Shown here in pieces: positions 1 to 64,000 of a stretch of 64,000 nucleotides of DNA. Within the stretch, counting starts at the first letter, position 1. Each line of letters begins with the position of its first letter. Below the pieces are notes generated by a model. That model saw only the letters and a list, made by a program, of their open reading frames with translations. It made no database searches and was not told the DNA's origin. Position numbers and translations under genes: made by a program. This DNA is from Veillonella nakazawae. GTDB lineage: Bacteria; Bacillota; Negativicutes; Veillonellales; Veillonellaceae. The stretch spans positions 1,422,001-1,486,000 of the forward strand of contig NZ_AP022321.1 in NCBI RefSeq assembly GCF_013393365.1, given 5' to 3'.

Positions 1-1296
1 ACCATACAAGATATTCTCTTTAATTGTGGCATTAAATAATACTGTTTCTTGTGGTACAAGTCCGATTTGCTCACGTAATGATTTAAATGTAACATCTTTT
101 ACATTATAACCATCAATGGTAAGAGCGCCACCCGTTACATCGTAGAAGCGAGGTAACAAGTTAGCAAGAGTCGTTTTACCTGCTCCAGATGGACCAACAA
201 GGGCTACACTTTCACCAGCCTTAACAGACAACGTGAAGTTTTCAAGCGCCGTTTTTTCACCATCATAAGAGAAGGAAACATCTTTAAACTCTACATCGCC
301 TTTAATAGATGGCAACGTAATAGCATCAGCTTTTTCTACAACATCAGTTTTAGTATCTAAGATTTCAAATACACGATCAGCTGCTGCTAAGGCTTTTTGA
401 ATGTTACCATACACTTGGCTCAAGCGTTTTACCGGGTTGGACAAATTAATGGCATAAATCAAGAAAGCAATCAAAGAGCCTGCTGTAATAGTTCCTGTTA
501 CTACAGAATAGCCACCATACCAAAGAATGACTGCCACTGCAATAGCCGCAGAAAACTCAACCATTGGACTTAGTAAACTAGTCAACTTAGTAGCTTTAAT
601 AACAGCTTTAAAGTTGCGATCATTTTCATCTTCAAAACGCTTGCGTTCAAAATCTTCACGGGCGAAGGATTTCACAACACGAATTGCACTAATAACCTCT
701 TGTAAAAGGGCTGTAATGTCAGCCACACGACCTTGTACATCATGACCTGCGACGCGAAGCTTTTTACCAAATACATTGATAATGACCAACACTACAGGAA
801 CCGTAATAAAGGTAACGAGTGTCAATTTCCAATCAATGAGAAGCATAGACACGAGAGAACCTATCAGTGTTACAGATTCTGTAATAAAGGAAATTAAGTT
901 ATCCACTACAGCAGACTGAAGCGCAGCAACGTCATTTGTAAGATTACTCATGATAACGCCTGTTTTACGGCGGTCAAAATAAGATAAACTTAATTTTTGC
1001 AAGTGATTAAAAATAGCCTCACGGACATCGATGATGACACGTTGTCCAATGTAGGACATATTATAGGTTTGACCATAGGTAGCAAAGCCACGAATTAAGA
1101 ATATAAGAATGATAGCCCCTACAATGAGGTTCAACATAAACATATTCTTTTCATCTAATACTTGGTCTACTACATTTTTAATTAACCAAGGAACTACCAA
1201 GTAGGCTGCAGCTGCAACAATCATGCAAAATACTGCAAAGATCATGCGCTTATAATAAGGCTTTACAAAATATAAGAGCCTAGAGTAACTATTCAT
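1..1296 (-). CDS. msbA: Lipid A export ABC transporter MsbA (partial, C-terminus beyond window)
   Basis: Half-size ABC exporter that flips lipid A-core across the inner membrane. About 432 codons are visible, from the ATG at 1296 to the left edge. The N-terminal part is a hydrophobic six-helix ABC exporter domain beginning MNSYSRLLYFVKPYYKRM. The Walker A motif GPSGAGKTT lies near 180-205, and a Q-loop segment (LVPQETVLFN) follows. The ABC signature and Walker B fall outside the window, so the gene is cut by the edge and not shown to be broken. The start overlaps the lpxB stop by 8 bases and is preceded by AAGGAG, so it is translationally coupled to lpxB. Other heterodimeric-type exporters share this fold; the lpx neighbours decide for MsbA. 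Confidence 0.9.
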   Translation of the reverse strand, partial: MNSYSRLLYFVKPYYKRMIFAVFCMIVAAAAYLVVPWLIKNVVDQVLDEKNMFMLNLIVGAIILIFLIRGFATYGQTYNMSYIGQRVIIDVREAIFNHLQKLSLSYFDRRKTGVIMSNLTNDVAALQSAVVDNLISFITESVTLIGSLVSMLLIDWKLTLVTFITVPVVLVIINVFGKKLRVAGHDVQGRVADITALLQEVISAIRVVKSFAREDFERKRFEDENDRNFKAVIKATKLTSLLSPMVEFSAAIAVAVILWYGGYSVVTGTITAGSLIAFLIYAINLSNPVKRLSQVYGNIQKALAAADRVFEILDTKTDVVEKADAITLPSIKGDVEFKDVSFSYDGEKTALENFTLSVKAGESVALVGPSGAGKTTLANLLPRFYDVTGGALTIDGYNVKDVTFKSLREQIGLVPQETVLFNATIKENILYG

Positions 1297-2431
1297 TACA
1301 TTTCTCCTTACCGAGATTATATACTAATTCCGCTACACGCTTTACGGCGCCTGGTTCACCTAATTTATGATGTACTTCACGCAATTCACTGCGCATAGCT
1401 TTATTTTTCTCAACATCAGTTAGAAGAGGTTCCACTAAAGATACAATAGCCTGTGGTGTAACAGAATCTTGTAATAATTCAGGAATTACCTCTTTACCAG
1501 CCACAATATTAGGCAATCCTACATGTGATACATTTACTACCATTTTTCCAATACCATAAGTAATTGGGGAGACACGGTACAGTAACACTGTCGGTAATTC
1601 CATCATTGCTGTTTCCAACGTAGCAGTTCCTGATGCGGCAAGGCACACATCACAAATCTGCATCAAGTCATACGTATGGTCTTCTGTAATCGTAACAGGC
1701 ACCTTATGGGCATCGATAAAGGTTTCCAGCTCACTGCGATCGATGGTATGTGCTCGAGGTAAGAAGAATTGAATATCTTCATGGTTTGCCATCAATTGCT
1801 CACCACTTTTTAACATCGTATCAAGCAATGATAAAACCTCTTGCTTGCGACTGCCAGGCATGAGTAAAACCTTTTTAGCCTCTTTACGGGCTCCAAAATA
1901 TTCCTCAGCCTCATCTTTAGTCATTGTAGGATGTACGATATCCAATAAAGGATGCCCTACAAATTCTACATCGCATTTATATTTGCGATACGCTTCTGCT
2001 TCAAAAGGAAATATAGATGCTACCTTAGTGACATACTTGCGAATCGTATTGCCACGGCTACTATGCCATGCCCAAATTGTAGGCGCAATGTAATATAGAA
2101 CAGGAATCCCTAATTCATGAGCTACGGCTGCCAGCTTCATATTAAATCCAGGATAGTCTACACATACGAGAATATCCGGTTTTTCCTTCATCATGACACG
2201 TTTTAAATAGGTGCGAAGTTTAAAGAATTTTGGTAAGGATTTGACAATCTCTACAATCCCTATAACACCTAAATTTTTAATATCGTATACGATGCGAACA
2301 CCAGCGCGTTCCATCAAGGTGCCACCCATACCAAACATATCGACCGAAGGATCTATTTCTTTTAGTGCATTTGCAACGCTGGCCGCATGAGTATCACCGG
2401 ATGCTTCTCCGGCGGAAAACATGACTTTCAT
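1289..2431 (-). CDS. lpxB: Lipid-A-disaccharide synthase
   Basis: Condenses UDP-2,3-diacylglucosamine with lipid X (2,3-diacylglucosamine-1-phosphate) to give the lipid A disaccharide. It is a peripheral inner-membrane GT19 glycosyltransferase. The 380 residues match the usual length. The N-terminus MKVMFSAGEASGD and the C-terminal donor-site stretch LAASGTATLETAMM are characteristic of LpxB. The ATG shares one base with the lpxI stop (TAATG), and msbA overlaps its 3' end, so lpxI-lpxB-msbA is one tightly coupled unit that makes, joins and exports lipid A. Confidence 0.97.
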   Translation of the reverse strand: MKVMFSAGEASGDTHAASVANALKEIDPSVDMFGMGGTLMERAGVRIVYDIKNLGVIGIVEIVKSLPKFFKLRTYLKRVMMKEKPDILVCVDYPGFNMKLAAVAHELGIPVLYYIAPTIWAWHSSRGNTIRKYVTKVASIFPFEAEAYRKYKCDVEFVGHPLLDIVHPTMTKDEAEEYFGARKEAKKVLLMPGSRKQEVLSLLDTMLKSGEQLMANHEDIQFFLPRAHTIDRSELETFIDAHKVPVTITEDHTYDLMQICDVCLAASGTATLETAMMELPTVLLYRVSPITYGIGKMVVNVSHVGLPNIVAGKEVIPELLQDSVTPQAIVSLVEPLLTDVEKNKAMRSELREVHHKLGEPGAVKRVAELVYNLGKEKCNE

Positions 2432-3267
2432 TATGCATCCTTTCTGGAATTCACAAATTCTTGGTCTACAGCACAGATGACAATACCATGGCGATTAGCC
2501 ATATCAAGTACGTCTTCTTGCTGAACAAAAATAGTCTTTTCTGCTTCAACAGCTAACACTTTACAGCCACTGTCAATCATAGACATTAATGTTTTAATCC
2601 CCACAGCAGGTACATCAAAACGCACGTCTTGATTTGGCTTTTCTGTTTTAACTACAACTGCATCGCCACGACCTAACTCACCGCCACGCAAAATGCACTT
2701 ATCAGTACCTTCAATAGCCTCGATAGCCATTGCCGCTTTGTGCTTAACAACAACAGTTTGTCCAATATCAAGACCACCCATTTGTTTTGCTAATTCAAAG
2801 CCAAAGCAAATATCCGCCCATTGCTCATCAGTTGGTTGTGCTTTTGAAAGCACCCCCACCTTTGGCATAAATGGTTTTAGATATACGGTTTGATCTAAAA
2901 CTTTAAATCCTTCTCTTTCGATTTCATCAACGATGGCAAGCATAATCGTGTCATCCTTGCGATTTTTCAAACGTTTAAGCACGCCTAATGTTTTCAAGTC
3001 TGGGAAAGCAAGACCCTTAAAAAGAATTTCTTTAGTAACTTTGCCTAACATGGTTAACTCCACAACACCTTCATTTTTCAAGGTTTTGAAGATTTTACCT
3101 AGTTTAGCAACACTAATATCATAGAAAGCATCGGCCTCAGCCTTCAAAGCCGGGTCTACATCTGGAACCACGCCGATAACAACTACCTCGTGACCTAATA
3201 CATGAGCGGCTCGCATGAATTCTACAGGTAAAACTCCAATGCCTGCAATCAATCCTACCTTTGCCAA
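2431..3267 (-). CDS. lpxI: UDP-2,3-diacylglucosamine pyrophosphatase, LpxI type
   Basis: Hydrolyses UDP-2,3-diacylglucosamine to lipid X and UMP, the step done by LpxH in E. coli. The 278-residue protein has the LpxI (former DUF1009) layout: an N-terminal domain starting AKVGLIAGIGVLPVEFM, a middle segment with TMLGKVTKE, and a C-terminal catalytic domain with DQTVYLKPFMPK and GIKTLMSMIDSGCKVLAVEA. The start codon is TTG at 3267, fixed by a perfect AGGAGG seven bases upstream. It heads the lpxI-lpxB-msbA unit. Having LpxI in place of LpxH is known outside the gamma/beta-proteobacteria. Confidence 0.93.
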   Translation of the reverse strand: MAKVGLIAGIGVLPVEFMRAAHVLGHEVVVIGVVPDVDPALKAEADAFYDISVAKLGKIFKTLKNEGVVELTMLGKVTKEILFKGLAFPDLKTLGVLKRLKNRKDDTIMLAIVDEIEREGFKVLDQTVYLKPFMPKVGVLSKAQPTDEQWADICFGFELAKQMGGLDIGQTVVVKHKAAMAIEAIEGTDKCILRGGELGRGDAVVVKTEKPNQDVRFDVPAVGIKTLMSMIDSGCKVLAVEAEKTIFVQQEDVLDMANRHGIVICAVDQEFVNSRKDA

Positions 3268-3601
3268 GACTATACCTCCTAGATGACCTACGGCCTATAT
3301 ATCAATTAGTAATTACAAATTTACAATAAATAATGCCTCAAAAAAGACATAATCATATACAATATATTGTACTATAAATGGATACTTTTTACCATTAAAA
3401 CACTATGTTTTATGCCTATTTCTTCATCATTTTAACAGAATTATTTTAATCCCAATTTTACAACTTAGGAACGTAAAATATATTCAGATGTTTTTATCAA
3501 AATATTTAATATTAATGAACTACTATTATAAAATTCTTATCCCATTAAAAGCCTAAATTTTATAAATCATATAAAAATATTAATATTTATAGATTACACA
3601 A
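3268..3601. other. AT-rich intergenic region upstream of lpxI
   Basis: About 330 bases with no convincing gene. It should contain the promoter of lpxI-lpxB-msbA, because lpxA ends in a strong terminator just beyond it. Several TATAAT-like boxes can be drawn, but none pairs with a good -35 box. A perfect 14-bp palindrome, TACAATATATTGTA, lies at 3358-3371 and could be an operator or merely AT-rich coincidence. Confidence 0.6.
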
Positions 3602-3632
3602 AAAGACCTCGTACATTGTACGAGGTCTTTTG
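3602..3632 (-). terminator. Rho-independent terminator of lpxC-fabZ-lpxA
   Basis: A 14-bp perfect stem (3602-3615 with 3619-3632) around a 3-base loop. The arms begin and end in A/T runs, giving a U-tract on the minus strand directly after the lpxA stop. The symmetric A/T arms could work in both directions, but no plus-strand gene ends here. Confidence 0.9.
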
Positions 3633-3634
3633 AA

Positions 3635-4447
3635 TTAGTCGCGACGTGTACGCATAATACCACGATCGGCATTGCGTAAGAAGCGTAATAAATTTTCAAT
3701 TTCTACAGAAGAATCAAGCTGCATTTCCATTTCTTCAATAGCCTTAGATAAACTAAAACCAGAACGATAGATAATACGGAATGCTTGTTTCAAATCTCGG
3801 CGTACTTCTTCTGAAATACCTGCACGAGATAAGCCAACAGAGTTAAGGCCGATAACACGCGCTGGTTGACCATCAGCAATAACGTATGGTGGAATATCTT
3901 GGACTACCTTAGCCATGCCACCAACCATAGCATTTCGACCAATCTTAACAAATTGATGAATACCTGCAAGGCCACCAATAACTACGCGATCTTCAACGAT
4001 AGCGTGACCAGCTAAGCCTGCACAGTTACTCATAATTACATTATTGCCAACAATACAGTTATGAGCCACATGTGTACATGCTTGAAGCAAGCAGTTATTG
4101 CCTACACGTGTTTCTTCACCTTCGCCAGTAGCGCGGCTAATAGTGACAAATTCACGGATAACCGTTTCATCGCCAATATTACAATAGCTTTTTTCGCCTT
4201 TGAATTTTAAATCTTGCGGTTCCAACCCAATAGATGCGCTAGGATAAATCTCACAACGCTTACCAATGGTTGTCCAACCACCAATTACAACATGTGCACC
4301 GATTTGTGTACCATCGCCGATTTCGACATGTTCGCCGATTACAGCGCCAGGACCTACGATTACATCTTTGCCCAATTTAGCATTTGGATGGACTATGGCT
4401 GTACTATGGATGTTGGATTCTGCATTTTCCATGCCTACAACTATCAC
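3635..4447 (-). CDS. lpxA: UDP-N-acetylglucosamine O-acyltransferase
   Basis: First step of lipid A synthesis: transfers a 3-hydroxyacyl chain from ACP to the 3-OH of UDP-GlcNAc in the cytoplasm. The hexapeptide repeats of a left-handed beta-helix (IHSTAIVHPNAKLGKDVIVG and onward) fill residues 5-190. The catalytic histidine sits in THVAHNCIVGN, and the usual C-terminal helical domain follows. The frame is open to 4456, but the GTG there lies inside the ribosome-binding site. AGGAG (4456-4460) is 8 bases from the GTG at 4447, which I chose; the ATG at 4432 is too far from the site. It is last in lpxC-fabZ-lpxA. Confidence 0.95.
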   Translation of the reverse strand: MIVVGMENAESNIHSTAIVHPNAKLGKDVIVGPGAVIGEHVEIGDGTQIGAHVVIGGWTTIGKRCEIYPSASIGLEPQDLKFKGEKSYCNIGDETVIREFVTISRATGEGEETRVGNNCLLQACTHVAHNCIVGNNVIMSNCAGLAGHAIVEDRVVIGGLAGIHQFVKIGRNAMVGGMAKVVQDIPPYVIADGQPARVIGLNSVGLSRAGISEEVRRDLKQAFRIIYRSGFSLSKAIEEMEMQLDSSVEIENLLRFLRNADRGIMRTRRD

Positions 4448-4466
4448 TACAATCACTCCTCAATCA

Positions 4467-4892
4467 TTATACAAGGGCAAACATGTATTCACCGCTAGCG
4501 CACAATTTGTCGCCAACATAGGCACGGCCTTCAACCTTACCCATTTTACCTTTGATCTTTACAATATCAACTTCCATACGTACTTGATCACCAGGTTTTA
4601 CAGGATGACGGAAACGAACTTTATCAATACCTGTAAACATAGGTGTAAGACCGCGGTTTTCTTCAGGATATAACAAAGCAATACCACCAACTTGTGCAAT
4701 AGCCTCAGTCAATAACACGCCTGGCATTACTGGATTACCTGGGAAGTGACCTTGGAAGAACAATTCGTTGAATGTAGCATTTTTAATACCCACAGCGCGT
4801 TTCATAGGTTCTAACTCAACGATGCGATCTACCAAAAGCATAGGATAACGATGAGGTAAAATTTCTAAAATGTCTTCGTGATTAAGAATCAT
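4467..4892 (-). CDS. fabZ: 3-hydroxyacyl-ACP dehydratase FabZ
   Basis: Dehydrates 3-hydroxyacyl-ACP in fatty acid elongation, competing with LpxA/LpxD for hydroxyacyl-ACP. The 141-residue hotdog-fold protein has the catalytic His in FQGHFPGNPVMPGVLLTEA and the catalytic Glu in the same stretch. The start overlaps the lpxC stop (ATGA). lpxC-fabZ adjacency, seen here as a four-base overlap, couples the LPS and phospholipid branches. In some bacteria lpxC and fabZ are fused, but here they are separate genes. Confidence 0.97.
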   Translation of the reverse strand: MILNHEDILEILPHRYPMLLVDRIVELEPMKRAVGIKNATFNELFFQGHFPGNPVMPGVLLTEAIAQVGGIALLYPEENRGLTPMFTGIDKVRFRHPVKPGDQVRMEVDIVKIKGKMGKVEGRAYVGDKLCASGEYMFALV

Positions 4893-5728
4893 GGCTGTGT
4901 CTCCCTTATTTCTTCCATTATACTACGAGCCAATTTTGAGTTTAATTCATGACTCGATTTCATAGCAATTACATGACCTTCGATTCGTCCTAATAAGAAT
5001 AAGTCGCCTACTACGTCTAATGCCTTATGACGAACTAATTCGTCATCAAAGCGAGGTATAGACAAACACTTCTCATCATCATAAACTAACGCATTATCTA
5101 AGGTACCACCTTTTGCAAGGCCCATAGCCTGTAATTGTTCTAATTCTTTCATAAATCCGATAGTTCTAGCAGCACTAATATGCTCTTTAAAGTATTCTGG
5201 TGAAACCTCAAAATCGCAATTTTGCGTACCAAGTAACGGATGACTGTTAACCGATGTAAATGTAATGCGATAGCCATCGTATGGCAAAATAACTACAAAA
5301 CGATCACCATCATAAATAGCATGGGAGCGAGTTATTTTATATACATGACGTGGTGCTGTTTGTTCTTGAATGCCAGCCTCTTCTATAAGGCCTACAAAAA
5401 TAGCACTACTACCATCACCTACAGCAGGTTCAGGAGAATCCATCTCGATATAACAGTTATCAATATTCATAGCACTGAACGCAGCCATAACATGTTCTAC
5501 AGTGAAAACCTTTGCTTCACCATTTTCCAATGTAGTAGCGCGCATAGTGTTCGTCACATTATCAATGTGTGCTCGCACAGAAGGATGACCTTCAATGTCC
5601 GTGCGGATAAACACAATTCCTGTATTTTCAGGTGCAGGTTTAAAAACCATATTCACTGGTTCACCGCTATGAAGGCCAATCCCTTGATATGAAATAGCCT
5701 GTTTAATTGTTTGTTGTGGCTTACTCAT
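4889..5728 (-). CDS. lpxC: UDP-3-O-acyl-N-acetylglucosamine deacetylase
   Basis: Zinc deacetylase, the committed step of lipid A synthesis. The 279 residues are a little shorter than the E. coli protein (305). Zinc-binding histidines are visible in TVEHVMAAFSA (N-terminal half) and in LVRHKALDVVGDLFLLG, where the following Asp is the third ligand. ATG is preceded by AAAGGA at good spacing. It heads lpxC-fabZ-lpxA under the promoter at 5779-5807. The C-terminal tail recognised by FtsH in E. coli cannot be judged here, although ftsH lies elsewhere in the window. Confidence 0.97.
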   Translation of the reverse strand: MSKPQQTIKQAISYQGIGLHSGEPVNMVFKPAPENTGIVFIRTDIEGHPSVRAHIDNVTNTMRATTLENGEAKVFTVEHVMAAFSAMNIDNCYIEMDSPEPAVGDGSSAIFVGLIEEAGIQEQTAPRHVYKITRSHAIYDGDRFVVILPYDGYRITFTSVNSHPLLGTQNCDFEVSPEYFKEHISAARTIGFMKELEQLQAMGLAKGGTLDNALVYDDEKCLSIPRFDDELVRHKALDVVGDLFLLGRIEGHVIAMKSSHELNSKLARSIMEEIRETQP

Positions 5729-5778
5729 AAGAAAGTCCTTTCATAATCTGAATTCACGTTTACTATACACCAATATGT

Positions 5779-5807
5779 ATTATACCCTATTTGCATAGGT
5801 GATACAA
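5779..5807 (-). promoter_or_regulatory. Predicted promoter of lpxC-fabZ-lpxA
   Basis: On the minus strand, TTGTAT (5802-5807) and TATAAT (5779-5784) are separated by exactly 17 bases. The boxes lie about 50 bases upstream of the lpxC start. The sequence is sigma-A-like. Confidence 0.6.
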
Positions 5808-5904
5808 GAAATTTACCATATATTCAATGATTTTGAAAGCATTTTTCACATAATTAACTTTATATAAATTTAATTATAGTTAGTACTTTATACACTGCAA
5901 AATA

Positions 5905-5980
5905 AAAAGAGACTTTACTATGCTTTATTCATGCGGCATCTAAATCGACACTGTACAAATATACATGTAAAATCTCTTTA
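5905..5980 (-). terminator. Possible long hairpin downstream of lpxL
   Basis: AAAGAGA near 5906-5912 pairs with TCTCTTT at 5973-5979, and TTTAC at 5914-5918 with GTAAA at 5967-5971. The loop is about 48 bases. It directly follows the lpxL stop and has A/T-rich flanks. It could terminate the bamA-lpxL unit before the lpxC promoter, but the large loop makes this uncertain. Confidence 0.35.
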
Positions 5981-5990
5981 TATTTAATAA

Positions 5991-6893
5991 TTAGTGATAT
6001 ACATCTGGCGGAGTTTCAATCTGCTCGCCATAGAAACGACGTGTCCACTTCCAACGGTTATGAAGCCAGAACCAATCTTCAGGATATCTTCTAATATAAT
6101 CTTCAATAAACTCATTTAAAAGCGTTGTTGTTACCGCTATATCACGTTTTTTATCATCTGTACGCTCCACATAAATTGGTGGATGCACTTCAATCTCATG
6201 CTTCTCAGAAAATGGACTATAATGTATTGTCACAAAAATGATAGGTACATCTTGCATACGAGCCAGTACAGCTGGACCAGCAGCCGTCAATGTTTCATAA
6301 CCAAAGAATGGTACAAGAACACCATCATCACCAGGATCCTGATCCATAATAAGGCCTAAAAAAGCACCTTTTTTTAGCTCATTGATCATTTCCCGCACAC
6401 CAGTTTTATAAGTCACATGTTGGTGCATAATCCGACGATATTCATTGATGAACTTATCAGCATCACCATTCTGTTTCATGGCCACAGAAATCAACGGATA
6501 CCCTTCCGAAGCAAGAACCCCCCCAAGGAGTTCCCAGTTGCCACTGTGAACAGCCGCCAAGATTGCGCCTCGACCATTTTCTAAAGCATCATCTAAGTAC
6601 TCTTTGTTAATAAACTCTACCATATCTTTGTATGCACCATCCTTAATTTCAGGATAGCGTAATACATCAATAATCATACGACCAAAGCGTGTAGTACTAG
6701 CTTTCGCAATACGTCGAGCTTCCTTGGGGTCATCGGTAATATTACAGAATAGAATTTGGCCTATCGCTAGGCGCTTGCGTTTAGGCGGCACTGCTAGCCA
6801 CGCAACTTCACCAAGCAATGTACCAATAGCATATTGCAAACCTTTAGGTAATAAGCAAATAAAGGCACTAAAGATTTTCATAAACCTATACAT
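5991..6893 (-). CDS. lpxL: Lipid A late acyltransferase (LpxL/HtrB family)
   Basis: Adds a secondary acyl chain to the lipid A precursor on the inner face of the inner membrane. The 300-residue protein has an N-terminal membrane anchor and the HX4(D/E) catalytic motif within AVHSGNWELLGG, followed by MDQDPG and a PEDWFWLHNRWK segment typical of the family. It is the only late acyltransferase in the window, so which chain it adds is not settled. AGGAGAG lies about 10 bases before the ATG at 6893. It lies 6 bases after lpxD and ends the envelope unit that includes bamA and ompH. Confidence 0.93.
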   Translation of the reverse strand: MYRFMKIFSAFICLLPKGLQYAIGTLLGEVAWLAVPPKRKRLAIGQILFCNITDDPKEARRIAKASTTRFGRMIIDVLRYPEIKDGAYKDMVEFINKEYLDDALENGRGAILAAVHSGNWELLGGVLASEGYPLISVAMKQNGDADKFINEYRRIMHQHVTYKTGVREMINELKKGAFLGLIMDQDPGDDGVLVPFFGYETLTAAGPAVLARMQDVPIIFVTIHYSPFSEKHEIEVHPPIYVERTDDKKRDIAVTTTLLNEFIEDYIRRYPEDWFWLHNRWKWTRRFYGEQIETPPDVYH

Positions 6894-6899
6894 GGATTA

Positions 6900-7931
6900 T
6901 TAGCTCTCCTTCAGCTGTGCTTTCAAAGCGTCAATTTCTTTTTGTAGTTGTTTTACTGTTTTAACCATATCCGGCAAACGGTTTTCATAAGCTGCCAATT
7001 TTAACCATTCTTTATGTGGTCTCATAGGATAGCCCGCCATAATAGAATTAGATGGTACATTACCTGTAATACCAGTCTTTCCAGCAAATTGTACATTATC
7101 TCCAATTGTGATATGTCCAGTACAACCAGTTTGGCCTGCAAAGATTACATGATTACCACATTTAGTACTACCTGCAATACCAACTTGAGCAATCAAGAAG
7201 CAATCTTCACCAATTTCCACATTGTGACCAAGGTGTACAAGGTTATCGATTTTTGTACCACGACGAACTAATGTAGATCCCATTGTAGCATTATCAATTG
7301 TTGTACAAGAGCCAACCTCAACATCATCTTCAAGAATAACATTTCCAACTTGTGGAATATGTGTATGTACGCCATTCTCTGTAGCAAAACCGAAGCCTTC
7401 GCCACCAATTACTGCTTTAGCACGCAATACAACGCGTTTACCTAAAATACAGTTTTCATGAACAATAGCGCCTGCATAAATATCAGAATCTTCGCCAATA
7501 CGTACATTATGTCCAATATAAACATATGGGCGAATTGTTACATTATCTTCAATAACTGCATTATCATTAATAACACAATAAGCACCAATAGCAACATTTT
7601 TTCCAATTGTTACATTTTCGCCAATAATAGCAGTGCTATGCACTTCTCTAGGAACAACAACAGGTGGATGGAAGAGTTCTAACACTTGTGCAAATGCTGC
7701 TTTTGCATTATCAACTACAATTTGAGCCATCGGTGCATCTGTTACTTCAGATTCAACGATCACAGCACCCGCTTGGCATAATGCAATATGTTCAACATAT
7801 TCACCTACTGCAAAAGTTATGGATTGTTTTACGGCTTGTTCAAAGCTACGTGTCTCAGTAATAACAATAGATGCATCGCCTATAACACGACCATCTACTA
7901 ATGTTGCGAGTTCCTGTAAAGTTTTTTCCAA
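6900..7931 (-). CDS. lpxD: UDP-3-O-(3-hydroxyacyl)glucosamine N-acyltransferase
   Basis: Third step of lipid A synthesis, transferring hydroxyacyl from ACP to the 2-amino group. Residues 1-95 form the uridine-binding domain. A long hexapeptide beta-helix follows, with the catalytic His in NLVHLGHNVEIGED, and then a C-terminal helix ending in a coiled-coil-like KQLQKEIDALKAQL. The 343 residues match the family. The start is TTG at 7931, supported by GGGGAGGAG eight bases upstream. As in proteobacteria, it follows bamA and skp/ompH genes. Confidence 0.96.
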   Translation of the reverse strand: MEKTLQELATLVDGRVIGDASIVITETRSFEQAVKQSITFAVGEYVEHIALCQAGAVIVESEVTDAPMAQIVVDNAKAAFAQVLELFHPPVVVPREVHSTAIIGENVTIGKNVAIGAYCVINDNAVIEDNVTIRPYVYIGHNVRIGEDSDIYAGAIVHENCILGKRVVLRAKAVIGGEGFGFATENGVHTHIPQVGNVILEDDVEVGSCTTIDNATMGSTLVRRGTKIDNLVHLGHNVEIGEDCFLIAQVGIAGSTKCGNHVIFAGQTGCTGHITIGDNVQFAGKTGITGNVPSNSIMAGYPMRPHKEWLKLAAYENRLPDMVKTVKQLQKEIDALKAQLKES

Positions 7932-7962
7932 GGTAAACTCCTCCCCCTGTAATAATCCTTAA

Positions 7963-8493
7963 TTATTGTGCACTTTCCTCAGTATTAACTGCTGTAGTTT
8001 GACCTGCTTGTTGAGCATTTTGTTGTGCATCTTGTTGTTCTTGTGCTTTAGCCGCATTTTCAGCTTCTTTAATTTGGTCATCAGAAGCTTTGCCCATCTT
8101 CGCAATTAAATCATCAGTCACATCAGAACCACCACCAACAACAGCACCTTTTTCAATAACAACATCAAGTTTTTTCTCTTTTACAAGTTCACCAACTTTT
8201 TGTTCTTGATATTGACGATATTCTTGTGCTTTTGCATTGGCAAAGGCGTTTAACTCTTGATTAGCTTGATTAAATACATTTTGTTTAGATGCTTCATCAG
8301 CGGCTGCAATTTTAGCATCCAACTCAGCTTTCTTAGCATTGATTTCTTTAGTGATTTCAATACCTTTTTCAGTGCTGTTTGCTACTTTCACGCTATCAAC
8401 ATAACCAATATTATTAGAACCACAACCACCTAAAACAGCCATAGAAGCCACTAAGGATGCACCTAATACTAAAGATTTAATACGTTTATTCAT
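7963..8493 (-). CDS. OmpH/Skp-family periplasmic chaperone, predicted lipoprotein
   Basis: Skp-like holdase for unfolded outer-membrane proteins, by family. The N-terminus is a lipoprotein signal: KR-rich start, hydrophobic core and lipobox VLGGC (Cys 24). A long charged coiled-coil (residues 45-125) and a short terminal VVGGGSDVTDDLIAKM motif follow, the latter shared with the two upstream paralogues. The tail after residue 145 is Gln/Ala-rich. E. coli Skp is soluble, so lipidation is unusual. It is third of three tandem paralogues between bamA and lpxD. Confidence 0.88.
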   Translation of the reverse strand: MNKRIKSLVLGASLVASMAVLGGCGSNNIGYVDSVKVANSTEKGIEITKEINAKKAELDAKIAAADEASKQNVFNQANQELNAFANAKAQEYRQYQEQKVGELVKEKKLDVVIEKGAVVGGGSDVTDDLIAKMGKASDDQIKEAENAAKAQEQQDAQQNAQQAGQTTAVNTEESAQ

Positions 8494-8504
8494 AATATAA
8501 CTCC

Positions 8505-9476
8505 TTATTGAACTCGATAGGACGCTTTTACAGCATCAGTAATATCAAGCCCCTTAATATTACCACCATCATCGATGATGACTAAATCTAAATGTTGTTC
8601 CTCTGCAATAATTGCTACACGCATACGAACATCTTCTAAAATGGCCTCATGAAGTGCACTTACTTCAGCTTCTTTATCTGAAAGCTTTTTAGCCCAAGAA
8701 TCATTCCAGTCCTGTGCAATAGGTAAGTTATTATTAGCAATAATAGATTGTGCTTGTTGTTGTACCATAGTATCCCGTTTTGCAGCCAACTCCTTTTGTA
8801 AAGATGCTGCATATTGGTTAAGCTCTTCTTGCCCTTTTTGTTGCATAGGAGCAAGTTCTGCTTGCACTTTAGCCTTAATAGAGTCCACATCTAGATTAGA
8901 TGGTTTTCTCTTAGCTAATAACTCCTTCAATCGTTCCTCTTTCTTAGCCTTCTCTGCCATAGCTGCTTCTCTTTGTGCATCATCAATGTATACACGAGCA
9001 TCATAAGCATAAAGATCTAACTGTAGATTAACGATTTCTAAATCATATTCATTAGAGCTAACTTTTAACTCAGCCAAATATTTTTGCGTAAGTTCGTTTC
9101 GTTTTGCATTTAATTGCTGATTCAATTCATTTTCTTTTGTTGCAATACGAGTTTGCAATTCCACCGTAAGAGCATCTGACAAGGTTGAATCTAATGCAAG
9201 AGATTTCAACTGTTCCTCTTGTGTCTCTGACTTGGCATTTAGAGCTTGTTGTTCAAGTTCATACTGACGTTGTAAAAGGTCCAATTCATTTTTAGCTTGT
9301 TTATAATCCTCATAAGAAGGATTAAACTCTAATACATCATCAATACGTACAACACCTATTGATACCCCATCAGGACTCTGCTGACGATTCGTCACAAATC
9401 CATAGGCCCAAACCATAGCACATAATGCAACAACGAGAAATATGGCAAATCCGATATATCGTTTTTTCCCGTTCAT
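8505..9476 (-). CDS. Long OmpH/Skp-like coiled-coil protein with N-terminal membrane anchor
   Basis: Second of three tandem OmpH paralogues, but 323 residues, about twice the usual Skp length. Residues 6-28 form one hydrophobic segment (IGFAIFLVVALCAMVWAYGF) with no clear cleavage site, so it is probably an inner-membrane anchor. The rest is almost continuous coiled coil rich in Gln, Glu, Lys and Ala. The C-terminus (LVIIDDGGNIKGLDITDAV) repeats the terminal motif of its neighbours. An anchored, extended chaperone spanning part of the periplasm is an inference. It lies 11 bases upstream of the lipoprotein paralogue. Confidence 0.82.
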   Translation of the reverse strand: MNGKKRYIGFAIFLVVALCAMVWAYGFVTNRQQSPDGVSIGVVRIDDVLEFNPSYEDYKQAKNELDLLQRQYELEQQALNAKSETQEEQLKSLALDSTLSDALTVELQTRIATKENELNQQLNAKRNELTQKYLAELKVSSNEYDLEIVNLQLDLYAYDARVYIDDAQREAAMAEKAKKEERLKELLAKRKPSNLDVDSIKAKVQAELAPMQQKGQEELNQYAASLQKELAAKRDTMVQQQAQSIIANNNLPIAQDWNDSWAKKLSDKEAEVSALHEAILEDVRMRVAIIAEEQHLDLVIIDDGGNIKGLDITDAVKASYRVQ

Positions 9477-9505
9477 TGTCGTTCTCCCTTACATAGAACT
9501 ACAGT

Positions 9506-9994
9506 TTATTTTTTCGCATCATTAGCTAATTTTTTCAATACTTGATCTGTAATATCTACACCACCATATAATACAGTGTCTTTAGTCATTACAACGCTAA
9601 GACCTTTTGCATCACCCACAGCTTTTGCTGCTTCCATCGCCTTATCTTGAACGGATTTAGCAATTTCTTGATCTTTTTTTGCCAAGTTTTGACGTGCTTC
9701 TTCAGCTAATTTTTGTTTAGTCGCATCATCTTGTGCTGCATCAATTTTTGCTTGTGTTTCTTGTTGTAATTGGCTTTGATAGCTCATATATTCTTGAGCT
9801 GCAGAGATATAAATTGGATTATCTTGAGACATCATACGAGATGTATCGATAACACCAATTGTGCTGTTACCACTACTACCAGTTGGCGTAGCCATTTGAG
9901 TATATGCCAATGCACCAATACCGATAATAAAAATAGCAGCAATGACGATGGAGAAAATTTTCACATTCGCCTTGTTGTTCATCATTCGCATCAT
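9506..9994 (-). CDS. OmpH/Skp-family protein with N-terminal membrane segment
   Basis: First of the three paralogues in transcription order, 162 residues, near normal Skp length. The hydrophobic segment at residues 12-32 (FSIVIAAIFIIGIGALAYTQ) may be a signal anchor or uncleaved signal. A coiled coil covers residues 60-125, and VVMTKDTVLYGGVDITDQVL gives the conserved C-terminal motif. GAGGG stands nine bases before the ATG at 9994; a second ATG follows at once. It sits just downstream of bamA and probably delivers OMP substrates to it. Confidence 0.85.
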   Translation of the reverse strand: MMRMMNNKANVKIFSIVIAAIFIIGIGALAYTQMATPTGSSGNSTIGVIDTSRMMSQDNPIYISAAQEYMSYQSQLQQETQAKIDAAQDDATKQKLAEEARQNLAKKDQEIAKSVQDKAMEAAKAVGDAKGLSVVMTKDTVLYGGVDITDQVLKKLANDAKK

Positions 9995-10052
9995 AATAGA
10001 GTGCCCTCATTTCTTTAAATTACTACATCAATGGATGCCATATAGAGATATT

Positions 10053-10085
10053 GGTGAAAGCCTCTTTAAAAAAGAGGCCTCCACC
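10053..10085 (-). terminator. Hairpin between bamA and the ompH genes
   Basis: GCCTCTTT (10060-10067) pairs perfectly with AAAGAGGC (10071-10078) around a 3-base loop. An outer GGTG/CACC pair (10053-10056, 10082-10085) extends it. There is only a short U run on the minus strand. It may be a partial terminator that lowers ompH expression relative to bamA, or an mRNA-stabilising end for bamA. Confidence 0.5.
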
Positions 10086-10101
10086 ATATACATTTACTAT
10101 A

Positions 10102-12288
10102 TTAGAATTGTGTGCCGAAGCTGAAGTGGAATTTATTTTTATGTTTACCCACGCCATAATCAAGTTTAACTGGACCAATAGGTGTAGTAATACGAACACC
10201 AGCACCAACGCCATAGTTGAATGTTTTCTTGCTGTTGTACCATGTAACATTTGGTGCATCCCATGCATCACCGATATCAGTGAACAATACGCCACTAACC
10301 TTTTTAACGATTGGGAAACGGAATTCCAATGTAGCATTGTACATATACTTACCGCGGAATTGATCATCTTCGTAACCACGTAAGGAATCAGCACCACCCA
10401 ATGTAAATAATTGGCTATAAGGTGCATCACCTTGGATAAAACCACCACGTGCGCGGAATGCCAATACATTCTTAGCACCTAGTTTTTTATACATACGTGC
10501 TTCAGCTGTGAATTTGTAGAAGTCAAAGTCACCGCCTAAGCCATGACCAGCCCATTGTGCTGTATAGGAAATACGACGACCACGTGTTGGATCATAGATA
10601 TTGTCACGGGAATCATATACTTTTTGCCATGTAATGGAGTTAATGCGGCCGAAGTTGTTACCAATATAGTTCTCAGCCTTAAAGTTATGGCTACCATTTG
10701 GATTATGATTATCCGGACCAGTACCCGCACCATTCTTATCATAACGGAAACCATTTTCAGAGTTTTCATCAGGATCGAATTTATAAGTATCCTTCCTGGA
10801 TTCTAATGTTAAGTAATCACGAGTATATTCCCCAGTTTGACGACCGAAGGAAATGTTGAAACCACGGGATTTCTTGTTATATTCAGCTACTTCATTACCA
10901 TCTTCGTTATAATCTGTGTATTCATCTTCACGGTTGAAGAAGGAGAATCCAAGGGATGTACCTTTGCTATCGATCCAAGGTTTCAAGTAAGAAATTTGGT
11001 AGTTTTTGTATTTTTTCTTACCACCGATTTCCCAGTGAACTTTGAATTTATCACCAGTACCGCGGAAGTTATCTTCACCAAATTCAATGATACCCATCAA
11101 ACCATCAGATTTGGAGTAACCAGCACCTAATGTAATAGTACCTGTTTTATGTTCCAAAACATCGATTTCAATGATTACATTATTAGGATCTTGGTCACCA
11201 GGCAACATACGAACATTTACATCATCAAAGAAGCCTAAGTTGTATACGCGTTCCACAGAACGACGTACCAAGAATTTATTGAAAGGTTTACCTTTCTTTT
11301 GAACGAATTCACGGGTAATAACCTTATTGCGTGTTTTCTTGTTACCAGCAGGAATGATATCCTCTACAATGCCTTCTACGATATGTACATGAAGCACACC
11401 TTGATCATCTACGCGAATACCGTCAACGTGGGCCAACATGTATCCATCACGAGCATATGCTGCATTAATACCTTGAACTTTCTGGCCTACATATACGGAG
11501 TTAAGAACTTGACCTGGTTGTAAATCCATAAATTTAGTCAATACTTCAGAAGTATAAACTGTATTACCTTCGAAAGATACACCAGTAGTAATTGGATTTA
11601 CTGTAACCGCAAAGTCCAATTTAACACCTTCAGGTACAGATGTGAATACAGGATTTACTTCAGAGAAGTATCCAGTGTTACCAAGGTTAGTTACGTCTTT
11701 GAATACACCATCAACAGATACAGCATCGCCGATTTTTTCTGACAAAATAGGCAATAGTTGTGCTTGTTGTTCAGCTGTTACACCCGAAATAGATAAACCA
11801 GTAATCAATTTACCTACATATGGGTTAATAGACTCAGCATTAGCAGCTGTAACATATTGAGCCTCTACAGTTGTAACAGCTTGAGTTTGTCCATTTTCAG
11901 CAGCCTTGTCAAGGTCAGTACCACCAGTAGTTTTAGATACCATTTTTACTTGTTTGTCATCTGTTTTTAAAGCAGCATTATTAACTGTAATAGTTCCGTC
12001 AGAACCTTTAACTACAGTACCATCGCTAGATACAGTTGTATCACCACGAGCCGCTAAGATAGCTGCATCAGTTTCATCTTGTGTTGTTGTAGGTGTAGCT
12101 GCATCAGCATTGTAAACTGCTTGTGTAGTAGTAGCATCATTAGTTGTAGCTGCACTAGTTGTTGTTGTGTTATTTAAATCTGGAGTATAGCCAGCTTGTA
12201 CCTCTGCAGCAAATACACTGCCTGTTCCCATGACAGCAGTCAACACAGATGCTGCAAGCATACTTTTATAGGCTTTTGGTTTAAACAT
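10102..12288 (-). CDS. bamA: Outer-membrane protein assembly factor BamA
   Basis: Omp85 protein that inserts beta-barrels into the outer membrane. It has 728 residues. A signal peptide (to about 28, ending GSVFAAE) is followed by a Thr/Ala/Asp-rich, probably disordered stretch to about 150. I count three POTRA repeats (about 155-232, 233-305 and 308-385), against five in proteobacteria. A 16-strand-type barrel follows with the SLRGYEDDQFRG motif, and the C-terminal strand ends in Phe (FSFGTQF). A strong AGGAGG precedes the ATG. It lies between tamB and ompH. Confidence 0.95.
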   Translation of the reverse strand: MFKPKAYKSMLAASVLTAVMGTGSVFAAEVQAGYTPDLNNTTTTSAATTNDATTTQAVYNADAATPTTTQDETDAAILAARGDTTVSSDGTVVKGSDGTITVNNAALKTDDKQVKMVSKTTGGTDLDKAAENGQTQAVTTVEAQYVTAANAESINPYVGKLITGLSISGVTAEQQAQLLPILSEKIGDAVSVDGVFKDVTNLGNTGYFSEVNPVFTSVPEGVKLDFAVTVNPITTGVSFEGNTVYTSEVLTKFMDLQPGQVLNSVYVGQKVQGINAAYARDGYMLAHVDGIRVDDQGVLHVHIVEGIVEDIIPAGNKKTRNKVITREFVQKKGKPFNKFLVRRSVERVYNLGFFDDVNVRMLPGDQDPNNVIIEIDVLEHKTGTITLGAGYSKSDGLMGIIEFGEDNFRGTGDKFKVHWEIGGKKKYKNYQISYLKPWIDSKGTSLGFSFFNREDEYTDYNEDGNEVAEYNKKSRGFNISFGRQTGEYTRDYLTLESRKDTYKFDPDENSENGFRYDKNGAGTGPDNHNPNGSHNFKAENYIGNNFGRINSITWQKVYDSRDNIYDPTRGRRISYTAQWAGHGLGGDFDFYKFTAEARMYKKLGAKNVLAFRARGGFIQGDAPYSQLFTLGGADSLRGYEDDQFRGKYMYNATLEFRFPIVKKVSGVLFTDIGDAWDAPNVTWYNSKKTFNYGVGAGVRITTPIGPVKLDYGVGKHKNKFHFSFGTQF

Positions 12289-12420
12289 AAATTCCTCCTA
12301 GAACTCATCCCCATAAAAAGTTTACATCTTGTTTTATAAAGACTAATAAATCTTTATTATTATAGCATAAAATACTGGGAATGAGTACTATATTAAATAA
12401 ATTTTATGAAATTAATATGA

Positions 12421-12457
12421 CTAGAATGTGCATATCCATGGGATTTACACACTCTAG
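12421..12457 (-). terminator. Weak hairpin downstream of tamB
   Basis: CTAGAATGTG (12421-12430) and CACACTCTAG (12448-12457) pair with one mismatch around a 17-base loop, just after the tamB stop on the minus strand. The following sequence is only loosely U-rich, so termination may be partial. bamA may therefore have its own promoter in 12289-12420, or be transcribed from tamB. Confidence 0.35.
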
Positions 12458-12465
12458 CCATAAAC

Positions 12466-15400
12466 TTAGAAGCTTCGTGTCCAACGACCACCGATATAAT
12501 TGTTTCCTTGCGATGTGCGCCATGCAGTAAACTTGAGGTTTCGTTTAACAGAATACTCTATACCATATTTTTTTTGCTTGTTATTTATACCTTGAGAATA
12601 GGTCAACATAACTTTCGGTAATACATACTTACCAATTTCAATATTATAGTTACCCGCGGTTTCCTTATTCGTCGGCTCATCAGGATCAATGGAACCTGTA
12701 GTAATATTAATACGATCCAAGCCTAATGTATTTTGCAATGCATCTTGAACATAGCCAAAGGCAAACATTTGTAACCCTGCTGTAGCAACAGCATTTACAT
12801 CATCATTTGTCAATGTACTGCTATTTGAATCTGCCCCACGGCCAAAGGTCAACATAGAAATAATTTGCTTTCTAGATAGACTAGGATTAGACGACAAGGT
12901 TAAATCCATATGGTCTACAGTACCTTTTACACCAAGCATAATATTATAGTTACTTACATTAGTTTCTGCCTCTAATTGTAAGTTTGGCAAATAGGAGCCA
13001 CCCACGAAGTGTGCATTCCCCTTCGTAATATTAAATACATGACTTAAGTATTTAAAGGTACCAGATTTAACATCAAACTGGCCACTAGCTGTTGGATTTT
13101 GTAACGTTCCACCAAAGTGAACATCACCACCAATGAACATATTATACAAAGTACGATCATATAGGCGTACACCCTTGCCAGCATGGACGGTAACGTCTAC
13201 CCCCATATTGGTACTACTTTCACTAGATTGTAAGGAAAGCGGAATCTTGAATTGGATATTTTCCAAGTCCAAATTACCTATCAATGTAGGTAACCCATCA
13301 CGTTCAGCAATATAAAGTTCCCCATTCAATGGGCCCCTAATATATTCACTACGAATATCGAGCCCATCAAGTTGAACAGCAGCCTTATAATTTGTAAGCT
13401 CATGACCAGACCAATTTACTTTAGCAGTTAAACCGGCTGAACCTTTCCCCATATTAATACGGGATTGGAAATCACCTTGCTGTCCTGAGAAGATTAAGTC
13501 TCCATCAATCCCTGTAATTTCACTATCTACATTAGCCAGCTTCATAGTGCCATTACGTACAGAAACCGTACCATATGCTTCTGGTTGATCTATAGTACCA
13601 GTAAGTCTGATTACCCCTTTTAACGGACCGGTTGCATCCTTAACACTAGTAGTAACAAGAGGAATAACAGCCATATCAGCTTCGTTAAAATCGATAGTTA
13701 CGTCCATAGATTTAGCATTACTAGCTTCTATGTAACCAGAGGTATAAAGTGCAGCCAATGGAATCTTGCCATAAATGCTAAGCTTATAGCCCCCTTTTGC
13801 ACCTTGAATACGCTGAATCTGAATAACATGATCTTGCATAGTAGCCAACACAAATCCTTCATCAATGCCAATTCCATTGAAAGAGCCAGATTCTACCGCA
13901 CCAGAGAGTTCAACCTTAGGGTTTTTAGTTTTTCCCGTAACATTCACAACACCAGTTACCCAACCTGTAGCTTGAATATCCTTACCCACAAGTGGTAAGA
14001 ATGGTACTATGTCAACATCTTTTAAAGCGACTTGTAAGTCAGCTTCGCCATCTAGATCCAATGTACCGCCCATGGCAATAAGCCCTTCATCAACAGGTAG
14101 TTTTAAGGTAGTAATTTTAAACTTTCGATTAGCTAAGCTAGCATCAATCGTTGCATCACCAACAACCTTGTCATCAATACTAACTTCATTAATTTTACCG
14201 TCAACAGTAACACTTGGATTATCCTTTGTGCCACCAATTTCAACAGAACCGTTTAATTTACCATCAAGATGCTCATTTTTACGATCTAACAGTGCTAATA
14301 GATTCTTGACACTACCATTAGTAACATCTAAAACACCAAATAGCTGTTTACTATCGTCGAGCTTCATGCCGCCTTTAGCAACATAACGACCACCATTTGA
14401 TTCAGCAAAAGAAAAGTCTTGTACATTTACAACGGATTTATCTGCATAGACATGACCATGTAGATCTGTCAACAATTGGCCATTGATGGATAAAGCATCA
14501 GATAAAACATATCCATTAAACTGAGGATTATCCATAGACCCTGTTATAATACCACGGCCATCTAATAAACCATCTACCTTATAGTCAGTATTGATGAGCA
14601 GTCTGCCCATATCAATTTTTTTACCTTCGAAATCAATATTAATAGCATCTTTTGATACTGTGCCGCCACCAGTAATAGTTGCACCATAACCTTCGATATC
14701 AAAGCGATATAATTCTAATGTTTCATTTTTATAGTTGTATTTGGCAAAAGCATTAGTAATAAGCTTACCATAGGCAGACCCATCCCATAAATGAGCTCGC
14801 CCTTCTACAATTGGACTAGCCGCAGTCCCTGTTATATGGTTGTCAGTTTCAAACCATCCTGTAATAGGAATATCTGTTACAGGGCGAATTAAATTTTCAA
14901 TACGTACAGCACGAGCTTTAGCATTTAAATCTAGCGCATCAGTATTGATATTATACCAACCTGTAATATCATAACCACCACTACCATCACCAATATGACC
15001 ATTGGTAATTGTTAGAACATGATTGTCTAAAGTAATATCGCTATGAATATCATTAAAATGGGCACCCTTATAAAGAACCTCTTGTCCCCATACAGTACCA
15101 GTTACATTAGGGTTATCTAAAGCCCCTTTTACATTAATAGACGTGCTGACTGTGCCAGCTACATCTTCACCTATGATTGGACTAAGTGATGTCAACGGCA
15201 TGGCATTACCAGAAACTGTGGCATCCACTTGACCATTTTGAATAGAACCATATCCACTAAAGGAGCCAGTACCCATCTTACCAACCATAGTTATGTTGGT
15301 AAGATTATCACTATGGGTCAAATCCGCTTTTACAGAATCAATAACTACACCGCGTACACCAATCTGATGACCTTGTACAGCCCCTACAAAATCAGTAACT

Positions 15401-16752
15401 TGATTATTCTTACCCAAAACGTGGATTTCTCCATCAATGGTTCCCGTAATAGGCATAGTCATATCTTGTGTGAAAGTATCCAACGATAAGGCATGAACAT
15501 TAGCAACGGCGTCAAAATCACCTGTATCTACGACGTATTGACCTTTAACTTTAGCATTACCAGCACCAATAGACAATTGGGCATCATCGATACGAACCAA
15601 TCCATTATCGTATACTACATTTCCTTGCACTCGGTCCACATGGTACCCTTTATAAGAAATACCATTACTACCTATTGTCGCATCTACGCGAGGCGCTACA
15701 GTAGTACCACCAATATGTGCACGACCACCAACAATACCAGTAACCCCCAAATCGGTAATGGCTTCAAGATTCACCTTATCCGCTACAACATTAAGATTGA
15801 GATATTCTTCATCCTTCCCTAATGTAATGAGACCATTAAGCTTTGCTGCTTGATCATTAATACGCCAAGAACTATGGCTAATGACAATTTGGTCGTGATT
15901 TAACATAATACGACCTTCCCCATCAGTAATAGTATAGGTCGTATTTCCGCGTTTATAAGTACCGCTTAATCCTTTGAACCCTACATTGCCACTCATAACA
16001 TATTGGCCATCTTCACTTTTAATATTGAGATGTAAATCTTGTAACTTCCCCTCCGATACAACTAAATCCTTACGTAACGGAACAAAGCTCATAATGCCAG
16101 TCGTATCAATTTCATTGGCTTGTACAAACACATCAAAATTAGACACATCATCCATGTCTATATTGCCATTTACAAGAACAGAGGAACCATCTATATCAGC
16201 CGTAAAAGCCCCTTTAGACATACCACTCATATTAAGTGCAACAGTACCATCAAGCTTTTCAACATTTCGTTTTATTCCATCTTTAGTACGTAACGCTACA
16301 TGACCATTATTTATGGTAATATCACCATCAAAACTGCCAGACTTATTTGGATTAGATGGTTTTACCAACTTTTCTACACTCCAAGATCCATCGACCAATT
16401 GCCATATATGGAGATCAGGAGACTCCACGGTAACACTAGATATAGCCGTTGCCCCTGATGTATTACCACCAATTATGCTTGGCAATGCAGATAGTTTAAC
16501 CCCCACTGCTACATCTTGTGCAGTACCTACTAAGTGTCCATCTCGATCTTTAATCACCACATCGGATAGAACTACATCGCCATTCCAATTGATACGAAGA
16601 GAATCATAGTCCACAGATCCGTTTATGGCATTATTTACTTGTTCTTTAACCATAGGAGCCACATAGGTCCGAGCTATAGGATTGATGCTAGCACCAACAC
16701 CACATAATCCTAAAATTGCAGCCCCTATGAGACACCACTTTTTACGGGTCAT
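12466..16752 (-). CDS. tamB: TamB-family inter-membrane lipid transport protein
   Basis: AsmA-like bridge protein that spans the periplasm and moves phospholipid between membranes. It has 1428 residues. One N-terminal transmembrane segment (residues 8-25, WCLIGAAILGLCGVG) is followed by over 1000 residues of beta-rich repeats with recurrent hydrophobic-polar alternation and GT/GN motifs. The C-terminal TamB (DUF490) domain contains SLSRKQIISMLTFGRG and ends WTRSF. TamA is not adjacent; the Omp85 neighbour is BamA. In V. parvula, tamB mutations are known to suppress mla defects, which fits the mla genes just upstream. The ATG has GGGAG at good spacing. Confidence 0.93.
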   Translation of the reverse strand: MTRKKWCLIGAAILGLCGVGASINPIARTYVAPMVKEQVNNAINGSVDYDSLRINWNGDVVLSDVVIKDRDGHLVGTAQDVAVGVKLSALPSIIGGNTSGATAISSVTVESPDLHIWQLVDGSWSVEKLVKPSNPNKSGSFDGDITINNGHVALRTKDGIKRNVEKLDGTVALNMSGMSKGAFTADIDGSSVLVNGNIDMDDVSNFDVFVQANEIDTTGIMSFVPLRKDLVVSEGKLQDLHLNIKSEDGQYVMSGNVGFKGLSGTYKRGNTTYTITDGEGRIMLNHDQIVISHSSWRINDQAAKLNGLITLGKDEEYLNLNVVADKVNLEAITDLGVTGIVGGRAHIGGTTVAPRVDATIGSNGISYKGYHVDRVQGNVVYDNGLVRIDDAQLSIGAGNAKVKGQYVVDTGDFDAVANVHALSLDTFTQDMTMPITGTIDGEIHVLGKNNQVTDFVGAVQGHQIGVRGVVIDSVKADLTHSDNLTNITMVGKMGTGSFSGYGSIQNGQVDATVSGNAMPLTSLSPIIGEDVAGTVSTSINVKGALDNPNVTGTVWGQEVLYKGAHFNDIHSDITLDNHVLTITNGHIGDGSGGYDITGWYNINTDALDLNAKARAVRIENLIRPVTDIPITGWFETDNHITGTAASPIVEGRAHLWDGSAYGKLITNAFAKYNYKNETLELYRFDIEGYGATITGGGTVSKDAINIDFEGKKIDMGRLLINTDYKVDGLLDGRGIITGSMDNPQFNGYVLSDALSINGQLLTDLHGHVYADKSVVNVQDFSFAESNGGRYVAKGGMKLDDSKQLFGVLDVTNGSVKNLLALLDRKNEHLDGKLNGSVEIGGTKDNPSVTVDGKINEVSIDDKVVGDATIDASLANRKFKITTLKLPVDEGLIAMGGTLDLDGEADLQVALKDVDIVPFLPLVGKDIQATGWVTGVVNVTGKTKNPKVELSGAVESGSFNGIGIDEGFVLATMQDHVIQIQRIQGAKGGYKLSIYGKIPLAALYTSGYIEASNAKSMDVTIDFNEADMAVIPLVTTSVKDATGPLKGVIRLTGTIDQPEAYGTVSVRNGTMKLANVDSEITGIDGDLIFSGQQGDFQSRINMGKGSAGLTAKVNWSGHELTNYKAAVQLDGLDIRSEYIRGPLNGELYIAERDGLPTLIGNLDLENIQFKIPLSLQSSESSTNMGVDVTVHAGKGVRLYDRTLYNMFIGGDVHFGGTLQNPTASGQFDVKSGTFKYLSHVFNITKGNAHFVGGSYLPNLQLEAETNVSNYNIMLGVKGTVDHMDLTLSSNPSLSRKQIISMLTFGRGADSNSSTLTNDDVNAVATAGLQMFAFGYVQDALQNTLGLDRINITTGSIDPDEPTNKETAGNYNIEIGKYVLPKVMLTYSQGINNKQKKYGIEYSVKRNLKFTAWRTSQGNNYIGGRWTRSF

Positions 16753-17041
16753 AATGATCTCCCATACACATTATGAATAATATAAATATATATACTATAT
16801 ATTACCACAGACAAAGTAATAACTATAGTGTTTTAGGGGTAAATTTTATAAAACTAATATAATTTCACACTAATCAATTTCTGCTATAAGTACACTGCTA
16901 ATACAATTGCTCTAATATAAGTACATTGAGTTATACGACTACACATATATGGGAAATTAATTGCTTTTTTACGATAACACACTTAATCTAAACCAATATG
17001 AAATATACATATAAAATACGAAAGAAAATACTGAAGTAGCA
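16753..17041. other. AT-rich intergenic region between tolC and tamB
   Basis: About 290 bases with no gene seen. The tolC terminator closes the upstream unit, so the tamB promoter must lie here. The candidate boxes at 16787-16814 are given separately. The rest (16830-17040) shows no clear structure. Confidence 0.6.
16787..16814 (-). promoter_or_regulatory. Candidate tamB promoter
   Basis: On the minus strand, TTGTCT (16809-16814) and TATATA (16787-16792) are 16 bases apart, about 35 bases upstream of the tamB start. The surrounding sequence is very AT-rich, so chance matches are likely. Confidence 0.35.
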
Positions 17042-17067
17042 AAAAAGACGACCGAAGTCGTCTTTTT
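17042..17067 (-). terminator. Rho-independent terminator of the mla-tolC operon
   Basis: An 11-bp perfect stem (AAAAAGACGAC with GTCGTCTTTTT) around a CGAA tetraloop, 15 bases after the tolC stop, giving a U-tract on the minus strand. Confidence 0.92.
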
Positions 17068-17082
17068 AGGTTACATATTATA

Positions 17083-18561
17083 TTATTGATTGCTACCAAG
17101 TTTAGCTAACTGTTCAGCTGCACCACTGTTTGCAATAATTTCTGCACCTTGTCCAACTGGAGTATTCAAAGGAACACCTGTCAATTGTTCAAGAGCAGCA
17201 ATACTAATATTGTAATTATAAAGTGCTTGTACATAATTATTACGAGCATCTGTTAATTTAGTTTCAGCATCCAGTACATCAAGGTTTGTACCAACACCTG
17301 CACGATAACGAAGTGTAGCAATGCGGAAGCTTTCTTGACCTTGAGCGACTGCAGTTTGAGTGCTTTGGATTGTTTGCTCTGCAGAACGCAAGTTCAAGTA
17401 TGCTTTTTGTACTGCTAGCAACACATTATCTACAGCGGCTAAGTTGGCTTCTTTAGCTTTTTCTAAAGTATCAGTAGCCACTTTTACTTTATTTTGTGTT
17501 GTACCGCCATCCCATAGACTCCAAGAAGCCTTTGCTCCAATATGCCAAGATTTGTTATTTGTACCAAAGTAACCATCTGGATCAGCATAACCACGACCGG
17601 CTTCTACACCAACTGTAGGTAAGTAGCCAGACTTAGCCTTTTTCAAAGTCTCTTCAGCCTCTTTTACGGCCATAGCAGATTTTACAAGCGCTGAGCGATG
17701 AAGCAATGCATATACTTTAGCTTGTTCTAATGTAACATTGTAAGGTTTATATTGTAAGTCATGTTCTGCCGTATTAATAGCTGTTTGTGCAGGATATGCA
17801 ATGACTTGATTTAAACTTGCTTCTGCTAAATTTGCAGCGTTTTGTGCTTTTACAAGATTCGTTTCAGAGTCTGCGAGATTTGTTTTAGCAGCCAATACAT
17901 CAGAACTAGCGACCAAGCCAACATTATATTGAGCTTGCACATTTGTTACATGACCTTGGTAATCTTTCACAGATTGCTGAGCCACATCAACAAGATTACG
18001 GTTCATAATTAACGTATAGTAGCCACTGATAGCATCGTATTTAGCTTGTTGCAATGATTCTTCATAACTTGCACCAGCCCCTTCTCGTGCATAACGAGAT
18101 ACATCAATAGACGCATCTAATTCAGGACTAAATACAGGTGCGCTAATCGTAAAACTATGACTACCAGTCTTGCTTGTTACGTTTCGTCCAGTCATAGCGC
18201 TCACACCATTACTTCTGGCCCCTTGCCACGAATAAGAAATACTAGGATTTTTACCAGCTGCGGTAGCACTTACAGTATCTTTTGCAGCTTGATAGTCCCA
18301 TTTAGTTTGTTTTGCAGTACGGTTATTGGCCAATGCCAAATCTATAGTACGAGACTCATCGAGGTCCAATTTGTTCTCATATGTTTTGCTATCTTGAACA
18401 GATTTTTCAGCTAATTGCTTTTGTGTTAATTGAATAGCTTCTTTTTGATATTTGCTTAATTGGTCTCCATTATTAACGGAAGTTGTAACTACATCAGCAG
18501 CCATTGCACCTGTAGTAACCAAGGAGAGCATTACACCCAAGGATAAAACCTTTTTATTCAT
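17083..18561 (-). CDS. tolC: TolC-family outer-membrane channel
   Basis: Outer-membrane efflux channel of the OEP family. The protein has about 492 residues from the chosen start. The signal peptide ends near GAMAADV. Two OEP repeats are visible, each with long helical hairpins (repeat 1 about residues 70-270, repeat 2 about 290-470), including RYRAGVGTNLDVLDAETKL. The frame is open to 18582, but GGAGG lies eight bases before the ATG at 18561, which begins a proper signal peptide. No inner-membrane pump or adaptor is adjacent. The gene is the last of the mla unit, 20 bases or so from mlaD. Confidence 0.92.
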   Translation of the reverse strand: MNKKVLSLGVMLSLVTTGAMAADVVTTSVNNGDQLSKYQKEAIQLTQKQLAEKSVQDSKTYENKLDLDESRTIDLALANNRTAKQTKWDYQAAKDTVSATAAGKNPSISYSWQGARSNGVSAMTGRNVTSKTGSHSFTISAPVFSPELDASIDVSRYAREGAGASYEESLQQAKYDAISGYYTLIMNRNLVDVAQQSVKDYQGHVTNVQAQYNVGLVASSDVLAAKTNLADSETNLVKAQNAANLAEASLNQVIAYPAQTAINTAEHDLQYKPYNVTLEQAKVYALLHRSALVKSAMAVKEAEETLKKAKSGYLPTVGVEAGRGYADPDGYFGTNNKSWHIGAKASWSLWDGGTTQNKVKVATDTLEKAKEANLAAVDNVLLAVQKAYLNLRSAEQTIQSTQTAVAQGQESFRIATLRYRAGVGTNLDVLDAETKLTDARNNYVQALYNYNISIAALEQLTGVPLNTPVGQGAEIIANSGAAEQLAKLGSNQ

Positions 18562-18603
18562 AACATGTACCTCCATACTCACCTAAAGTGAATGTATTAG
18601 TCT

Positions 18604-19863
18604 TTAAAATACTTGTTTGATACCAAAGTAGGTACCGCCATTCGTGGAACCGAACGGTCTGGTCATTTGAATAACCCCATAAGTATCTTTATGTAAACGT
18701 ATATCACTACGAATACGATATTTACGATGATTAAGATCATACATAGCAGCAGACAAGGATACAGGACCACGTAAATTATAATCTACGCCCACGCCCAATT
18801 CACTTTCAAAAATACCACCACGTACTAACCATTTCGGACTAACAAATTTTCCTGCATTTAAATCGAATTTTGTATCATCCCCAATATTGGATAGGCCAAT
18901 TTCTGCCATACCTTTATCGTTAAATGCACGAAGTCGACCATTGATGCGGAATTCATTATCTGTTGTGTTATACAACAGATCTACAGCTGGTTCAACCTTA
19001 GGGGAAGACTTTTTTTCAGTTGTGCCAACCTCTACAATATTTCCATTTGTATCAGTTTGATACGCCTTACCACCCATCAATTTATTGATACGAGCAGAAA
19101 TTTGTGCCGTATTATGTAATGTTTCCTTAATATTTTCTTGTGCTTTAGGATCTGTTACCGTAGACTCCATGGAACGAGCCATATTATCTACACGATCCGT
19201 AGTTTGTTTTAAGTTAGTCAAAATCGCACGCATATCATTACCTGCATTACCATCTGCATTAAATTGCTGTGCCGCTTGATTTAGCTGTGCAGTTACATCA
19301 GCCATATTTTGTGTAATCGCTACTGCATTATCAGCCATTGTCGCTGTAGATTGCAAGGAATGCTTAAGTGCATTTTGCGTTGCAGGATCACCAATAATAT
19401 TATTGATAGACTGCAACATTTTTTCGGTGCCATCCATTAATTTCTGAGCGCTTTGCATAGCTTTTTCCATAGCATCTGCACCTTCGCCCTTAACGGAATC
19501 ACCATCTTGTAAATATACTGTAGAATGACCAGGTGAAATTTGGATAAATTTATCGCCTAAGAAACCATCTGACCCTAAAGTAAATATAGAATCACTTGGG
19601 ATTTGTGTTTTTTCATCAACCTTCATTTTTACTACCACACCATGCGGTGTAATCTCAATATCAGAGACATTACCGATAGCTACACCAGAGTATTTAACTT
19701 GATTGCCATTTTTTAGACCATTAACTTGAGCAAAATCACCAGTAATTGTCATTTGCGGCTTAGCCCATATATCAATGCGGCCTACAAACAGTATGCCCGC
19801 AATAAATAATGCTATGCCTATTATCGTGAAAGCCCCTACCTTGGCCTCCGTCGTCCACTTCAT
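18604..19863 (-). CDS. mlaD: Elongated MlaD with MCE domain and C-terminal beta-barrel-like domain
   Basis: Substrate-binding part of the Mla phospholipid transporter. Its 419 residues exceed E. coli MlaD (183). A transmembrane helix (residues 10-29) is followed by an MCE domain (about 37-112) with GDFAQVNGLKNGNQVKYSGV. Then comes a long helical region (125-275) and a C-terminal domain (285-419) of alternating beta strands ending in Phe (YFGIKQVF), as outer-membrane barrels do. This matches the transenvelope MlaD described for V. parvula, which replaces MlaA and MlaC. The ATG overlaps the mlaF stop (TAATG). Confidence 0.95.
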   Translation of the reverse strand: MKWTTEAKVGAFTIIGIALFIAGILFVGRIDIWAKPQMTITGDFAQVNGLKNGNQVKYSGVAIGNVSDIEITPHGVVVKMKVDEKTQIPSDSIFTLGSDGFLGDKFIQISPGHSTVYLQDGDSVKGEGADAMEKAMQSAQKLMDGTEKMLQSINNIIGDPATQNALKHSLQSTATMADNAVAITQNMADVTAQLNQAAQQFNADGNAGNDMRAILTNLKQTTDRVDNMARSMESTVTDPKAQENIKETLHNTAQISARINKLMGGKAYQTDTNGNIVEVGTTEKKSSPKVEPAVDLLYNTTDNEFRINGRLRAFNDKGMAEIGLSNIGDDTKFDLNAGKFVSPKWLVRGGIFESELGVGVDYNLRGPVSLSAAMYDLNHRKYRIRSDIRLHKDTYGVIQMTRPFGSTNGGTYFGIKQVF

Positions 19864-20621
19864 TATACCTCTCCCATCACAGATACGTTAATTGGTTCTG
19901 CTTCACCATGAATAAACTGTTGTACCTTTTTATTTGTAGAATTCTTAAAGTCTATTGTATCAGAAATTTCCACAAATTTCCCCTTATCAAGTAAAGCTAT
20001 GCGGTCTGCTACATAAAATGCAGATTGCATATCATGCGTTACAACGATAGAAGTACAACCGAGCCGTTGCTGCATTCCCTTAATCAACATACTAATCGTA
20101 CCTGATGTAATAGGATCTAACCCGGATGAAGGTTCATCATAGAGAATTAAACTCGGATCTAACGCTATGGCACGAGCTAAGCTAACACGCTTCTTCATGC
20201 CTCCAGATAATTCGTTAGGCATATAGGATTCATACCCTTTTAAACCGACCCAATCGAGACGTTCTGCTACAATGCGTTTTATTTCATCATCTCCTAAGTC
20301 CGTATGCTGACGTAAGCCAAAGGCTACATTTTCACCTACCGACATAGAGTCAAATAATGCAGAGTATTGGAATACCATCCCCATTTTTCTTCGTACTGTA
20401 TTAAATTCATCTTCAGATAATGTTGTAATATCTGTGCCATCTACTATAATCTGTCCCGATGTAGGACGCTGCAAGCCAATCAATAAGCGAAGTAGTGTAC
20501 TTTTACCACTACCACTACCACCTAATATGACTAACGTCTCCCCATCATCGATGGTGAGATTAATAGAGTCTAAAATCACACGCGACTCATAGGCAACTAC
20601 AACATTGCGTAGTTCTATCAT
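19863..20621 (-). CDS. mlaF: Mla ABC transporter ATP-binding protein
   Basis: ATPase that powers the MlaEFD lipid transporter on the cytoplasmic side. The 252 residues contain Walker A (GGSGSGKST), the signature LSGGMKKR, Walker B with DEPSSGLDP, and the switch His in VVTHDM. The order mlaE-mlaF-mlaD with a one-base mlaF/mlaD overlap supports complex formation. No STAS-domain MlaB gene is adjacent. Confidence 0.95.
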   Translation of the reverse strand: MIELRNVVVAYESRVILDSINLTIDDGETLVILGGSGSGKSTLLRLLIGLQRPTSGQIIVDGTDITTLSEDEFNTVRRKMGMVFQYSALFDSMSVGENVAFGLRQHTDLGDDEIKRIVAERLDWVGLKGYESYMPNELSGGMKKRVSLARAIALDPSLILYDEPSSGLDPITSGTISMLIKGMQQRLGCTSIVVTHDMQSAFYVADRIALLDKGKFVEISDTIDFKNSTNKKVQQFIHGEAEPINVSVMGEV

Positions 20622-20641
20622 AAATCCCTCTAATGCATCTA

Positions 20642-21403
20642 CTAATATAACAAGGTAGATAAAATGTAATTTAATACAAATACTAAAATGATACTAGTTA
20701 CTACAGAACTAGTTGTGGAGAATCCAACCGCTTCAGCGCCCATTTTAGTTTCCATCCCCTTGTAAGCACCTACCAATGCAATGACAGCACCAAATACGCT
20801 AGATTTCAAAAGACCTAGCGTAAAGTCTGAAATGGTAGAAAACATTTGAATAGAATCTAAATAAGTACTTGGCGCCAGACCTTTGATAGCAGTAGCTACA
20901 AAGTAACCACCTGCAATACCAATGACTACACCATAAAATGCCAAAATAGGCACCATAATCATACATGCTACTACACGAGGTACCACGAGATAACCAACAG
21001 GATCGACAGCCATAACACGTAACGCATCAATTTGTTCAGTTACCTTCATTGTACCAATTTCAGCCGTGATAGCGGCGCCAACACGGCCGGCCAGTACAAC
21101 CCCTACTAAAATAGGCCCTAACTCACGACCCATAGCAACAGCCATAAGACCACCTACAGTGCTTTGAGCTCCATATGTAATCAATACATCTGTAATCTGT
21201 AAGGTCATAACCGCCCCTGCAAATAGTAGCGTTAAGCTAATAATCGGCAATGAATCTACACCTAGGTGAGCCATCTGCTGGAATACATGCCACAGATTAA
21301 TCATTTTCAGTTGTTTTATTGTTTGCCACACTAATAATGTAGCACTACCCATCTGTGATAGGCCGTGTATTACAACACGACCTATCGATTCAAGCCAATT
21401 CAA
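20642..21403 (-). CDS. mlaE: Mla ABC transporter permease
   Basis: Inner-membrane permease of the MlaE family, 253 residues, five or six hydrophobic segments. Family motifs include the glycine-rich VLAGRVGAAITAEIGTMKVT and EQIDALRVMAVDP. The start is TTG at 21403, with AAAGGG eight bases upstream. It lies 20 bases before mlaF and just after the S55 peptidase gene. Confidence 0.95.
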   Translation of the reverse strand: MNWLESIGRVVIHGLSQMGSATLLVWQTIKQLKMINLWHVFQQMAHLGVDSLPIISLTLLFAGAVMTLQITDVLITYGAQSTVGGLMAVAMGRELGPILVGVVLAGRVGAAITAEIGTMKVTEQIDALRVMAVDPVGYLVVPRVVACMIMVPILAFYGVVIGIAGGYFVATAIKGLAPSTYLDSIQMFSTISDFTLGLLKSSVFGAVIALVGAYKGMETKMGAEAVGFSTTSSVVTSIILVFVLNYILSTLLY

Positions 21404-21434
21404 CAGTCTAGCCCTTTCCCCTTACATTTTCAGC

Positions 21435-23417
21435 TTATTCAGCTGCATTAGTATCATTTACTTTGGATTCATCCTTTTTATCAGGTGTTTTTTTGTCTTG
21501 TTTATCAGACTTTTTCACATCTTTTTTACTGGATTTATCCTTTTTTGATTGGTCTTCCAACTCTAATTTATGTTCCATCTTGATTTGATTTTTAACTTCT
21601 TTTACGCGTTTAGCTAGTGCTTTATCACGATCAGCTGGCTTCATAACATGAATTGTAAATTGACCATCACCTTGAACGATGTACTCTGTATCAATAGCAG
21701 TCTTTTCGATTTGATTGTCATCATCCTTATTGGAACCCAAATCTTCTTGGCCAATTTTTTTCTTTACATCCCCTGGCATAGGTTTTGATTCCACATCTTT
21801 AAGTTTCGCTTTTTTAACAGATTTGGAACCATCTTCATCAACAAGGCTAATGCCATCTTCTAAAAACTCTACAACGATTTGATTATTCGTATCAGTCTTT
21901 TGAATTTCATCATAAAGCTCATCAAAATCTTTATGAACTTTTAATCGACGTAAGATTTCATCAGTTAAATTGTATTTTTGTTTTTCTAATACATAAGGCA
22001 ATGGGATTTCACCGCCCCCACGTACCTCTAAGGTATACTGACCAACAGCTTGATCTTCAGGAACTTTAAAGAAGATTTGTTTAACAACCTTCTCCCCGCG
22101 GAATGGCTCCAATGTTACATCTACAACGATTGTATCCCCAGGAGAAACAATGGTAGAAGATGCAGACGCATCAATAAGCTTTGCAGTTTTCTTATCTTGT
22201 GTTACTTCAGTTTCTACAGAGATATCAGAGATTTCATAATTAATGAATCGGTTATTCATAAGAACATCGATAACATTGTAGAACTCATCAACAGCCTTCT
22301 CTGAAATAGAGTCAGAACTATAGAACATATTAGTTCGTGTCAACGGTTTATGTTCTTTACCTCTTGGAGTAATAGTATAAGAAATTGTAGCTGTACCAGC
22401 GCCACTACGATCTAATGTTTTATTCAACATATTATATAGAGATGTAGCCGCTAAGGTCGGTGTCATTTCACTATCTTCAATGACCTTAACAGAGCTAGTT
22501 TTATCACGTCCCATATCAAGGTCTTTTAAATGGAAGCGCATAGGAATACCTGGAGAGATCACTCCAGATACGCCAGCAATACCAGCACCTCTATCTTCAG
22601 TTACTGAGCCTACTTCCTTGCCCATAGAGCCTAATTTGAAAGCAGCATCATAACTTTTAACTACCGTAAAGATACTTGCATTGTGCATAAAGTAGTTTGA
22701 AGAGCCATGTTTCAAGAATGGATGACCAAAGGCAACAATCTTTTCACCATCTACATAGGTAACAGTACCAATAGCACCAAGTTTTAAGTCACCATCAACT
22801 AATAATGCGGCTACAGAGCCACCAGCCTCCAAAGGCTTTGCAGTTTCATCCCCACTAGCACTAGCTGTATCATATGTTTCATATTTATATTGTGGCAGCT
22901 TGGATTTAAAGTAATCCATGGACGCTGCATCAAAGCCATATGCCATAAGTGGTGTGCCAAGAGGAATCAATTGTTTATCATCCCATGGTCTAGATAGGTT
23001 CTTCTCATATGGAATATTCCATAATTTCACCATATCTTCAATAGGGGTAATCATCCCGATCGTACCGTCTGCAAACCCCCAACCATAGGCAACAGCACCA
23101 ACGAGCTTGCCATTTATATATACAGGACTACCACTCATGCCATGAGCAATGCCTCCAGTTTTTTCCATAACAGGACCAGAGAACTTTGCCAAAATAAGAT
23201 GACCAGATGGCCCCTTATCCTTCATGACACCCAGTACCTTTACATCAAAGGTTGAAATGGTATCTCCTACAATTACAGTTTTTGCAATACCTTCCATACC
23301 TGTATTTACATCATTGACAGGCATGAAATCAACAGCCTGTGCAGCTGTAAGTGAAGTACAGAAGAAAAGCGCCAGTATCGCTTTTCTATACCGACGCCAA
23401 GAATGAGAAAACTTCAT
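21435..23417 (-). CDS. Exported S55 (SpoIVB-type) serine peptidase domain protein
   Basis: Predicted periplasmic protein of 660 residues. The signal peptide runs to about 28 (LFFCTSLTAAQAVD). An S55 domain covers roughly residues 35-330, with the nucleophile motif HGMSGSP (Ser 95 or 97) and IVAFGHPFL. A beta-rich middle region (380-480) and a Lys/Asp-rich disordered tail (590-660) follow. SpoIVB is a sporulation-signalling protease in Bacillus, but no other sporulation gene is seen here, so an envelope role is likely. It sits between a small exported barrel protein and mlaE in the same unit. Its substrate is unknown, and whether it cleaves other proteins is not shown. Confidence 0.8.
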   Translation of the reverse strand: MKFSHSWRRYRKAILALFFCTSLTAAQAVDFMPVNDVNTGMEGIAKTVIVGDTISTFDVKVLGVMKDKGPSGHLILAKFSGPVMEKTGGIAHGMSGSPVYINGKLVGAVAYGWGFADGTIGMITPIEDMVKLWNIPYEKNLSRPWDDKQLIPLGTPLMAYGFDAASMDYFKSKLPQYKYETYDTASASGDETAKPLEAGGSVAALLVDGDLKLGAIGTVTYVDGEKIVAFGHPFLKHGSSNYFMHNASIFTVVKSYDAAFKLGSMGKEVGSVTEDRGAGIAGVSGVISPGIPMRFHLKDLDMGRDKTSSVKVIEDSEMTPTLAATSLYNMLNKTLDRSGAGTATISYTITPRGKEHKPLTRTNMFYSSDSISEKAVDEFYNVIDVLMNNRFINYEISDISVETEVTQDKKTAKLIDASASSTIVSPGDTIVVDVTLEPFRGEKVVKQIFFKVPEDQAVGQYTLEVRGGGEIPLPYVLEKQKYNLTDEILRRLKVHKDFDELYDEIQKTDTNNQIVVEFLEDGISLVDEDGSKSVKKAKLKDVESKPMPGDVKKKIGQEDLGSNKDDDNQIEKTAIDTEYIVQGDGQFTIHVMKPADRDKALAKRVKEVKNQIKMEHKLELEDQSKKDKSSKKDVKKSDKQDKKTPDKKDESKVNDTNAAE

Positions 23418-23429
23418 TCCTTCTCTCCT

Positions 23430-23714
23430 TTATTTACTTTCTACTGTGACAACGATTTGATCACGAGAAACGTCTGAACCCACTGTAACATTAACCGCCG
23501 TTACAGTACCAGTTACAGTAGATTTAGCAGCAGCCATAGGGCCAGCCAATGTCTCTACAGTTACCAATGTTTGACCTTCTGTTACAGCAGAGCCAACAGA
23601 AACTGTAGAAGCAACTTTACCTGTTAATACACTTTGGTATGATACAGGGGCCGCCATTACAGAGTTAACACTTAAAATGCCTAAAGCAGCTAAGGCCAAC
23701 ACTACTCTTTTCAT
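23430..23714 (-). CDS. Small exported biotinyl/lipoyl-like (barrel-sandwich) protein
   Basis: The protein has 94 residues: a signal peptide (residues 1-22, ending SVMAAP) followed by a single barrel-sandwich hybrid. Two half-motifs are visible, GKVASTVSVGSAVTEGQTLV and GTVTAVNVTVGSDVSRDQIV, which are the two halves of the lipoyl/biotinyl fold. The position that carries the modified Lys in carrier proteins reads TLAGPMAAAKS, with no EAMKM motif. It is therefore unlikely to be a biotin carrier, and resembles the lipoyl domain of membrane-fusion adaptors. Its function is unknown. A strong GGAGG precedes the ATG. Confidence 0.7.
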   Translation of the reverse strand: MKRVVLALAALGILSVNSVMAAPVSYQSVLTGKVASTVSVGSAVTEGQTLVTVETLAGPMAAAKSTVTGTVTAVNVTVGSDVSRDQIVVTVESK

Positions 23715-23802
23715 AACGATCCCTCCTTTTACAAAATTAGTTATGTATTTATAGTATACTAAATTATTACTAATATTTCAAACAAAATTGTATGCAACGA
23801 AT

Positions 23803-25146
23803 TCATTTTATAATTACAATATCCTCATAGGTCGTAGGATTTGGAGTAGCTTTATGTACATACGTATCATTAACCACTAAATCAACACTACCTTGATTTG
23901 ATAATTCAGCACCATCTACGACGCCTAGCTTAGATAACAGTTTGGCCCCTTCTTGTTGTGTGACCCCTACGGATTGAAGGCCTGCTTTATCAACAGTAAG
24001 GACCACTAAATTATGATCTTTTGTGGTTCCTATGAAACTACGAGCTTTATTATGGGTCCCATCAGCACCTACATAGTTACCATTCTTCAACACCATAGTA
24101 CCCGCTTGTAGCGCTGCACCACCAGTAGTGCTAACTTGTGCTAACTCCGGTCTATTTTGAATCGTAATCGGTGTGCCCACTTTTAATTTACGCAGTGCAT
24201 CTCTTGATTCTCCATGCCCAGATAATACATATTGGTTTTCTCCAATTTTAGAATTTCCTTTTTGACCACTAACGACCTTACCATTGGCTACAGTCACTTC
24301 ATAGCCGAAGTCATTAGTTTTTGTAGAAGGCCCATAAGCTGATGTATATAGGGTCAAGGCATTTTCTTTACGTCCTGTATTAACAGATGTAATTAGGAAG
24401 GTATCTTTTTGTGTTTTAGCTTGTAATAAGGGTCTCTTTTCCTCAATAAAATATCCCCGATTTGGTGTATATCGCAAGGTGCCACGATTAGAAATACGCT
24501 CTAAATCAATCGTTCCATCACTAGCTACTGAATAAGGACGATCAAAACTTCCACCCTTTACCTTTGCTCCAATGATGGCAGTATGAGATTGAATCACAGA
24601 TGATAAGGTTTTTCCTTCTGAAACATGGGCTACTACCATAGGTGAATCATTATCAACGGATAACGCAAAGGCTTGAATCTTACCTTCTGCTACAGTGTTA
24701 TTAATCTTGCTATACGTAACGGATTTATTTACATCTTTTGTTGTTTGTTGAGCATAGCTAGAAAATAAATCCACTACAATACGCGATGGTTTTTCCAATG
24801 TAAACTCATGGTGTTGTACATCCTTATTAGCTGTCAATGTTACTTGTAAAGCACCATTAACAGGTTGCAAGCCAATACCTTTTAAAACACCTGTTTTCGT
24901 GTTATTTTGAGCTACAGGTCCAGTCAATCCATTTATCGTACCACCTAGGTTAAGGGTAAGAGCATGTGTAGACTCATTATAAGATTTAGTCCAAGATACA
25001 GGCATTTCAGACACATCTAATACGATTCGACTTGTACCTTCGTGATTAGATACACGTACGCCGGTTAAATTTCCAGCTTCAGCATAAGGTATTGTACTGC
25101 CTAGAAAGCCTAACACAGCAAAAGTCATATATAAATATCGTTTCAT
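23803..25146 (-). CDS. Secreted AMIN-domain protein with phosphodiester-glycosidase-like domain
   Basis: The protein has 447 residues with a signal peptide to about 25 (IPYAEAG). Residues 26-125 resemble an AMIN domain (GVRVSNHEGTSRIVLDVS), which binds cell wall or targets periplasmic proteins. Residues about 190-435 follow the NAGPA phosphodiester glycosidase pattern: AKVKGGSFDRPYS, a middle VLSGHGESRDALRKLKVG, and RSFIGTTKDHNLVVLTVD. The usual final LDGGGS motif is replaced by ELSNQGS, so glycosidase activity is doubtful. It is the first gene of the unit that continues to mla and tolC. Confidence 0.75.
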   Translation of the reverse strand: MKRYLYMTFAVLGFLGSTIPYAEAGNLTGVRVSNHEGTSRIVLDVSEMPVSWTKSYNESTHALTLNLGGTINGLTGPVAQNNTKTGVLKGIGLQPVNGALQVTLTANKDVQHHEFTLEKPSRIVVDLFSSYAQQTTKDVNKSVTYSKINNTVAEGKIQAFALSVDNDSPMVVAHVSEGKTLSSVIQSHTAIIGAKVKGGSFDRPYSVASDGTIDLERISNRGTLRYTPNRGYFIEEKRPLLQAKTQKDTFLITSVNTGRKENALTLYTSAYGPSTKTNDFGYEVTVANGKVVSGQKGNSKIGENQYVLSGHGESRDALRKLKVGTPITIQNRPELAQVSTTGGAALQAGTMVLKNGNYVGADGTHNKARSFIGTTKDHNLVVLTVDKAGLQSVGVTQQEGAKLLSKLGVVDGAELSNQGSVDLVVNDTYVHKATPNPTTYEDIVIIK

Positions 25147-25225
25147 TTACAATTCCTCTATAGCGACAACCTATATTAATAGATTTATATTCATACATCA
25201 ATTTTATACAATATACTTTTACTAT

Positions 25226-25254
25226 AGTATACATCATAAAGATGAAAATTACAA
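25226..25254 (-). promoter_or_regulatory. Predicted promoter of the AMIN-S55-mla-tolC operon
   Basis: On the minus strand, TTGTAA (25249-25254) and TATACT (25226-25231) are 17 bases apart, between the mreB terminator and the first gene of the unit. It leaves a leader of about 75 bases. Confidence 0.6.
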
Positions 25255-25266
25255 AAAGGATGCACT

Positions 25267-25330
25267 AAAAAAGAAGTTACTATCTACCGTCATTCCAATT
25301 TTCAATGGCCTATCTATAAATAGTAACTTC
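25267..25330 (-). terminator. Terminator of murA-mreB
   Basis: An 11-bp perfect stem (GAAGTTACTAT at 25273-25283 with ATAGTAACTTC at 25320-25330) with a 36-base loop. It is followed on the minus strand by a run of six U. It is 31 bases after the mreB stop. Confidence 0.75.
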
Positions 25331-25361
25331 CTCAAATTTTACATTATTTCAATGAAATATT

Positions 25362-26756
25362 TTATTGTAATTCATCCAATGTATCGCGCAATTGTGACAT
25401 TTCATCAAGAGCTTTTGCAACCCCTTTGATAACAGCATATCGTGGAGACTCAACTAAATAAGATGCAATACCAACAGAACGTGTAATAACACGATCTAAA
25501 CCATCGATGAGAGCACCGCCACCTGTCAGAATGATACCATGATCATTAATGGCTGCTACAAGTTCTGGAGGTGTTTTTTCTAAAATCGATTTAATGCCTT
25601 CTAGAATATTCATCACTTGCGCCTCTAAAGCACGTTGAATTTCTAAGGAATTAACAGCGACCATCTTAGGTAGTCCAGAGCTAGCATCACGCCCTCTAAC
25701 CTCTATAGTTCGTTCTTTAGCACGTCGATCTACGGTACCAACAGAAATCTTTATCTTTTCTGCTGTTAAAGGTCCAATAACAAGTCGCTTCTTACGACGT
25801 ATATAGCGAATAATAGATTCATTGAAGGAATCTCCCCCAATGCGAAGGGATTCACTCACAACAACGCCAGTATCACAAAGAACGGCAATATCAGTAGTAC
25901 CGCCACCTACATCGACAACCATAGCTCCAACTTGGTCAGCATCATTGAGACCTGTACCCATAGCTGCTGCTAATGGTTCCTCTATAAGAACAGTCTTTTT
26001 AGCGCCCGTTCTAAGTAAAGCCTCTAAAATAGCACGTTTTTCAACAGGCGTAATTCCAGATGGCACACATACGATAATACGCGTTTTCATCAATCTAGAA
26101 GCAGGCACAACGGAACGAATAAAGTATTTTAACATAAATTCGGTCATATCGTAATCTGCGATAACGCCCGCTTGAACAGGACGAATAACAGATATGCCTT
26201 TAGGTGTACGCCCAACCATAGAACGTGCAGCTTCACCTAACGCGAGAATATCTCCGGTTTTATCATCACGCGCAATATAGGCAGGCTCATCTAAGACTAG
26301 CCCTTTCCCTTTAGCAAAGATAAGAATATTGGCAGTTCCCAAATCTATACCTAAGTCAAAATTCAATGAACGATTCAATCGTCCCATTAAATCGCCTACT
26401 TGTTCAGGACGAACTAAACGCTTTAATGTCATAGCAGGTGTAGTTTTCGCTATGGCAACAGTTTCACGATTACGACGCTCAACACGACGCATTTTGGTGA
26501 CTTTAACCATTGCTTCGCGCATATTGGAAGCCAAATGGCTAGCTTGCTTAGCTACGCCCTCTGAAAGCTTCGTAGACTTGCGTTTCGTCCTTCGTAATGG
26601 TTTACGATTAGAACTAGTTTTAGCATTTTCAACCTTTGCAGCACCTAAGTTTTGTTGCTCGTTGTATAAAGCCGGCCCTTTTGAGCGCCGGCTTCGTTTC
26701 TTTTTATTCTGTTTTGGCTCTGTACTTTTATTCGTCAACCCGAACAATATCAGCAC
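25362..26756 (-). CDS. mreB: MreB/Mbl-family actin-like protein with long basic N-terminal extension
   Basis: Bacterial actin that organises cell-wall synthesis. The canonical domain starts near residue 136 ([20 protein letters not shown]) and carries the phosphate-2 motif [13 protein letters not shown] and the C-terminal [14 protein letters not shown]. Upstream is an open frame of about 130 residues, Lys/Arg-rich and probably disordered. If it is translated from GTG 26756 or TTG 26747, the gene overlaps murA by about 20-30 bases. AGGTG lies six bases before the TTG. A start at ATG 26387 with a weak site would give the usual 340 residues. murA adjacency resembles the Bacillus mbl locus without spoIID and spoIIID. 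Confidence 0.88.
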
Positions 26757-27993
26757 CTAACCTTTGCAATTTACCTACGAAATCATCATAACCACGATCG
26801 ATATGATGTAGACGACCAACTTCAGTTCTACCTTCTGCAGTCAACGCAGCACAAACAAGAGCCGCACCTGCACGCAAGTCTGTAGCATTAACTACAGCAC
26901 CATGTAAGCGTGGCATACCTTCTACAATCGCTTGACGATTGTCGATATCGATATGGGCACCCATTTTGCGAAGTTCCGCAACGTGCATGAAGCGATTTTC
27001 AAATACAGTTTCTGTTACAGTACTTGTACCTTCAGCGATTGTAGTAAGCGCCATAAATTGAGCTTGCATATCTGTTGGGAAACCTGGGTATGGTAATGTT
27101 TTAATATCAACAGCTTTAATGCCTTTGCCAGTACTGATAACGCGAATACCATCAATTTCTTCCTCTACAGTAACGCCAGCTTCTTTTAACTTAGCTACTA
27201 CTGGTTTCAAATGTTCTGGCAATGCATTTTCTACAAATACGTCGCCACCAGCCATAGCAGCGGCAATCAAATATGTACCAGCTTCGATACGGTCAGGAAT
27301 AACAGTATGAATTGCACCATGTAATTGAGGCACACCTTCAATGCGAATTACATTTGTACCAGCACCGCGAATATTAGCGCCCATTGCATTCAAGAATGTT
27401 GCTAAATCAACGATTTCAGGTTCTTCCGCAGCATTTTCGATAACAGTTTTACCTTCCGCCATGGAAGCTGCCATAATTACGTTTTCTGTAGCCCCTACAC
27501 TTGGGAAATCCAAGTAAATTTGAGTGCCTTTAAGACCTTCTGGAGCATGAGCATATACATAATCTTCAGTAATTTCAATTTTAGCACCTAGTGCTTCGAA
27601 TGCTTTTAGGTGAAGATCGATAGGACGTGCACCAATTGCACAACCACCTGGCATGGAGATTTTAGCCTCCCCTTTGCGCGCCAAAAGTGGCCCCATTACG
27701 AGGAAAGATGCACGCATTTTGCGTACAAGCTCATAAGGAGCTTCCGTAGCAGTCAATGTAGACGCATCGAAGATAATTTCATCATCTGCTTTATTACGAG
27801 TAATTTTAACCCCCAAAGACTCGATAACTTGGCAAATTGTACCTACATCTTCCAAATTTGGAATTTCAAGTAATTTACTAGGTGTTGATGCTAGCAAAGT
27901 ACCGGCAATAATAGGGAGTACCGCATTTTTAGCACTACTAACACGTACACGGCCTTCCAACCGGTTGCCACCTTGAATGATTAGCTTTTCCAA
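26728..27993 (-). CDS. murA: UDP-N-acetylglucosamine 1-carboxyvinyltransferase
   Basis: First committed step of peptidoglycan synthesis: adds enolpyruvate from PEP to UDP-GlcNAc. The 421 residues match the family. Lys 22 in [10 protein letters not shown] and the catalytic loop Cys in [15 protein letters not shown] (about residue 116, the fosfomycin target) are present. The start is TTG at 27993 with GGAGGA upstream. Its 3' end overlaps the mreB frame. The mRNA leader holds two small hairpins. Confidence 0.97.
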
Positions 27994-28024
27994 CAGAATT
28001 CCTCCTACACTTTATATCGATCAT

Positions 28025-28060
28025 CTTGTATGAACTACAAGACGTTGTATTTATAACGTC
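28025..28060 (-). promoter_or_regulatory. Two small hairpins in the murA leader
   Basis: CTTGTA (28025-28030) pairs with TACAAG (28036-28041), and GACGTT (28041-28046) pairs with AACGTC (28055-28060). They lie between the predicted promoter and the ribosome-binding site. They may affect mRNA stability or translation; no known riboswitch class is matched. Confidence 0.35.
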
Positions 28061-28074
28061 ATATACTAAATGTT

Positions 28075-28104
28075 ATTATACTATTTTTCGATATATCTCA
28101 TCAA
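28075..28104 (-). promoter_or_regulatory. Predicted promoter of murA-mreB
   Basis: On the minus strand, TTGATG (28099-28104) and a consensus TATAAT (28075-28080) are 18 bases apart, just after the glpX terminator. The leader is about 75 bases. Confidence 0.6.
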
Positions 28105-28125
28105 GAGACTGTGAGAAAATACTGA

Positions 28126-28203
28126 GAAAAAAAGCCCCTCATTTGATATGTACCCCCTTTACTGGTTGTCCAGTAAAGGGGGTACATATCAAATGAGGGG
28201 CTT
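28126..28203 (-). terminator. Terminator of glpX built on a 34-bp perfect inverted repeat
   Basis: Arms at 28132-28165 and 28170-28203 are perfect reverse complements over 34 bases around the loop TTGT. On the minus strand the stem is followed by a run of U, directly after the glpX stop. It should terminate strongly, but the stem is about three times the usual length. Confidence 0.85.
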
Positions 28204-28208
28204 AATTA

Positions 28209-29171
28209 TTATTTTGCTTTTAAGGATTTTAGCTTTTCATCCATATGCACTGTATCTAAGAAACGAACAGTACCTGTTTTAGAACGCATTACGATAGTAT
28301 GTGTACGCGCACCACCTGGGAAGTATTGAATAGCATTCAATAAGTTACCGCGAGTAATAGCAGTAGCCGCAAAGATAACATCATCTGTACGAACTAGATC
28401 ATCCAATGTAAGTACTTGATTTACATCGGTAATGCCCATTTCATGACAACGACGAATTTCTTCTTCTGTTTCTGGTTTCAAGCGCGCTTGCATATCGCCA
28501 CCTACGCATTTCAAAGCGGCTGCAGCCAATACGCCTTCTGGTGCACCACCAGTACCAACAACCATGTGTACCCCAGAGCCTTCAATACAACATTCCATAG
28601 CTGGGTTAACATCACCATCAGAAATTAACATAATACGTGCACCAAGATCACGAGCTTCTTTCATCAAGCCATGATGACGCTCACGATCAAGCATTACAAG
28701 TGTAATTTCATCAACATTGCGATTCATTTTTGCAGCTACATTTTTAATATTTTCTGTTAAAGATTTTGTAATATCGATAGCACCTGCACCACGAGGACCA
28801 ACACAAAGTTTTTCCATGTACATATCTGGCGCATGTAACAAGCCACCTTTTTCAGCAATAGCCATAACTGCAATCGCACCATTTTGGCCTTTTGCAATTA
28901 AGTTTGTGCCTTCAATAGGGTCAACTGCAATATCTACTTCTGGGCCACCTGCACCTACATGTTCACCAATGTAAAGCATAGGAGCTTCATCAATTTCGCC
29001 TTCGCCAATAACTACAGTACCAGAAATACGGACGGAGTCAAATGCTTGACGCATTGCGTCTACCGCAAGACCATCCGCTGCATCCTTCTGACCGCGACCA
29101 AGTAAACGACCACTGCGCAAAGCAGCCGCTTCAACGACACGAGCAAATTCCAAAGATAATGTACGATCCAT
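28209..29171 (-). CDS. glpX: Fructose-1,6-bisphosphatase class II
   Basis: Hydrolyses fructose 1,6-bisphosphate to fructose 6-phosphate in gluconeogenesis. The 320 residues match GlpX. Metal and phosphate motifs include GEGEIDEAPML, VDPIEGTNLIAKGQ and GTGGAPEGVLAAAALK. A strong GGAGG precedes the ATG. It follows a transaldolase-like aldolase gene that also acts on fructose 6-phosphate. Veillonella ferment lactate and other organic acids and so need gluconeogenesis. Confidence 0.96.
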   Translation of the reverse strand: MDRTLSLEFARVVEAAALRSGRLLGRGQKDAADGLAVDAMRQAFDSVRISGTVVIGEGEIDEAPMLYIGEHVGAGGPEVDIAVDPIEGTNLIAKGQNGAIAVMAIAEKGGLLHAPDMYMEKLCVGPRGAGAIDITKSLTENIKNVAAKMNRNVDEITLVMLDRERHHGLMKEARDLGARIMLISDGDVNPAMECCIEGSGVHMVVGTGGAPEGVLAAAALKCVGGDMQARLKPETEEEIRRCHEMGITDVNQVLTLDDLVRTDDVIFAATAITRGNLLNAIQYFPGGARTHTIVMRSKTGTVRFLDTVHMDEKLKSLKAK

Positions 29172-29237
29172 AATAGGCCTCCTTATAAGTCCTGTGTGTA
29201 TTGTAATATGACCCTTACATCGAGTCGAATACTTAAC

Positions 29238-29882
29238 TTATTGATTAGCTTGTTTCCAATCTGCCATAAACTTTTCAAGCCCTGCATCTGTTAGTGGATG
29301 TTTCATAGCTTGCATAAGCACTTTAAATGGCACAGTTGCAATATGAGCACCAGCTTTTGCACATTGAATGATATGCAATGGTGTTCTCACACTAGCCGCA
29401 ATAATTTCAGTTTCAATGCCATGAATAGCAAATATATCTGCAATATCTTGAATCAATGTAAGTCCATCCATGCTGATATCATCAATACGGCCAACAAATG
29501 GGCTCACATATGTAGCACCTGCACGAGCTGCTAACAAGGCTTGATTGGCAGAGAAGATTAAGGTTACATTAGTTTTAATACCTTCTTTGCTCAAAACCGC
29601 AACAGCTTTAAGCCCTTCTGGAGTCATAGGCACTTTAATAACTACATTAGAGCCTAATTTTACTAGATCATGAGCTTCAGCAATCATACCTTCTGCATCA
29701 GAAGCAATAACCTCTGCACTTACAGGCCCCTCTACAAGATTTGCAATTTCGGAAATAACTTGTTTTAAGTCGCGTTTAGCTTTCACGATAAGGGATGGAT
29801 TTGTAGTAACACCATCAATAAACCCAAAAGCATACGCTTCTTTAATCTCATCAAATTCTGCGGTATCAATAAAGAACTTCAT
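29238..29882 (-). CDS. Transaldolase-like fructose-6-phosphate aldolase
   Basis: Small TalC/FSA-type class I aldolase of 214 residues. Motifs are [31 protein letters not shown] with its Lys region, and [11 protein letters not shown]. The Schiff-base Lys is expected in IKVPMT. Members act as transaldolases or as fructose-6-phosphate aldolases, and sequence reading alone does not separate these. I place the start at ATG 29882, with GAGGGGG upstream, instead of the TTG one codon earlier. It lies between serS and glpX. Confidence 0.9.
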
Positions 29883-29895
29883 CAAATGCCCCCTC

Positions 29896-31176
29896 TTATT
29901 TCGCTGCCTTGATTACCTCTACGCCACCCATGTAAGGTACAAGCACCTTAGGAATCACAACAGAACCATCAGCTTGTTGATAATTTTCCAAGATAGCTGC
30001 TACTGTACGTCCTACAGCAAGACCAGAGCCATTTAATGTATGAACGAATTCTGGTTTACCTTTAGGTCCACGACGGAATTTAATATTTGCACGACGAGCT
30101 TGGAAATCAGTCATATTAGAACAAGAAGAGATTTCTCTGTACTTGCCTTGAGCTGGCATCCATACTTCTACATCATATGTTTTAGCAGAACCAAAGCCAA
30201 TATCACCTGTACAAAGTGTAATTACACGGAATGGTAATTCTAATAAGCGCAATACTTCTTCTGCATTGTCAGTTAACTTTTCTAATTCTGCATAAGAATC
30301 TTCAGGTTTAGCTAATTTAACCATTTCAACTTTGTTGAATTGATGTTGACGGATAAGACCGCGTGTGTCACGGCCTGCAGAACCTGCTTCAGCACGGAAA
30401 CATGCAGTAAATGCAGTATAGTATTTTGGCAAATCTTCTTCGTTCAAGATTTCACCACTGTGATAGTTAGTCAATGTAACTTCAGCTGTAGGAATCAAGA
30501 AGTATTCTGTATCCTCTACATGGTACATATCTTCAGCAAATTTAGGTAATTGACCAGTACCTGTCAAGGTTTCACGAGTTACCATATATGGCGTCATCAT
30601 TTCAGTGTAGCCTTGTTTATCTACATGAAGATCAACCATGAAGTTAATGAGAGCACGTTCTAAACGAGCACCCAAACCTTTATATACAGTGAAACGAGCA
30701 CCGCTCATTTTACCAGCGCGATTGAAATCAAGAATGTCGAGATTTTCACCTAAATCCCAATGAGCTTGTACATCAAAATCAAACTGACGTGGTTCGCCCC
30801 ATTTACGTTGCTCTACATTTTCATCTTCATCAGCACCAACAGGAACAGATGCATCACACATGTTTGGCAACATCAATGCCGCATCACGTAATTTTGCTTC
30901 TACATCGCGAATACGATTATCAAGCTCAGCAATTTCATCGCCTACTTTTTTCATTTTTGCGATTTTATCATCCGCATTTTCTTTATTGCGTTTTAATTGG
31001 CTAATTTCTTCAGTTACGGAGTTACGAAGAGCTTTTAACTCCTCTACTTTACCGATCAACTGACGACGTTCATCATAAGCGGATACAAAGGTTTCTAAAT
31101 CGCCTTTCGTATGACGATTATCTAAGTTTTGTTGCACTAAATCAATATTTTCACGGACAAATTTCAAGTCTAACAT
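29896..31176 (-). CDS. serS: Seryl-tRNA synthetase
   Basis: Class II aminoacyl-tRNA synthetase charging tRNA-Ser. The N-terminal coiled-coil arm covers residues about 30-105. The catalytic core has motif 2 ([24 protein letters not shown]) and motif 3 near the end ([16 protein letters not shown]). The start is ATG 31176 ([10 protein letters not shown]), with GAGG eight bases upstream; the open frame extends 7 codons further without a site. The short leader shows no T-box. Confidence 0.97.
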
Positions 31177-31229
31177 ACTATAAACCTCATCTTCCAACTA
31201 TGCTACGAACAATATATTCAATACGTTTA

Positions 31230-31238
31230 AGTATACCA
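31230..31238 (-). promoter_or_regulatory. Candidate extended -10 promoter of serS
   Basis: TGGTATACT on the minus strand is an extended -10 element. No good -35 box accompanies it. It lies about 55 bases before the serS start. Confidence 0.4.
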
Positions 31239-31300
31239 TATATTGGTGTATTTATCATTAAATTATAAGCTACCTACTAGATTTCTAATTAATTTTTATA

Positions 31301-32254
31301 CTATTCATCATCATCGTCTTCTAGTAAATAATCTTTCGCCATCCATTTTCGGGTTCCTGTGAAAGAAATGGTTACCCATTTCTCCGTTGGGTTCCCTCCG
31401 ATTTCTTGGTCAATTTCATTGCGAATTGCATCGATTTCAGCAATTGTCTGATATGGGAAGTTCTTAGGAACTAAAATATCAATTTCAATAATTCGAGTGT
31501 TGCCATATACTTGTACGCTGGAAACATAATCCTTGAAATTGTACTTTTCCATAAAGCGATCCATAATTTCCTGCACTTCATTATGCAATGAAGTTGGTGC
31601 CCACCCCAACACTTGTTTTACAGATGGGATGATAATGCGGAACGCAGACGGTATCATTTGCACCGCTAATACAACGAGAACAATGGGGTCAATATACGCT
31701 GCCCAATCAGCATATTCAGTTTCTTCTAACATGATAGCTACGACGAAACTGATTAAGATAGCTGCTTCTAACAAAGCATCAACATACCAACTTACATTAT
31801 CAAATTTAATTAAGTTAGACTGCAGACTCTTATTAATACGACGCACATATAAGTAATATATAGTGTCCGCCACTGTAAAGAAGATGGCATAGTAAATAGC
31901 TGGTCCAAAATCTACATGCCGTCCCCCCGATATAAGGTCCGTAATGCCACTAGATAAGGCATAAATTACGATTAGCAATATAAAAAAGCCTTCTACGGCA
32001 AGTACCAAAGGTTCAAACTGCCAATAGCCAAATTGGAAGCGCTTACTCGTTTCACGGGCTATTAACTTGGCCGTCATGAGCATCATGATTTTAATAACAA
32101 CATCGACAAAGGAAAATACACCATCTAATAAGACCGCGCTAGATCCTGTAACAATACCCATTATAGTGCCACTTACTGCTACAAGGGCCATTAACCCTAC
32201 GGATTGCATAAGTAACTTCTGTTCTATAGAGCGTCTTGCCCCTAATATATCCAT
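31301..32254 (-). CDS. Cation diffusion facilitator-like transporter lacking canonical metal ligands
   Basis: Predicted inner-membrane cation transporter of about 317 residues, with six hydrophobic segments in the first 200 residues and a C-terminal cytoplasmic domain (about 215-300). The layout is that of CDF transporters. Positions that normally form the HXXXD/DXXXD metal site read LLDGVFSFVD in the second helix and VDALLEAAIL in the fifth. Only some acidic residues are left, so substrate is open. The start is ATG 32254 with GGGGG upstream. It is a single gene between guaD and serS. Confidence 0.75.
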   Translation of the reverse strand: MDILGARRSIEQKLLMQSVGLMALVAVSGTIMGIVTGSSAVLLDGVFSFVDVVIKIMMLMTAKLIARETSKRFQFGYWQFEPLVLAVEGFFILLIVIYALSSGITDLISGGRHVDFGPAIYYAIFFTVADTIYYLYVRRINKSLQSNLIKFDNVSWYVDALLEAAILISFVVAIMLEETEYADWAAYIDPIVLVVLAVQMIPSAFRIIIPSVKQVLGWAPTSLHNEVQEIMDRFMEKYNFKDYVSSVQVYGNTRIIEIDILVPKNFPYQTIAEIDAIRNEIDQEIGGNPTEKWVTISFTGTRKWMAKDYLLEDDDDE

Positions 32255-32289
32255 TAAGTCCCCCACTTTCTTAATTTGTATGTCTTTTT

Positions 32290-32317
32290 ATTATACACCA
32301 AGGGTATTGATGCGCAA
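32290..32317 (-). promoter_or_regulatory. Candidate promoter of the CDF-like gene
   Basis: On the minus strand, TTGCGC (32312-32317) and TATAAT (32290-32295) are 16 bases apart, about 35 bases before the start. Confidence 0.4.
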
Positions 32318-32331
32318 TATGAGGTCAAAAT

Positions 32332-32366
32332 AAAACAGGTAGCTTGCATGCTATACAAACTACCTG
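32332..32366 (-). terminator. Possible terminator of guaD
   Basis: CAGGTAG (32336-32342) pairs with CTACCTG (32360-32366) around a 17-base loop, with an A/T-rich U-tract on the minus strand. The stem is short and moderately convincing. Confidence 0.5.
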
Positions 32367-32421
32367 CTATGGATACTATGTAAATTCTTTTTTTATTGCC
32401 CGCTTTAATACAGGTTAACTA

Positions 32422-33702
32422 TTAACCTTGAGGATTCGGTAATACCTGTCCCGCTACATAGCGTTCAACAATATGTCGGTCATCACCAACATATAACCAA
32501 CGCTCTAATCGTTCTTCTAAAGTGCGTTCATTAGGATCAAATAGTAATGTATCATCAATGATAAGGGCATCTAGTTCACAACCTTTTTCAAAGCTACCAA
32601 CCTTACCAAAGAACTTACCGCCTCCCTTTGTAGCCATATAGAAAGCTTCACTTAATGTGAGAGGCGCATAATTTAAATCTACTTCCACCCATTTCATTTT
32701 AGATAATCCAATTGCTTCTGTAAGAACCTTCGCCATTGATACAATATGACCGCCTGAGATATCAGAACCCAAGCCAATCGGTATATTCCGTTTCATTAGC
32801 TTACGAATCGGTGCAATACCACTTGATAGGTTTACATTAGAATATGGACAATGCGATACCATAGTTTGAGTTTCTGCCATACGATCTATTTCTACATCGC
32901 TTAAATGAATGCAATGAGCCATCACTGTAGGTACCTGTCCCATTAAGCGATGTTCATAGTACACATCTGTATAATTTGGTGACTCTGGATGTAATGATGC
33001 AACCCAATCAATTTCACCGTGATTTTCGGACAAATGAGATTGAATTGGTACATTATATTCTTCTGCTAATTTCCCTAGTCCACTCATTAGTTCACTTGTA
33101 CAGGATGGTACAAACCGAGGGGTAATTATAGGTTTTACTAAAGGACCAAATGGAACAGATTTTTCTAACCACTCTTTAGTATCCACTAATGATTGATTCG
33201 TTTCTTCAATCAAAAAATCAGGACTATTACGGTCCATATTTACCTTACCTACATAGGCTGATAATCCAGCTTTTTGTAAAAGTTCCATCAACACCAATGT
33301 ACTTTCTTTATGGATAGTACCAAACAGTATACTTCTAGTAGTCCCATTGCGCCATAAATCCTGCACAAAGGCGCCATATACTAACCGTGCATAATCTGGA
33401 TCACTAAACTTTGCTTCTTCAGGAAATGTATAGGTTTCTAACCATGGTAATAATTCTTTGTCCATACCAAGGCCACGATTACAATACTGCGGAGCGTGAG
33501 CATGCGTATCTACAAAGCCTGGAATGATGAGATTATCACCATAATCAGTAACCTCGCACTCTTCATAGGCTGGTGGAATACTTTCCCCACAATATACGAC
33601 CACGCCATCAACGGCAATGATATATCCATGTGGAATAGATATAAATTCTGAAGGCCGCGGTGTATATAATATATTTCCTTTTAAAATAAGTGTTGAATTC
33701 AT
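32422..33702 (-). CDS. guaD: Guanine deaminase
   Basis: Zinc amidohydrolase converting guanine to xanthine in purine salvage or catabolism. The 426 residues match the family. Metal and substrate motifs are GFVDTHAHAPQYCNRG, QSHLSENHGEI, AHCIHLSD and the Asp in LGSDISGGH; SHCPYSNVNLSSG is typical of guanine deaminases. GGAGG precedes the ATG. It lies 60 bases after the decarboxylase gene, and may share its transcript. Confidence 0.88.
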   Translation of the reverse strand: MNSTLILKGNILYTPRPSEFISIPHGYIIAVDGVVVYCGESIPPAYEECEVTDYGDNLIIPGFVDTHAHAPQYCNRGLGMDKELLPWLETYTFPEEAKFSDPDYARLVYGAFVQDLWRNGTTRSILFGTIHKESTLVLMELLQKAGLSAYVGKVNMDRNSPDFLIEETNQSLVDTKEWLEKSVPFGPLVKPIITPRFVPSCTSELMSGLGKLAEEYNVPIQSHLSENHGEIDWVASLHPESPNYTDVYYEHRLMGQVPTVMAHCIHLSDVEIDRMAETQTMVSHCPYSNVNLSSGIAPIRKLMKRNIPIGLGSDISGGHIVSMAKVLTEAIGLSKMKWVEVDLNYAPLTLSEAFYMATKGGGKFFGKVGSFEKGCELDALIIDDTLLFDPNERTLEERLERWLYVGDDRHIVERYVAGQVLPNPQG

Positions 33703-33764
33703 ATAACCTCCTTGCGTGATGAGAGCCCTAAAACACTATGCTCGAATAACACGCTAGATTTTCT

Positions 33765-35933
33765 TTAATATTCTTTTTTCAATACATAGCCATAGGCTTG
33801 TTTATATCCATTTGATTGTTCTGTAATGTATACACCTTGTATTTCCGGCGTAAAACCAGGCAGTTGATTAATACCGTCTTCTAAGGCTAAGAAATAGTCA
33901 CACGCAGTCTTGGACCAACGCTCCCCTGGCTGCACACATATTACACCTGGCGGATACGGAAGAGCCCCTTCAAGGGCAATACGTCCTTCTGCTTCGCTTA
34001 GCGGTACTAATTCTCCTTTATTTCGTTGGAACTCAAAATTTGCCTCTTGTGGGTTCATTACATAGTCAGGGAAGTATTCACGCGAAAATAATCGCTGTTG
34101 CAGAAGGCTTACATTTCTAGACTTATAAAAGTCATGCATTTCTTGGCATAACTGACGAATGTGATAGCCTTTATATTTATCTATATGACCATAGTAAATC
34201 GATGGCAACACCTCTTCCATCGGTACATCGAGATCTATGAGTTCTTCAAACCGAACAAGCTCCGCCACTAGAGCATCCATCTTATACTTAGATTCTGCTG
34301 GTGTCATGAGGAATAAGATCGTATTTAAATCACATTTTTCAGGAATAATTCGATTTTCTCGTAAATAATTAGCAAGAATATTTGCAGGGATGCCAAACTC
34401 TTCATATTCTCCAGTTTCCACATTGATTCCTGGCGTAATCAACTGGAATTTACAAGGATCGATAAAGTACTGCCCTTCACCATAGCCTTTAAAGGAGTGC
34501 CATTTTGCATTTGGTTCAAAGGCAAAATAACTCACATCATTAGCCATCTCTTGTGTATTGCCTTCTTCCCACTTCTTACCATGTACTATAGGTGGTACTA
34601 AAGGTCTCAGATATTTGCAGTGGCTTAATACCGACTTACAGGCATCAATTCCTACTTCAATACATTCACGCCACAATTGTTTCCCCAATTCACCTTCATG
34701 TATTTTGGCATTTACATCGAGAGATGCAAAGAGTGGATAAAAAGGTGATGTGGAAGCATGCATCATAAAGGAGTTATTAAAATGCTTATGATCTACATAA
34801 CGGTCTTGTCCTTTGATATGTTTATCTTTCTTATGGATTTGAGAGGTTTGTGAAAAGCCAGCTTGTTGCTTATGTACTGATTGAGTAACTAAAATGCCAG
34901 GGTCATTTGGACCCAATTCTAACAACAACGGACTACAGTCTTTCATCATAGGAATAAACTGTTCATACCCAACCCAAGCAGAATCAAAGAAAATATAGTC
35001 GCAAAGATGGCCTATTTTATCTACTACTTGCCGCGCATTATAAATCGTACCATCATAGGTTCCTAGTTGAATAACTGCTAATCGAATGGGCCGTTTTGCA
35101 TTTGCTTTTTCAGGTGATTTTTCAGCCACTAATTGACGTATATAACTTTCATCAAAGCAATGATCCAAAATACCACCAATGGAGCCAAAAGGATTGCGTG
35201 CTGTTTCAAGATATATAGGCGTAGCACCAGACATAACGAGGCCACCATGGCAGATAGATTTATGATTATTACGATCATATAAAATAATATCCCCTGGTGT
35301 TAAAAGAGCATTAAGCACCACCTTATTCGCAGAAGATGTACCATTCAATACAAAATAGGTTTTATCCGCATTGTAGACCTTAGCTGCATGTGCTTGAGCA
35401 TCATACGCATAGCCTTCATGAATTAAGAGATCCCCTAATTTTACATCTGCATTGCAAAGGTCAGCTCTAAATATATTCTCTCCAAAGAAATTGTAAAAGG
35501 CACGACCCGTAGGATGTTTATAGAAGAATTGGCCCCCTTGATGACCTGGACAGTCAAACTGTGAATTTTCATCCCCTACATAATCAGATAAAGCCCTGAA
35601 AAATGGTGGTAAAATAGATGCTTCATAGTTTGCTACAACTTTCTCTATCTCTGATGTACAGTCGTCGATACTCATAGATAAGAGCTCTATAATGGACGTA
35701 ATACGATTTCCATAAAGAGATATATCTTTAGATGCATCAAGTCTTAAGACAATAACAGGTATACCAAAGGAGCTAATTTGATTATTATTCACAAGATCTA
35801 GCTCTCCATCGTCGATAACAACGGCACCTACATCTGTAAAATCTGTTTCAAAAACGCCAACACATATACGTCCTGCTATGGATTTAATTTTGGATTGCAC
35901 GGAATCAGATAAAGCAACCTTTAAATGTTTCAC
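33765..35933 (-). CDS. speC: PLP-dependent ornithine decarboxylase (fold I, SpeC/SpeF type)
   Basis: Decarboxylates ornithine to putrescine. The 722 residues match the bacterial Orn/Lys/Arg decarboxylases: wing domain (1-105), PLP large domain and C-terminal domain. The PLP lysine is Lys 355 in QSVHKQQAGFSQTSQIHKK; FFDSAWVGYEQFIP lies before it and ALPYPPGVICVQPGERW near the end. As I remember the family, these stretches are nearly those of E. coli SpeC/SpeF, so ornithine is favoured over lysine. The start is GTG with AAAGGAG. No potE-type antiporter is adjacent. Veillonella peptidoglycan carries putrescine or cadaverine, so this enzyme could feed that. Confidence 0.9.
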   Translation of the reverse strand: MKHLKVALSDSVQSKIKSIAGRICVGVFETDFTDVGAVVIDDGELDLVNNNQISSFGIPVIVLRLDASKDISLYGNRITSIIELLSMSIDDCTSEIEKVVANYEASILPPFFRALSDYVGDENSQFDCPGHQGGQFFYKHPTGRAFYNFFGENIFRADLCNADVKLGDLLIHEGYAYDAQAHAAKVYNADKTYFVLNGTSSANKVVLNALLTPGDIILYDRNNHKSICHGGLVMSGATPIYLETARNPFGSIGGILDHCFDESYIRQLVAEKSPEKANAKRPIRLAVIQLGTYDGTIYNARQVVDKIGHLCDYIFFDSAWVGYEQFIPMMKDCSPLLLELGPNDPGILVTQSVHKQQAGFSQTSQIHKKDKHIKGQDRYVDHKHFNNSFMMHASTSPFYPLFASLDVNAKIHEGELGKQLWRECIEVGIDACKSVLSHCKYLRPLVPPIVHGKKWEEGNTQEMANDVSYFAFEPNAKWHSFKGYGEGQYFIDPCKFQLITPGINVETGEYEEFGIPANILANYLRENRIIPEKCDLNTILFLMTPAESKYKMDALVAELVRFEELIDLDVPMEEVLPSIYYGHIDKYKGYHIRQLCQEMHDFYKSRNVSLLQQRLFSREYFPDYVMNPQEANFEFQRNKGELVPLSEAEGRIALEGALPYPPGVICVQPGERWSKTACDYFLALEDGINQLPGFTPEIQGVYITEQSNGYKQAYGYVLKKEY

Positions 35934-36057
35934 AGTCTTCTCCTTTCGTAACTAAATATCATAGTCAACATATACTACAACACCACATATAGAATAAATA
36001 GAATATTCATAGAATACAATAATCATAAAACATAATATTCGTATCATATAACGAATA

Positions 36058-36092
36058 AAAAGGCTCTCTACTCAAAGAATAGAGAGCCTTTT
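36058..36092 (-). terminator. Terminator of lysS
   Basis: A 13-bp perfect stem (36058-36070 with 36080-36092) with a 9-base loop and A/T ends, 10 bases after the lysS stop. Confidence 0.9.
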
Positions 36093-36101
36093 GGTTTTAG
36101 A

Positions 36102-37625
36102 TTATTCAGCTGCTTCTTCTTCAGCTTCAATATGCTTAGGAGCTTCTGGTTTCATCAATGGGAACAACAATACATCGCGGATGGATGCAGAGTCTGTTAA
36201 GAACATAACAAGACGGTCAATACCAACACCTAAACCTGCTGTTGGAGGTAAACCGTATTCAAGAGCTGTAACGAAGTCTTCATCCATACGGTGAGCTTCA
36301 TCATCGCCAGCTTCGCGTTCTTTCAATTGATCCAAGAAACGTTGTTTTTGGTCGATTGGGTCATTTAACTCGGAGAAGCCATTTGCCAATTCACGACCAT
36401 AAATGAACGCTTCAAAACGTTCTGTAGCCAATGGATTTTCACGACTTGCTTTCGCAAGTGGAGAAATTTCTTTTGGATGACCATATACGATAGTTGGTTG
36501 AATCAAGTTTTCTTCTACATAATCTTCGAAGCAAAGATTTAAGATTTTACCAATACCATCATTTTCTGTATATTCTACATTTAAACGATCTGCAATGGCA
36601 CGAGCTTCTTCTACAGTAGTAACTGCATCAAAGTCTTCACCAGTGTATTTTTTTACACCTTCAGCCATTGTGATACGATTCCAAGGTGGAGTCAAATTGA
36701 TTTCTGTACCTTGGTATGTGATTTCTTGTGTACCTAGAACCTCTTGTGCACAGTAGGACACAAGATTTTCTGTTAAGCGAATAGCATCCTCAACATCGCC
36801 ATAAGCTTGGTAAGATTCGATAGTAGTGAATTCTGGGTTATGACGGTTGTCGATACCTTCGTTACGGAAGCAACGGTTCATTTCGAATACGCGGTCCATA
36901 CCACCAACAATCAAGCGTTTGAGGTACAATTCTGGTGCAATACGCATGTAAATATCGATATCAAGCGCATTGTGGTGAGTGATGAATGGACGAGCTGCAG
37001 CACCACCAGGGATAGCATGCATCATTGGTGTTTCTACTTCCATGAAACCATCACGCATCATGTATTCGCGAATTTTAGCAACGATTTGGGAACGTTTTAC
37101 AAATGTATCACGCACTTCAGGATTTACAATCAAATCAACATAACGTTGACGGTAACGAAGTTCTGTATCCTTTAAACCATGCCATTTTTCTGGCAATGGA
37201 CGTAAAGATTTAGATAACAAAGTTAATTTGTTAACTTTAATTGTAACTTCACCTGTATGAGTTTTAAATACATGACCTTCTACACCGATGATATCACCGA
37301 TATCAAGCATTTTTACGTATTTATAAGCCTCTTCGCCCAATACATCTTTACGGAAATATACTTGAATATCCCCAGATTTATCACGAACATTAGCAAATGC
37401 TGTTTTACCATGGGAACGGATTGTCATCAAGCGCCCTGCAATAACTACAGGTTGACCATCATATTTCAAGAAGAAGTCATCTTTAATTTCTTTTGCATTA
37501 TCTTTTACAATAAAACGTTGACCAAATGGATAGATGCCATCCGCTTCGTATTCAGCCAATTTGTCGCGGCGAATTTGCATTTGCTCATTCAGCTCTTCTT
37601 GTACATTTTTAATTTCTTCACTCAT
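36102..37625 (-). CDS. lysS: Lysyl-tRNA synthetase, class II
   Basis: Charges tRNA-Lys. The 507 residues contain the OB-fold anticodon domain (about 55-160), motif 2 ([15 protein letters not shown]) and motif 3 ([15 protein letters not shown]). The ATG follows GAGG. It lies after dusB and greA, an order shared with many Firmicutes. Confidence 0.98.
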
Positions 37626-37654
37626 GTTATCGCCTCTTCGTCAGTAAATGTAAA

Positions 37655-38128
37655 TTATTGGATTGCTAACACTTTGAATGTAACAGGACCATCTGGTGTG
37701 GAAACTTCTACTTCATCACCTTTACGTTTGCCCAAAATAGCTTTACCTACAGGAGATTCGTTAGAGATACGATTGTTGAATGGATCCGCTTCAGAGGAAC
37801 CAACGATAACATATTCTAATTCGTCATTGTACATTGTATCTAGTACCGTTACTTTGCTACCTACGGATACAACATCACCTTTTACGGATTCGTCGATGAT
37901 TTTCGCAGTGTTAATTTTATTTTCAAGCTCTACAATATGACCTTCGATGAAAGCTTGTTCATTTTTTGCATCATCATATTCAGAGTTTTCACTGATATCG
38001 CCATATTCAATAGCTGTCTTAATACGTTCAGACACTTCAATACGACGTACAGATTTATAATACATTAATTCTTCTTCTAATTTCTTTAAACCTTCGGCGG
38101 TAAGTAATGTTTCTTTTACGTCTGCCAT
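37655..38128 (-). CDS. greA: Transcription elongation factor GreA
   Basis: Rescues backtracked RNA polymerase by stimulating transcript cleavage. The protein has 157 residues: an N-terminal coiled coil with acidic tip ([16 protein letters not shown]) and a C-terminal FKBP-like domain ([20 protein letters not shown]). It lies 29 bases before lysS and probably shares its transcript. Confidence 0.97.
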
Positions 38129-38164
38129 GGGTACCCCACTCTTTCTACATATAAATTAAATAAG

Positions 38165-38193
38165 AAAAAAGTGCCATAGTAAGATGACACCTT
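38165..38193 (-). terminator. Probable terminator after dusB
   Basis: On the minus strand a stem of about 10 bp, including two G-U pairs, encloses a 6-base loop and is followed by six U. It lies between dusB and greA, so greA-lysS may have a separate promoter or be attenuated. Confidence 0.6.
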
Positions 38194-38254
38194 ATCTTTT
38201 ATTTCTAAATTATCTCAACCATTATATAAAAATACTATTCATTTGTCAATCTGT

Positions 38255-39241
38255 CTACATTTCAGACAATATTTTACGGTATGATTCTAGCTCATTGTGA
38301 AAGCTTGTTACAGTATGAATTGTATTCACACGATTGCGCCAATATGCAGATTCAGGGAGGCCCTTCATATACCAGCCTGCATGAGTTCGTATTTCCTTAA
38401 CGGCCATACTTTCACCCTTATATTGACATAAGAGATCAAAATGCTTTAACAACATGTCGAGACGTTCAATATCGCTCGGCGCCGCCAATACTTCACCAGT
38501 CGCCAAATAGTGATGAATACGATTAAAGATCCATGGATTTCCCTGTGCACCACGGCCTACCATTACCGCATCACAACCCGTTTCATCAAGCATTTGCTTT
38601 GCATCTTCAGGCTCTACTATATCGCCATTACCAATAACCGGTACAGACACAGCCTCTTTTACAGCCTTAATATAAGACCAATCAGCATGCCCACTGTACA
38701 TTTGTTCCTTAGTACGGCCATGTACTGCAATAGCCGCCACACCTGTAGATTCGATGCGCTTAGCAAAGTCCACAACATTGATGGAATCACTATCCCAACC
38801 GATTCGCATTTTTACGGTTACAGGCACATCGACGGCCTTAACCGCAGCCTCTGCTACACGAGCTGCTAAATCTGGATTTTTCATAAGCGCAGAACCATCA
38901 CCAGAGGTTACTACCTTTTTCACAGGACAGCCCATATTAATATCTACAATATCGGCACCTGCATCAACTACTACCTTTGCGCCTAATGCAATTGCTTCTG
39001 GATTGGAACCAAAGATTTGCATAGATACAGGGCGTTCTACCTCTTCAATACGCAACAATTCATGGGTGCGTTCATTTTTATATTTAATGCCCATGGCGCT
39101 GACCATTTCGGTGCAAACCAAAGCGGCCCCATGCTCTTTAGCAAGTAAGCGATAAGCAATATCGCTGACCCCTGCCATTGGCGCTAATATGGCTTGTCCG
39201 TCAATTTTGACAGCTCCAATTTGCCATTGTTTATTATTCAT
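38255..39241 (-). CDS. dusB: tRNA-dihydrouridine synthase
   Basis: FMN enzyme reducing uridines in the tRNA D-loop. The 328 residues have [12 protein letters not shown], the catalytic Cys region [28 protein letters not shown] and the FMN phosphate site GNGDI. It belongs to the DusB/YacF group, which in Bacillus also sits next to lysS. Confidence 0.95.
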
Positions 39242-39255
39242 ATATATCCCCTAAT

Positions 39256-39282
39256 AAAAAGGGTACAGCATAAGCTGTACCC
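39256..39282 (-). terminator. Terminator of birA-coaX
   Basis: GGGTACAGC (39261-39269) and GCTGTACCC (39274-39282) form a 9-bp perfect stem with a 4-base loop and five U after it on the minus strand. It lies between coaX and dusB. Confidence 0.8.
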
Positions 39283-39329
39283 GAATGTACACTACTTTGT
39301 TACATATTCGTAACTATATTATAGTAGCA

Positions 39330-40097
39330 TTATTTATTTCTTTCGTAAATAAGGCGTAAACCTTCTAATGTAAGCATAGGTTCTACATGATCAATGCAGT
39401 CCGTAGCACTGCTAATGAGTTGTGCTAAACCGCCTGTAGCTACGACAGTTACATGATCACCCATTTCAGCTTTCATACGTGATACAAGGCCTTCCACTTG
39501 ACCTACATAACCATAGAACATACCCGCCTGCATAGAGGATACGGTATTCCGGCAAATGACTTGACCTGGGTCTCTTACATCAATACGTGGTAATTTAGCA
39601 GCCCGTTGGAATAGAGCCTCTGCAGAAATGGTAACACCTGGTGAGATAACACCACCCATATAATCGCCATTACCTTTAACAGCACAATAGGTAGTAGCCG
39701 TACCAAAGTCGATAATGATTAAATCCCCTTCATATTGTTCATGCGCCGCCACAGCATTTACAATACGGTCAGCACCTACTTCACGAGGATTATCATACTT
39801 AATGGCGATACCAGTCTTAGTGCCAGGCCCAACAATAAGAGGATTTACATTGAAATAACGTAAACAAACGCGCTCTAATGTAGGCATCAATGGTGGCACA
39901 ACTGAGGAAATGATAATATCTTTAATATCCTTCACATCAACCTTACGGTCATGGAAGAATAGGTTCATCATCAACATGCCATATTCATCGGTGGTCCGCA
40001 CGCGATCCGTGGAAATACGCCAGTGACCTACAAGCTCCGTCTTGTCGTATACACCGAGAACAATATTGGTGTTCCCCACATCAATTACTAATAACAT
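39330..40097 (-). CDS. coaX: Type III pantothenate kinase
   Basis: Phosphorylates pantothenate at the start of coenzyme A synthesis. The 255 residues have the ASKHA phosphate motif [13 protein letters not shown], the substrate motif [13 protein letters not shown] and DFGTATTYC. It follows birA by 9 bases and is likely co-transcribed. In Bacillus coaX lies next to ftsH; here birA and thrE intervene. Confidence 0.96.
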
Positions 40098-40106
40098 GAA
40101 TGCCTC

Positions 40107-41081
40107 CTATTTGCGCGGACGAATTGATACGTCCCCTGCCACAATACGTTTAACTGTCCCATCTGGGATTCTTACTAATAAGTTACCATCTTCATCAATA
40201 TCTGTAGCTACTCCTTCATAGGTATTTCCTGGTGCTCTTACTTCAATTTCCTCACCAAGCGTTACTGATAATTGACGCCATTCATTGAGCGTTTCCTCAA
40301 AACCACTATCGAGAACTTCATAATATTGATGTTCTAAAGACTCTAATATAATTTTAAATGCCTCTGTCCGTTCAATATCAATGCCTTCCATAGTTAAGGA
40401 TGTAGCGATCAACTTCAATTCTTCCGGGAGCTCTTCTTGTTTAGTCTTTACATTGACTCCTATGCCCATAACAATATAGGAAATTTCCTCCATAGAGCCA
40501 GACATTTCAGTCAAGATGCCAACTAATTTACGACCATTCACAAGGATATCATTGGGCCATTTAATGCCTGCATCGGTGAGTCCCATTTTATGGAACGCTT
40601 TTGTTAAGGCTACGGCTGCCATCAAAGTACACTTTGGCGCTTCTACAGGTGCAAAGTCAGGGCGCAAAATGAGACTAAACCATAGACCTTTCCCAAATGG
40701 AGAATACCATCCTCGCGATAAACGACCTCGGCCAGCAGCCTGTTCCTCTGTTACAACAACAGTACCTTCTTCTGCACCTTGTTGTGCTAAATAACGAGCT
40801 TCTAGGTTTGTAGATTCGGTAGTGTCCATATAGACATACCGTTTACCAAATACATCTGTTTTTAAGATTTGCTTCATTGCTAATGGACTCAACAAATCAG
40901 GTTCCTCCAATAGTCGATATCCTCTCTTGGTATAAGATTCTATTTTGTAGCCTTTTTGACGTAATGCTTTGATATGTTTCCAAATAGCTGTGCGCGAAAC
41001 ATGACACGCTTCCGACATATCTTGTCCCGATACGAAACCACCTTGGTTTTGTCTCAAGAATTCTAATACTTCATCACGCAT
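40107..41081 (-). CDS. birA: Biotin-protein ligase and biotin operon repressor
   Basis: Attaches biotin to carrier proteins and, through its N-terminal helix-turn-helix (residues 15-60, SGQDMSEACHVSRTAIWKHI), can repress biotin genes. The catalytic domain has AAGRGRLSRGW and KWPNDILVNGRKLVGIL, and a C-terminal SH3-like domain ends the 324 residues. It is thus the bifunctional form. It is divergent from thrE. Confidence 0.95.
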   Translation of the reverse strand: MRDEVLEFLRQNQGGFVSGQDMSEACHVSRTAIWKHIKALRQKGYKIESYTKRGYRLLEEPDLLSPLAMKQILKTDVFGKRYVYMDTTESTNLEARYLAQQGAEEGTVVVTEEQAAGRGRLSRGWYSPFGKGLWFSLILRPDFAPVEAPKCTLMAAVALTKAFHKMGLTDAGIKWPNDILVNGRKLVGILTEMSGSMEEISYIVMGIGVNVKTKQEELPEELKLIATSLTMEGIDIERTEAFKIILESLEHQYYEVLDSGFEETLNEWRQLSVTLGEEIEVRAPGNTYEGVATDIDEDGNLLVRIPDGTVKRIVAGDVSIRPRK

Positions 41082-41123
41082 AGTTTAGAGCCCCTTTCTT
41101 TGTCAACCTAGGTTTACAATTCG

Positions 41124-41152
41124 ATTGTACAAGTGTACCCTATAAAATGCAA
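41124..41152 (-). promoter_or_regulatory. Candidate birA-coaX promoter
   Basis: TTGCAT (41147-41152) and TACAAT (41124-41129) on the minus strand are 17 bases apart, 43 bases before the birA start. Confidence 0.45.
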
Positions 41153-41172
41153 GGGTTATTTAAAATAATTAA

Positions 41173-41181
41173 TGGTATAAT
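41173..41181 (+). promoter_or_regulatory. Candidate extended -10 promoter of thrE
   Basis: TGGTATAAT is a consensus extended -10 element on the plus strand, about 70 bases before the thrE start. No clear -35 box is present. Confidence 0.5.
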
Positions 41182-41252
41182 ATATGTAGTATTAAGTTAT
41201 ACCGTATGCAAAAGATAACAATAGTATGGTCTATCATTATCTAGGGAGATAT

Positions 41253-42596
41253 ATGAAACAATTTACATTAGAAGAAAAAAATGAGGTTCTAGAGAATCCC
41301 TTTATCCATATTCATAGAAAGCTCGACGTCCTATTAAACGTAGGCAAACTACTCATGGAATGTGGTGCCGATACAAATCGAATCATTGAAGAAATGCTTA
41401 AAGCCGCCACATTTATGGGTATTCCTCATGATTATTTAAATATACATATTTCCTATACTACGATTATGGTCAATTTACTGCATAAAGAACGATCTATTAC
41501 CGTATTTAGAAAAACACCTGTCCATGTACCCAATATGGCTATGATTAATGCAGTATCTAAACTAACTTGGCGAGCCTTTGAACGACATTATTCACTTACA
41601 ACTTATGAACAGTTAATTTCAAAATTAGATTCCACTATTCCAGTATATCCTGATTGGATAAAGGGTATTGCTTGTGCCCTCGGATCAGCAGGCCTTGCCT
41701 TTTTGTATAGTAGCGATATGATAGCTTTTATTGTAACTGTTATTTGTTCTCTAATCGGTTATTTTGGTCGTACCTTATCGGTACGCTTTGGTTGCAATGA
41801 ATATGTAGGCATTGCAATTGGCGGCTTTGCCGCCATGGTTTCTGCCTATAGTTTCTATTCACATATTGAACAAGATTCGTTAGTTTACGTTCTTGTTTGT
41901 TGTACCTTATTTATGATACCTGGTGTACCGCTTATAAACTCCGTTATCGATACCATCAACAACCATATTTTATCGGGAATTACAAGAGCTATTAGAACGA
42001 TCCTTATCGTTGGTAGCATGACCTTAGGCATGGCCATGGCATTATACTTTAACCCTATGCCGGCCTTTAGCTTTGTAGATATTAAGCCTCATGTATTATC
42101 GATTGAGCAAATTATAGGGTCTTTTACAGCTGCTGCTTCCTTTGCGGTACTCTTTAACGCTCCTGTCCGATTACTAGTATCCATTGGCATTGGCGGTGTA
42201 TTATGCGTATTTATCCGCAATTTATTAGCTGTTGAATTTGGCTTCTCCATTCCAGGTTCTACCTTTGTAGGCGCTGCTGTAATGAGCGTAATTTATGTAA
42301 AAGTTTCTACGTGGCTTAAAACATCTAGCACAATCATCATCGTCCCATCTGCTATAGCCTTAATGCCTGGCATTTTATATTACAGATTCCTCTTTGATAT
42401 ACTTCATATCAACGCACTATCAGAGTCTGGTTTACTTCATATGGTTCAAAACGGTGTAACAGGCATCCTCACTATTGTAAGTATTGCGGTTGGTGTAGCA
42501 ATTCCAAATGTACTGGCTCAAAAATATTTGAAAGTATTAAAAGAGCGTAGAATTCAACAGCACTTGGCAACACGTCATATTAACGATGGCCAATAG
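41253..42596 (+). CDS. thrE: Threonine/serine exporter-family membrane protein
   Basis: Single-chain member of the ThrE family that carries both halves: an N-terminal cytoplasmic and membrane domain (ECGADTNRIIEEMLKAA, then about five helices) and a C-terminal ThrE_2-type membrane domain. About 447 residues, ten hydrophobic segments. In Corynebacterium the family exports threonine and serine; substrate here is inferred. AGGGAG lies just before ATG 41253, so I prefer it to the in-frame ATG nine codons upstream. It is one of the few plus-strand genes. Confidence 0.85.
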   Translation: MKQFTLEEKNEVLENPFIHIHRKLDVLLNVGKLLMECGADTNRIIEEMLKAATFMGIPHDYLNIHISYTTIMVNLLHKERSITVFRKTPVHVPNMAMINAVSKLTWRAFERHYSLTTYEQLISKLDSTIPVYPDWIKGIACALGSAGLAFLYSSDMIAFIVTVICSLIGYFGRTLSVRFGCNEYVGIAIGGFAAMVSAYSFYSHIEQDSLVYVLVCCTLFMIPGVPLINSVIDTINNHILSGITRAIRTILIVGSMTLGMAMALYFNPMPAFSFVDIKPHVLSIEQIIGSFTAAASFAVLFNAPVRLLVSIGIGGVLCVFIRNLLAVEFGFSIPGSTFVGAAVMSVIYVKVSTWLKTSSTIIIVPSAIALMPGILYYRFLFDILHINALSESGLLHMVQNGVTGILTIVSIAVGVAIPNVLAQKYLKVLKERRIQQHLATRHINDGQ

Positions 42597-42694
42597 ATAT
42601 GCCTCACCAACTACATTACTAGCTTCGCAATATAGATAGCATACTAATTACCTATAGCTAGTAATAGGTAATTATAATCAAAAGAACATATATA

Positions 42695-42728
42695 AAAAGA
42701 GCTGGCCCTCAACGAGGCCAGCTCTTTT
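42695..42728. terminator. Bidirectional terminator between thrE and ftsH
   Basis: A 13-bp stem (AAAAGAGCTGGCC with GGCCAGCTCTTTT) around an 8-base loop, with A and T runs on both sides. It lies between two convergent genes and can serve both. Confidence 0.9.
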
Positions 42729-42742
42729 ATTTAGATAACTCA

Positions 42743-44671
42743 TTATTTGATTTCATTAGAAGGTGTTTCACTAGGAGCATCCACTGTAGCAGTGTTCTCT
42801 TTAGCTTCAACCACCTCTGGTACGACAATACCTGCCGCTTCTAGAGCTTCTTTAGGCTCCTCAGTTTCTGGCGCTTTTGTTGTACCATATTTGTAAAGAT
42901 TATCTACTGCTTTCGCATCGATTGTTTCTTCCTCTAATAAAGCATTTGCCATATCATGTAAGAATTTCTCGTTATCGCTAAGAAGTTTTGTTACGTCTTT
43001 ATACGCTTCTTCAACAATGCGATGAATTTCAGCATCAATTTTTGCAGCAATTTCTTCACTGTAGTTGCGTTCATGGCCAAGGTTTTTACCCAAGAATACT
43101 TGTTCTTGTTGTTCACCAAATACGATAGGACCAAGCTCATCGCTCATGCCCCAACGCGTTACCATAGCGCGTGCTGTATTCGTTACGCTTTGAAGGTCAC
43201 CAGAAGCACCTGTACTGATTTCATCTAAAATCAAAGCCTCTGCAATTCGACCACCAAGGGCTACGCGAATATCTGCCAATAATTGAGATTTTGTTTTGTA
43301 GTTTTGTTCCTCTGTAGGAAGCATCATAGTGTAACCACCTGCTGCGCCACGAGGAATGATTGTTACCTTATGAACAGGATCTGCATGAGGCAACAAATGT
43401 GCCACGATGGCATGACCAGATTCATGGTACGCTGTTAACTTACGGTCTTTCTCGCTCACAATATGACTGCGACGTTCAGGACCCATGCTAACCTTTTCAC
43501 TAGCTTCTTCAACTTCAGCCATAGTGATAACTTTTTTGTTAAGGCGAGCTGCCAATAAAGCCGCTTCATTTAACAAGTTGTTCAAGTCAGCACCAGTAAA
43601 GCCTGGAGTTTTCTTAGCAATTGTTTTCAAGTCTACATCGTCAGCTAATGGCTTGTTACGAGCATGTACTTTTAAGATTGCTTCACGACCGCGTAAGTCT
43701 GGACGACCTACGATAACTTGACGGTCAAAACGACCTGGACGCAAAAGCGCTGGGTCAAGAATATCTGGGCGGTTTGTGGCAGCGATAGTAATAATACCTT
43801 CGTTGGCACCGAAACCATCCATTTCAACGAGCAATTGGTTCAATGTTTGTTCACGTTCGTCGTGACCACCACCAAGACCAGCACCACGTTGGCGACCAAC
43901 CGCATCAATTTCGTCGATAAAGATGATACATGGAGCATTCTTTTTCGCTTGTGTGAAAAGATCACGCACACGAGAAGCACCAACACCTACGAACATTTCT
44001 ACAAAGTCAGAACCAGAAATCGTAAAGAATGGTACCCCTGCTTCACCAGCAACGGCTTTAGCAAGCAATGTTTTACCTGTACCTGGAGGACCTGCGAGCA
44101 ATACACCTTTCGGAATTTTAGCACCGATTGTTGTAAATTTACCTGGATCCTTCAAGAATTCTACTACTTCTTCTAATTCTTGTTTTGCTTCTTCAGCACC
44201 TGCTACATCTTTAAAGCTAACCTTTACGTTACCTTCACCCATCAATTTAGCACGGCTTTTACCAAAGTTCATCACTCGGCCACCGCCACCTTGAGTTTGT
44301 TGCATGATAAAGAAGAACAATACAACCAAGATGATAATAGGAATAGCAGAACCTAACAGGCTCATCCACCAAGCTGGTTGCTCAGGTGGAGCTGCTGTAA
44401 TTTCTACGCCATTATCTTGTAATGTTTTAATTAATGTTTCATCACTTGGCGCATAAGAATTGAACTCTGTTCCATTTTTTAGTTTACCTTTAATACCATG
44501 ATCATTGGTAATCGTTACGGACTCAACCTTTTTCTGTTGTACTTGTTGAATAAATCCTGTGTAACTTAGTTCAGATTTATTCGCACTTTGACCAGAGAAA
44601 GCGTCAATGGCGATAACGAAAGCGGCAATGATAAGTAAGTAAAGGACGATATTTTTTGTAAATCGACCCAA
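42743..44671 (-). CDS. ftsH: ATP-dependent zinc metalloprotease FtsH
   Basis: Membrane-anchored AAA+ protease degrading membrane and short-lived regulatory proteins. The 642 residues hold two transmembrane helices (about 8-24 and 105-125), the AAA domain with Walker A GPPGTGKT, Walker [12 protein letters not shown] and SRH, and the zinc site HESGH. The tail is acidic. The start is TTG 44671 with AAAGGGG upstream. In E. coli FtsH controls LpxC levels; whether it does so here is not known. Confidence 0.98.
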
Positions 44672-44759
44672 AAGATTACCCCTTTCAATAATAATTTAGT
44701 TGTATAAACGAATTGAGTACATCTCATCGAGAGATGCACTCATATATTATATCATATTT

Positions 44760-45305
44760 TTAATTTTGATACATTTCTTCCTTTAAAATACCGATATAAG
44801 GCAAGTGACGATATTTTTCCGCGTAGTCTAAACCATAACCGATAACAAAGTAGTCAGGAATGATAAAGCCTACATAGTCTACTTCTACGTCCATTTTACG
44901 GCGCTCAGGTTTATTTAATAACGCTGCAAGACGTACGCTTTTAGCGCCACGAGCATGTAAATTTTCTAGCAAGTAATGTAATGTTGTACCAGTATCAACG
45001 ATATCCTCTACAACAAGCACATGCTTCCCCTCTACAGAGCGATCCAAATCTTTTAGAATTCGTACTACACCTGTACTAGTTGTGCCACTACCATAGCTAG
45101 AGCAAGAAATAAAATCAAAACTTACATCTACACTATCATCAATAGCGCGAGCTAAGTCTGTAAAGAAAACGATGGCTCCCTTTAACACCCCTACAAGCAC
45201 TACAGATTCATTTTTATAGTCTTCGCTAATTGCTTTACCTAACTCGGCTACACGAGCCTGTAATTGTTCCGCTGTATATAAAATCTCTTTTGCGTCTTGA
45301 TGCAT
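44760..45305 (-). CDS. hpt: Hypoxanthine phosphoribosyltransferase
   Basis: Salvages hypoxanthine and guanine with PRPP. The 181 residues include the PRPP loop VLVVEDIVDTGTTL and the GVLKGAIVFFTDLAR segment. It lies between tilS and ftsH, exactly as in Bacillus. Confidence 0.97.
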   Translation of the reverse strand: MHQDAKEILYTAEQLQARVAELGKAISEDYKNESVVLVGVLKGAIVFFTDLARAIDDSVDVSFDFISCSSYGSGTTSTGVVRILKDLDRSVEGKHVLVVEDIVDTGTTLHYLLENLHARGAKSVRLAALLNKPERRKMDVEVDYVGFIIPDYFVIGYGLDYAEKYRHLPYIGILKEEMYQN

Positions 45306-45328
45306 CTATATGACCTCCACGATTCATA

Positions 45329-46327
45329 TTAATGTTTGCAATATACCTTTATTGTATCACATTGAGCAATTACTTTTATACTTTTTATAGTGAAAGTTTT
45401 CGCTTCTCCGGTGTTAACAATATCTAGTAATTGCTCTTGATGGGCTGTAGTAAGCGTTATATCAGAGTCAATAGAGCTTACCAAACGCTGCCACAAACGA
45501 CGTTGTATGGCTAATGGTTCCTTTCGTAAAGCCCTACGAGATAAACGCATTTCACCCTTATCAATAGTCACTAATCGCTTAAAAGCTTGCACTGTCAAAT
45601 CAGAGATCACAGCTAAATCTTCACTTACAGAACCTCCTAATCTAGCGATAGCATCTACTACATTAGGGTTAATCGATTCTAACTCAGGTATAACGCGATG
45701 ACGAATTTTATTTCGCTGGTATCGAATATCATCATTTGTAGAATCAATACAATACGTGAGCTTCCTATCGGCTAAATAAGCTAATAATTCCTCTTTTGTA
45801 ACATCTAATAAGGGTCTAATTACAGGAACATCATAGTCATTGCTGAATACAGCCATACCTGTTAACCCGTTTAATCCAGTACCTCTAATGAGATGCGCTA
45901 GAATCGACTCAGCTTGATCGTCCTTATGGTGAGCTACTGAAATATAATCATATCCTTCAGACTGAGCAATTTCATTTAACCATTGATAACGTACTTGGCG
46001 GCCTATAGTTTCTTCAGACTTTTTATGTTCCTTACTTAGGCGCGGTACATCAAAGGTAGCGGAATAAAATGGCAGACCTAACTCTTCTACCTGATGTTGG
46101 AGCCACAAGACCTCATCTTTACTTTCAGGGCGAATACAGTGATTCACAATGGCTACACCTATTTTGTACGTTGTATGACGATGCGTAGCAATATCATGTA
46201 ACAAATACAATAGAGCCATTGAATCGGGGCCACCAGAGCAAGCTACTAGAATTCGACTATTTTCAGGAAATAGATTATGTGATTTTAAGGTGTGATTAAT
46301 GGTTCGAATAAGTTCTTTCACATTCAC
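45329..46327 (-). CDS. tilS: tRNA(Ile)-lysidine synthase
   Basis: Modifies C34 of tRNA-Ile(CAU) to lysidine so it reads AUA. The PP-loop motif SGGPDSM near residue 30, the HHKDDQAE motif and NxxRYQRNKIRH are all present; a C-terminal domain completes about 332 residues. I put the start at GTG 46327, nine bases after GGAGG; the ATG seven codons upstream overlaps that site. The gene overlaps the end of ppx by 32 bases. Confidence 0.95.
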   Translation of the reverse strand: MNVKELIRTINHTLKSHNLFPENSRILVACSGGPDSMALLYLLHDIATHRHTTYKIGVAIVNHCIRPESKDEVLWLQHQVEELGLPFYSATFDVPRLSKEHKKSEETIGRQVRYQWLNEIAQSEGYDYISVAHHKDDQAESILAHLIRGTGLNGLTGMAVFSNDYDVPVIRPLLDVTKEELLAYLADRKLTYCIDSTNDDIRYQRNKIRHRVIPELESINPNVVDAIARLGGSVSEDLAVISDLTVQAFKRLVTIDKGEMRLSRRALRKEPLAIQRRLWQRLVSSIDSDITLTTAHQEQLLDIVNTGEAKTFTIKSIKVIAQCDTIKVYCKH

Positions 46328-47192
46328 GAGCCATCGCCTCCATACCATCTTGGTCGCTCACAAATACATGAGGAACCTCATAAGCATCCATAAAGGACGT
46401 CAAAATTTCTGCACCAGCTACGATGATATCGGCACGTCCTGCAGGTAAACCTTTTACGTGTAATCGCTCATCGCGACTCATGTAACGTAAGTTTAGAATG
46501 ATGCCCTCTACTGTTTCACGACTTAATTTATGACCTTGTACCTTCGTACCATCATAGTTTTCAAGGCCTAAATCAATGGCCGCTAGCGTCGTTAGCGTAC
46601 CACCGATACCAATGAATTCACCAAATTCACCTTGAATCATCATGGGATCCCAAAGGAATCGAGTTTCTTCCCATACTCGTTGAGGACCTTCATCAGACAT
46701 AGATTGAAGGCGTACAGCCCCTACAGGATAAGATCGACTCCAGTAAACGCCGTCCTTATTGCCTAATGCTAGCTCTGTACTACCGCCACCGATATCGATA
46801 GTTGTATAGTGACGACCATCATTCAACTGATCTCCTAAGGCACCATTAAAGCCATAAATAGCCTCTTCATCGCCCGTGAGAATACGCCATTCCATCGGAC
46901 AATGTTCGCTAATGCGGTCCATAAATTCAAGGCCATTAGATGCTTCACGAACAGCGCTCGTTGCAAAACCAAAGTAGTATTCCGCCCCATATTGGTCTGC
47001 TAGTTTTTTTATTTCTGTAAAAGCTTGATAGGACGCTTCCATCGATTCAGTACGCAATGTACCATCTGAATTACGTTGGCCTAAACGAGTAGTCCACAAC
47101 TGTTTCGGCTCATAGTGCCATATATTATTTTCATAAGTAGCCAATAATAAGCGTACTGAATTTGATCCAATATCAATAATAGCTAACTTCAT
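46296..47192 (-). CDS. ppx: Ppx/GppA-family phosphatase
   Basis: Exopolyphosphatase or guanosine pentaphosphate phosphatase family, 298 residues, the short (single ASKHA module) form. Motifs are AIIDIGSNSVRLLLA, GFATSAVREASNG, and TIDIGGGSTELALG. Which substrate is used cannot be read from sequence. It takes the position of spoIIE in the Bacillus divIC-yabR-spoIIE-tilS order. Confidence 0.9.
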   Translation of the reverse strand: MKLAIIDIGSNSVRLLLATYENNIWHYEPKQLWTTRLGQRNSDGTLRTESMEASYQAFTEIKKLADQYGAEYYFGFATSAVREASNGLEFMDRISEHCPMEWRILTGDEEAIYGFNGALGDQLNDGRHYTTIDIGGGSTELALGNKDGVYWSRSYPVGAVRLQSMSDEGPQRVWEETRFLWDPMMIQGEFGEFIGIGGTLTTLAAIDLGLENYDGTKVQGHKLSRETVEGIILNLRYMSRDERLHVKGLPAGRADIIVAGAEILTSFMDAYEVPHVFVSDQDGMEAMARECERTYSNH

Positions 47193-47228
47193 AATTGCTC
47201 CTTACATAATTAGTATGCCTCTAACACT

Positions 47229-47234
47229 ATTATA
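47229..47234 (-). promoter_or_regulatory. Candidate -10 box of ppx-tilS-hpt
   Basis: A perfect TATAAT on the minus strand, 37 bases before the ppx start. Only a poor -35 match is found 18-19 bases further upstream. Confidence 0.4.
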
Positions 47235-47258
47235 CTGTTAAGGCCTATACATAAGTAA

Positions 47259-47281
47259 AGAGATGGCTCAATGCCATCTCT
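47259..47281 (-). terminator. Terminator of divIC-yabR
   Basis: AGAGATGGC (47259-47267) pairs with GCCATCTCT (47273-47281) around a 5-base loop, followed by U-rich sequence on the minus strand. Confidence 0.65.
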
Positions 47282-47286
47282 CACTA

Positions 47287-47688
47287 TTAATCTCGACGAC
47301 CGCCTCGGCCTCCGCGTTTACCTTCTGTATTGCGTTTTAAATCGTGTAAGCGTTCATTGCTATCGCGCAAGAATGATTTCATCTTTGCTTCAAAAGCCTC
47401 TGTGCTTTGTTTAGATTGAACACGACGAGGACGTCGCTCTTCACTTGGTGTCTCTTTAGGTTGTGTTTGACGAATAGAAAGGCCTATTTTATTGCCTTCA
47501 ATAGATAAAACCTTAACCTTTACTGGATCTTCAACCTTTAATACGGTATTAATATCTTCGACATACCCATGAGCTACTTCAGAAATATGAACTAGACCGG
47601 TTTGCTTCTCTCCTAAATCAACAAATACACCAAATTTTGTAATACCAGATACGGTACCATCAATAATGTTACCAACTTCGATTGCCAT
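47287..47688 (-). CDS. S1-domain RNA-binding protein (YabR-like)
   Basis: 133 residues with one S1 RNA-binding domain (residues 3-72, VGNIIDGTVSGITKFGVFVD) and a charged Arg/Lys-rich tail ending GGRGGRRD. It resembles Bacillus YabR, which also follows divIC. Its molecular role is not established. Confidence 0.88.
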   Translation of the reverse strand: MAIEVGNIIDGTVSGITKFGVFVDLGEKQTGLVHISEVAHGYVEDINTVLKVEDPVKVKVLSIEGNKIGLSIRQTQPKETPSEERRPRRVQSKQSTEAFEAKMKSFLRDSNERLHDLKRNTEGKRGGRGGRRD

Positions 47689-47757
47689 GCAACCTCCTAA
47701 TTAATGCGGAAACCTCAAACTACAAACTAATGCGAATCTAAATTACTACAGTCAAAC

Positions 47758-48090
47758 CTATTTTACATAAGGTACTTCACCAGGTTTTACAAGGCCGAGC
47801 TCCTCACGAGCCACCCCCTCAATGGTCTTTGGATCTTGCAACTTAGCCTTTTCCTGTTCTAATTCTTCATTTCGCTGTTTTAATTCTTGCAATTGTTGCT
47901 CAATATGTTGTTTTTCTTGATATACAGCCACCAAGCGATAGGCTTGCCCTAATAATAGCAGCACCATAATCCCTATACCAATTCGCTTGATCCACATGAG
48001 GATAATACGTTGATCCTGCGCTTTGCGATTAGGTCTAACCCGTTTGCGCGGCTTTTTTGGACGTTGTACTTCCATAGTGTCTTGAGTCAT
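47758..48090 (-). CDS. divIC: Septum formation initiator DivIC/FtsB
   Basis: Small bitopic division protein. A basic cytoplasmic N-terminus (RPKKPRKRVRPNRK), one transmembrane helix (about residues 32-52) and a coiled coil (QQLQELKQRNEELEQEKAKL) give the family layout in about 110 residues. The start is ATG 48090 with GGGGG upstream; the frame extends four codons further into the site. Confidence 0.92.
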   Translation of the reverse strand: MTQDTMEVQRPKKPRKRVRPNRKAQDQRIILMWIKRIGIGIMVLLLLGQAYRLVAVYQEKQHIEQQLQELKQRNEELEQEKAKLQDPKTIEGVAREELGLVKPGEVPYVK

Positions 48091-48253
48091 AATATCCCCC
48101 AAAAATATTCATCATCTGTATACTGTCATTTTTTAATTATATCACAGAACCTCGTTAGGGACTAAATAAAATTATCTATAGTTTACCTTATATCTATCAT
48201 ATAGTTAAAGAGGTCTTATCAAAGATAGACTTATTAGCAACAGCTATATGGCC

Positions 48254-49201
48254 TTATAAAATCTCTGCTTTATGAGCATATTCACGAATTACTGCACAAG
48301 ACTTTTTAAATAAAGCTAATTCATCTTCAGCAAGCTTCAATTCAAATACATCTTCGATACCATCTTTGCCAATAACTGCTGGAGTGGATGCAAAGATTCC
48401 TTCTTCACCATATTGGCCATCTAGATAACAAGAACATGGCAAGACTTTCTTTTCGTCATGGAATACAGCACGAATTAATTCTGTTGTTGCACTAGCAATG
48501 CCGAACTCTGTGGAGCCTTTACCAGCCAATACGTGGTAACCACCAATTTTTACATCATCTAGCACTTGAGTATGATCAAGTGTAGGGAATCTATAAGGCA
48601 ATTCTTGTTGTAATTGTACTAACGGCTTTCCTTGTACATAAACATGAGACCATGGCACCATAGCACTACCGCCATGTTCACCTAAACAATAGGCTGTAAT
48701 TGTACGATTGCTAATATTGAAAATGCGCGCCAATTCCTTTTGTAACCGTGCAGAATCTAAGGCCGTACCGCTAGAAATAATACGTTTTGGATTCCAATTT
48801 AAATGTTTACATAAATACGTAGCTACAACGTCAGCTGGATTAGAGATAGAAATAATGAATCCATCAAATCCAGACTTTTTAATTCGAGGAATAACATCCT
48901 TTAAAACCTCTACTGTATCACCAAGACTTTCTAAGCGATCTTGATATAAATTTGGTAAAGGACCAGCGCTAAATACGAGAATATCACAATCCCCACAATC
49001 TTCAATAGGACCTGCAGTAGCTGTTACTTTATGAGGAATATAGCTAACAGCATCATTTATATCCATTGCTTGTGCTTTAGCTTTTTTCTCGTCAATATCC
49101 ATCATATATAGTTCATCTACTTCACCTTGTAGAGCAAGAGAAAATGCTACATGAGAACCTACATGTCCAGTGCCAATAATACCTACTTTACGTAACTTCA
49201 T
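48254..49201 (-). CDS. L-lactate/malate dehydrogenase-family NAD-dependent 2-hydroxyacid dehydrogenase
   Basis: LDH/MDH superfamily enzyme, 315 residues. The Rossmann motif GIIGTGHVGSHVA and Asp in MMDID favour NAD. The catalytic His lies in CLGEHGGSAM, and Asn in ISNPADV. In the substrate loop (SAGPLPNLYQDRLE) the residue that is Gln in LDH and Arg in MDH reads Pro, though the following catalytic Arg is kept. It may thus act on another 2-hydroxy acid, for instance as an L-2-hydroxyisocaproate dehydrogenase. Substrate is unproven. A 9-bp palindrome lies upstream. Confidence 0.85.
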   Translation of the reverse strand: MKLRKVGIIGTGHVGSHVAFSLALQGEVDELYMMDIDEKKAKAQAMDINDAVSYIPHKVTATAGPIEDCGDCDILVFSAGPLPNLYQDRLESLGDTVEVLKDVIPRIKKSGFDGFIISISNPADVVATYLCKHLNWNPKRIISSGTALDSARLQKELARIFNISNRTITAYCLGEHGGSAMVPWSHVYVQGKPLVQLQQELPYRFPTLDHTQVLDDVKIGGYHVLAGKGSTEFGIASATTELIRAVFHDEKKVLPCSCYLDGQYGEEGIFASTPAVIGKDGIEDVFELKLAEDELALFKKSCAVIREYAHKAEIL

Positions 49202-49336
49202 AAGGGCCTCCTACGATTCGCACTAAAAGATATACATCTTCTAATACAATTCCACTTAAACCAGCGATTGCCATTATATGAATCGACAATGTTAAGTTAT
49301 ATTAAAACATATTGCTTGTAAAATACATAAACTATT

Positions 49337-49362
49337 ATATACCTATTTTCTCATAGGTATAT
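49337..49362. promoter_or_regulatory. Palindrome upstream of the LDH-like gene
   Basis: ATATACCTA (49337-49345) and TAGGTATAT (49354-49362) form a perfect 9-bp inverted repeat with an 8-base centre, about 135 bases before the dehydrogenase start. It could be an operator. Confidence 0.35.
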
Positions 49363-49384
49363 AAGAAAATAGATTTATAGCGAT

Positions 49385-49419
49385 AAAAAAAGACTATTAT
49401 AGGAAATCCTATAATAGTC
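49385..49419 (-). terminator. Terminator of the glsB-like gene
   Basis: A 12-bp perfect stem (49392-49403 with 49408-49419), 4-base loop, and seven U on the minus strand. Confidence 0.88.
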
Positions 49420-49433
49420 CTTCTATTATATAG

Positions 49434-49670
49434 TTAGTCTCGTCCAGTAAAGAAGCTTACTACAGCAATCACTATAACTGCACCAACGATGGACGGAATT
49501 AATGCCATGCCTGCAAGACTTGGGCCCCAAGTACCAAGCAAAGCTTGACCTACAGAAGCCCCTACTAAACCAGCAATAACACGAAGAATAATCCCCATGC
49601 TTTGCGCCTTTTTAGTAATACGACCAGCTACAAAACCAATGAATCCGCCTACAATAATTGACCAAAGCAT
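49434..49670 (-). CDS. GlsB/YeaQ/YmgE-family small membrane protein
   Basis: 78 residues, three hydrophobic segments with glycine-rich helix faces (IIVGGFIGFVAGRITK, VIAGLVGASVGQALLG). This is the transglycosylase-associated or general-stress family; molecular function is unknown. It follows the next upstream gene by 10 bases and has a strong GGAGG. Confidence 0.88.
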   Translation of the reverse strand: MLWSIIVGGFIGFVAGRITKKAQSMGIILRVIAGLVGASVGQALLGTWGPSLAGMALIPSIVGAVIVIAVVSFFTGRD

Positions 49671-49680
49671 AATATACCTC

Positions 49681-50487
49681 CTATAAAGTCATCTCATCAA
49701 GATTAAGCGGGAATAAATCCTTATTCTCCATCACTTGTGGCGACTTTTCTAAATATTGTTTTCGCATTGACCATAAAATTTCTAAATCCTTTGGATCTAA
49801 CTTGGACAATGCATATATCATCGTGAAATCTGAACCATAATGGCCACGCAAGCTATCAGGTACTCCTTTGGGTCCTTCTCCACCTAGACGATTATTAAAG
49901 AACCCTTGAATACGGCGACTATCTAAATCAATGATAATAAACCCTGACGCATCATATACATACAATGTATGATTTATACGCTTTAAAGCTCGTACCGTAT
50001 TCGTTATAAAATACTGGTCCTTCATGTCAATGAGGGATGACTCATAACCTGAATGGTAAAAGTCCCCATAATAATGAGCTCCTCTATCTGTAGATTCCAG
50101 TAAATCCTTGAGTATGGATTGTTCTGGACCACTAAAATCAGAGAAAGTTTTTACCATAGTAATCTCTCGTAAACCACGTTGGTAATTCTCGGTCTTCGGT
50201 GGCTCTATATGTTGACCACGAAAGGTAATAGGCATCAACCGAAGTGTATTATCAGCTAAATTATAAATACCATACCCTTCATAACCTAGAAAGTACACTT
50301 GTGAGTCGATGGACTTCATCGCTAATATTCGTTTTGAAATGATGGCATCACTAGAATTTACTAATGTATGCTCTTCTGGGTCTATGCGTACTGTTTTACT
50401 GTCGTAATTGCCACCTACTGCAAGCCAATAGGACAGCCCCACTACAATTAATGCTAGTATGCACAAACCGATACGTTTTATATTCAT
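49681..50487 (-). CDS. Unrecognised anchored or secreted protein
   Basis: 268 residues. Residues 5-24 form a hydrophobic signal or anchor (IGLCILALIVVGLSYWLAVG). The remainder is soluble, with short beta-rich repeats (VYFLGYEGYGIYNLADN, TLYVYDASGFIIIDLDS) reminiscent of propeller blades. I recognise no family. A good GGAG site precedes the ATG. It pairs with the glsB-like gene. Confidence 0.7.
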   Translation of the reverse strand: MNIKRIGLCILALIVVGLSYWLAVGGNYDSKTVRIDPEEHTLVNSSDAIISKRILAMKSIDSQVYFLGYEGYGIYNLADNTLRLMPITFRGQHIEPPKTENYQRGLREITMVKTFSDFSGPEQSILKDLLESTDRGAHYYGDFYHSGYESSLIDMKDQYFITNTVRALKRINHTLYVYDASGFIIIDLDSRRIQGFFNNRLGGEGPKGVPDSLRGHYGSDFTMIYALSKLDPKDLEILWSMRKQYLEKSPQVMENKDLFPLNLDEMTL

Positions 50488-50613
50488 TTATACTCCCTAT
50501 GAATCCCCAAGCATAAAACGTAATAATATATTGCCATTACAGTAAGTCCCTATTAATATAATCCCAATTCTAGGTATAACTGTAAATTTTATTTTTAATA
50601 TCTTTGTAGATTT

Positions 50614-51087
50614 CTATGCCAAACTTAATGTAGCTAATCGCTCGCTAATTGACATACCCTTATAGGTAAAAGTTGGTAACAACTCATGTAAAGGTTCTAA
50701 GACAAAGGTTCTATCCCAAAAATAAGGATGCGGTATAGTTAGAGTTTCATCACAAATGGAAATCATAGAACCGGCCTCATCAAAAGCCAAAATAATATCT
50801 AAATCTAATGTACGTGGTCCCCAGTGAATGAGTCGTTCACGACCAGCCTCTTGTTCTAAGGACTGAAGTACACTTAACATTTCATGAGGATTCAAAGCAC
50901 TTTTACAAGACCACATGCCATTAATAAATGACGCCTGATCTGTATATCCCCAAGGTTCCGTTTCTATCAAAGAAGAACTAATAACCTCTGAAACGGTCTC
51001 ATGCCCTTGTAATAGGTGAAAAGCGGAATTAATATAGCCTCTTTTATCACCTATATTTGAACCTACACTGATGTAATAGGTATACAT
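50614..51087 (-). CDS. folK: 6-hydroxymethyl-7,8-dihydropterin pyrophosphokinase
   Basis: Transfers pyrophosphate from ATP to the pterin, just before FolP. About 157 residues, with SVGSNIGDKRGYIN and WGPRTLDLDIILAF. The start is ATG 51087, which shares its first base with the folB stop (TGATG). It is the last gene of the folate unit. Confidence 0.96.
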   Translation of the reverse strand: MYTYYISVGSNIGDKRGYINSAFHLLQGHETVSEVISSSLIETEPWGYTDQASFINGMWSCKSALNPHEMLSVLQSLEQEAGRERLIHWGPRTLDLDIILAFDEAGSMISICDETLTIPHPYFWDRTFVLEPLHELLPTFTYKGMSISERLATLSLA

Positions 51088-51449
51088 CAAATTTGACCTC
51101 TTGTAGTGACAACCTCAACATAATCTAGGATACCAGCAATAGGTACAGATGGTTTGCGCACCGTTACAGATAAGCCAACAATACCTTGATAATGTTGGTA
51201 TAAAGAGTCGGCAATAAGTGCACCTAAACGCTCTAATAAATTATGTTTTTCTCCAGTCATAACAGATTCTACAAGCTCATATACTTCTACATAATTGATA
51301 GAATCCTCTAACTGGTCACTTTGACCGGCCTTTGTAAGATCCGTAGTAATTTCAACATCTACAAAAAAGCGCTGTCCTTGCTCTTGTTCAGATGTCAAAT
51401 TGCCATGGTATCCATAAAATGCCATGTTTTTTAAAACGATTTTATCCAT
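51087..51449 (-). CDS. folB: Dihydroneopterin aldolase
   Basis: Cleaves dihydroneopterin to 6-hydroxymethyl-dihydropterin and glycolaldehyde. 120 residues, with FYGYHGNLTSEQEQGQRFFV and the RKPSVPIAGILDYVEV end typical of FolB. The start overlaps the folP stop (TAATG). Confidence 0.95.
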   Translation of the reverse strand: MDKIVLKNMAFYGYHGNLTSEQEQGQRFFVDVEITTDLTKAGQSDQLEDSINYVEVYELVESVMTGEKHNLLERLGALIADSLYQHYQGIVGLSVTVRKPSVPIAGILDYVEVVTTRGQI

Positions 51450-52282
51450 TATTCACCTCGTAATAGGCCATCTGCTACGGCCAAGGCGCGTTTGTGCATT
51501 TTCACATTATGAACACGCACCATATCAACACCTTGGAATACACCCGTAATACAAGCCGCTACCGTGCCTTCATCGCGTTCTTCTGGAGGCAAACCGCCCA
51601 ACATAGAACCGATAAAACGCTTACGGCTAGGCGCAAGTAAAATAGGGTATTCATAAGCCGTTAATTCCCCTAAACGTTGCATAACTTCAATATTTTGCTC
51701 TTCTGTTTTACCAAATCCAATGCCTGGATCAAGCCAAATTTGTTGAGGTGTAATCCCCACCTTCAAGGCTTTATCCACGGCATAGAAGAAGTATGCTTTC
51801 ATATCTTCAATGATATCACCATAATTTGTATCATTGCTATTGTGCATAATGATTACCGGCACCTTGTATTTTGCGGCTATTGCTGCCATATCAGGATCAT
51901 AATGTAAGCCCCAAATATCATTTAAAATATGAGCGCCCTTTGAAAGTGCATAATCAGCAGTTTTAGCATGATAGGTATCGATAGATACAGGCACTGTAGA
52001 TGCATTTAATACAGGCTCTATCAATAGAGATAAACGTTCAATTTCTTCATCTGCTGTCAATGGTGTACAGCCTGGACGCGTAGATTCTACGCCTAAATCA
52101 ATAATATCAGCACCATCTTCAATCATTTGCGTTACATGGGCTGCTGCTGCTTCTGGAGTATTGAATTTACCACCATCAGAGAAAGAGTCAGGCGTACCAT
52201 TTAGTATCCCCATAATAAGGGTACGATCGCACAAAGATAAACTTTTGCCATCATTCCATGTGTAATTTCTACGTTTAAACAT
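51449..52282 (-). CDS. folP: Dihydropteroate synthase
   Basis: Joins p-aminobenzoate to the pterin pyrophosphate; the sulfonamide target. The family motif reads MGILNGTPDSFSDGG, with Gly where Val is usual, followed by GVESTRPG, NDIWG, DPGIGFGKT and SRKRFIG. About 277 residues from ATG 52282, which has GGAGG eight bases upstream and overlaps folE by 8 bases. Confidence 0.96.
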   Translation of the reverse strand: MFKRRNYTWNDGKSLSLCDRTLIMGILNGTPDSFSDGGKFNTPEAAAAHVTQMIEDGADIIDLGVESTRPGCTPLTADEEIERLSLLIEPVLNASTVPVSIDTYHAKTADYALSKGAHILNDIWGLHYDPDMAAIAAKYKVPVIIMHNSNDTNYGDIIEDMKAYFFYAVDKALKVGITPQQIWLDPGIGFGKTEEQNIEVMQRLGELTAYEYPILLAPSRKRFIGSMLGGLPPEERDEGTVAACITGVFQGVDMVRVHNVKMHKRALAVADGLLRGE

Positions 52283-52844
52283 TTGCCTGTCCTCCACCTA
52301 ACATTGCCAACGCTTCATCTCGTAATGTGCCAGTCTCTGCTAGCACACCACGGCTTTCTAATGTAATAACCTTTGAATCTTGCTGCATGGTCCCTTTGAT
52401 AAGCATACACAACTGAGTTGATGTAATGCGTACGAATACACCATGAGCAGATAAATCATTCATAATTGCATCTGCTAATTCTGATGCTAACCGCTCTTGT
52501 AATTGCGGCCTCCGGCTAAGGATATTAACAATATCTTGAAACTTACTAAGCCCTGCCACACACCCATCCTTAGGTTGGTACACAATATCTACGGTTCCAA
52601 AGAATGGCAACAAGTGGTGCTCACACATAGAATAAAAAGGAATTCCTGTAACCGCTACAAGACCCTTATAATCAGTACTAAATGTTTCACCCCAGGCTGA
52701 CTTTGTATCTAATCCTACGCCACTGAATAATTCACTATATAATTCTGTTACACGACTTGGTGTTTTCTCTAGCTCTGGCGCCTCAGTATCAACAGATAAA
52801 GCCGCTAAAAATTGCTTTATCCCGTCCTTTGCACGTTGATTCAT
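52275..52844 (-). CDS. folE: GTP cyclohydrolase I
   Basis: Makes dihydroneopterin triphosphate from GTP. About 189 residues with the zinc and active-site motif SMCEHHLLPFFG and a second Cys in TQLCMLIKG. AGGAGG immediately before ATG 52844 places the start; the frame is open ten codons upstream, into the ABC-F gene. It opens the folate genes. Confidence 0.96.
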   Translation of the reverse strand: MNQRAKDGIKQFLAALSVDTEAPELEKTPSRVTELYSELFSGVGLDTKSAWGETFSTDYKGLVAVTGIPFYSMCEHHLLPFFGTVDIVYQPKDGCVAGLSKFQDIVNILSRRPQLQERLASELADAIMNDLSAHGVFVRITSTQLCMLIKGTMQQDSKVITLESRGVLAETGTLRDEALAMLGGGQANV

Positions 52845-52852
52845 CGGTCCTC

Positions 52853-54409
52853 CTAAACGATTTTCGTCGTCCAATCCTCAATATTCCAAATATCCGTAAC
52901 CCAATCTTTATAAAATTCAGGTTCATGACTTACTAAAACGATAGTTCCTTTGAACTCACGCAAAGCACGACTCAATTCTTCTTTTGCATAAATGTCCAAG
53001 TGATTCGTTGGTTCGTCTAATACGAGTACATTGTACTTATTTTGCATCAGTTTACATAATCGAACCTTTGCATTCTCACCACCAGATAACACGCGCATTT
53101 GCGATGTAATATGCTCGTTAGTAAGGCCACAACGAGCAAGCGCTGCACGCACCTCTGCATTAGTCATTGCCGGATATTCATTCCAAATATAGTCTAGTGC
53201 AGTTTCAGAATTGGATGGTGTATCCTCTTGAGCGAAATAGCCTATTTGTAGGAATTCACCTTTTACCAACTCACCACTTACAGGCTTTAATAAACCTAAA
53301 ATTGTTTTCAACAATGTTGTTTTACCTAGACCATTAACGCCACGAATAGCGATTTTTTTATTTCTTTCAATTTGAAAATCCACTGGTCGAGTCAACGGTT
53401 CATCATAGCCTAATTCCAAACCAAAGGCCTCTACAATAAAACGACTTGGCGTACGGCCTTCTTTAAAACCAAAACTTGGTTTAATGTACACTTTTGGCTT
53501 TTCCAAAATTTCCATTTTCTCTAACCGTTTAGCTCGAGAATTTGCCATACCACGCGTTGCTACACGAGCCTTATTGCGTTGGATAAAGTCTTCCATGCGC
53601 TCAATTTCTTGTTGTTGACGCTCATACGCCTTAGCTGCTTGCGCTTTTTTCACTTCATAAGCCGCTTGGAACTGATGATAGTCGCCAGTATAACGCGTTA
53701 AAACTGCTTGCTCGATATGATAAATCACGTTGACTACGGAATTTAAAAACTCCATATCATGAGAAATCAAGATGAACGCATTTTCGTAGTTTTGTAAATA
53801 GTTTTGCAACCATTGGATATGCTCTACATCAAGATAATTTGTCGGTTCGTCCAAGAGCAAAATCGTTGGTTTTTCTAGTAAAAGTTTTGTAAGTAAAACC
53901 TTTGTACGCTGGCCACCGCTGAGCTCCGTAACATCTCGGTCAAGCCCAATATCCATAAGGCCCAAACCTGCAGCTGTACGCTCAATAACCGCATCAATTT
54001 CATAGAAGCCACGCTGCTCTAGAATTTCTTGCCACTCCCCTACTTGCTCGAGAAGCTTATTCATTTCATCTTCAGACACATCACCCATGCGATTGTACGC
54101 ATCGTTAATGTTTTGCTCCATTACAAACAAATCATCAAAAGCTCGTTGCAATACGTCGCGAATGGTCATGCCCTTTTCGAGGACCGCATGTTGATCCAAA
54201 TAACCTACAGTTACTTGGTTGGACCATTCAATTTTACCTTCATCAGGAGGTATTTTGCCTGTAATGATATTTAGGAATGTAGACTTGCCTTCACCATTAG
54301 CACCAATTAACCCTACATGTTCACCTTTCAACAAGCGGAATGATGCATCATCTAAAATTTGTCGCGCTCCAAAACCATGGGTTACATTTGAAACGGTTAA
54401 AACACTCAT
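52853..54409 (-). CDS. ABC-F family ATPase
   Basis: Soluble twin-ATPase of about 518 residues with no membrane domain. Walker A motifs are GANGEGKST and GVNGLGKTT; signatures are LSGGQRTK and LSGGENAK; the linker (about residues 240-310) is charged and helical. ABC-F proteins act on ribosomes as translation factors or antibiotic-protection proteins; this one resembles the YbiT/YkpA housekeeping type. The start is ATG 54409 with GGTGGAG. It lies 8 bases before folE and likely shares its transcript. Confidence 0.9.
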   Translation of the reverse strand: MSVLTVSNVTHGFGARQILDDASFRLLKGEHVGLIGANGEGKSTFLNIITGKIPPDEGKIEWSNQVTVGYLDQHAVLEKGMTIRDVLQRAFDDLFVMEQNINDAYNRMGDVSEDEMNKLLEQVGEWQEILEQRGFYEIDAVIERTAAGLGLMDIGLDRDVTELSGGQRTKVLLTKLLLEKPTILLLDEPTNYLDVEHIQWLQNYLQNYENAFILISHDMEFLNSVVNVIYHIEQAVLTRYTGDYHQFQAAYEVKKAQAAKAYERQQQEIERMEDFIQRNKARVATRGMANSRAKRLEKMEILEKPKVYIKPSFGFKEGRTPSRFIVEAFGLELGYDEPLTRPVDFQIERNKKIAIRGVNGLGKTTLLKTILGLLKPVSGELVKGEFLQIGYFAQEDTPSNSETALDYIWNEYPAMTNAEVRAALARCGLTNEHITSQMRVLSGGENAKVRLCKLMQNKYNVLVLDEPTNHLDIYAKEELSRALREFKGTIVLVSHEPEFYKDWVTDIWNIEDWTTKIV

Positions 54410-54429
54410 ATCTATCTCCACCGGAATAA

Positions 54430-54453
54430 AAGCCGTCTTGTTGAAGACGGCTT
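54430..54453 (-). terminator. Terminator after the M20 amidohydrolase gene
   Basis: AAGCCGTCTT and AAGACGGCTT form a 10-bp perfect stem around GTTG, with U-rich sequence on the minus strand. It ends about 20 bases before the ABC-F start, so the folate unit's promoter must be very near or readthrough occurs. Confidence 0.78.
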
Positions 54454-54520
54454 ATTTCATACTTACTTAAATATTATATCTATTGTACCTTTTTGACCTC
54501 TATATGTCAAAAATTGAACA

Positions 54521-55660
54521 TCACTTACCCACTGCATAACGCAAGGCTACTACAGCCATAATCTTAGCGCCCTTAATCGCTTGCTCCAATCCATAGTCGG
54601 AACCTGCTGCACAAGTGAACTCTGGTGTATGAGCCTCTAAACCTAACCCAATCTGCAAAGTAGGCTGTGCTGTTGGTACTTCATAAGATACATTTCCTAC
54701 ATCTGTACTACCATCAGCCTCATCATCAGGCAATATACGGGGCGTTTCACCAAATTCAGTCATCACATCGTTAAAGAGATCTAATAGCTGTTTATCTTGA
54801 CGCATATCCTTAAAGAGAGGCTCATAATGATGCATCTCAACACGGGCGCCATAAGATGCTCCGATCTCTTGAGCAGCCTCTTTGATAGCCGGCAAAATAA
54901 TACCTTCTAAATCGTCCACCGTACTACCGCGAACAGTCATGCGAATCGTAGCCTTAGGAGTTACTACATTTGGTGCTGTACCAGCTTCGGTAAAAATGGT
55001 CCCTACAATAGCCCCTTTAGGGAATGTTTTCTTTAACTCTTTTATTTTTTGATATAAATCTACAGCACAGTCTAAGGCATTAATACCAGAGTCAGTTAAT
55101 GATGCTATATGACAAGACCGTCCATGGAAGGTAATCTCTAGTGGATGCGTCGCTAATGATGTGCCCCCTACCTCATTTTCACCGCCTGGATGAATGATTA
55201 GTGCCGCCTCATAGCCCTTAAACAAACCAGCCTCAGCCATGTATACTTTACCACCAATAGTTTCCTCCGCAGGACAGCCAAAGAAGGTCGTTCCCCACGT
55301 TTCCGGTGCACTTTGACTGAAGGCAATAGCCGCCCCTAAACTCATCATAGCAATGAGATTATGTCCGCAACCATGACCGAGTTCTGGTAGTGCATCATAT
55401 TCACCTAAAAAGGCTATTTTATGCTGTGCAGTACCGTTATAGTCACCCCGTAACGCCGTTTGTAACTCTGGAAGATCAGTTAGCCCCACTTGAGATGTAA
55501 AATTATGATTTTCTAAGAATTGGTTAATTACCTTAACGGCTTTATGCTCGTCTAAGCCCAATTCTGGGTTATCGTGTAAATATAAGGAGATATCGCGCAA
55601 TTCCTCAGCCATACTATCTATGATGGCACAGGCACGAGCCTCTCGTTCTTGTAATGTCAT
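54521..55660 (-). CDS. M20-family amidohydrolase (AbgB/HipO-like)
   Basis: Cytoplasmic zinc amidohydrolase or carboxypeptidase of 379 residues. Metal ligands are visible in GHGCGHNLIAM, the Glu-Glu pair in CPAEETIGG, and EAHTPEF near the end; residues about 170-290 form the lid domain. Substrates in the family are N-acyl or peptide-linked amino acids (hippurate, aminobenzoyl-glutamate, dipeptides). It lies downstream of ldcA and opp, so a peptide-derived substrate fits, but p-aminobenzoyl-glutamate, next to folate genes, is another option. Confidence 0.88.
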   Translation of the reverse strand: MTLQEREARACAIIDSMAEELRDISLYLHDNPELGLDEHKAVKVINQFLENHNFTSQVGLTDLPELQTALRGDYNGTAQHKIAFLGEYDALPELGHGCGHNLIAMMSLGAAIAFSQSAPETWGTTFFGCPAEETIGGKVYMAEAGLFKGYEAALIIHPGGENEVGGTSLATHPLEITFHGRSCHIASLTDSGINALDCAVDLYQKIKELKKTFPKGAIVGTIFTEAGTAPNVVTPKATIRMTVRGSTVDDLEGIILPAIKEAAQEIGASYGARVEMHHYEPLFKDMRQDKQLLDLFNDVMTEFGETPRILPDDEADGSTDVGNVSYEVPTAQPTLQIGLGLEAHTPEFTCAAGSDYGLEQAIKGAKIMAVVALRYAVGK

Positions 55661-55723
55661 AACTTCCCTTTTTAACTTCTAATTTATACTGTTTATTATT
55701 TATTCTATCTAAGAAGAATGTGT

Positions 55724-56662
55724 CTATTTTGTATAGGGATGAACAATTATGGTATTTGAAATATACCTAAAGTTAATCATCGCTCCTAGTGGTAATGTTT
55801 GATGCGGCGTTCCATGACCTGTTGTGACATAGCATACAAAAGGATCCAACAATTCAGGGTCTCTATTTTCCTCCATGTAGCGTAACGCTTCATAGCCTAA
55901 ATCGTAATCACGCTCATCATCATCGCCTTCACAATCTGTAAAAGTACCAATCACTAAACCTTTAATACGACTCAATAAACCACTGAGACGAAATTGTTGC
56001 AACATACGATCTAGCTTATAAGGTGCCTCTCCTACATCTTCAATGAATAGTAATGTATCCTCCCAAGATGCAGCCTCTAAAAAATACGGTGTTCCCGACA
56101 ACATAGATAACATCGTCATATTACCACCTCGTAAAATCCCTTCTCCCAGCTCAGTACCAATGGCACCACGCGGCGGTTCAGGTAATGGTTCTATGACTTG
56201 TAATTTACCTTCTAAAGTATTAAATAAAGCATCAATATCTGCTTTGCGTTCAGGCTTAAAATCTACACCCATCGGCCCGTGATAGGTAATGAGTCGGCTA
56301 TATCGATTGATCCCCATGTGAAGTGCTGTACAATCACTATACCCAATAAAAGACTTTCGATGCTTACGGATTGCTGTATAATCTAATAAATCTAGATAAC
56401 GCATTGTTCCGTAACCACCGCGCAAGGCAAGTACCGCATCACAAGGTGCGGTTGTCATCATATATTGAAATTCTCGGGCTTGCTCCTCTGGTGTACCGCC
56501 ATACAAGCCTTTGCGATGTGCACTTTCACCAAAGAGTACTTTATATCCCCTTAGGTTACAAATTTCTTCTATTCTATGTAAATCTTCATCGCTTGCACTG
56601 GCAGGTGCCATAATACCTATGGTCATGCCCGGTGCTAAGCGCTTTGGTTCAATCCAGTTCAT
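55724..56662 (-). CDS. ldcA: LD-carboxypeptidase (peptidase S66)
   Basis: Cytoplasmic serine peptidase removing the terminal D-Ala from murein tetrapeptides, by family. 312 residues with the nucleophile in GYSDCTALHMG, the oxyanion region LALRGGYGTMRYLDLLD, a Glu in FIEDVGEAPYK and the His in VTTGHGTPHQTLPLG. There is no signal peptide. It lies just after the opp unit's terminator and before the M20 gene. The relative MccF, which detoxifies microcin C, is an alternative. Confidence 0.9.
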   Translation of the reverse strand: MNWIEPKRLAPGMTIGIMAPASASDEDLHRIEEICNLRGYKVLFGESAHRKGLYGGTPEEQAREFQYMMTTAPCDAVLALRGGYGTMRYLDLLDYTAIRKHRKSFIGYSDCTALHMGINRYSRLITYHGPMGVDFKPERKADIDALFNTLEGKLQVIEPLPEPPRGAIGTELGEGILRGGNMTMLSMLSGTPYFLEAASWEDTLLFIEDVGEAPYKLDRMLQQFRLSGLLSRIKGLVIGTFTDCEGDDDERDYDLGYEALRYMEENRDPELLDPFVCYVTTGHGTPHQTLPLGAMINFRYISNTIIVHPYTK

Positions 56663-56682
56663 ATGTCCTCATAAAATACAAC

Positions 56683-56709
56683 AAAAGACGTACACATAGT
56701 GTACGTCTT
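56683..56709 (-). terminator. Terminator of the opp operon
   Basis: An 11-bp perfect stem (AAGACGTACAC with GTGTACGTCTT) around ATA, with U runs on the minus strand, 10 bases after the oppA stop. Confidence 0.85.
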
Positions 56710-56718
56710 AAGTGTATC

Positions 56719-58320
56719 TTATTTGTATGCTTTTTTAAAGTCAACAAGGCCTAATGTAGTCCAGAAATAATTTTGAATACTTCCGTTTGTTACATATGGT
56801 TGCGTTGTGAAATACAATGGCATTACTAGAGCTTCATCAAAAATCATCTGTTCTGCTTTATGCATCAACGCATCCCGTTCAGCCCCATTTGGTGTCGTAC
56901 GAATACGAGCGATTAACTCGTTATAATCATCACTATGATACTGACTATCATTGTCTTCAGCAGAGAATACTTCTAAGAAGTTTTGTGGATCACTGTAATC
57001 CGCAACCCAAGAAGCACGAGCAACTTGATATTTACCAGCTTCGCGGTCGGCTAAGAATACCTTTGTCTCTTGATTTTGTAAGCGCACATCTGCACCAAAT
57101 GCATTGACCCAAGCATCTTGTACAGCTTCGGCAATCGCTTTATGTAATTCACTTGTATTATACAAAATCGTAATTGGAGGCAATGGATGATTTTTATCAT
57201 AGCCAGCTTTTTTCAAGATTTCTTTAGCTTGTTCTACATCTTCATAAACAAGATAGTTACCCGCTTCACGGAAATCTTCACGCCCATTACTTTCAAGCAT
57301 ACCGTAAGGAACAAAGGCATAGGCCGCCTCTTTACCACCGCGAACAATATTGTTAACGATGTTAGCACGGTTGATAACCATGGAGAAAGCTTTACGCACC
57401 TCAGGATCTGTGAAAGGATCTGCTTTCACATTGAATACGTAATAATAGTTACCAAGCATAGGTCCAATATGTAATAGACCTGCCTCTTCTAATCGTTTTT
57501 GGTCTGCTACAGGAGGCTCAACCGTCATATCTGCTTCGCCACCTTCAACCAATGTAAGGCGTGTGCTTTGGGATTCACTAATAGGCCAATTCATTTTCTC
57601 TGTTTTCACAGAATCTGCATCCCAATAGTTAGGATTCTTAATGAAATCCATTTCTCCATTATGCTTCCAGGATAGTAAGCGGTATGGACCATTAGATACA
57701 AATGTATCTGCATTGGCAGCCCAGTTTTCATTAGCATCTACATCTTTTTGGCTCACTGGATAATAGCTATGAGAAGCTAGTAATTTTAAGAAATACGCTG
57801 TTGGATTCTCTAAGGTAACTACTAATGTATTATCATCAGTGGCCTTAACGCCAACATCATCAGCTGAAGCGTCACCATTATTAAAGGCTTCACCATTTTC
57901 TAATACATATAACATATATGCATTGTCCGCATGGACTTCAGGGTCTAATACGCGTTTCCACGCGTATTCAAAGTCATGAGCCGTCAAAGGCTCTCCATTA
58001 GACCATTTCAAATCAGGTCGTAAATGGAAGGTATACTCGCGACCATCATCAGAAATATCCCAGCTTTTAGCTAGTGCTGCCTCTGGTTCACTTTCATCAT
58101 TTAAACGAACTAAACCGTCAAATAATTGAAGTTGAACTGTAGCCTCCGGAGAGGTAGTAGACTTTGCTGGATCCAATGTGGATGGTTCCTGCTCAATAAC
58201 ATATCGAATGGTATGCTCATCAATTGGTTGTTCCCCGCGAGGATAACCAAATACAAATAAGAGCACACTCACCCCAAGAGCAAGGACCATGAGTTTTAAC
58301 AAATTTCGTTTATCCATCAT
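56719..58320 (-). CDS. oppA: Oligopeptide ABC transporter substrate-binding protein
   Basis: Periplasmic peptide-binding protein, 533 residues. The N-terminus has a signal or anchor (LKLMVLALGVSVLLFVFGYP) with no lipobox Cys and no clear cleavage site, unlike monoderm OppA lipoproteins. Cluster C motifs are YVIEQEPSTLDPA, LFDGLVRLND and AKSWDISDDGREYTFHLRP. The start overlaps the upstream hydrolase stop (ATGA). Murein tripeptide uptake, as by MppA/OppA, is one possible role. Confidence 0.93.
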   Translation of the reverse strand: MMDKRNLLKLMVLALGVSVLLFVFGYPRGEQPIDEHTIRYVIEQEPSTLDPAKSTTSPEATVQLQLFDGLVRLNDESEPEAALAKSWDISDDGREYTFHLRPDLKWSNGEPLTAHDFEYAWKRVLDPEVHADNAYMLYVLENGEAFNNGDASADDVGVKATDDNTLVVTLENPTAYFLKLLASHSYYPVSQKDVDANENWAANADTFVSNGPYRLLSWKHNGEMDFIKNPNYWDADSVKTEKMNWPISESQSTRLTLVEGGEADMTVEPPVADQKRLEEAGLLHIGPMLGNYYYVFNVKADPFTDPEVRKAFSMVINRANIVNNIVRGGKEAAYAFVPYGMLESNGREDFREAGNYLVYEDVEQAKEILKKAGYDKNHPLPPITILYNTSELHKAIAEAVQDAWVNAFGADVRLQNQETKVFLADREAGKYQVARASWVADYSDPQNFLEVFSAEDNDSQYHSDDYNELIARIRTTPNGAERDALMHKAEQMIFDEALVMPLYFTTQPYVTNGSIQNYFWTTLGLVDFKKAYK

Positions 58321-59135
58321 GGCAATGCTTCCTCTACAAATTCTTTCATGATACGCCCTACTCGAGCGCCTAACTCTTTACCTCGGTCATTATCGATATC
58401 GCTCATCAAGAGGATAAAGCAGAAATGACCTCTAAATGTTTCTAAAACGCCCCCATCATGCTCTACGCGGTCAAGGGATCCTGTTTTATGGTGAAAGCGT
58501 GTATCTTCGCCCCAATAAAATGGCAAGATATCACGGAATTGTTGGCGACCTAAAATATTCCACATTTCTCGACCATAAGCATCTCTATCACGACATTCAA
58601 AAATGTGTTTATACAAACGAGCCAAAGACAATGCAGTCAAATGGTTATCACGGCCTTCTGCTAGAGCATCAAAGTCCATCATCATACGATTGAGTTCAAT
58701 TTCATCTACACCAAGCTGTTCTGCACGGGCATTGATATTTTCCATCCCTAGAACTGTAATGAGCAAATTTGTCGCCATATTGTCGCTAAGAACCATCATA
58801 AGACGACATAACTCAAGATACGTAAAGCTATGCTTTGCTACTAGCTCTTGTAATGCACCACCACCTTCAACACGTGGTGTTCTAGATAGAGGTACTGTAT
58901 CATTAAGGTCTAACTGTTCAGTACGAGCTAAATGGAACACATATTCCATGATAAGTACCTTAATCAAACTTGCACTAGAATGTACCGTAGCTTCCCCTTT
59001 AGAAGCAATAATAGTCGGCTCCTCTTCATCGTCAAATTGTAGTACTGCATAGGATATATTCCCTTTTGGTGCTAATTCTTTGATAACTGTATCGAGTTGA
59101 TGTTCCAAGGACTTGCCAACAAGTAACTTTTCCAT
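58317..59135 (-). CDS. Class A beta-lactamase-fold serine hydrolase without signal peptide
   Basis: 272 residues with the three active-site motifs of class A enzymes: SLIK (Ser 56 to Lys 59), SDN (117-119) and KTG (217-219). A Glu lies near residue 160 (MDFDALAEGRDN) where the omega-loop acid is expected. There is no signal sequence, so it is probably cytoplasmic. It sits between oppF and oppA with a stop-start overlap, which suggests it acts on imported peptides and does not protect against beta-lactams. True substrate is unknown. Confidence 0.85.
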   Translation of the reverse strand: MEKLLVGKSLEHQLDTVIKELAPKGNISYAVLQFDDEEEPTIIASKGEATVHSSASLIKVLIMEYVFHLARTEQLDLNDTVPLSRTPRVEGGGALQELVAKHSFTYLELCRLMMVLSDNMATNLLITVLGMENINARAEQLGVDEIELNRMMMDFDALAEGRDNHLTALSLARLYKHIFECRDRDAYGREMWNILGRQQFRDILPFYWGEDTRFHHKTGSLDRVEHDGGVLETFRGHFCFILLMSDIDNDRGKELGARVGRIMKEFVEEALP

Positions 59136-59147
59136 ACTATTCTCCCA

Positions 59148-60095
59148 TTATATGTGCCAGCATGCGATGCGGCGATCTGCCCAATCACGAAGAGGTGGAC
59201 GTTCTGCAAAGCAACGACCTTCTGCCTCTGGGCATCGACCACTAAACAAACAACCTTTTGGTGGATTTAGTGGATTTGGTGGGTCCCCTTTAAGCGGTGC
59301 TCCAATGGGAGCATGCGGTATAACTGGACCGTTTAAAGCGGTCAAAGCACGAGTATACGGATGTTGTGGGAATTCATATAAATCCAACGCTGGACCTTCT
59401 TCCATAACAGCTCCTAAATACATAACTACCATGCGATGACTGATGTAGCGCACCATATTTAAATCATGAGAAATAAAGAGGTACGAAATACCATGTTGTT
59501 CTTGTAATCTCTCAAGCAATGTCATAATTTGTACTTGAATGGATACATCTAGTGCTGAAATCGGCTCATCACAGATGATACACTGTGGCTGCATAATGAG
59601 AGCCCGTGCAATACCGATACGTTGACGTTGGCCACCTGACAATTCATGAGCATAACGCTCACCAAAGGACATGTTCAAACCAACTTGATCAAGCACTTCT
59701 TTTACACGAATAACACGATCGCGAGGTGTATATTTTGGATCTAGCTCCAATGGTTCCTCTAGAATCGCATTAACGGTAAGACGTGGATTAAGAGATGCAT
59801 AAGGGTTTTGGAATACCATTTGCATCACCGGATGAACAGCTTTTCGATCCACATACGGATCAATGTGACGACCGTTCATATAAATAGAACCTGATGTAGC
59901 TTGATGTAAGCCCATCAAAGTGTAGCCAAATGTGGATTTACCACACCCAGACTCACCTACGATACCAAGGGTTTCCCCTGGTGATTGATATAGGCTCACG
60001 CCTTGTACAGCATGTACCGTGTGTTTTGGCTTAAATAAGCCTCCTGACAGAGTGAACTCTTTAACGAGATTGTCAGTTTCCCATACGTAACTCAT
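59148..60095 (-). CDS. oppF: Oligopeptide ABC transporter ATP-binding protein
   Basis: 315 residues with Walker A (GESGCGKST), signature LSGGQRQR, Walker B (CIICDEPISALD) and the C-terminal oligopeptide domain with GCLFSGRCPEAEGRC. The Cys-rich tail is known in the family to bind an iron-sulfur cluster in some members. The start overlaps the oppD stop by one base. Confidence 0.96.
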   Translation of the reverse strand: MSYVWETDNLVKEFTLSGGLFKPKHTVHAVQGVSLYQSPGETLGIVGESGCGKSTFGYTLMGLHQATSGSIYMNGRHIDPYVDRKAVHPVMQMVFQNPYASLNPRLTVNAILEEPLELDPKYTPRDRVIRVKEVLDQVGLNMSFGERYAHELSGGQRQRIGIARALIMQPQCIICDEPISALDVSIQVQIMTLLERLQEQHGISYLFISHDLNMVRYISHRMVVMYLGAVMEEGPALDLYEFPQHPYTRALTALNGPVIPHAPIGAPLKGDPPNPLNPPKGCLFSGRCPEAEGRCFAERPPLRDWADRRIACWHI

Positions 60096-61075
60096 TAAAG
60101 TCCCTCCAACTTAGCTAACCAACATGTAAATTGATGATTTTCACCAACATTTGTAACCATAGGAATCCGATTACCACAGATACGCATAGCCCACTTGCAC
60201 CGTGGATTAAATGCACAACCTCGCGGTAAATCAAATAAATCTGGCGGTTGACCTTCAACGGCTTTTAACTCACCATGCCATTTACCTTGTGGCAGAGCGA
60301 GCAATAACCCTAATGTGTACGGATGGCGAGGTTCATTAAATATGCCCTCCACTGTAGCAGATTCAACACATTTACCAGCATACATAACCATAACGCGATC
60401 GCAAATTTGAGCGATAACGCGTAAGTTGTGAGAAATAAAGATAATCCCAATACCAGCCTCTACGGCTAATGTTTGCATAAGGCGTAAAATTTGTGCCTCT
60501 GTAGTAATATCAAGTGCTGTTGTAGGCTCATCACAAATTAAAATCTTTGGACGACCTGCTACAGCCATGGCGATACAAACGCGTTGGCGCATACCACCAC
60601 TTAACTCGTGAGGATATTGAGACAATCGTCTTTCCGGTGTAGAAAGGCCCATCTTCTTTAACAAGTCGATGGCGATAGCTCGTTCGTCATAATCCTCACC
60701 ATATGCATTAGTACGATGGATAACCTCATACAGTTGCTCCCCAATCGTCATGATTGGATTCAAAGATGTCATAGGATCTTGGAATACCATAGCAACAGTA
60801 GTACCGCGCAATTCATTCCAGTCATCTTCAGTGAATTCAAGGCAATCACTGCCATCAATCATAAATGTATCGGCTTTGATTTTTGTTTTACCATATGGTA
60901 GTAATCCCATTAATGAATTAACTAGCACTGATTTACCACAGCCGGATTCACCAACAACACCTAAAATCTCACCTGGTTGTAAGGAGATATCTTGATTGCG
61001 AATAACCCGTAAGGGGCCTTGGAAGGTATCAATGGTAATGGACACATTGCGCACATCAACAATTGCGTTATTCAT
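60095..61075 (-). CDS. oppD: Oligopeptide ABC transporter ATP-binding protein
   Basis: 326 residues with [17 protein letters not shown], Walker B ([12 protein letters not shown]) and the Cys-containing end [15 protein letters not shown]. It partners OppF. The start shares one base with the oppC stop (TAATG). Confidence 0.96.
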
Positions 61076-61974
61076 TATCTATCTCCTTCCTTAGGGTCTA
61101 ACACATTACGTAAGCCATCGCCAAGGAATGCGAAACCAAGCATGGTAACACTAATGGCAACAGCAGGAAAAATCAATTGGAACGGATAAGAGCGCATGCT
61201 ACTAATCCCTTCAGAAGCTAATACGCCCCAGCTCGCCATAGGTGCATTTACACCTAAGCCGATAAAACTAAGGAATGCTTCTGTAAAAATAGCCTCTGGG
61301 ATGGCCAATGTCAAAGTAATAATGATTGGACCTACACAGTTTGGCAAAATATGACGCAATAAAATGCGATATTTTGGAATGCCCATCGCTTCAGCAGCAA
61401 TGATATATTCTTCGTTTTTAACTTTCAAAATTTGACTACGTACGATACGGGCCATATTCAGCCAGTACGCAATGCCCAATGCTACGAAAATAGATGTTAA
61501 GCCAGGGCCAAGTACAACCATCAACAAAATTACATACAGTAAAAGTGGAATACCATACAATACATCTACCAGCCCCATCATGATGCGGTCAACCTTACCA
61601 CCAAGGTAACCTGCAATACCGCCATAGGTAACGCCGATAACAAGATTGATAAATGCCGCTACAAAACCGATGGTTAAGGAAATACGAGCACCGTACATAA
61701 CGCGAGTGTAAATGTCACGACCTAATGTATCGGTACCAAACCAATGACTAAAGCTTGGGCTTTGGTTCGCATCGATTAAGGATTGGTCCGCATAGGTATA
61801 CGGCGAAATTAGGGGGCCTAAAATAGCCAACACAATCATCACCAAAATGATGGTTGCCCCTACTACGGCCAAGCGATTTACCTTAAATCTCGCCCATTTA
61901 CTAGGACGTTTTATAAAGCTTGTAATTTCTTCTTGAGGGGTTCGCTCAATAGGTAAAAAATCTTCCTTATTCAT
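61075..61974 (-). CDS. oppC: Oligopeptide ABC transporter permease
   Basis: About 299 residues: a cytoplasmic N-terminus, six membrane helices, and the EAA loop (YIIAAEAMGIPKYRILLRHI). I take ATG 61974, preceded by GGAGGGG; the frame is open 11 codons further without a site. It overlaps the oppB end by 8 bases. Confidence 0.95.
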   Translation of the reverse strand: MNKEDFLPIERTPQEEITSFIKRPSKWARFKVNRLAVVGATIILVMIVLAILGPLISPYTYADQSLIDANQSPSFSHWFGTDTLGRDIYTRVMYGARISLTIGFVAAFINLVIGVTYGGIAGYLGGKVDRIMMGLVDVLYGIPLLLYVILLMVVLGPGLTSIFVALGIAYWLNMARIVRSQILKVKNEEYIIAAEAMGIPKYRILLRHILPNCVGPIIITLTLAIPEAIFTEAFLSFIGLGVNAPMASWGVLASEGISSMRSYPFQLIFPAVAISVTMLGFAFLGDGLRNVLDPKEGDR

Positions 61975-62899
61975 CTGTCCCCTCCTCTGTCGTAACACGT
62001 GGATCAATTAATGGATAAATCATATCCACCAAGATATTAAGAAATACTACAAGTGCACTATAGAAAATCGTAATGCCAAGAATAACGGTATAATCACGGT
62101 TATAAATAGATGTTACGAAATACTGTCCAAGGCCTGGAATAGCAAAAATCGTTTCTACGATAAAGCTACCTGTCAAAAGGCTGGCAGCCAATGGGCCCAA
62201 ATAGGTAATAACTGGCAAAATAGCATTCCCTAACGCATGACGTGTCAAAATAGTCCAAGAACTCAAGCCTTTGGCGCGAGCTGTACGGATGTATTCTTGT
62301 TGGTACACATCAAGCAACCCACTGCGTGTTAAGCGTGCAATAAATGCCATCGGTTGTGCAGCTAACGTTAATACTGGTAGCACCATATAAGATGGACCAC
62401 GCCATAAGGCCACTGGGAACCAGCCTAGTTCAAAGCCCACCACATATACAAGAACGGCACCAATAATAAAGGTAGGCACAGAAATACCAATTGTAGATAA
62501 TATAGTTACCGCATAATCAACAATACCATTAGGGCGCATAGCACTAATAGCACCTGCTGCAATGCCACCTACTACAGCCACCATTAATGATAATAAGCCG
62601 AGCTGTGCAGAAATTGGGAATGCATCGCTGATAATATCGTTTACACTACGGCCTTCATACTTGTATGATGGTCCCAAATCACCAGTAATAACACCACCTA
62701 AATAATCACCATACTGCTTCCACACAGGATCATCAAGATGATACTTTGCTTCAATACTTGCTTTCACCTGAGGTGGTAATTTCTTCTCAGTTGTAAAAGG
62801 TCCCCCCGGAATTGCATGCATTAATGCAAATGTTACGGTAATGATGACCCATAAGATTATGATTGCGCCACCTAGGCGTCGAAACACATACCTTGTCAT
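61967..62899 (-). CDS. oppB: Oligopeptide ABC transporter permease
   Basis: About 310 residues, six membrane helices and the EAA-loop (YIRTARAKGLSSWTILTRHA). The start is ATG 62899, nine bases after GGAGGA; an upstream GTG lies too near the site. It is first in oppB-C-D-F-hydrolase-oppA under a good promoter, divergent from pdxY. Confidence 0.95.
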   Translation of the reverse strand: MTRYVFRRLGGAIIILWVIITVTFALMHAIPGGPFTTEKKLPPQVKASIEAKYHLDDPVWKQYGDYLGGVITGDLGPSYKYEGRSVNDIISDAFPISAQLGLLSLMVAVVGGIAAGAISAMRPNGIVDYAVTILSTIGISVPTFIIGAVLVYVVGFELGWFPVALWRGPSYMVLPVLTLAAQPMAFIARLTRSGLLDVYQQEYIRTARAKGLSSWTILTRHALGNAILPVITYLGPLAASLLTGSFIVETIFAIPGLGQYFVTSIYNRDYTVILGITIFYSALVVFLNILVDMIYPLIDPRVTTEEGTDE

Positions 62900-62933
62900 T
62901 GTCACTATCCTCCATAAAAAGTCTATCTGTTTT

Positions 62934-62962
62934 ATTATACTACATTATGAAGTTAATTTCAT
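62934..62962 (-). promoter_or_regulatory. Predicted opp promoter
   Basis: ATGAAA (62957-62962) and consensus TATAAT (62934-62939) on the minus strand are 17 bases apart, 35 bases before the oppB start. Confidence 0.6.
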
Positions 62963-62978
62963 GAATTACATCATTACA

Positions 62979-63007
62979 TTTACAGAAAGCCCTACATAAC
63001 GTACAAT
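62979..63007 (+). promoter_or_regulatory. Predicted pdxY promoter
   Basis: TTTACA (62979-62984) and TACAAT (63002-63007) are 17 bases apart, each 5/6 to consensus. The start site would fall about 20 bases before the pdxY start codon. Confidence 0.6.
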
Positions 63008-63034
63008 AAAATATATAATATTTTGGAGGTGTCT

Positions 63035-63868
63035 ATGACAGAAGTACCTAGAGTCTTAACAATTCAAGACATGAGCTCCATCGGCCGTTGTGCCCTAACC
63101 GTTATGATCCCAATCATCAGCGCTATGCGTTGCCAAGCGGTTCCATTGGCAACAGCTGTATTGAGTAATCACTTAGAATATCCACACTACGAGTTCGTAG
63201 ATTTATCTGCACATATGAGAGATTTTATGGACTGCTGGGATAAAAACGAAATCGACTTTCACGCTATTGTAAGTGGTTTTTTAGCATCGCCAGAACAAAT
63301 TCATCTCGTGGAAGAAGCCATCGATCGCTTCGGTAACAATGGCCAAATGATTATCGTCGATCCTGCTATGGCCGATGATGGTCGCCTCTACTCTATTTAT
63401 ACACCTGATATGGTAGTAGCTATGCGCCAACTTGTTTCCAAAGCTCACATTGTAAAGCCTAATTACACGGAGGCTTGTTTCTTATTAGATATTCCATTCT
63501 CTACAGATCCTATTAGCGATGATGAATTGCGCGATCGTTGCAAAAGGTTGTACCAAATGGGACCTGACATGGTTATCATGACCAGCGTACCATCGGAAAC
63601 GCATGCGGTTATCGCTGTCTATGATGGGCCAACTGATTATTTAAAAACTTATGATATTCCTCTTATCCCTGTGAAAGCTACAGGAACTGGGGATATCTTT
63701 ACTGCTGTATTATCCGGTGCAGTAATGAGGGGATATTCACCTTATGATGCGGCAGAGTTAGCAATGAATTTTACTACCAAGGCGATTCAAGCCACAGTGG
63801 ATACTGTAAAATCAATGAAGCAAGGTGTAGCCTTTGAGCTAGTCTTGCCAGAATTAACTCAACTATAA
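63035..63868 (+). CDS. pdxY: Pyridoxal/pyridoxamine kinase
   Basis: Phosphorylates B6 vitamers in PLP salvage. About 277 residues of the ribokinase-like fold. Motifs are LTIQDMSSIGRCALTVMIP at the start, VDPAMADDG, KPNYTEACFLL and the anion-hole GTGDIFTAVLSG. The start is ATG 63035, five bases after GGAGG. It may be the first gene of a plus-strand unit. Confidence 0.92.
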   Translation: MTEVPRVLTIQDMSSIGRCALTVMIPIISAMRCQAVPLATAVLSNHLEYPHYEFVDLSAHMRDFMDCWDKNEIDFHAIVSGFLASPEQIHLVEEAIDRFGNNGQMIIVDPAMADDGRLYSIYTPDMVVAMRQLVSKAHIVKPNYTEACFLLDIPFSTDPISDDELRDRCKRLYQMGPDMVIMTSVPSETHAVIAVYDGPTDYLKTYDIPLIPVKATGTGDIFTAVLSGAVMRGYSPYDAAELAMNFTTKAIQATVDTVKSMKQGVAFELVLPELTQL

Positions 63869-63889
63869 GCTATAAATAAAGGGGAACTT

Positions 63890-64000
63890 ATGGATTTACT
63901 CTATGTTGTATTACGAACACTACTCATATGTACTGTCGGTCTGCTCATTGCATTCCAAGGTCGACGTATGGGATTATCGATTTTTAATCTAACGGGACGG
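63890..64000 (+). CDS. Partial membrane protein gene, cut by right edge
   Basis: ATG 63890 follows AAAGGGGA and opens a frame of 37 codons to the edge. The visible residues are hydrophobic (LLYVVLRTLLICTVGLLIAF) and look like a first membrane helix. Too little is present to name it. It follows pdxY by 21 bases and may share its transcript. Confidence 0.6.
   Translation, partial: MDLLYVVLRTLLICTVGLLIAFQGRRMGLSIFNLTGR

Follow-up and report, generated by a model that had tools for sequence, protein, structure and literature searches.

The stretch of DNA analysed here, which we refer to as the window, comprises 64,000 nucleotides from Veillonella nakazawae, and at 17083..25146 it contains seven open reading frames (ORFs), all on the minus strand, as a preliminary description of the region had stated. 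Pfam matches across these ORFs were to NAGPA and AMIN, Biotin_lipoyl, Peptidase_S55, MlaE, an ABC ATPase, MlaD and OEP/TolC. The first gene encodes an AMIN/NAGPA protein of 447 amino acids (23803..25146), and it is followed by genes for a 94-residue lipoyl/biotinyl-like protein, here termed LIP (23430..23714), a predicted S55 protease of 660 residues (21435..23417), the MlaE permease, which has a TTG start (20642..21403), the MlaF ATPase (19863..20621), an elongated MlaD of 419 residues (18604..19863) and a TolC-family outer membrane protein (17083..18582). The first three proteins are predicted to be exported, as judged by eye from their N-termini. From the first to the sixth ORF the intergenic gaps are 88, 12, 31, 20 and -1 nt, and the gap between mlaD and tolC is 21 nt if tolC starts at the GTG at 18582, or 42 nt if it starts at the ATG at 18561, which is preceded by GGAGG and is the more likely start. 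A gene for TamB, identified by Pfam, lies 3' of the terminator described below (12466..16752, minus strand). All of this belongs to the large cluster of outer membrane genes found in diderm Firmicutes.

It had been proposed that the seven genes form a single unit running from a promoter at 25226-25254 to a terminator downstream of tolC. An intrinsic terminator hairpin, AAAAAGACGACttcgGTCGTCTTTTTT, is present 3' of tolC (about 17042..17067, minus strand); its folding z is -4.1, and it is not among the listings of the consensus scan. At the other end, the promoter-like sequence TTGTAA-17-TATACT 5' of the AMIN/NAGPA gene (25226..25254, minus strand) scores 9/12 in a consensus scan that gave 50 promoter-like sites against 47.2 expected by chance, and its -10 element is kept in 8/10 aligned rows. 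A second promoter-like element, TTGAAA-17-TATACT, scores 10/12 and is found 5' of LIP (23753..23781, minus strand), inside the 88-nt gap that follows the AMIN/NAGPA gene. Comparison of the window with nine Veillonella loci shows that its hexamers are constant and its spacer variable, a pattern suggesting that genes 2-7 may have a promoter of their own. The terminator end of the proposed unit is confirmed and the single unit from the promoter at 25226-25254 is not; because the element between the first two genes is conserved in Veillonella, one transcript for all seven genes is doubtful.

The MlaE permease, the MlaF ATPase and the MCE-domain protein MlaD are encoded by adjacent ORFs (Pfam and NCBIfam). 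The gene order is the same as that of the V. parvula mlaEFD-tolC-tamB locus which, according to the portion of PMC10665443 available to us, also encodes a long MlaD of 419 residues, likewise lacks MlaA and MlaC, and is conserved in all Negativicutes; MlaEFD is described there as a minimal transenvelope retrograde phospholipid transporter. We found MlaA and MlaC in none of six Negativicutes genomes, four of them Veillonella, with a positive E. coli control, confirming an absence that the preliminary description had noted and that had already been published (PMC10665443). The main text of that paper, as far as it was available, contains zero mentions of SpoIVB or peptidase, and the S55 gene is not discussed in it.

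The AMIN/NAGPA protein has an AMIN domain and an AMIN-like region followed by a C-terminal NAGPA (phosphodiester glycosidase) domain, which matches at 48.2 bits against a curated Pfam cut-off of 25; from domain and gene order, its gene is probably Vpar_0519 of V. parvula. LIP matches Biotin_lipoyl at 28 bits (Pfam cut-off 22.1) and shares a barrel-sandwich fold with lipoyl/biotinyl carriers and HlyD-type adaptors, but unlike these it is predicted to be exported and has no attachment lysine, helical hairpin or further adaptor domains. The lysine of 1gjx aligns with Ala57 of LIP, and the column is T or A across 12 aligned rows. A role as biotin/lipoyl carrier was rejected because this lysine is missing, and one as a complete HlyD/RND adaptor because LIP is a single 94-residue domain without a hairpin. 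Matches to LIP with E <= 2.6e-16 occur in 116/150 Negativicutes and the best match in 40 other S55-bearing genomes was 4e-10, so that, among the genomes searched, strong matches are restricted to Negativicutes.

The S55 protein of the window, which is 98% identical to its V. infantium homologue, gave a Peptidase_S55 match of 44.3 bits (cut-off 25) that covers only profile positions 109-209 of 210. The match begins right after the signal sequence, at residue 28, and no PDZ match was found in the protein with Pfam at E 0.1. Following the signal peptide there is a serine half (residues 28-136; 23010..23336, minus strand, with the Ser95 codon at 23133-23135) and then a histidine half (residues ~200-300; 22518..22820, minus strand, with the codons for His232 at 22722-22724 and Asp275 at 22593-22595). 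In the S55 domain of SpoIVB, the C-terminal half is the counterpart of the serine half, a beta-barrel bearing the GMSGSP motif, and by profile comparison the N-terminal half is the counterpart of the histidine half, which bears FGHP. The order of the halves in the window protein and its relatives is the reverse of that in 30 SpoIVB proteins. We conclude that the S55 protein is, as far as its sequence indicates, a circular permutation of a SpoIVB-type domain, the histidine half being matched by profile comparison rather than by structure.

When segments 28-150, 150-320, 190-320 and 320-480 of the S55 protein were compared with the SpoIVB halves using hhalign, the SpoIVB serine half paired with segment 28-150 at P 9e-27, 5e-28 and 2e-27 in three alignments. 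The SpoIVB histidine half, characterised by GxGTxx...GH, gave a modest match to segment 190-320. With a 129-row alignment it had P 2.5e-6, a probability of 89% and a score of 37.6, against 21.9 for the best of 100 column shuffles and 13.9 for reversed columns; with 118 rows P was 4.6e-5 and the probability 69%, nine unrelated families scoring at most 21.4 and 40 shuffles at most 19.0; and with the smaller alignment of 78 rows the values were 0.009 and 4%. A tandem-duplicated SpoIVB profile gave no single alignment bridging both halves. A regular-expression check of 120 proteins assigned the permuted order to 99, the other order to 2 and neither to 19; the alignment has AFAHP at the histidine column in the three Synergistota rows, one of which (Acetomicrobium) belongs to those two, and this the expression is unable to match, although His occupies that column in 128/129 rows.

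In the structure model, residues 28-134 superpose on SpoIVB 311-416, and the serine barrels are 29-32% identical over ~105 residues. Only this barrel was matched structurally and no alignment spanning both halves was obtained; the aligners are sequential, and the HtrA, SpoIVB and viral 3C-type protease rows tie. The block 231-240, which contains His232, has a pLDDT of 68 in the full model, and residues 150-316 modelled alone gave a pLDDT of 36 and no fold. Foldseek found no match to the full model at E 0.001, the top match being an unrelated adhesin (E 3.8e-3, probability 0.11) and the second SpoIVB (E 8e-3, probability 1.00). In a complete PA fold, the histidine half would take the place of the first barrel.

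Ser95, His232 and Asp275 are invariant in 118/118 aligned rows, window included, and in the 129-row set they are kept in 128/129, 128/129 and 129/129 rows, respectively. His232 is the sole invariant histidine in an alignment of S55 relatives, and Asp275 falls opposite a SpoIVB Asn in one alignment, not in another. The serine barrel and the GMSGSP and ALGH/AFGHP motifs are common to SpoIVB and the window protein, which differs in its reversed halves, the absence of a PDZ match, a C-terminal extension and the invariant Asp275. The SpoIVB Asp363 and Thr393 positions are not kept in the 118-row set, the latter being Ala, Ser or Gly. This substitution at the Thr393 position, together with the description of V. 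parvula as non-sporulating in the available text of PMC5491611, would fit a non-catalytic relic or scaffold of the sporulation SpoIVB, but we regard this as very improbable given that Ser95, His232 and Asp275 are conserved and that a separate SpoIVB-type match coexists with the permuted S55 in same-phylum genomes, such as G188 and G189. Proteolytic activity is predicted for the S55 protein.

SpoIVB itself is an S55 protein of solved structure (PDB 9lnf) that activates pro-sigmaK processing, according to the accessible part of PMC12502668. By analogy with DegS and with SpoIVB in the forespore space, the permuted protease could sense trouble at the outer membrane and cut an inner-membrane partner, leading to regulated intramembrane proteolysis; its secretion and its conserved catalytic residues would suit such a role, but there is no PDZ sensor domain in the Pfam scan and no anti-sigma or site-2 gene among the seven genes, and we think this explanation unlikely. 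HtrA/DegP differs from the S55 protein in that the halves of the latter are permuted and lack a PDZ match, and HtrA-type genes are separate. As HtrA-type (Trypsin_2) proteases were found in 10/10 genomes, we ruled out S55 as a stand-in for a missing HtrA, and a quality-control role for it would not be unique.

The S55 gene is probably Vpar_0521 of V. parvula, a 'SpoIVB + DUF1090' protein flagged earlier as conserved in diderm Firmicutes and related to the outer membrane; both it and Vpar_0519 carry a + in each of the three extract columns in an outer membrane protein table (PMC5491611, available portion). It is perhaps also the COG750 gene of PMC5007114. The available passages of these two papers make no mention of a permutation, of TamB adjacency outside Negativicutes, of spread over several phyla or of Omp85 co-occurrence. 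Among the papers retrieved from the open PMC literature, a scope that leaves out preprints and most subscription papers, none reported a permuted S55 protease in its title or abstract; PMC1949818, which contains both 'circular permutation' and 'SpoIVB', concerns the beta-grasp fold in the part available.

Among 78 Negativicutes S55 loci, 70 had sufficient flank; S55 is adjoined by NAGPA in 60 of these, LIP in 57 and MlaE in 58, and all six partner genes are present in 48/70. The neighbourhood is therefore strongly conserved in Negativicutes, so that one condition which the preliminary description had set for its own refutation, absence of this neighbourhood from other members of the class, does not hold. 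LIP adjoins S55 in 53/58 loci with an adjacent mlaE and in 4/12 of those where mlaE is not beside S55, counts that are not corrected for phylogeny. The same cluster also includes mreB and murA, and flagellar ring genes are found in it at locus L184.

We surveyed 299 genomes, of which 76 were positive for the S55 gene; these counts are not corrected for relatedness. Source labels of the relatives were Negativicutes, Halanaerobiales, Synergistes, Armatimonadota, Pyrinomonadaceae and Holophagaceae, WOR-3 and Polyangiales. It can be seen that Omp85 is present in 73/76 S55-bearing genomes against 3/223 of those without S55, the exceptions being three genomes with a shorter S55 match and no Omp85 and three with Omp85 and no S55. 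TamB was found in 58/76 S55 genomes and MlaE in 19/76, every MlaE-bearing genome (19/19) having S55. Outside Negativicutes, tamB is directly downstream of S55 in 30/40 loci and Omp85 lies within 12 kb in 37/40, and mlaE, mlaD and LIP are near S55 in 0/40.

The preliminary description had suggested that the three exported proteins, co-transcribed with mlaEFD and tolC, could be accessory to a lipid-transport or trans-envelope system. Applied to Mla, this would mean one operon in which LIP might, for example, form a ring that links MlaD to TolC, and S55 might mature MlaD or TolC. The conserved order in Negativicutes, the tracking of mlaE adjacency by LIP and the presence of S55 in all MlaE genomes would agree with this. 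It is weakened by the 57/76 S55 genomes without an MlaE match, by the 12/70 Negativicutes loci in which mlaE does not adjoin S55, and by the absence of mlaE and mlaD near S55 from all 40 loci outside Negativicutes; in addition, locus L106 retains LIP and S55 with no mla downstream, S55 and mlaE are on different contigs in two genomes (G030 and G012), and a promoter-like element lies within the proposed operon. We therefore rejected Mla-specific subunits as the main reading and consider it distinctly improbable. S55 presence appears to follow the outer membrane rather than Mla, and given the Omp85 and MlaE counts and the tamB adjacency, S55 is better read as a general outer membrane biogenesis protease than as an Mla subunit. 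The genes could instead be independent envelope genes gathered in an outer membrane super-cluster for co-expression, with no common pathway, as the company of mreB, murA and flagellar ring genes would allow; this too seems unlikely, since S55 stays on the tamB side in distant lineages and is nearly confined to Omp85 genomes among the 299, which points to an outer membrane function at least.

The explanation that we favour, with somewhat better than even confidence, is that the gene upstream of mlaEFD encodes a secreted, permuted S55 protease on the TamB/BamA side of outer membrane biogenesis and no dedicated Mla subunit. It would be a periplasmic serine protease with a PA-type fold permuted relative to SpoIVB, in which the Ser95 barrel comes first and the His232/Asp275 half second, followed by a C-terminal portion and a tail rich in charge. 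Most likely it would trim or degrade a periplasmic or outer membrane assembly client on the TamB/BamA side, a functional tie that we infer from the gene neighbourhood. The AMIN/NAGPA protein, probably a wall-binding glycosidase, and LIP would be envelope accessories that mostly travel with S55 in Negativicutes.

A natural swap of the halves would account for the database label 'SpoIVB peptidase S55' being attached to a protein that matches only half of the profile. If the permutation is recognised, it provides testable catalytic residues in a widespread, uncharacterised protease that follows the outer membrane, and tamB and bamA are suggested as first genetic partners, beyond mla alone. We raise as a tentative possibility that this is an ancient permuted protease family of outer membrane bacteria serving TamB/BamA-dependent biogenesis, with SpoIVB, whose signalling crosses the two membranes around the forespore, as its unpermuted sister of common origin. 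The finding bears on the question of a common history of the Firmicutes outer membrane and the sporulation machinery.

We found that the list of seven genes in the preliminary description, and the span assigned to them, were correct. On the minus strand the order is mreB, AMIN/NAGPA (447 aa), LIP (94 aa, a lipoyl/biotinyl-like protein), S55 (660 aa), mlaE, mlaF, mlaD (419 aa), tolC, a terminator, tamB and bamA; the terminator after tolC is strong (fold z -4.1) and the GC content of the window is 39%. Both AMIN and NAGPA domains were detected with Pfam in the product of the first gene, NAGPA presumably being the present name of DUF2233. S55 is 98% identical to a V. infantium protein, which together with the GC content fits a Veillonella chromosome. 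In the MreB/Mbl open reading frame (25362-26756) about 130 residues precede the MreB domain, which could reflect a start set too far upstream or a genuine N-terminal extension. Scanning the neighbours of tolC (17083-18582) with Pfam revealed no adjoining gene for a membrane-fusion adaptor or RND pump, and LIP was the only barrel-sandwich protein among them.

The genome sets follow the classification of the nearest genome, whose class and phylum were taken as Negativicutes and Firmicutes/Bacillota. S55 was matched in 148 of 150 Negativicutes genomes, weakly in two of these (G139 and G144, E 9e-16 and 1e-9) and at 3e-51 or better in the remainder. Loci around S55 were collected from approximately one genome per genus with some extras (75, or 78 with the window, L032 and L045), and the 70 with sufficient flank were counted, eight with short flanks being left out. 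It can be seen that S55 is adjoined by NAGPA in 60 of the 70, LIP in 57, MlaE, MlaF and MlaD in 58 each, TolC in 56 and TamB in 54; the neighbourhood is indeed conserved in the class, as 48/70 loci have all six of NAGPA, LIP, MlaE, MlaF, MlaD and TolC. MlaE did not adjoin S55 in 12/70 loci, and LIP was kept in four of these 12 as against 53 of the 58 with adjoining MlaE (raw counts that ignore kinship). In one Negativicutes family, f12 (loci L052, L080, L085 and L114; L062, L091 and L102), the gene after S55 is of the MurA type and has the same orientation, and mlaE does not adjoin S55; genome-wide searches of members G012 and G030 placed mlaE, tamB and Omp85 on a contig other than that of S55.

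Across 299 genomes of the phylum, a long S55 match (best E < 1e-50) was present in 76, other S55 matches being short and of the SpoIVB type. By raw genome counts that ignore kinship, Omp85 was also found in 76 genomes, 73 of them common to the S55 set, TamB in 60 (58 with S55) and MlaE in 19; because all 19 MlaE genomes fall within the S55 set, 57 of the 76 S55 genomes have no MlaE. Sixty-six S55 genomes lie outside Negativicutes, and loci were fetched for 40 of them, two with less than 5 kb downstream. TamB lies directly downstream of S55 in 30/40 and anywhere downstream in 34/40, while Omp85 is within 12 kb in 37/40 and on a different contig in three; NAGPA adjoins S55 in ten, TolC is nearby in one, and MlaE, MlaD and LIP were near S55 in none of the 40. 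We conclude that S55 is not tied to Mla, and a function of the extra proteins specific to Mla is unsupported by these distributions. On the most economical view, mlaEFD-tolC would have arrived between S55 and tamB within Negativicutes.

In one locus from outside the class (L184, 440-17810) sporulation-type and outer-membrane genes stand side by side, in the order murA, spoIID, M23 peptidase, flagellar rod genes, flgA, flgH (L-ring), flgI, flgJ-like, S55, tamB, bamA and ompH, with S55 between the flagellar L-/P-ring genes and tamB-bamA-ompH. Three genomes (G250, G284 and G337) gave no Omp85 match and have shorter S55 matches of the same type as the long ones (open frames of 366-443 aa); these may be variants that lack the C-terminal part, in bacteria that look monoderm.

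Ser95, Ser97, His232 and Asp275 of S55 were unchanged in all 118 rows of a first alignment. In a second of 129 rows (the window, eight loci and 120 proteins retrieved with a distant member), Ser95 and His232 were each found in 128 and Asp275 in 129; source labels in this set include Halanaerobiales, Armatimonadota, Acetomicrobium, Synergistes, Pyrinomonadaceae, Holophagaceae, WOR-3 and Polyangiales. In the 2025 SpoIVB structure, as described in part of PMC12502668, Asp363 lies approximately 24 Å from His236 and Thr393 is proposed as the third residue. The S55 position corresponding to Asp363 is Gly in 118/118 rows, with Asp in 26/129 of the wider set, and that corresponding to Thr393 is Ala, Ser or Gly in the 118 rows. 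From these alignments Asp275 is a candidate third catalytic residue; whether it replaces a SpoIVB Asn varies with the alignment.

LIP matches Biotin_lipoyl in Pfam, but the alignments show no lysine at its attachment site. An N-terminal signal sequence, read by eye, predicts its export, in support of the earlier view that the extra proteins are exported. LIP was matched at E 2.6e-16 or better in 116/150 Negativicutes genomes, a figure used in place of the automatic tally of 148/150 at E 0.001, which includes biotin carboxylase-type matches in long frames. Among 40 S55-bearing genomes outside the class, 21 had no LIP match at E 0.001 and the best match was 4e-10.

The seven genes had been described as one co-transcribed unit starting from a promoter upstream of AMIN/NAGPA. 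That promoter is one of 50 promoter-like sites, against 47.2 expected by chance; its -10 hexamer was kept in 8/10 Veillonella rows. The 88-nt gap between AMIN/NAGPA and LIP contains a 10-of-12 promoter-like site, TTGAAA-17-TATACT (23753-23781). When the window was aligned with nine of 18 related loci, both of its hexamers were retained in 10/10 rows, as TTGAGA in one and TATAAT in four, and the spacer varied. Of the other nine loci, five (L039, L040, L041, L044 and L048) have TATAAT or TATACT at a similar distance, preceded by a first hexamer that is weaker or differs in sequence; L045 has nothing convincing at this position, and L042, L043 and L047 were uncounted as the script did not locate the LIP start. 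With a conserved promoter-like element between the first and second genes, co-transcription as a single unit is not supported; because these hexamers are conserved across Veillonella loci, most Veillonella probably have a separate promoter for genes 2-7, whether or not transcription also reads through from the first gene. The motif CAATTTTGTTTGA, upstream of the element at 23753-23781, is likewise kept in the ten aligned rows.

In V. parvula, according to sections of PMC10665443, mlaEFD is followed by tolC and tamB, MlaA and MlaC are absent, and the 419-aa MlaD has a predicted outer-membrane barrel; mla mutants show SDS/EDTA sensitivity and hypervesiculation, partially suppressed by loss of tamB. 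The outer-membrane proteins tabulated in part of PMC5491611 include Vpar_0519 (DUF2233) and Vpar_0521, each with + in three columns, the latter given as SpoIVB plus DUF1090 and termed an important target. The place of TolC there (Vpar_0525) agrees with the gene order of the window, and from domains and numbering we infer that Vpar_0519 to Vpar_0525 would be the window's seven genes. A passage of PMC5007114 describes three poorly annotated genes that Negativicutes and Halanaerobiales keep in their outer-membrane cluster and that monoderm Firmicutes lack; our guess is that the one printed as COG750 is the S55 gene. The Mla core here is ordinary and already published, and its S55 neighbour is under-described: our verdict, from sequence comparison, is that S55 is a permuted protease, of predicted activity, that follows the outer membrane.
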